From positions 1-20,148 of IMG/VR virus record IMGVR_UViG_3300006847_000108: a stretch of DNA of 20,148 bases, one strand, 5' to 3'. The notes under the pieces are model-generated. The model was not told the DNA's origin. It saw only the letters and a list, made by a program, of their open reading frames with translations, and did not search any database. Positions 1-20,148 of the stretch are shown piece by piece; the stretch's first letter is position 1; every line of letters starts with the position of its first letter. This DNA comes from a virus. A program made the position numbers and the translations under genes.

Positions 1-128
1 CGCTCCAGGGCCGCAACTTCATGTACGAGGAAATGGGTAAGTCCGGCGACAACACCAAGGGGATGGTCGTCGGGGAGTACACCGTGGAAGTGCATCACGG
101 GTCGGCGATGGGACGGCTCAGGGTCTAA
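1..128 (+). CDS. Probable major capsid protein, C-terminal fragment
   Basis: The frame starting at base 3 is open from the window edge to a TAA at 126-128 and encodes the last 41 residues of a protein ending GEYTVEVHHGSAMGRLRV. The segment GDNTKGMVVGEYTVEV followed by a short H-G-x-A/M tail resembles, from memory, the C-terminus of SU10-type (DUF5309) major capsid proteins, where a charged turn precedes a final strand. Its place directly upstream of connector and tail genes fits a capsid gene. A strong terminator lies 176 bases downstream, as expected for a highly expressed capsid transcript. The family call is inference from a short fragment; the rest of the gene lies outside the window. Confidence 0.55.
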   Translation, partial: LQGRNFMYEEMGKSGDNTKGMVVGEYTVEVHHGSAMGRLRV

Positions 129-154
129 CCCTGACGGGAGTCTGGAGGCGAATC

Positions 155-277
155 ATGTTCAAGGACCACAAGGAACCCGCGCCCAAGCCGGAGCCCAAGT
201 CCGAACCGGAGCCGAAGAAGAAGCCTGAGAAGAAGGAGCCGGATCCGCCACCCCCGCCGAACGCGATGGGGGTGTAG
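155..277 (+). CDS. Small Lys/Pro/Glu-rich hypothetical protein (40 aa)
   Basis: ATG at 155 is preceded by a good ribosome binding site, TGGAGG at 143-148, six bases upstream. The 40-residue product consists almost wholly of K, P and E in PEPK-type repeats, then a run of five prolines and a short NAMGV tail. It must be disordered and highly charged. It sits between the capsid gene and the terminator at 304-350, so it is probably co-transcribed with the capsid. Similar tiny charged proteins are common next to phage capsid genes, but no function is assigned. The clear ribosome binding site is the main argument that it is real. Confidence 0.6.
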   Translation: MFKDHKEPAPKPEPKSEPEPKKKPEKKEPDPPPPPNAMGV

Positions 278-303
278 ATCCACTGCACGTCTGGGAGGAG
301 TTG

Positions 304-350
304 AGGCGGCGCAGGCGTCGGACGGCGTCCGGCCGGCGCCGCCTTTGTTT
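304..350 (+). terminator. Strong intrinsic terminator after the capsid genes
   Basis: AGGCGGCGC at 304-312 pairs perfectly with GCGCCGCCT at 336-344, a nine-base-pair GC-rich stem, followed by TTTGTTT at 344-350. The loop contains a second small hairpin, GGAC/GTCC around a GGC. It would stop or attenuate transcription from the capsid genes before the coiled-coil and glycosyltransferase genes. No separate promoter is visible in the 14 bases before the next start codon, so downstream genes probably depend on partial read-through or antitermination. Confidence 0.75.
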
Positions 351-364
351 CGTCAGGGGGACTC

Positions 365-580
365 GTGCATCCAGTGTTTGAGGAGTTCTGTCGCGCCCGA
401 GACTTGCGCCCGGAGGTGCTGCACCGGATGCAGCGCGTCGTGCGCACCGAGATTCAGCCGCTCCTGGACGAGCGGGAGACGTTGATCGAGGAGAACGCCC
501 GGCTGCGCGAGCGCGTCGCGGCGCTTGAAGCCGAGCCCAAGCAGCGAGTCGCCAAGAAGCCCGAGGCGGTGCCGGCGTGA
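365..580 (+). CDS. Small coiled-coil hypothetical protein (71 aa)
   Basis: GTG start at 365 follows a G-rich ribosome binding site (AGGGGG at 355-360). The 71-residue product is helical. From about residue 30 the sequence LLDERETLIEENARLRERVAALEAE has heptad spacing of leucine and valine typical of a dimeric coiled coil, followed by a basic Lys/Ala/Pro tail. Its stop codon overlaps the start of the large glycosyltransferase gene by four bases (GTGA), so the two are translationally coupled and expressed in fixed ratio. It could be a partner or recruiting subunit of that enzyme, or a minor structural protein. The family was not recognised. Confidence 0.7.
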   Translation: MHPVFEEFCRARDLRPEVLHRMQRVVRTEIQPLLDERETLIEENARLRERVAALEAEPKQRVAKKPEAVPA

Positions 581-3500
581 AGTTCTCCTGGTGTTTCGTG
601 ATCGACAGCGTGCCGTTCTCGAAAGCCACCCGCGACGGCGAGACGTCGCTGGGAGGGTCGGAGTCGGCGTGTATCGGCCTCGCGCGTGCCCTGGCCGTCA
701 AGGGACATCACGTCTTCATCTGCGCCACCAAGCTGGCCGAGGACGCGCAGGGCGCTGATGCGGCTGGGGTGACGTGGATCCCCTACGACCAGCTCGACCT
801 GACGAACATGTTCTTCGAGTGGGACGTGTTCTGTGTCCTCCGCCACCCGGCGATCTTCCAGACGCCTCGACGGGCCAGGCTGCGGGTGCTGTGGAATCAG
901 GATCTGCTGAACCACGACGGGTTCAAGGCGATCGTGATGGCGGTCGCGTGGGCCTACGACAAGGTCGTGTACGTCTCCGAGTTCCATCGGGCGCAGTGGG
1001 AAGACTGGCTGCCGGAACTCAAGCCGCTGGGGCACGTCACCAAGAACGGGTACGACCCGGCGAACGTGCCGGATCCAGCGGCCATCGTCAAGGATCCGAA
1101 CCGCATCATTCACATCAGCCGCCCGGAGCGAGGGCTTGCGCCGCTGCTCGAGATGTGGCCCGCCATCCGGCAGGCGCACCCGCTGGCCGAGCTGCACCTG
1201 TGCCGGTATTCCTCAATGTACGACACCGAGGGCTGGGGGCAGGTGTGCCAGGACTTCGATGCCCAGGCCGCCGATCTGAACGCGCGTGTCGGGGGCATCA
1301 CGTTTCTCGGGGAGCTGAACAAGGTCCAACTACACCAGGCGATCGCGGAGTCCGCGGTGATGGCGTATCCGGGGGTGCATACCTTCGCGGAGACGTCGTG
1401 CATCGCGGCCATTGAAGCGCAGGCGAACGGCACGCCGTTTGTCGGCTCGTGGAAAGGCGCGCTGCCGGAAACCGTGCCCGGCGGGATCTTGATTCCCGGG
1501 GGCGCGTTCGAGCCGGACTATCAGCGGGCGTTCGTCGCGGCCGTCGGTCGGATGCTCGACGGCTGCGCGCGGAACACCGTGGAGTACCGCCGGCTCCAGC
1601 ACGACGGCCGCGCACACGTCGAGGCCTACACCTACGCGGTGATCGCGGCCGAGTGGGAAGCCTGGGTGGAGCAGACGTTCCGCCAGCGGTACGACGGCAA
1701 CAAGCGCGGCGTCCTCCGACAGTTGCTGCACTACGACGACCACACCGCCGCGAAGATCGTCGCGCAGGAGATCGTGGACGGGGACGCGCCGTACGTCTTC
1801 GGGTGGGCGCAAGGGCAGTTTACGGAGGACATCCGGCAGGAGGCCGAAGACGCGCTCGTGCTGTGCGACCGCGTCATTCGTGGCGAGGATCAGTCCGCCG
1901 AGGACTACGCCCACCACGCGCTCGATCCGATCACGGAGCTCAACGCCAACTACAACCGCCTCACCGACGTCGTTGCCAAGCTGAAGGACTGCGCGTCCGT
2001 CGTGGACATCGCCTGCGGCTCCGGGGCGTACGCGCTCGGCCTCGCCCGGGCAAACCCGGCGATGCACGTCACGGCGATCGACTACGCGCAGGGCAACATC
2101 GACGCCGGCCGGAAGGCGGCCGAGCAGCTCGGCGTGGCGGATCGCATCACCTGGATCTGCGCGCCCGTCTGGGACTTTGCGACCGGGACGTTCTCTGAGT
2201 GGTGGCAGACCTTCGCGGCTGAGGGACCACGGTTCAATGGGCTCTGGTGCGGGGAGTTCGTCGAGCACGTCAGCGATTGCACGGCGCTCATCGACGGACT
2301 CGAGTCCGTCGTCACGCCCGGGTCACCTGTGGTCTACACCTGCCCCTATGGGCCGCTGGGGGACTTGATCACCCGGCGGCAGACACATCTGCGCGGGCAT
2401 GTTCACCACTTCGGGCAGGCGGATCTGGTGGCGGTGTTCGGGAAGAAGGCCGGGATCGACTTCCAGTTCCTGCCGTGGCTCGGCGTCACGCCACGAGGCT
2501 GGCGCACCGGCAACTGGCTGATCACGTATCGCGCAGGCACCGCTCCGGCGGGTCAGCGGCCGTACGCTCGGCAGATCCTGACGACGCGGCCGAAAGCGCG
2601 GCTGTCCGTCGGCATCCTCGCGCAGAACGCCGAACACGATCTCGCGCGGTGCCTCGATTCGGTCTGGGCCATTGCCGACGAGATTGTCATCGGGGACGCG
2701 GGCAGCACCGACAGTACGCGACAGATTGCCGAGTCGTTTGCGCGCAAGGTGCGTGTCGTGCCGGTGACGCCGGTCTCCCAGCATCCGGACGGGTTCTCCG
2801 GGTCGCGCAACGAAGTGCTTGCGCACTGCACCGGGGACTGGTTCCTCTGGCTCGACACCGACGAAGTGCTCGTGGGCATGGATGCGGTCTGGCAGTACCT
2901 CGAGAGCGGCCCGTTCATCGGCTACTCGATCCACCAGAACCATCTGCAGTTGGATGCCCCGCAGCACTACGACAAGCCGATCCGGCTGTTCCAGACCCGG
3001 CAGCCGATCCAGTTCTACGGCGCGATTCACGAGCAGCCGCAACTGGTGGACTGCAACGGGGACATCGAACCCGCCTTGGAAGTCTTCGACGTCCAGATCG
3101 CGCATACCGGGTATCTCACGGTGAACGTGCGCCGCGACAAGATGCTGAACCGGAACCTGCCGCTGCTTGGACGTGATCAGGATCGGTTCCCGGATCGACG
3201 GCTGGGCAAGGTGCTGGTACTGCGGGACTACGTCAACCTCGCGGACTTGGACTGCGAGCAGCACGGGGATCGGCTGACCGGACGGGCGCGGCAGTTCTAT
3301 CAGGAAGCGATCACACTGTTCACGTCCACATTCAGTGACCCGGCGGACAAGCACCACGAGATTGCGCGGCCGTTCTATGAGCGGGCGCTGCAGGTGCTCA
3401 AGAAGGGCACTGAAGTCGAGTTCTCCTTGGCCGGGAAACGGGGCGGGTTGAACGGGACGCGGGCGAAACCGGCGCGGGCGTGGGTGCAGTCGCCGGAGGA

Positions 3501-3618
3501 AATGCAGATCCTCGTGCGGCATCGGCTGGACAAGGCGGCGGCGGATATGGTGCCGAAGCCAATCCGGCTCGATCCGATTGTGCCGAGGGTGAAGGCACGC
3601 GAGGCGGTGAGCGCGTGA
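577..3618 (+). CDS. GT4 glycosyltransferase - methyltransferase - GT2 glycosyltransferase fusion
   Basis: A 1013-residue, three-domain enzyme. Residues 1 to about 370 form a GT-B fold, GT4-like glycosyltransferase: a Gly-rich GGSE loop at 26-29, HISRPERGL near 179-187, and the E-x7-E signature at Glu272/Glu280 (AETSCIAAIE) that contacts the nucleotide sugar in retaining enzymes. Residues about 440-655 form a class I SAM-dependent methyltransferase with motif I VVDIACGSGAYALGLA at 475-490 and an acidic IDY at 501-503. Residues about 672-850 form a GT-A, GT2-like glycosyltransferase with DAGSTDST at 707-714 and the DxD-type motif LDTDE at 759-763. The last 160 residues are helical and basic. 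It would sequentially add and methylate sugars, on the virion or on a host surface glycan; the acceptor is unknown. Start is GTG 577, coupled to the gene upstream. Such enzymes are usually separate proteins. Confidence 0.88.
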   Translation: MKFSWCFVIDSVPFSKATRDGETSLGGSESACIGLARALAVKGHHVFICATKLAEDAQGADAAGVTWIPYDQLDLTNMFFEWDVFCVLRHPAIFQTPRRARLRVLWNQDLLNHDGFKAIVMAVAWAYDKVVYVSEFHRAQWEDWLPELKPLGHVTKNGYDPANVPDPAAIVKDPNRIIHISRPERGLAPLLEMWPAIRQAHPLAELHLCRYSSMYDTEGWGQVCQDFDAQAADLNARVGGITFLGELNKVQLHQAIAESAVMAYPGVHTFAETSCIAAIEAQANGTPFVGSWKGALPETVPGGILIPGGAFEPDYQRAFVAAVGRMLDGCARNTVEYRRLQHDGRAHVEAYTYAVIAAEWEAWVEQTFRQRYDGNKRGVLRQLLHYDDHTAAKIVAQEIVDGDAPYVFGWAQGQFTEDIRQEAEDALVLCDRVIRGEDQSAEDYAHHALDPITELNANYNRLTDVVAKLKDCASVVDIACGSGAYALGLARANPAMHVTAIDYAQGNIDAGRKAAEQLGVADRITWICAPVWDFATGTFSEWWQTFAAEGPRFNGLWCGEFVEHVSDCTALIDGLESVVTPGSPVVYTCPYGPLGDLITRRQTHLRGHVHHFGQADLVAVFGKKAGIDFQFLPWLGVTPRGWRTGNWLITYRAGTAPAGQRPYARQILTTRPKARLSVGILAQNAEHDLARCLDSVWAIADEIVIGDAGSTDSTRQIAESFARKVRVVPVTPVSQHPDGFSGSRNEVLAHCTGDWFLWLDTDEVLVGMDAVWQYLESGPFIGYSIHQNHLQLDAPQHYDKPIRLFQTRQPIQFYGAIHEQPQLVDCNGDIEPALEVFDVQIAHTGYLTVNVRRDKMLNRNLPLLGRDQDRFPDRRLGKVLVLRDYVNLADLDCEQHGDRLTGRARQFYQEAITLFTSTFSDPADKHHEIARPFYERALQVLKKGTEVEFSLAGKRGGLNGTRAKPARAWVQSPEEMQILVRHRLDKAAADMVPKPIRLDPIVPRVKAREAVSA

Positions 3619-3622
3619 CGCC

Positions 3623-3859
3623 TTACGGAAATCTTTCTTGGGCCGCGAGGTACTCGCGCCAAAGGTCCGCCTCGGCAGATCCGTCCGGTAATTCCAATAC
3701 TTGCCGAACGAGAACCTCTGGCTCGACACCCCCGCGCCGACGCAAGAGCAAGGCGTCTTCGATCCGAACGTGGATTTCGTCGGCCATCTCAGCGACAGGG
3801 ATGCCTCCGACGAACGCGGCCGTGGCAAGTGTGTCAAGTGGCGGATGGTGCTCGCACAT
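3623..3859 (-). CDS. Possible minus-strand hypothetical protein (moron, 78 aa)
   Basis: This 78-residue minus-strand ORF fills the only sizeable gap between plus-strand genes of the left half. Its translation is protein-like: a hydrophobic N-terminal part (ATAAFVGGIPVAEMADEIHVRIEDALLL) and an amphipathic, acidic C-terminus with LWREYL, with balanced use of E, D, V, L and R. The local base composition is less GC-rich than in neighbouring genes, as in a recently acquired moron. Against it: no clear ribosome binding site precedes the ATG at 3859, and I found no convincing promoter or terminator. The plus-strand readings of the same bases are Ser/Arg/Thr-rich and look like shadows. The family was not recognised. 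Confidence 0.45.
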   Translation of the reverse strand: MCEHHPPLDTLATAAFVGGIPVAEMADEIHVRIEDALLLRRRGGVEPEVLVRQVLELPDGSAEADLWREYLAAQERFP

Positions 3860-3876
3860 GAACGTGGAAGTCTAGC

Positions 3877-4743
3877 ATGTCGTGGCATCCAAACGACCTC
3901 TTTACCGAGCTCGACCTGCTCGCGTACGAGGGCAGCATCCTGACCAGCTTCCAGAAAGTGGACTGGCAGGAGAAGCGTCGCAAGGCGGTGACGGACTGGC
4001 TGCGGCCCCTGCTGCGCGCCAACGGGTTCGCGGTGGAGCGGTTCCGCACGCGGTTCGAGCCGGACGCTGTGGTCGGATTCACCGGAGCGGCCTACAGCGA
4101 CAAGCGCGGCGCGGCGATCAGCGCGGATGCGGACGATCTCAACCTCGCCACCATCTTCGCCACAGCGGGATCGGATGCGCTCTATGTCGGCTCCGATCAG
4201 CAGTTCCGCGGGATCTCGCTGCGGATGCAGGACAGTGTGACGGCCACGGCGAACGTCCTCAGTGTCGCGTATTGGGCCGATGCCTGGATCGCGCTCGACG
4301 TGGTGGACAAGACGCAGAAGGTGACCGGCAAGTCCTTCAGCGGCGGCGGCTCAGTGACGTGGCGGATGCCGGAGGATTGGGCGCTGCGGTCGATCAGCAC
4401 GTTCGGCCGCCGGTACTGGGTGAAGCTGACGGTCTCGGCGACCCCGGCGAGTGCGACGGCGGGACAGTTCGGGGTGATTCGCCATTCGGCCCTCGCGCCA
4501 GCGGTGACGTTCTGGACGCTCGCGCTGATCATGCGCGAAGCCCCGGCGAGTGCCTCGGGGCCGTGGCTCGAGAAAGCCGTCTGGTACGAAGCCCAAGCGG
4601 AGGCGGCGTGGCAGCGTGCGCTCTCTGTGCTGGGCGGGGAGTTCGAGACCGACGATCCGCTCACCGATCAGATCAGCGAGACGGAGTCGGAGCAGACGAC
4701 GTCGGAGGCGACTGGCGGGCCGTGGCGGATGGAGCGCGCGTAA
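3877..4743 (+). CDS. Putative head-tail adaptor with inserted beta domain (288 aa)
   Basis: ATG 3877 follows GGAAG at 3866-3870 with six-base spacing. The ends of the protein are helical: residues 1-55 (TELDLLAYEGSILTSFQK, then KAVTDWLRPLLRANGF) and about 215-265 (WTLALIMREA, then YEAQAEAAWQRAL). Together they resemble the helical bundle of gp6/HK97-type head-tail connector proteins. Between them, about residues 80-210 are rich in S, T, V, G and W and look like an inserted beta-sandwich. The C-terminus is acidic and Ser/Thr/Glu-rich. Position after the head genes and before the tail terminator supports an adaptor role. The assignment is by fold pattern and context, not by a recognised signature. 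Confidence 0.55.
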   Translation: MSWHPNDLFTELDLLAYEGSILTSFQKVDWQEKRRKAVTDWLRPLLRANGFAVERFRTRFEPDAVVGFTGAAYSDKRGAAISADADDLNLATIFATAGSDALYVGSDQQFRGISLRMQDSVTATANVLSVAYWADAWIALDVVDKTQKVTGKSFSGGGSVTWRMPEDWALRSISTFGRRYWVKLTVSATPASATAGQFGVIRHSALAPAVTFWTLALIMREAPASASGPWLEKAVWYEAQAEAAWQRALSVLGGEFETDDPLTDQISETESEQTTSEATGGPWRMERA

Positions 4744-4968
4744 ATGAAACTCCGCGCTACTGAACCACGCGCGAAACTCGTCAAGGATGTGCGGCTGGAC
4801 GGCGTGAGCATCTTGCATCGAGGCGTGACATTCGCGGACGCCGAGGACGGCGTGGTGAGGGTGAACAAGGACGAGTCCGGGCAAAAACAGTGGGATCGGG
4901 ACGAATACGGAGATGCCATCGTGCGTCGAGAGTATACGTTGCGCGGCCGAGTGGAGATCGTGTTCTAG
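4744..4968 (+). CDS. Small phage structural-region hypothetical protein (74 aa)
   Basis: The ATG follows the upstream stop codon with no gap, so translation is coupled. The 74-residue product is charged and beta-rich, with alternating hydrophobic residues (VRLDGVSILHRGVTF, then REYTLRGRVEIVF at the end). Gene position between an adaptor-like protein and a tail terminator-like protein suggests a minor head-tail joining component such as a stopper. No motif identifies it. Confidence 0.6.
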   Translation: MKLRATEPRAKLVKDVRLDGVSILHRGVTFADAEDGVVRVNKDESGQKQWDRDEYGDAIVRREYTLRGRVEIVF

Positions 4969-5403
4969 ATGGCCGCGACGACGGCTGACGTGATCGTGGA
5001 TCGCGTCCGCTCGATTCTCGCCAGTCCAGTGTTCGGGTTTACCGAGGCGGTGACGTGGAGTTCGTTCGATCAGCAGCCGGACACCAACATCGACCGCGTG
5101 TATCGGATTCCACCCCCAAGCTCCCAGCGGAGCGCGGGGGGGTTCGGGTTTACCGAGGATCGCACCGACGTGCTGCAGATTTGGGTGGCGCGAAAGCATC
5201 ACCAGGACATGCACGTCACCCGCTCCCTGCTCTTGCGGGACGTGCATAGCCTGACGACGGCGATCCTGCGTGACGCGCACGAGGCGAGCGGGGACTACGG
5301 GATCCCGGATGAAGGGCGCGGCCATGCGATCGCGGATGTGCCCCGCGCGGCGTACGTGACGCTCCGGCTCACGCTGCCGGTGAACTACGACTGTCAATTT
5401 TGA
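4969..5403 (+). CDS. Putative tail terminator / tail completion protein (144 aa)
   Basis: The ATG directly follows the upstream TAG. The 144-residue protein has an N-terminal helix (ADVIVDRVRSILA), a central strand-turn region (DVLQIWVARKH), a second helix (LLLRDVHSLTTAILR) and a C-terminal strand pair (AYVTLRLTLPVNYD). This alpha-beta pattern and size match lambda gpU / gp17-like tail terminators, which form a ring between connector and tail tube. Its place directly before the tail tube gene is the standard position. Recognition is structural and contextual, so the exact family is uncertain. Confidence 0.6.
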   Translation: MAATTADVIVDRVRSILASPVFGFTEAVTWSSFDQQPDTNIDRVYRIPPPSSQRSAGGFGFTEDRTDVLQIWVARKHHQDMHVTRSLLLRDVHSLTTAILRDAHEASGDYGIPDEGRGHAIADVPRAAYVTLRLTLPVNYDCQF

Positions 5404-5417
5404 GGTAGGAGACGCCC

Positions 5418-6485
5418 ATGCCCGGAACCACTGGCCGCGAAATGAAAGGCTTCGCGTTTGCGAAGTTTGCCACCAATTCCTGGGGCGTGGCCGCAGCGGT
5501 CACGAAAGGCACACGGTTCCTCTCGGACGGCGGCCTCAAGTATCTGCCGTCGTTCATTGAGGATCGCTCGTTCGGGGAAACCTTCCTCGGCGCGTCCTCG
5601 CAGGGCGACGTGGCCCCACCCGATCTGACGCTCGCCGGGCAGGCGCGCTACGAGGATCACCACTACGTGCTGGAAGCCTTGGCGATGGGCTCGCCCGCCA
5701 CCGTGGCGATCTCAACCTCGGCGGTCGGGCAGGTGACGTCGTGGTCGCATGTGCTTGATCTCGCCCCGTCGATCGACGGCCTCGGGGCAACGTTCGCGCT
5801 GGACCGCAAGCTCTACGTCGAAGAACTGACGTCCGCGAAGATCTTCGGGTTCGGCGACACCATCGGCGACGGCGGGATCGTCGTGCAGGCGTTCCGGGTG
5901 TTGGGTTCCAAGGCGACCAACATCTCGAGCGTCAACATCAATTCCACCGTCTACGGCGCGAGCTACCCGGCGCTCGGCGGGAAAATCTTCCGCAATCAGG
6001 GCGTCTTCCGGTTGAACGCCCAAGCCGGGGGCGCGCTGGCGGCGTCGGATGCGATCACGATCGAAGCCTGCGAGTTTGGGTTCGAGCGTCCGCAGGATCG
6101 CTCGTTCGTCTACGGGCAGGACTTCATCGCGGAACCGGCCGACAACGAGTTCCCCGAACCGATGGTCCGCGTGGCCTATCCCCGCATGAACACCGTCTCG
6201 GCCAACTCGCTCTATGGGGCGATGCGCGCGTTCTCCGCCTATAAGGGGGATCTGACCTACCTCGGAGCGTTCATCAACTCCACCGATCGCTACACGAAGC
6301 TCTACCAGTTCCCGTACATGGAGCTGCAGGACTTCGAGACGCCCACAGCAGGGGCGGCGCAGGTCAAGCCGGTGGCGATGTTCCGCTTGAAGCAAGCCTC
6401 CGCGGCACCGACAGGGATGACGGGGGTGACGAAGCCGTTCCGCATCACGCGGATCATGGTCAATTCGGTTCACGCATTCGCGTAA
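5418..6485 (+). CDS. Major tail tube protein (355 aa)
   Basis: ATG 5418 has a strong ribosome binding site, AGGAG at 5407-5411 with six-base spacing, as expected for an abundant structural protein. The 355-residue product is beta-rich and Gly/Ala/Ser-rich, with few charged clusters. It lacks a signal peptide. It would polymerise as rings around the tape measure to form the non-contractile tail tube. It is longer than the minimal 150-250 residue tube proteins, so it may carry an extra surface domain. Order tail terminator, this gene, chaperone pair, tape measure is the canonical siphovirus order and is the main support. Confidence 0.75.
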   Translation: MPGTTGREMKGFAFAKFATNSWGVAAAVTKGTRFLSDGGLKYLPSFIEDRSFGETFLGASSQGDVAPPDLTLAGQARYEDHHYVLEALAMGSPATVAISTSAVGQVTSWSHVLDLAPSIDGLGATFALDRKLYVEELTSAKIFGFGDTIGDGGIVVQAFRVLGSKATNISSVNINSTVYGASYPALGGKIFRNQGVFRLNAQAGGALAASDAITIEACEFGFERPQDRSFVYGQDFIAEPADNEFPEPMVRVAYPRMNTVSANSLYGAMRAFSAYKGDLTYLGAFINSTDRYTKLYQFPYMELQDFETPTAGAAQVKPVAMFRLKQASAAPTGMTGVTKPFRITRIMVNSVHAFA

Positions 6486-6494
6486 ACGAGGGGT

Positions 6495-6890
6495 ATGGCA
6501 CTCGAACTGAAGCAAGTTGGCGATCTCATCACGGTGTGCGATGCGGACCTCGTGCCCGACGGGGACAAGGACACGACGTACTCGATCCGCCATCTCACGA
6601 TCGAGAAGAACCGGGAGCTGCGGCGGAAGCACACGAAGCGGAAGCCCAATCCCCGCACGCACGTCATGGAAGACGAGACCGACGAGTACGCGCTGTCAGA
6701 CGAGCAGTTCGATTACGCGCTCGCGGACTGGAAAGGGGTCGTCGCGGGGGGGGAGGCCGTGCCCTGCACGCGCGACCACAAGATGCTGCTCGACGGCCTG
6801 CGGCGGGATGCGATCTTGCGGAAGGCGGGCTTGAACGAAATCGCGGCTGTGGGTGAAGCCCGCAAAGAGTCCTTTCGCTCGGTGGCGTGA
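6495..6890 (+). CDS. Tail assembly chaperone, first ORF (gpG-like, 131 aa)
   Basis: A 131-residue protein with ATG 6495 just after GAGGGG at 6488-6493. The N-terminal half is beta-rich (LKQVGDLITVCDADLVP) followed by a basic helix, the C-terminal half is helical. Size and position between tube and tape measure genes match lambda gpG and similar tail assembly chaperones, which coat the tape measure protein and recruit tube subunits. Its last 38 bases overlap the next ORF, which lies in the +1 frame, so a G-GT-like fusion may be made by frameshifting (see findings). Confidence 0.72.
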   Translation: MALELKQVGDLITVCDADLVPDGDKDTTYSIRHLTIEKNRELRRKHTKRKPNPRTHVMEDETDEYALSDEQFDYALADWKGVVAGGEAVPCTRDHKMLLDGLRRDAILRKAGLNEIAAVGEARKESFRSVA

Positions 6891-7218
6891 GTTCGTCACG
6901 TACTGGTACCACGACGCGCCGCAGACGCCGTGCTGCATGTTCGTCACCGACGAGGACCGGGAGAGCGAGCCCGAGGCCTACGACTGCGAGACGTGCCCCG
7001 TGGCGGATGCGCTGTACCTGCTCGACGCGGACGCGCTGAATCGCAAAGCGTGGTCCCTGTATCAGCAGACGGTGTCCAGGTTCACGGTGGAAGGGCACGC
7101 GCTCGGCGTCGTGCTGGAGAAGCTGACCGCCGACTGCGATCAGGACGAGTTTGAAGAACTCCTCGCGCGCTGGACGTTCGCCTTTGACACCTGTAATCCG
7201 CTGCCGGAGCCCAAGTAG
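6853..7218 (+). CDS. Tail assembly chaperone, second ORF (gpT-like, about 121 aa)
   Basis: This ORF is open from just after a stop at 6832-6834, and its earliest normal start is GTG 6853 inside the preceding gene, with no good ribosome binding site. It encodes an acidic helical protein ending DQDEFEELLARWTFAFD. Two cysteine pairs, CC near residue 27 and CETC near residue 46, could bind a metal ion. In lambda-like phages the T region is made only as a fusion to G. The frame relation here would need a +1 (or -2) shift. Whether it is translated alone by reinitiation or as a fusion of about 240 residues cannot be decided from sequence. Confidence 0.68.
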   Translation: MKPAKSPFARWREFVTYWYHDAPQTPCCMFVTDEDRESEPEAYDCETCPVADALYLLDADALNRKAWSLYQQTVSRFTVEGHALGVVLEKLTADCDQDEFEELLARWTFAFDTCNPLPEPK

Positions 7219-7221
7219 CCG

Positions 7222-9561
7222 ATGGCCCTGGATCTGACACTTAAGATCACCGCCGACGCCAGCGAGGCGAAGCGTGCCTTGTCGGACGTGGAAGGCGGGA
7301 TCAAGAAAGTCGAGTCCGCCGCGAAAGCGACGGAGCGGCCGATCCAGAACACCGTCGGCGCCTTGGCGGCGCACCGCGGCGAAGTCGATCGCACCGTGGA
7401 CGCCGGCCGCCGGCTCGAAGAACAAACCCGCAAAGTCACGGGCACCGCCACCGTCTACACCCAAGCGCAGAAGGATCAGGCGCTGGCGATGTTCGGGTTG
7501 GGGGCCGCCCACAAGGAACTCCACAGCCGACTCGACATCCTCGACGGCAAAATCGCCGCGGCAACAACCACGTTCGGGATGAGCACTGCCGCGCTCAGTG
7601 CATGGGCCGCCGCGGCGGTCTTGGTGGCGGCTGGCATCGGGGCGATGGTGACCGGACTCGCTAACGCCACGAAGTTCTATTTCGAGACGAGCACGGCGAC
7701 GAAGGACTCCCGCGATGCGCTGATCGAACTCGGCAAAGCGTGGGACGCCTTCAAGTTCCTGATTGGCGGCGCCGTGCTGGGGGAGGACTTTTCGATCGTG
7801 CGGCCGATCCGCGCGCTGGAATGGGCGCTCGGGCAGGTGACGATCAAGATCGCCTCGATGATCGACCAGGCGCGGACGTTCATCGGCCTCCTTGCCCTCA
7901 TTCCCGGGCCGATGGGCGCGGCGGCGCGCGCGGGGCAATTCTTGGTGACGTCACCGGGCGGCGACGTCAACCTGCCGGGTGCGGGATCCTACGCCCCGAT
8001 CCCGTACGGGGGGGCGGCGATGGCTGGTCCGCTGGGGGCGCTCGGCGGGAACCTCTTTTTCCAGATGGGACCGAACGGCCCCGTCGCGGGCATGGCCCCG
8101 CCGGGCGGGTACGGCGGCGGGCGCACCGGGCGTGCCCCTGCGCCGTGGCAGGTGCCGTCCTATGGGCTCTTTGCCGGGATGTCGTCCATGCCCGGGCATC
8201 AGATCGATTGGGCGCGGCAGTACGGCTGGAGCATCCCCGGCATCGGGATGACGGACGGGATCAGCGGCGCGATCGGGACGCAGATGGCGATGCCCGGAAT
8301 GCCGGTCGGTCCCCAGCAGTCGTGGATGTCCAGCCTGATGGGGAATCAGTATGTCCGGGCCGGCGTCGGCATGATGGCCGGACCCGCGCTCGGCGCGATG
8401 CAGGGCAGCCAGAACAAGACCGTCAGCACGCTCGGGCGGATGGGTTCGTGGGCGCTGATGGGCGCGTCGATCGGGGGGCCGTGGGGGGCTGCCGCAGGAG
8501 CCGCGGCCGGACTCGTGGCTGGGCTGTTCACCACGTCTAAGGGGAAGAAAGAGGACCAGGAAGCGAACGTAGAGCTCGAGAAGATGCGCAAGCAACTCCT
8601 TGACACCCACGGGTCAATGGAACGGTTGCGCGCGCTCGGCAATCTCACTGGCGACGATCTCGCCTCGGCGTTCGGCCACCGCGGGAAGAAGGGACTCGAG
8701 GAGTTTCAGAAACAGGTCAGCGAGTTCGAGAAGCGCCAGGAGCGGCTGCAAAACGCGATCGAGAAGTACGGGTTCACGTGGGAGGAACTCGGGCCGAAGA
8801 TTCAGCAGCTCAAGTTGAACGACTTCGCCAAAGAGTTGACGGCGGATATGGAAGTCCTCCTCGCGGCTGGGGTGCCGGTCGAGAAGGTCTTCGAGCGCAT
8901 GGCTCCGGCCTTCTCGCAGATGGTGCAGATGTCGATGGCGGCCGGTATTGCGATTCCATCGCACATGCAGCCGATCCTGCAAAAACTGATCGACCTCGGC
9001 CTGCTCGTGGACAAGGACGGGCAGAAGATGACGGATCTGAGCCAGGTCAAGTTCAGCCCGGACATCACGAAAACGCTCGAGGACGGATTCCAACGGGTCG
9101 TCGATAAGCTGAACGATCTCCTGGTGGGCTTGGGCATTCTGCCGAAAGCGGCCGAGGATGCAGCGAACGGGATGCGGGACGCGTTCCGCGATTTCAGGTT
9201 CCCCGAACCGCCGGACTACGTGCCCGATCCGGACCCCGACAACCCGGATCGCGGACCCCGGCGACACGGCGGCGGGGAAGTGTCCGACGGGGTCAGCTAC
9301 GACGCGGGCGGCGAGGTGCGGATCCGCGCCCAATCGCGCGAATGGGTGATGCAGCGCGCGGCGGTGGCGAAGTACGGCCGGAACTTCATGCACGCCGTCA
9401 ACAGCGGCACGTACGCCGGCGGCGGGGGCACGGTCGTGCATGTTCACGCCGACGTCATCATGGCCGACGACCCGTCGAGCATGGCGCGGTTCTCGGAAGT
9501 GGTGGCCCGGGCAACGGAAGATGGCCTCCGCCGGCGAGGGGTTAGGCTGCCCTCGGTCTAG
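7222..9561 (+). CDS. Tail tape measure protein (779 aa)
   Basis: The longest tail gene, directly after the chaperone pair. Residues 1-110 are a charged helical coiled-coil region. Residues about 118-147 are a hydrophobic segment (ALSAWAAAAVLVAAGIGAMV). About 240-440 are Gly/Pro/Met-rich with a second Ala/Gly-rich hydrophobic stretch near 405-437, then helical charged regions to about 650. The C-terminus holds a Pro/Asp-rich linker (PDYVPDPDPDNPD) and a Gly-rich domain. Tape measure proteins set tail length and enter the cell envelope during DNA ejection. At roughly 0.15 nm per residue, 779 residues would give a tail of about 115 nm; this is a family rule of thumb. No peptidase or lysozyme motif was seen in it. 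Confidence 0.85.
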   Translation: MALDLTLKITADASEAKRALSDVEGGIKKVESAAKATERPIQNTVGALAAHRGEVDRTVDAGRRLEEQTRKVTGTATVYTQAQKDQALAMFGLGAAHKELHSRLDILDGKIAAATTTFGMSTAALSAWAAAAVLVAAGIGAMVTGLANATKFYFETSTATKDSRDALIELGKAWDAFKFLIGGAVLGEDFSIVRPIRALEWALGQVTIKIASMIDQARTFIGLLALIPGPMGAAARAGQFLVTSPGGDVNLPGAGSYAPIPYGGAAMAGPLGALGGNLFFQMGPNGPVAGMAPPGGYGGGRTGRAPAPWQVPSYGLFAGMSSMPGHQIDWARQYGWSIPGIGMTDGISGAIGTQMAMPGMPVGPQQSWMSSLMGNQYVRAGVGMMAGPALGAMQGSQNKTVSTLGRMGSWALMGASIGGPWGAAAGAAAGLVAGLFTTSKGKKEDQEANVELEKMRKQLLDTHGSMERLRALGNLTGDDLASAFGHRGKKGLEEFQKQVSEFEKRQERLQNAIEKYGFTWEELGPKIQQLKLNDFAKELTADMEVLLAAGVPVEKVFERMAPAFSQMVQMSMAAGIAIPSHMQPILQKLIDLGLLVDKDGQKMTDLSQVKFSPDITKTLEDGFQRVVDKLNDLLVGLGILPKAAEDAANGMRDAFRDFRFPEPPDYVPDPDPDNPDRGPRRHGGGEVSDGVSYDAGGEVRIRAQSREWVMQRAAVAKYGRNFMHAVNSGTYAGGGGTVVHVHADVIMADDPSSMARFSEVVARATEDGLRRRGVRLPSV

Positions 9562-9564
9562 ACG

Positions 9565-10923
9565 ATGCCCACTTATCCCCTCACCGGATCGGCGGCGGCG
9601 GAGATCGAAGCGCGCCTGAACATCATGCGGCTCGCGCAGACGCGCTTGGGCTACATGAATCCCACGCTCCGGCTGACGATCGCCGGAACCGAGCGGCAGA
9701 CCAAGATCGACAAATCCAGCGTCCGCGTTCAGAAGGACATCGAGGGGCCAGCATCAGCCACCCTGAAGACGAAAGCCAATCCGGGGTTCGTCCCCTCAGA
9801 GGGGCAGGAAATTAAGATTGCCATCGGCGCGATCACCAACCTGATCTTCGCAGGGCATATCACCCACGTTGAGCAGCAGCACGACGCGCGGGGCCAGGCG
9901 ATCTATTTCGCCCTCCGCTGCCAGGACTACACCTGGCTGCTTGATCGCCGCCAAGTGCTGCGGCACTACCAGTCCGACAACGTCGAGTCGATCATCGCGG
10001 ATCTCATCAGCTCGTTCAGTTCCGGGTTCACGACGACGCACGTCAATCAGGGATTGAAGTTCCTGGCGGGGGGGATGCCGTTCACGATGGAAGCGCCGAC
10101 CGCGTGTCTGCGGCGGCTCGCGCAGGAAGCGAGCGCGCACTACTACGTGGACACCGTCAAGGACATCCATTTCTTCGCCGCGGGGACGGATCGCGCGCCG
10201 CAACCGCACGATCTGTCTGCGTCGTTCTCGGACTTCGAGAACGTGACGTATGTGGTAGACCTCTCGCAGATCCGCACGCGGGTGTACGTCGAAGGCGCGG
10301 GGAACCAACTGTCCGCGCAGTACAACCTCAGCGGCACGATGCTCCTCAACGACGCCAGCATGTTCCCCAGCACGGAGGTGGACGTCCGGCTCGGCACCTA
10401 CGCGCCGGTGGCGGGACGCCGGTTCCGCTGGACGAAGGCGAGCGGCACATCGCTTGGCGTGTCAGGAATTGGCGATGAAGCGCACGCCGACTATGTCGCG
10501 CTGGCCCCGTTCCCGATCGGGACGGCGGTCAATATGTGGGTCGCCGCGGATGACACGACAGCCCAGACCGCGCTGGCAGCCCTCGAGGGGGGCGACGGCA
10601 TCCACGAGCACTACGTCCAGGACCGGCGCTTGTCCTATAGCGGGATGACCGAGCGCGCCCAAGGCGAGCTGGCTCGGTTCAAGAACCCGCTCGAGACGAT
10701 TCGCTACAAGACCCACGATCCAAACACCCGTCCCGGGGCGTTGGTGACCGTGAACCTGGCGGCCCCCGCGTCGATTACCGGGACATTCACGATCCAGTCC
10801 GTGACGATCTCCGACATTGAGAACGGAGCGGGGCGGCATCCCTGGTACGACGTCGTGGCGACGTCCTCCCGGCGCACCCTCTGGGACATTTACGGCCAGG
10901 TGCTGGCGACGAAGGCGGCCTGA
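9565..10923 (+). CDS. Baseplate hub / distal tail protein (452 aa)
   Basis: A 452-residue protein three bases after the tape measure gene. The segment LIFAGHITHVEQQ, then FALRCQDYTWLLDRRQVL near residues 110-132, followed by VESIIADLISSF and a YYVDTVKDIHFFAA strand near residues 193-206, follows the pattern of gp27-like hub domains of phage tails and tail-like machines. The C-terminal third has repeated beta strands (GALVTVNLAAPASITGTFTIQSVTI) typical of the last hub barrel. It would cap the tail tube tip and hold the fibre encoded next. Its stop shares one base with the next start codon. Confidence 0.68.
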   Translation: MPTYPLTGSAAAEIEARLNIMRLAQTRLGYMNPTLRLTIAGTERQTKIDKSSVRVQKDIEGPASATLKTKANPGFVPSEGQEIKIAIGAITNLIFAGHITHVEQQHDARGQAIYFALRCQDYTWLLDRRQVLRHYQSDNVESIIADLISSFSSGFTTTHVNQGLKFLAGGMPFTMEAPTACLRRLAQEASAHYYVDTVKDIHFFAAGTDRAPQPHDLSASFSDFENVTYVVDLSQIRTRVYVEGAGNQLSAQYNLSGTMLLNDASMFPSTEVDVRLGTYAPVAGRRFRWTKASGTSLGVSGIGDEAHADYVALAPFPIGTAVNMWVAADDTTAQTALAALEGGDGIHEHYVQDRRLSYSGMTERAQGELARFKNPLETIRYKTHDPNTRPGALVTVNLAAPASITGTFTIQSVTISDIENGAGRHPWYDVVATSSRRTLWDIYGQVLATKAA

Positions 10924-12011
10924 TGGCAGCGACCACGATTACCCGTGACGCGCTCACCGACTCGACGTCGCCCAGCACCGGCGACATCGTCAATGCCGCG
11001 TTCATCGGCTCCGTCTTCTACGACAACATCGATGCGCTCTTTGTTGCGTCGCTGACGATCGCGCGCTCGTCCTCCGGGGACATCGCGTTGACCGTCGAGA
11101 ACGCCAGCAACACGGCCGGATCGGACGCGCAGATCGTGGCCTCCGTGGCGGGATCGTCGGCTGGGGATCCATTTCTCTCCTTTCTGATCAGCGCCGGTGC
11201 GAACTGGTCGATGGGCGTGGACAACTCCGCCTCAGACTTCTTCAAGATTTCACAGGGCACCGTCCTCGGGAATAACGACTTCGTTATCACGACTGGTGGC
11301 ATGGTCCTGATCGCGGACGACGCAAACGCCAACATGTCGATCGGCCTGACGATCAATCAGGCCGCCAATGATGACGAGGTGCTGGCGTTCAAATCCTCTG
11401 ACGTCGCACACGGCGTGACGACACTGGCGGAGACCGACACCTTCGGGTGCATCCGCAAGACCACCGGAGCCAGTGGCGGCGTGGAGCTGCGCGGGTTCCT
11501 CGATACCGGGTTGAATCACAGCGCGGTGTTCGGCCGGGGCGTGACGGTGGACGCGGCCGACACGACCAAAACCATTGGCGGGTTTGGCGTCGTCCGTGTG
11601 GCGGCGGCGCTGGCGTCAGGCACCGGGGTGGCGGCGATCGGCGCGAATGGGAACCTGTTCTCCATCGACAACAACGGGACGACGCGGTTCATCTTCGACG
11701 CTGAAGGGGATTCGCATCAGGACGTTGGCACCGCCTGGACGAACTTTGACGACCACGACGACCTCGAACTGTTGGATGCGCTCTCGGCGGGGGTGAGCCG
11801 GGACGCGGATCCGCTGCGGCAGGCGTTCGGATCGCTCCTACTGAAGCATCGGCCGACGCTGGAAGCGGCCCGGATCGTGACGTTCAACGACGACGGGCAC
11901 CACTTCATCAACTGGAGCCGGGCGCACATGCTCACGATTGGGGCGGTGCGGCAACTTGGGGCTCGGCAGCACCTCTTAGAGCGCCGGCTGCTGGCGTTGG
12001 AGGCCTCGTAA
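10923..12011 (+). CDS. Tail fibre / tip-like protein (362 aa)
   Basis: ATG 10923 overlaps the hub gene stop by one base. The 362-residue product is low-complexity Ala/Ser/Thr/Gly-rich and beta-rich to about residue 260, including NLFSIDNNGTTRFIFDAEGD near 240, a repeated-strand pattern seen in phage fibres. About residues 265-362 turn into charged helices ending in HLLERRLLALEAS, a possible trimerising coiled coil. There is no signal peptide or enzyme motif. Position after the hub supports a receptor-binding or tip role; which host receptor is unknown. Confidence 0.65.
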   Translation: MAATTITRDALTDSTSPSTGDIVNAAFIGSVFYDNIDALFVASLTIARSSSGDIALTVENASNTAGSDAQIVASVAGSSAGDPFLSFLISAGANWSMGVDNSASDFFKISQGTVLGNNDFVITTGGMVLIADDANANMSIGLTINQAANDDEVLAFKSSDVAHGVTTLAETDTFGCIRKTTGASGGVELRGFLDTGLNHSAVFGRGVTVDAADTTKTIGGFGVVRVAAALASGTGVAAIGANGNLFSIDNNGTTRFIFDAEGDSHQDVGTAWTNFDDHDDLELLDALSAGVSRDADPLRQAFGSLLLKHRPTLEAARIVTFNDDGHHFINWSRAHMLTIGAVRQLGARQHLLERRLLALEAS

Positions 12012-12269
12012 ATGGCATCTGTCACTGGCACCGGCCCCTACACCGTGACCCTGACCGCCCGCGAACAGGCGGTCGCCGCCCGTGTGGCGTCTCGGAACAG
12101 CGTCACCGTCGCCAAGGCGTTGGAAACCCTCGTGGAGCGGAAGCTGAACGAGATCTTCACCCAGCACCAGCAACAAGAAGCGGCGGCCCGGCAGGACGCG
12201 TACGCCAACGCCACGGCGCAAACGAAGGCGTCGGTCGATACCGCGCTCAACTTCACGCCGGAGCCGTAA
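12012..12269 (+). CDS. Small hypothetical protein, helical (85 aa)
   Basis: The ATG follows the fibre gene stop with no gap. After a short beta-like N-terminus (TGTGPYTVTLTA) the protein is a helix rich in A, Q, E and R (AKALETLVERKLNEIFTQHQQQEAAARQ). No family recognised. Coupling to the fibre gene suggests a structural accessory or fibre-assembly function, which is inference. Confidence 0.62.
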   Translation: MASVTGTGPYTVTLTAREQAVAARVASRNSVTVAKALETLVERKLNEIFTQHQQQEAAARQDAYANATAQTKASVDTALNFTPEP

Positions 12270-12493
12270 TGGCCGAGACGATCCACCTCGAACCGGCGGA
12301 GTACTGGAAGCTGCTGAAGCTAGAGAGCGATTTGCGGTACGCGCAGGAGAAAGCGGCGCAGATCCTCGCGCCGGTGCAGCAGGCTCGCGCGGCGCACCTG
12401 AAGGCGCTGGCCGCGAAGTATCCGGCGATGACGCCTGACGGCAGCTATCGCGCGGAGGATGCGACCTGCACGCTGACAACCCAGACGGAGTAG
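12269..12493 (+). CDS. Small hypothetical protein, helical (74 aa)
   Basis: The ATG shares one base with the preceding TAA. The 74-residue product begins IHLEPAEYWKLLKLESDLRYAQEKA, a long amphipathic helix, and continues as helix to about residue 48, ending in a short Thr-rich tail. Helical-hairpin small proteins of this kind are frequent between fibre and lysis genes. No function can be given. Confidence 0.6.
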   Translation: MAETIHLEPAEYWKLLKLESDLRYAQEKAAQILAPVQQARAAHLKALAAKYPAMTPDGSYRAEDATCTLTTQTE

Positions 12494-12499
12494 GCAGAC

Positions 12500-12973
12500 G
12501 TGAGCGGCGAAACCGAAAAGAACGTCAGCGGGTGGACGATCGATACGTGGGTGGCACATACCGTGGCGCTCCGGGCCGCCGATGATCAGTTCAACGCCGA
12601 ACGCGACCGACGCTACACCGAAGTCAAGAACGCCGAAGAAAAGGCGCTGAAGATCAAGGAGCAGGCGGATCGGGATGCGCTGTCGCTGGCCCGTGAGATC
12701 CAGAGCTATAAGGATGAAAAAGCGAACGAGCTCCGGGAGCAGATCAGCAGCGAGCGCGGGGAGTACGCCTCGAAAGGCGATCTCGTGGCCGCCGTGGAAA
12801 AGATCGAAGCGCAACTGAAACCGATTAACGAGTACATCGCGTCGGATCGCGGGCGCGGCAGCGGCGTACTGGCGAGTTGGCAAGTGATGATCGCCGTTGT
12901 CGGCCTGTTCTTTACCTTGCTGGGCATCGCGTCGATTGGGGTGGGGGTGGTGCTGTACGTGACAAAACCGTGA
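12500..12973 (+). CDS. Coiled-coil protein with C-terminal membrane anchor (157 aa)
   Basis: GTG 12500 lies nine bases after GGAG at 12487-12490. Residues about 25-115 are a long charged helix (AERDRRYTEVKNAEEKALKIKEQADRDALSLAREI and on) with coiled-coil character, followed by a single membrane segment near residues 129-155 (VMIAVVGLFFTLLGIASIGVGVVLYV). The protein would be tail-anchored with the coiled coil in the cytoplasm, or the reverse. Position just before the holin and endolysin genes suggests a role in lysis timing or the envelope, but the family was not recognised. The frame stays open for 39 codons after its TGA (see findings). Confidence 0.68.
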   Translation: MSGETEKNVSGWTIDTWVAHTVALRAADDQFNAERDRRYTEVKNAEEKALKIKEQADRDALSLAREIQSYKDEKANELREQISSERGEYASKGDLVAAVEKIEAQLKPINEYIASDRGRGSGVLASWQVMIAVVGLFFTLLGIASIGVGVVLYVTKP

Positions 12974-13105
12974 AGGCAAGACGAGGCGGGGCGCCGCGCT
13001 GCAGGCACAGACACGACGCCCCTAACCGACACAGACAGACAACGTCTGCGCAGGCTGCTGGTTCTTATCGGCAGGGGGCGCGCGCGAATCTAGGGGGGAG
13101 ACACC

Positions 13106-13426
13106 GTGCCCAACGGCCGGCGAACGACCGATGCAACAGGACTGCGATTTCCGCTACAGCTCGTGATTTTCATCGCCAGCACCTGTGTGACCGTGGCTGT
13201 GACGATCTGGAGTAGCCAGGCAGGGATGCAGGCGAGGCTCGGCAACATCCAGACGCAGATGGAGTGGGCCGCAAAACTGCAGGCGGCTGAAAACAAGGCG
13301 CAGGAGGATCGTGCGACCGCCATTCGAGAAGCGGTGCAGGACATGAAGCGACGGCAAGAGCTCCAGCAGTACGAGATTCAGGGGCTCAAGGAAGCCATTC
13401 TGAAACAGGGGGCGCCACGGCGCTGA
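13106..13426 (+). CDS. Membrane protein with N-terminal anchor and coiled coil (106 aa; spanin-like topology)
   Basis: GTG 13106 follows GGGGGGAG at 13093-13100. A positively charged N-terminus (NGRRTTDATGLR) precedes one membrane segment near residues 15-36 (LQLVIFIASTCVTVAVTIW), then a long charged helix to the end. This N-in, C-out arrangement with an outer coiled coil is the topology of i-spanins (Rz), which fuse inner and outer membranes at the last step of lysis. No Rz sequence signature or embedded o-spanin lipoprotein ORF was found, so the role is inferred only from shape and position. Confidence 0.62.
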   Translation: MPNGRRTTDATGLRFPLQLVIFIASTCVTVAVTIWSSQAGMQARLGNIQTQMEWAAKLQAAENKAQEDRATAIREAVQDMKRRQELQQYEIQGLKEAILKQGAPRR

Positions 13427-13442
13427 TGAAAGGACGATGACC

Positions 13443-13658
13443 ATGAGCAACGGAACCGCGTGTTGCATCCTCGGCGTGTGCTGCCCTCCCGCTCGGCAGC
13501 GTGAAAAGATTTCCGAACTACTCGTCGCGGAGGGGCTGTCCAAGGACGATGCCGACAAGGCCGCGTCGTGGTTCGAGGGGCAAATCAGCGCGCTCGGCGA
13601 TCTGGCGAAGGCTGTCGCAGCGATGAAGAAGGCGCACCCGAACCCGCCCAAGGAGTAG
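13443..13658 (+). CDS. Small Cys-rich hypothetical protein with CC-x4-CC motif (71 aa)
   Basis: Two in-frame ATGs exist at 13437 and 13443. AAAGGA at 13429-13434 is only two bases from the first but eight from the second, so 13443 is chosen. The N-terminus MSNGTACCILGVCCPP holds two cysteine pairs four residues apart. It is followed by an acidic helix pair (REKISELLVAEGL, then ADKAASWFEGQ) and a Lys/Pro tail. I recall similar CC-x4-CCPP starts in other phage mini-proteins but cannot name a family. The cysteines could bind metal or form disulphides. Confidence 0.6.
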   Translation: MSNGTACCILGVCCPPARQREKISELLVAEGLSKDDADKAASWFEGQISALGDLAKAVAAMKKAHPNPPKE

Positions 13659-13662
13659 GCCC

Positions 13663-13851
13663 ATGATCACCATTTTCATTACGTTGCTCGTCATCGTCCT
13701 GCTGTTCTGGGCCGTGCGGACGCTGCTCGCGGCGTTTCACGCGCCGGAACCGATTCCGACGATCGTGTATGTCGTTGGCGTCGTGCTGATCGTGCTCTGG
13801 CTGTTGAAAGCCTTCGGCCTCTGGAGCGGCGGCCCCTCGCTCGGGCTATGA
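13663..13851 (+). CDS. Holin-like two-helix membrane protein (62 aa)
   Basis: ATG 13663 follows AAGGAG within the stop region of the gene upstream. The 62-residue product is almost entirely two hydrophobic helices, residues 2-26 (ITIFITLLVIVLLFWAV) and 32-54 (IPTIVYVVGVVLIVLWLL), joined by a short HAPEP loop. Size, class II-like topology and position directly upstream of the lysozyme-like gene (TGA, then ATG one base later) suggest the holin or pinholin. It also resembles small Thivi_2564-type membrane proteins of unknown function, so holin is a candidate call. Confidence 0.65.
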   Translation: MITIFITLLVIVLLFWAVRTLLAAFHAPEPIPTIVYVVGVVLIVLWLLKAFGLWSGGPSLGL

Positions 13852-13852
13852 C

Positions 13853-14335
13853 ATGACGCCGGCGCTCTTGATCGACATCGCGCTCGTGCCCGCGTTCCGG
13901 TTCCTGCCGCCTGAAATGGACAGCCTCGCCGCGCGCGCCTTCCTGCTCACTGTCGTGCAGCAGGAATCGCGCTTGCGGCACCGGCGGCAGATTCATGGAC
14001 CAGCGCGGTCGTACTTCCAGTTCGAGCGCGCCGGGGTGCGCGCGGTGTTGGGCCACCTCGCTTCGGCCGAGCACGCGCGGCGGGCGTGTGCGCTGTTGGA
14101 CGTGGAGCCGACGACCGACGCGGTGTACCTCGCTATCGAGCACCACGACGTGCTCGCGTGCATCTTCGCGCGGTTGCTGCTCTGGACGTTGCCGGGCAAG
14201 TTGCCGCAGGAGCACGAGCCGGATTTGGCGTGGTCGCAGTACCTATCGGCGTGGCGGCCCGGAAAGCCGCATCGTTCGACGTGGGACGGGTTCTTTATTG
14301 AGGCGTGGCGGATCGTCAAGGAGGCGGAGTTGTGA
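13853..14335 (+). CDS. Lysozyme-like endolysin candidate (160 aa)
   Basis: A 160-residue all-helical protein one base after the holin-like stop. VVQQESRLRHRRQIHGPARSYFQFERAG near residues 34-62 has the form of a lysozyme/transglycosylase active-site region, with Glu38 the likely catalytic acid and GPARSYFQFE a substrate-loop motif I have seen in uncharacterised phage lysozyme-like proteins. The C-terminal region ends with SQYLSAWRPGKPH and a Trp-rich helix. It has no signal peptide, so it would need the holin for export. The bond cut is unknown. The next gene starts within its last four bases. Confidence 0.62.
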   Translation: MTPALLIDIALVPAFRFLPPEMDSLAARAFLLTVVQQESRLRHRRQIHGPARSYFQFERAGVRAVLGHLASAEHARRACALLDVEPTTDAVYLAIEHHDVLACIFARLLLWTLPGKLPQEHEPDLAWSQYLSAWRPGKPHRSTWDGFFIEAWRIVKEAEL

Positions 14336-14526
14336 CCGGCTATCTCCATCGCGTCGATCGGTTTCATCGAGACATGCCGCATCCGCCGCCGCCACTTCCG
14401 CGCGATGCGTGGCACGGCCGCGAGTTCGTGGAAGCGGATGGCACACGCGATGAAGTGGTCTGGGATGGCACGTCGCCGTACCAGCCGAGCGAATGCGGGC
14501 GGGCGCTCGTGGTTCCGAAACCATGA
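14332..14526 (+). CDS. Small His/Pro-rich hypothetical protein (64 aa)
   Basis: GTG 14332 overlaps the endolysin stop (GTGA) and has an excellent ribosome binding site, AAGGAGG at 14318-14324, seven bases upstream; this start is preferred to an upstream ATG in the same frame. The 64-residue product is polar, with several histidines and a run of prolines near residues 17-22, then acidic and Trp-containing regions (REFVEADGTRDEVVWDG). No family recognised. Its stop overlaps the start of the secreted protein gene by four bases. Confidence 0.6.
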   Translation: MTGYLHRVDRFHRDMPHPPPPLPRDAWHGREFVEADGTRDEVVWDGTSPYQPSECGRALVVPKP

Positions 14527-15878
14527 ACGCCGCATCTGCCGTCGCCCTCCTGCTCCTGCTCGCGTCTCCCGCGCACGCGCTGACGCGCACGGTCGTACCG
14601 GGTGGAGTCTACGGCGAACGCTGCACGACGGGCGAAACGGCCGTCCTGATCTGGGGCTCGCACGTCCAGACGCATCTCGGCAACGTGGCGCTGCCGCCGG
14701 ATGAACTGCGCGCCGGCGGGAAAGGGCCGCTCTACACCCGTATTCGGTGCGCACCGTTCGCATTTGCCGGCCAGAGCCATGCGGGGTTGGGTACTTGGCA
14801 GTGGCGCGTCGGGATCGGGTGGACGCTTCATCCACCAGCCTGCGGCGTGTCCCCGGTCATCTACACCGCGGCTGGCGATCTCCTGATCTCGGATTGCTCC
14901 GTGGGCTCGCAAGGCTTCCGGTATATCGATCGTCACGGGCGTCCCATCTCCGGCGATATGACGTACGCGGACATCCCCAACCGGATCTGGGAGTGGACGG
15001 AGTACGACGGCGTACGAGTCGGACAAGGGAACGACGGCTGCATCAGCATCCGCGGGATCGATCGCCGGATGCTCGAACGGGGGGATTGCCGGTTCGTGCG
15101 GTTCCACCTGGTTGGGCAACGCTTCTCGATGGTGATGTCCAAGTTCGAGGAAGGCGTGGTGGTCCTGCTCGACGGCATCCTGTCGGACCTCTCGACGTTC
15201 CCGCAGGAGGCGATTGACGTCCCGCCTCCGCCGCCTCCCCCGCCACCGCCGCCACAGGTGCCGCCATTTCCGGAGGACATCTTCGCGGCGTTGCAGGCGA
15301 CACGGGCTCGGTACCCCACGCCATTCAAGGGATTCGGCTCTGTCCTGATCAACGAAATCGCGCACCAGTTCCGCGCACGGCGGGCGGGGCTTGAGTCCAA
15401 GGTTACGGGCAACACCTGTCGGCAACCAAAGACGGACGCCAGCGTGTCCTGTGACATTTTCCGCATCGGCGATTTCGGCTACGACGTGATCCGGGCAGAG
15501 GAGAGCGACGGCCAAATCGTGCGGCCTGAGGGTGGAGCGGCGGATCCCGCGAGGTTCGTGGCTCCCGTCGATCCGGACGACGGGCCGCCGCCTCCACCGC
15601 CTCCCCCTGACGGGCTGGAGGCTCGGGTGCGGCTGCTCGAATCCGAAGTGCTCGCCCTGACGACGCGGGTCGTCGCCCTGCGGGATGCGCTCACCGCGCA
15701 GGCGCAGCGGATTGCCGCATTAGAGCAACAGCAGCCGTCGCAGGGCGTAGACGAGGCCGCGGTCAAGGCGCTGATTGACGCGGAGCTCAAGGCGCTGCGG
15801 TTCAAGGTGTTGATCGGCGAGTCGCTGTCGAGGCCGTTCAGGCATACGCACAGCGGGACCGTGGAGATGATCCGATGA
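14523..15878 (+). CDS. Secreted protein with two polyproline linkers and coiled coil (451 aa)
   Basis: The chosen start is ATG 14523 (ATGA overlap with the gene upstream), because it yields a clean Sec signal peptide: hydrophobic ALLLLLAS, then a PAHA-LT cleavage site near residue 19. Residues 20-225 form a compact Cys- and Trp-containing domain. A polyproline run near 233-246 leads to a second domain, about 250-345, with ALQATRARYPTPF, LINEIAHQFRARRAGL and NTCRQPKT...VSCDIF, a pattern I recall from phage proteins near lysis genes. A second polyproline run near 354-362 leads to a coiled coil (about 363-405), and the end has HTHSGT. It would be exported and multimeric. Spike, envelope-binding protein or secreted effector are all possible. 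Confidence 0.72.
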   Translation: MNAASAVALLLLLASPAHALTRTVVPGGVYGERCTTGETAVLIWGSHVQTHLGNVALPPDELRAGGKGPLYTRIRCAPFAFAGQSHAGLGTWQWRVGIGWTLHPPACGVSPVIYTAAGDLLISDCSVGSQGFRYIDRHGRPISGDMTYADIPNRIWEWTEYDGVRVGQGNDGCISIRGIDRRMLERGDCRFVRFHLVGQRFSMVMSKFEEGVVVLLDGILSDLSTFPQEAIDVPPPPPPPPPPPQVPPFPEDIFAALQATRARYPTPFKGFGSVLINEIAHQFRARRAGLESKVTGNTCRQPKTDASVSCDIFRIGDFGYDVIRAEESDGQIVRPEGGAADPARFVAPVDPDDGPPPPPPPPDGLEARVRLLESEVLALTTRVVALRDALTAQAQRIAALEQQQPSQGVDEAAVKALIDAELKALRFKVLIGESLSRPFRHTHSGTVEMIR

Positions 15879-16072
15879 GCCACGCTACCGACGCACCGTC
15901 GATCGAACAGGTCGTGCAAGCCGCGCAAGGGCTGGCCGTCCACGCGGGCTTCCTCAGTGAAGAAGTCGGGCGACTGCGAGCGGTATGCCGCGCGCATAGC
16001 ATCGATCCGGACGAACCGGCGCAGGTGTACCGTCCGCCGGAGATGGCCCCAGCTGGAACCTCGAAGGAGTAG
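15875..16072 (+). CDS. Small hypothetical protein (65 aa)
   Basis: ATGA overlap with the stop of the secreted protein gene. The product has a helical core (IEQVVQAAQGLAVHAGFLSEEVGRLRAVCRAH) with coiled-coil-like spacing and a Pro-rich tail. No signal peptide and no recognised family. Tight coupling implies it works with the secreted protein or is simply part of the late operon. Confidence 0.6.
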   Translation: MSHATDAPSIEQVVQAAQGLAVHAGFLSEEVGRLRAVCRAHSIDPDEPAQVYRPPEMAPAGTSKE

Positions 16073-16074
16073 GC

Positions 16075-16257
16075 ATGATCCCGACACTTGTGGCGGCAGC
16101 GATTGACCTCGTCAAAATCATCATCGAGTACGACAAGCTCGTGTTCGAGTCCCTGCCAGCAGACAAGAAAGCCGAGGAAGCCGTCGGGCGGTTCGAGGAA
16201 CGCAAGAAGTTACGGGAGTTCATCGAGGACATCCAGAAAATCGGGACACAGGAGTAG
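16075..16257 (+). CDS. Small helical hypothetical protein (60 aa)
   Basis: ATG 16075 is five bases after AAGGAG at 16064-16069, which overlaps the upstream stop. The N-terminal 20 residues (IPTLVAAAIDLVKIIIEY) are a moderately hydrophobic amphipathic helix, followed by a charged helix (KKAEEAVGRFEERKKLREFIEDIQKI). It could associate with the membrane. No family recognised. Confidence 0.6.
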   Translation: MIPTLVAAAIDLVKIIIEYDKLVFESLPADKKAEEAVGRFEERKKLREFIEDIQKIGTQE

Positions 16258-16260
16258 ACG

Positions 16261-16551
16261 ATGCTTTCACGCGATAGCGCTATTTGGTGGATTGGGTTGG
16301 CACTCGGCGTCGTGACGACGATCGTTGCCAACATCGATCGCTTCACGTTCATCTCATCGACCGGCGAGGAAATCCTCACGTTCGTCGGCCTGATTCTGTC
16401 GGCGGTGTCGATGAAGATGGCGACCTCGCCTCTGCCGAGCGAGCAAGCCGCCGCAGTCGGCACCGCGACGGCGAAACTGGTAGACGCCAAGCGCGAGTTG
16501 GCGAAGGCGGATCGGGACGCAGCTCCGCCTCACGCGCCTGATGCCGCATGA
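16261..16551 (+). CDS. Two-helix membrane protein, second holin candidate (96 aa)
   Basis: ATG 16261 follows GGAG at the preceding stop. Two hydrophobic helices, about residues 8-25 (IWWIGLALGVVTTIVANI) and 38-54 (ILTFVGLILSAVSMKMA), are followed by a cytoplasmic-looking charged helix to the end. This class II-like topology with a charged C-terminal tail is common in phage holins and in phage membrane mini-proteins of unknown role. The gene 13663-13851 is a competing holin candidate that lies nearer the endolysin. Confidence 0.6.
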   Translation: MLSRDSAIWWIGLALGVVTTIVANIDRFTFISSTGEEILTFVGLILSAVSMKMATSPLPSEQAAAVGTATAKLVDAKRELAKADRDAAPPHAPDAA

Positions 16552-16768
16552 TCTGATGCCGTGTCCGCGCGCCACGTGTAGCGGCGGCACGCTCGATCTG
16601 GATGGGTATTGCTCGGTGTGTAGCTACGTCGAGCCGAAGACGCCGACAGGCGATCGGACGGTTGGGAATCCTCCGCTGGGTCCGCAGGCTGCCCCGGTCT
16701 GCGAGGGGGATGTCTCGGCCTCCGGTCGCCCGTCAGCACAAGATCGGCCGTTCAAGGCGATGGGCTAA
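16541..16768 (+). CDS. Zinc-ribbon mini-protein (75 aa)
   Basis: Starts at ATG 16541 (or ATG 16556 in frame), overlapping the end of the membrane protein gene. The N-terminal CPRATCSGGTLDLDGYCSVC has four cysteines in C-x4-C...C-x2-C order, resembling the rubredoxin/zinc-ribbon motif C-x-RPGC-x-G-x-I...DGYC-x2-CG found at the start of PknG-like and other bacterial proteins. The remaining 45 residues are polar and likely disordered. It would bind one zinc ion; DNA or protein binding is unknown. It is the last plus-strand gene before the minus-strand pair. Confidence 0.6.
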   Translation: MPHDLMPCPRATCSGGTLDLDGYCSVCSYVEPKTPTGDRTVGNPPLGPQAAPVCEGDVSASGRPSAQDRPFKAMG

Positions 16769-16844
16769 CCCGTTGCCTCCGTGTCATCCCACCGCGTTCG
16801 TCGTCGCAGTCCGCCCAGAACGGCCGAGCGCAGGATAGCACGGC

Positions 16845-16970
16845 TCAGTCCGGTTTTTCAGGACGTGTCACGGTCACCGTAATCGTCAAGCCGCCGGCGG
16901 GCTTTACGGGCTGGGCCGGGGCCGCGGGTGGGTCTTTCTTCGGCTCGAAGGGCAGCACCTTCGGGCTCAC
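16845..16970 (-). CDS. 41-aa Pro/Lys-rich protein coupled to the lipoprotein
   Basis: Read on the minus strand, GTG at 16970 overlaps the TGA of the lipoprotein gene by four bases (GTGA). The product is MSPKVLPFEPKKDPPAAPAQ followed by a short Pro-rich stretch and a Thr/Val strand (LTITVTVT), ending RPEKPD at TGA 16847-16845. Tight coupling, and a beta strand in an otherwise disordered peptide, suggest it may be real and may bind the lipoprotein. The evidence is only the overlap and position. Confidence 0.45.
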   Translation of the reverse strand: MSPKVLPFEPKKDPPAAPAQPVKPAGGLTITVTVTRPEKPD

Positions 16971-17626
16971 CGCACTTCCTCGAAGCTCCACTGCACCCCG
17001 CTCGAACTGACGATCTCCACCACACCCCCGGACGTCAGGTAAATGCCCTCGTGGCGGGTAGACGGCCAGCGTGTGCCGATGATCTCGTTCACGATCAACC
17101 GCCCCGCGATTCGGACGATGAAGTTCGAGCCGCTCCCGGTGAACACACCGATGATGCGGACGCGCTGGACGTCTGTTGGCATGTCGAAGACGGTATCGCC
17201 CACCCCAGAGCGACGGAACGGATCCCGCACCCCTCGACCGCTGATCGGCGTCGTGTTCGTCCCGCTGGTGTGGTTCGCCTGGACGGTGATCGTCCCGTTG
17301 TACGCCCGGTTCTCCGTGGGCTGGAAGATGATCGTAGACGCCTGCGAGGTGCCCGCCGCGATCGTGCCGTCCGTCCAGCTCGCCGTGTAGCCGCTCGGTC
17401 CTGTCAATCCGGTGACGGTCATCAGGGAGTTGCCTTCGTTGTAGATCCGCAGGATGCGCTCAGAACGACTCCCGACAGGCATCTCGCCAAAGTCTAAGAC
17501 GGCCTCGAGCCGGATGACGCGCGTTTGGGTGGAAGGAGTGGGACCGCTGGGCGTGCCCCCCTTGCTACCGCCACAGGCGGTTACTAGGAGCAGGAGCAGG
17601 CACACCCACGCGCGCATCAGCACCAT
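16967..17626 (-). CDS. Lipoprotein with ASH-like domain and C-terminal beta domain (219 aa)
   Basis: The chosen start is ATG 17626: AAGGGAGG (17633-17640 on the opposite strand) lies six bases upstream, whereas an upstream TTG would place that site inside the gene. The hydrophobic stretch CLLLLLVTAC gives a lipobox VTAC with Cys18, so it would be a membrane-anchored lipoprotein. Residues about 35-125 have the ASH/choice-of-anchor-D pattern: DFGEMPVGSRSERILRIYNE, IAAGTSQASTIIFQP and a final ISGRG. Residues about 135-219 form a beta domain with MPTDVQRVRIIGVF, FIVRIAGRLIVNE and VEIVSSSGVQWSF, which I recall in other bacterial and phage lipoproteins. Opposite orientation to the late genes and its own ribosome site suggest separate expression, perhaps in the lysogen. 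Confidence 0.78.
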   Translation of the reverse strand: MVLMRAWVCLLLLLVTACGGSKGGTPSGPTPSTQTRVIRLEAVLDFGEMPVGSRSERILRIYNEGNSLMTVTGLTGPSGYTASWTDGTIAAGTSQASTIIFQPTENRAYNGTITVQANHTSGTNTTPISGRGVRDPFRRSGVGDTVFDMPTDVQRVRIIGVFTGSGSNFIVRIAGRLIVNEIIGTRWPSTRHEGIYLTSGGVVEIVSSSGVQWSFEEVR

Positions 17627-17809
17627 CCTACGCCTCCCTTCCAACCGCGTGAGCCTGACGTGAGTAACAACACTCTACTTCCGCCGATTTCCGTGGAGAT
17701 GACTCCCGAATACGTCTATGCCCACAGAGCGAAACCGAGGCCGGAATTACGGCCCTGAGAGGGGTGCTACGCATGAATGCGTGTGGCATCGACCCCGCCA
17801 ACTCCATCG
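17627..17809. other. Intergenic region, candidate attP location
   Basis: These 183 bases separate the integrase 3' end from the lipoprotein start, the usual place of the phage attachment site in phages where int is adjacent to attP. A six-base inverted repeat ACGCAT-GA-ATGCGT lies at 17769-17782. No tRNA fragment, strong promoter or terminator was recognised. The attP core cannot be located without a bacterial attB sequence. Confidence 0.35.
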
Positions 17810-18898
17810 TCAGGATGCGCGCTTTTTGGGCGCATTTTTGGGCCTCCGCGATCGCGCGTGTGTGTCACGTGAGCCGATCGCTTCCACAGCTCGCACGAGC
17901 TCTGGATCGTCGGGATGATCGTACCGGGCGAGCTGCTTCAGGCTTTTCCACCCGCCGAGCCGCTGCACCACGGTCAGCTTGACCCCGCTTGAGGCGGCGC
18001 GCGTAGCGCCCGTATGCCTCAAACTGTGAAAAGTCACGCCACCATTGGCCCGGCCAAGTGGTACCCCCGCCCGCCGGCACAAATCCCCAAAGAGGCCCTG
18101 AATGGTGACGGAGCCCATCGGGTGCCAGTCGCCTCCGTACTTGCGCGCGAAGTAATACGGTCCCGTATTTGGGAGCGCATCCAGTGCCTTCCTCAGCCGC
18201 TTCGAGACGGGCACCTGATACGGTTCACCGCCCTTCGGATCAACCACCTCTAGATAGCGCTTGTGATCGTGCCGACGCTCGAGGCGCCGCACATCGCCTT
18301 GGCGCATCAACGTATCCAGCGCCAAGATGATCAATGCACGTTCTTCGGTCGTGGCGTGCGCGAGTAACCGGCGTTCCGCGTCGCGGGTGAGGATTGTGAT
18401 CGGGGTCCGCGATACCCGCAACCGCTTCACGGCATCGGCGGGATTGACGTCGAGGTATTTCGGAATCGCGCTGCGTATAAGCGGCTTGAGGACGTCGAGC
18501 TCGCGGTTGACCGTGGCGGCTTTCTTCGTCTCGGCCTGCGTGGTTTTCCAGCCTTCGATCTGTTCCCGATCCAATGATGTGAGCTTCGTGTCTCCAAAGT
18601 ATCGGATGAAGCTCTGGATCATCGACCGTTCACGCCGGCCGCCGCGGTGATGCGCGGCGATGTGCGCCAAGTACCACATGGCGTGCTCGCGGAACGTCCG
18701 GATCGGTTTGTCGATCGGGAGATGAAAGCGGCCACGGGCGCGATCCCCCATGACCGCCGCGTACACCTCGTGGGCCTGGGCTTTGGAATCGCGTTGCTGC
18801 GCGCCGGGGCCGATCGGGATGCCGGTGCTAACCCGTCTGCTCGTCCCCTCGATCCACATCCACCAGAAGGGACTGTCCTTTCGTCGGTACACCCCCAT
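17810..18898 (-). CDS. int: Tyrosine recombinase / phage integrase (362 aa)
   Basis: A 362-residue integrase. Residues about 60-160 form the SAM-like core-binding domain. The catalytic domain shows the conserved residues: first Arg in LDTLMRQGDVRRL, Lys in VDPKGGEPYQVP, His-x-x-Arg in FHSLRHTGATRA, Trp in RLGGWKS and the nucleophilic Tyr in LARYDHPD. The N-terminus (YRRKDSPFWWMWIEG) resembles an arm-binding strand domain, and the C-terminus is a basic RRPKNAPKKR tail. It joins attP and attB by strand exchange through a 3' phosphotyrosine bond. Its ATG overlaps the repressor stop by one base, so it is co-transcribed with the repressor, as int and C are in phage P2. Confidence 0.92.
   Translation of the reverse strand: MGVYRRKDSPFWWMWIEGTSRRVSTGIPIGPGAQQRDSKAQAHEVYAAVMGDRARGRFHLPIDKPIRTFREHAMWYLAHIAAHHRGGRRERSMIQSFIRYFGDTKLTSLDREQIEGWKTTQAETKKAATVNRELDVLKPLIRSAIPKYLDVNPADAVKRLRVSRTPITILTRDAERRLLAHATTEERALIILALDTLMRQGDVRRLERRHDHKRYLEVVDPKGGEPYQVPVSKRLRKALDALPNTGPYYFARKYGGDWHPMGSVTIQGLFGDLCRRAGVPLGRANGGVTFHSLRHTGATRAASSGVKLTVVQRLGGWKSLKQLARYDHPDDPELVRAVEAIGSRDTHARSRRPKNAPKKRAS
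17815..17839 (+). terminator. Weak terminator-like hairpin inside the integrase 3' end
   Basis: ATGCGC at 17815-17820 pairs with GCGCAT at 17830-17835, followed by a run of five T (17835-17839) on the plus strand. It would stop rightward transcripts before they enter int antisense. The stem is only six pairs and the bases are also int coding sequence, so it may be chance. Confidence 0.25.
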
Positions 18899-19419
18899 CA
18901 GGCAGGTCGCTTGCGGCGGCGTTGGCGAGCAACTGATCGACGATTTGATCGATGTACTGCACGAACGCGGGCCGTGTCAGGGCTAGTAGTTGGAGTTTGT
19001 CGCCCAAGGATCGCAACGGCGATTTCTTGGACTTGGTGTCCGAGCTCGAGGAGTCGGGCAGCTCCATTGACAACATCCGTGAGTGGGACGGACGGGGCGA
19101 CGAGCGCGACGGACCCAGGTTCTCGCCGAACCGCAGCAGAGTCATCGACACCTCCGAACTGAGATAAGGACGGGTGTATCTCGGAGGGGTGACGGATTAG
19201 GTCATAGTCCGCATCGTACCCTGCCAGCAGGTCATCGATCGAACATTGCAAAGCCTTCGCCAGCTTCAAGAGCGTCTTGGTATTGGGTAGTCGATACCGC
19301 CCGCGCTCCCACGCGTTCACTGTGGTGGCCGGAATGTTCAATCTGCGTGCGAGGTCGCTCTGCGAGAGCGGCGGTGTCGCCTGTTCGCGCAAGCGCGCAA
19401 TGTTCCGCCCGATGCTCAC
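18898..19419 (-). CDS. XRE-family prophage repressor, no S24 peptidase domain (173 aa)
   Basis: The N-terminal domain, residues about 4-66 (SIGRNIARLREQ, LSQSDLARRLNIPATTVNAWERG, LLKLAKALQCSIDDLLAG), is a classical Xre/cI-type helix-turn-helix. The remainder lacks the Ser-Lys S24/LexA peptidase domain. It has a hydrophobic helix (LTDVVNGAARLLELGHQVQEIA) possibly used for dimerisation and a strongly basic tail. Without a self-cleavage domain, RecA-triggered cleavage is unlikely. The start is taken as GTG 19419, which lies seven bases after a predicted -10, so the mRNA may be leaderless, as in lambda cI. Starts further upstream at 19494 (GTG) and 19482 (ATG) would need another promoter. Its stop overlaps the int start. 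Confidence 0.82.
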   Translation of the reverse strand: MSIGRNIARLREQATPPLSQSDLARRLNIPATTVNAWERGRYRLPNTKTLLKLAKALQCSIDDLLAGYDADYDLIRHPSEIHPSLSQFGGVDDSAAVRREPGSVALVAPSVPLTDVVNGAARLLELGHQVQEIAVAILGRQTPTTSPDTARVRAVHRSNRRSVARQRRRKRPA

Positions 19420-19425
19420 CGGCCC

Positions 19426-19454
19426 AGCGTAAGCGCATTCGCTATAGGCGGCAA
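19426..19454 (-). promoter_or_regulatory. Predicted promoter of the repressor-integrase operon
   Basis: On the minus strand, TTGCCG (19454-19449) and TACGCT (19431-19426) are separated by 17 bases. Matches to consensus are 4/6 and 3/6, with the key T, A and T of the -10 present. The predicted transcript start lies at or next to GTG 19419. The operator at 19430-19445 sits in the spacer and covers the first two bases of the -10, exactly as in the rightward promoter. Confidence 0.55.
19430..19445. promoter_or_regulatory. Repressor operator, left copy
   Basis: TAAGCG-CATT-CGCTAT is an imperfect palindrome matching the right operator (TAAGCG-ATAA-CGCTTA) in the core AGCG-N4-CGCT. It overlaps the -10 side of the leftward promoter, so binding would autorepress the repressor and integrase. 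Confidence 0.6.
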
Positions 19455-19482
19455 GCCCGTAAGTGTCTGATGGTAGGGGCAT

Positions 19483-19496
19483 TAGTGATGTCACTA
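19483..19496. promoter_or_regulatory. Second type of palindrome between the divergent promoters
   Basis: TAGTGA-TG-TCACTA is a perfect six-base inverted repeat with a two-base spacer. It differs from the AGCG/CGCT operators, so it may bind another protein such as the Cro-like or excisionase-like product. A further TCACT half-site follows at 19550-19554, just upstream of the Cro-like gene. Confidence 0.35.
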
Positions 19497-19516
19497 CAAT
19501 TTTCGGCGATGGGGTG

Positions 19517-19545
19517 TTGACACGTTAAGCGATAACGCTTATAGT
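19517..19545 (+). promoter_or_regulatory. Strong sigma70-type promoter of the early rightward operon
   Basis: TTGACA (19517-19522), a 17-base spacer and TATAGT (19540-19545) match the sigma70 consensus at 6/6 and 5/6. The predicted start near 19552 leaves a leader of only about nine bases before ATG 19561, without a Shine-Dalgarno sequence. The spacer contains the right operator, so the repressor would shut this promoter in the lysogen. Confidence 0.85.
19526..19541. promoter_or_regulatory. Repressor operator, right copy
   Basis: TAAGCG-ATAA-CGCTTA is a perfect palindrome of six-base arms around four bases, placed between the -35 and -10 and covering the first two bases of the -10 of the early promoter. 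Repressor bound there would block RNA polymerase. Confidence 0.7.
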
Positions 19546-19560
19546 TTGGTCACTTTACTT

Positions 19561-19830
19561 ATGGCAGCGCCTCTTACCGCTCGGCAAGTTCGGGAACTCC
19601 GACAGACGCCGCCGCCGCCGAACGGCAATCGTGTCGCTCTGGCGATCGAGATGACCGGCGTCACTCAACAGCAGATTGCGGATGCGACGGGCCTGGTTCA
19701 GCCCTACATCAGCAATGTCGCCCGCAACTGCTATCCCACGATCACCGTCGAGAACGCGCGCAAGTTCGCGGACTACTTCGGGTGTTCGATCGAAGACCTC
19801 TGGCCCGCCCGTGAGGCGGTGGCGTCGTGA
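19561..19830 (+). CDS. Cro-like XRE-family regulator (89 aa)
   Basis: First gene of the rightward operon, started at ATG 19561 because the promoter lies immediately upstream; an in-frame TTG at 19546 would fall at or before the transcript start. Residues about 23-84 hold a helix-turn-helix (MTGVTQQQIADATGLVQPYISNVARN) followed by ITVENARKFADYFGCSIEDLWP, typical of short Xre/Cro-type regulators. The N-terminus has an unusual run of four prolines. As the divergent partner of the repressor it is likely to favour lytic growth, perhaps by competing for the same operators; this is inferred from position. Confidence 0.78.
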   Translation: MAAPLTARQVRELRQTPPPPNGNRVALAIEMTGVTQQQIADATGLVQPYISNVARNCYPTITVENARKFADYFGCSIEDLWPAREAVAS

Positions 19831-20030
19831 CGGACTCGCCGTACCTGACGGCACCAGAAGCGGCGGCGTACCTGCGCTACGCCTCGGTGCGTGCGCTCTA
19901 CAAAGCTGTCGCCGAACTCCACATCCCCTGTCGCCGGCGCGGCGGCAAGACGTTCCTGTTTCGGAAAGACGAACTTGATCGTTGGCTGGCTGGCGAGTCG
20001 GCCCTGCGGATTCAGCGGAGGGTGTCATGA
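19827..20030 (+). CDS. Excisionase-type MerR-like helix-turn-helix protein (67 aa)
   Basis: GTG 19827 overlaps the Cro-like gene stop (GTGA). Residues 5-55 form a winged helix of the HTH_17/excisionase family: YLTAPEAAAYLRYASVRALY, a wing with RRGGKTFLF, then RKDELDRWLAGE. Such proteins bend DNA at attachment sites (Xis) or act as regulators. Co-transcription with the Cro-like gene from the lytic promoter, opposite to int, fits a directionality factor, like Cox in P2. Confidence 0.75.
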   Translation: MTDSPYLTAPEAAAYLRYASVRALYKAVAELHIPCRRRGGKTFLFRKDELDRWLAGESALRIQRRVS

Positions 20031-20148
20031 CGGCGCACCACCTCCTGCAGCCGGGAGCGTGCGATCCGCAACAGGCGTTCGGCCTGCAGGACCGCGTCGA
20101 TCCCGGCGGCCAGTTCGAGCGAGGCGGCGCGCGTGCGGGAACGATCGG
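20012..20148 (-). CDS. Possible minus-strand helical protein, C-terminal fragment (partial)
   Basis: The minus strand is open from the window edge to TGA 20014-20012 and encodes 44 residues including AASLELAAGIDAVLQAERLL and RLQEVVRRHDTLR, a convincing amphipathic helix. It overlaps the end of the excisionase-like gene by 19 bases in the opposite direction and excludes the plus-strand ORF at 20027. Its hydrophobic content is more protein-like than the plus-strand reading. The window ends too soon to decide. Confidence 0.4.
   Translation of the reverse strand, partial: DRSRTRAASLELAAGIDAVLQAERLLRIARSRLQEVVRRHDTLR
20027..20148 (+). CDS. Alternative early-operon ORF, N-terminal fragment (partial)
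   Basis: ATG 20027 overlaps the excisionase-like stop (ATGA) and has GGAGGG at 20017-20022, the same coupling style as its neighbours. The 40 visible residues are rich in Gly, Gln, Asp and His with few hydrophobic residues, so it may be a shadow of the minus-strand ORF over the same bases. The codon registers coincide, so GC by codon position does not separate them. Confidence 0.33.
   Translation, partial: MTAHHLLQPGACDPQQAFGLQDRVDPGGQFERGGARAGTI

Follow-up and report, generated by a model that had tools for sequence, protein, structure and literature searches.

Enzymes in which two glycosyltransferase (GT) domains and one methyltransferase (MT) domain are joined in a single polypeptide have been described both in a eukaryotic virus and in a bacterium. 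The A064R protein of chlorovirus PBCV-1 is built in this way and makes a methylated part of the capsid glycan, with a separate methyltransferase, A061L, acting after it (PMC9614988). The soluble, trifunctional WsaE of Geobacillus stearothermophilus, which also has one MT and two GT domains, caps a glycan with methyl groups (PMC2943079). These two enzymes show that one polypeptide can carry two glycosyltransferases together with a glycan-capping methyltransferase. Among phages, Corndogvirus (cluster O) has O-methyltransferase and glycosyltransferase genes located between the portal and capsid genes, and such genes of cluster O mycobacteriophages are reported to modify the capsid and the tail tube (PMC11600133, PMC12363180). 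Direct glycosylation of proteins is also known from GmaR, the Listeria flagellin GlcNAc transferase, and from the glycocin S-glycosyltransferases SunS and ThuS, which act on flagellin or peptides directly and share a GT2 fold, an HE motif and a following helical or TPR-like region. The TPR domain of GmaR has been proposed to hold the protein substrate (PMC9638930).

The window analysed here is a complete IMG/VR virus record of 20,148 bases, which is overlapped by a longer contig of 43.8 kb (L002) encoding an identical fusion protein. It contains an open reading frame of 1013 codons, with a GTG start codon and no internal stop, whose product carries all three domains (Table 1). A sequence-only reading of this DNA had proposed three enzymes in the order GT4-methyltransferase-GT2 and had recommended separate domain searches, a structure prediction and a survey of other phage genomes. 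The order was confirmed by Pfam, which recovered Glyco_trans_1_4 (PF13692; aa 177-328, E 8e-9), Methyltransf_25 (aa 475-535, E 3e-8) and Glycos_transf_2 (aa 677-764, E 1e-16), all above their gathering thresholds, and NCBIfam and PHROGs agreed. The GT4 domain holds the E-x7-E motif (E272-x7-E280, nt 1390-1416), the MT domain holds SAM loop motif I (D477-x-A-C-G-x-G), D502 and GEFxEH, and the GT2 domain holds the DxD motif (D760-x-D762) and HEQPQ at 818-822. The survey yielded 30 distinct complete versions of the fusion, and the E-x7-E, SAM-binding, GE-x-x-EH, DxD and HEQP residues are invariant in all of them; the key motifs are intact, as had been claimed. Invariant E272 and E280 together with PF13692 place the first domain in GT-B/GT4, and invariant D477, GxG and D502 together with the Pfam match place the second among class-I methyltransferases. 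The AlphaFold2 model of the full-length protein has three folded domains (pLDDT 79.9, pTM 0.75), and that of the GT2 domain with the helical tail reaches pLDDT 91.5 and pTM 0.85. No clear transmembrane-like segment was found in the fusion protein.

Table 1. Features of the fusion locus in the window, with the basis of each assignment.
Feature	Position	Strand	Basis
Major capsid protein, C-terminal end	1..128	+	Frame shared with the L002 major capsid protein; PHROG 1328, E 3e-29
Small 71-aa protein with conserved N-terminal motif	365..580	+	ORF list; homologues in most clade contigs
GT4-MT-GT2 trifunctional fusion protein, 1013 aa	577..3618	+	ORF list, Pfam, homologues, AlphaFold2
GT4-type (GT-B) glycosyltransferase domain, aa 1-370	577..1686	+	Pfam; nearest solved structures GlgM, PimA, MshA
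Class-I SAM methyltransferase domain, aa 441-655	1897..2541	+	Pfam; nearest solved structures 6uv6, 3bus
GT2 (GT-A) glycosyltransferase domain, aa 673-870	2593..3186	+	Pfam; nearest solved structures GmaR, SunS, ThuS
C-terminal helical region, aa 871-1013	3187..3615	+	AlphaFold2 model, Foldseek
Connector-position protein, immediate downstream neighbour	3877..4743	+	Conserved gene order
Tail-completion/terminator-position protein	4969..5403	+	Conserved gene order
Putative major tail tube protein, possible acceptor	5418..6485	+	Precedes tail assembly chaperone and tape measure; clade-conserved

The fusion gene is embedded in virion genes. The capsid gene that runs into the window is complete in L002 (8407-9552) and belongs to PHROG 1328, major head protein, while the putative tail tube gene is followed 3' by genes for a chaperone, a tape measure and a baseplate hub protein; the connector-position protein is named by its position because it has no Pfam or PHROG match. 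This gene order bears out the proposed site between capsid and connector genes in a virion operon, and the presence of glycosyltransferase and O-methyltransferase genes inside such an operon is the arrangement of Corndog/Che8-kind virion glycosylation. Like the fusion, the Corndogvirus genes lie among head genes; unlike it, they are separate, and their methyltransferase is TylF-like. When the domain HMMs of the fusion were compared with cluster-O genes 33-36, none scored above chance, and the two solutions therefore look independent.

Several other genes of the region were observed. The gap between the fusion and the connector-position gene holds an antisense 78-aa ORF (3623-3859, minus strand) with no Pfam match, which is absent from the other loci inspected. 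Short proline-rich ORFs ending in PNAMG lie in the gap between capsid and fusion in the window (155-277), in L041 (5604-5783) and in L050 (8039-8230), and small HTH-domain-like proteins, odd in a structural operon, are encoded in the same gap in L069 (7460-7990), L108 (3223-3753) and L075 (7197-7436). A protein of 461 aa that contains two polyproline runs and has no match in Pfam is encoded in the late region of the window (14493-15878). A tyrosine-type integrase gene on the minus strand, with HTH-like and excisionase-like ORFs nearby (17810-20030), suggests that the phage is probably temperate, and the adjoining gene for a predicted lipoprotein with an ASH/HYDIN Ig-like domain (16967-17644, minus strand) may be a lysogenic-conversion gene.

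The fusion proved to be a fixed feature of a phage clade. Scans with the single protein found only an identical contig and one relative of 47-50% identity, and alignment-based scans were therefore needed; scanning with a two-sequence alignment, the window protein plus a homologue of 49% identity, retrieved 23 loci. Among the 30 distinct complete fusions, 25 are below 90% identity, down to 41%, and the mean pairwise identity ranges from 39 to 57% by domain. All three domains lie in one ORF, in the same order, in every complete case, and the gene sits between capsid and connector in all clade contigs with enough neighbouring DNA. Scans with the capsid gave 62 loci (40 with all three domains, 22 cut by the end of the contig or of the stored stretch) and scans with the tail tube gave 46 (36 and 10, respectively), so that no capsid or tube locus with enough DNA lacked the fusion, 40/40 via the capsid and 36/36 via the tube; these are counts of loci and not of independent lineages, because many are near-identical or shared between scans. 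One candidate counterexample, a tube locus without the fusion (G008, reached via L127), was rejected, as it gave neither a capsid nor a connector match and has its tube gene at a contig end, and it reads as an assembly gap. In pairwise comparisons, identity in the fusion is correlated with identity in the capsid (r 0.82) and in the tube (r 0.80), and the fusion behaves as a co-inherited core gene. A scan of bacterial and archaeal genomes found no cellular homologue of the fusion, with one GT2-only match in an Omnitrophica MAG, and a scan of a phage genome collection gave single-domain matches only, none covering more than 80% of the query.

Beyond the clade, full-length fusions with 26-39% identity were recovered in a final scan. 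In L170 the gene order is unchanged and the capsid is 35% identical, and the fusions at 26-32% identity are neighbours of head, neck or tail genes in phages that have a capsid of another family. The fusion lies directly 5' of a Phage_tube_2 tail tube gene in L176, which has a Phage_cap_E capsid, directly after the gene for a different major head protein (PHROG 1005), itself preceded by a head maturation protease gene, in L177, and directly 5' of Gp36-like and neck genes in L181. These contexts indicate that several distinct phages have the fusion as a cassette within their virion module, and they provide the strongest circumstantial evidence for a predicted virion target. L184 and L185 were rejected as further relatives, since they match the GT4 domain only; they encode a different GT4-GT2 fusion of about 930 aa (L184, 4545-7337; L185, 4913-7708), in which no MT domain was found and which is flanked by tail-fibre-like genes on the opposite strand.

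The sequence-only reading had regarded the fused, ordered trio as unusual. This view needs correcting: the fusion is a strictly conserved hallmark of its clade that is also found in other head modules, and a GT-GT-MT enzyme glycosylating a viral capsid was already known from the chloroviruses. In BFVD, uncultured phages are represented by other multi-domain proteins of the glycosyltransferase/methyltransferase kind, and fused enzymes as such are therefore not unheard of. A064R resembles the fusion in its domain composition, but belongs to a eukaryotic virus, has the order GT-GT-MT and other GT families, and acts on the N-glycan of an unrelated capsid protein; its domain order and homologous domains were not found in the fusion, and no A064R structure appeared among the PDB matches of the profiles. 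WsaE is likewise soluble and trifunctional, but its MT domain is N-terminal, and it works on a lipid-linked S-layer glycan and is encoded in a bacterial polysaccharide cluster.

The nearest solved relatives of the individual domains allow us to gain some insight into the likely substrates. A GT2 profile built from 21 clade members matched GmaR (2.7e-30), SunS (2.6e-20) and ThuS (1.3e-17) best in the PDB, with polysaccharide synthases (chondroitin synthase, 4e-12) far behind. Foldseek with the GT2 and tail model also placed ThuS and SunS at the top over about 280 columns, reaching into the helical tail, which aligns in part with the region following the GT domain of SunS and ThuS. The domain carries DxD and HE motifs, is succeeded by a helical region and is nearer to the GmaR/SunS group than to other GT2 enzymes; that group differs from the fusion in having no fused GT4 or MT domains and in using other acceptors. 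By analogy with the substrate-holding role proposed for the GmaR TPR domain, the helical tail may act in a similar way. The best PDB matches of the MT profile were 6uv6, a D-glucose O-methyltransferase, and 3bus, the sugar O-methyltransferase RebM, and these matches suggest that the MT domain is sugar O-methyltransferase-like. For the GT4 domain, GlgM, PimA and MshA are nearest, with MshA and PimA given by Foldseek. This resemblance leaves the acceptor unfixed, as does the superfamily similarity of the GT2 and MT domains.

The small gene upstream of the fusion had been described as a dedicated, translationally coupled coiled-coil partner. Its stop and the GTG start of the fusion share 4 bases (GTGA), and in most relatives the two genes likewise overlap or nearly abut. 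The small protein is conserved and apparently coupled; its assignment as a coiled coil is weak (YabA, E 0.002), and nothing supports the word dedicated. In L050 (7428-8042) and L078 (1098-1700) a Methyltransf_24 gene sits between the small gene and the fusion, and in L059 (7442-8041) it follows the small gene before the contig ends. These genes overlap their neighbours and suggest a variable extra methylation; the separate methyltransferase gene that some relatives have next to the fusion can be likened to A061L of PBCV-1.

Taken together, the results confirm the sequence-only observation and largely support its interpretation: the fusion is most likely a soluble enzyme for the glycosylation and methylation of a virion protein. 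The earlier reading had left a choice between a methylated oligosaccharide on the capsid or tail and altered host glycans, and the comparative evidence favours the former over the latter. Phage glycosyltransferases that alter the host surface glycan during infection or lysogeny, as in serotype conversion or superinfection exclusion, are known, and the integrase gene would fit a temperate phage. However, genes for conversion are as a rule optional and located at the edges of the genome, whereas the fusion is never missing where enough DNA is present and, in several unrelated phages, is placed within the head-tail module; it also has no clear membrane segment, and its GT2 domain is nearest to protein glycosyltransferases. 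We therefore regard a role on the host surface as unlikely. The same proximity to SunS and ThuS, and the small conserved protein encoded just 5' of the fusion, could point to glycosylation of a product outside the virion, such as a small secreted peptide in the manner of glycocins, but this is quite improbable, as the small protein is charged and helical-looking, without a leader-peptide or Cys-rich look, and the gene order follows capsid and tail genes and not a peptide cluster with a transporter.

Two further readings appear more remote. Conservation as strict as that of the capsid genes would also be expected of a mainly structural or assembly factor with vestigial transferase domains; the active-site residues, however, are among the most conserved positions and invariant over 30 proteins, which is not expected of vestigial domains, and we hold this reading to be very improbable. 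Modification of the phage DNA by glycosylated, methylated base hypermodification seems the least probable of all. Glycosyltransferases do act on DNA in phages, and some weak viral Foldseek matches are annotated as DNA glucosyltransferases, but no base-hypermodification genes were recognised in the sparsely annotated 43.8-kb contig, the MT domain is not of the DNA-methyltransferase type, and the fusion is located in the late structural module.

For virion glycosylation, we propose that the fusion protein would be made together with the late structural genes. The GT2 domain would transfer the first sugar from a host nucleotide-sugar to a Ser, Thr or Cys residue in a virion protein, most likely the capsid or the tail tube, and the helical tail would help to keep the acceptor in place. 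The GT4 domain would then attach one or more further sugars, and the MT domain would O-methylate the glycan, probably as a cap, with the coupled small protein as an accessory. We infer the acceptor, the identities of the sugars, the order of the steps and the accessory role. No nucleotide-sugar genes were recognised in the sparsely annotated 43.8-kb contig, and the donors would therefore come from the host. A search of the capsid and tube for an obvious glycosylation tract gave nothing decisive, and conserved Ser/Thr residues in the capsid weakly suggest sites. Counting against this mechanism, the first GT2 aspartate (D707, nucleotide-binding) varies in 8 of the 30 fusions.

With somewhat less assurance, we favour the broader view that the gene for a single GT4-MT-GT2 enzyme making a methylated virion O-glycan belongs to the obligatory core genes of a large clade of uncultured siphophages, and that this enzyme is shared with phages of other capsid types and represents an independent prokaryotic-virus counterpart of chlorovirus A064R. 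If this is true, virion glycosylation would be a fixed part of virion building in widespread environmental phages, and not merely an optional extra of a few mycobacteriophages, and it would be carried by one compact, transferable enzyme. The fusion would then offer a single-gene, testable system for the glycosylation of phage particles and, possibly, an enzyme that glycosylates proteins directly and supplies the methyl cap itself, and its gene could serve as a marker for glycosylated phages in metagenomes.
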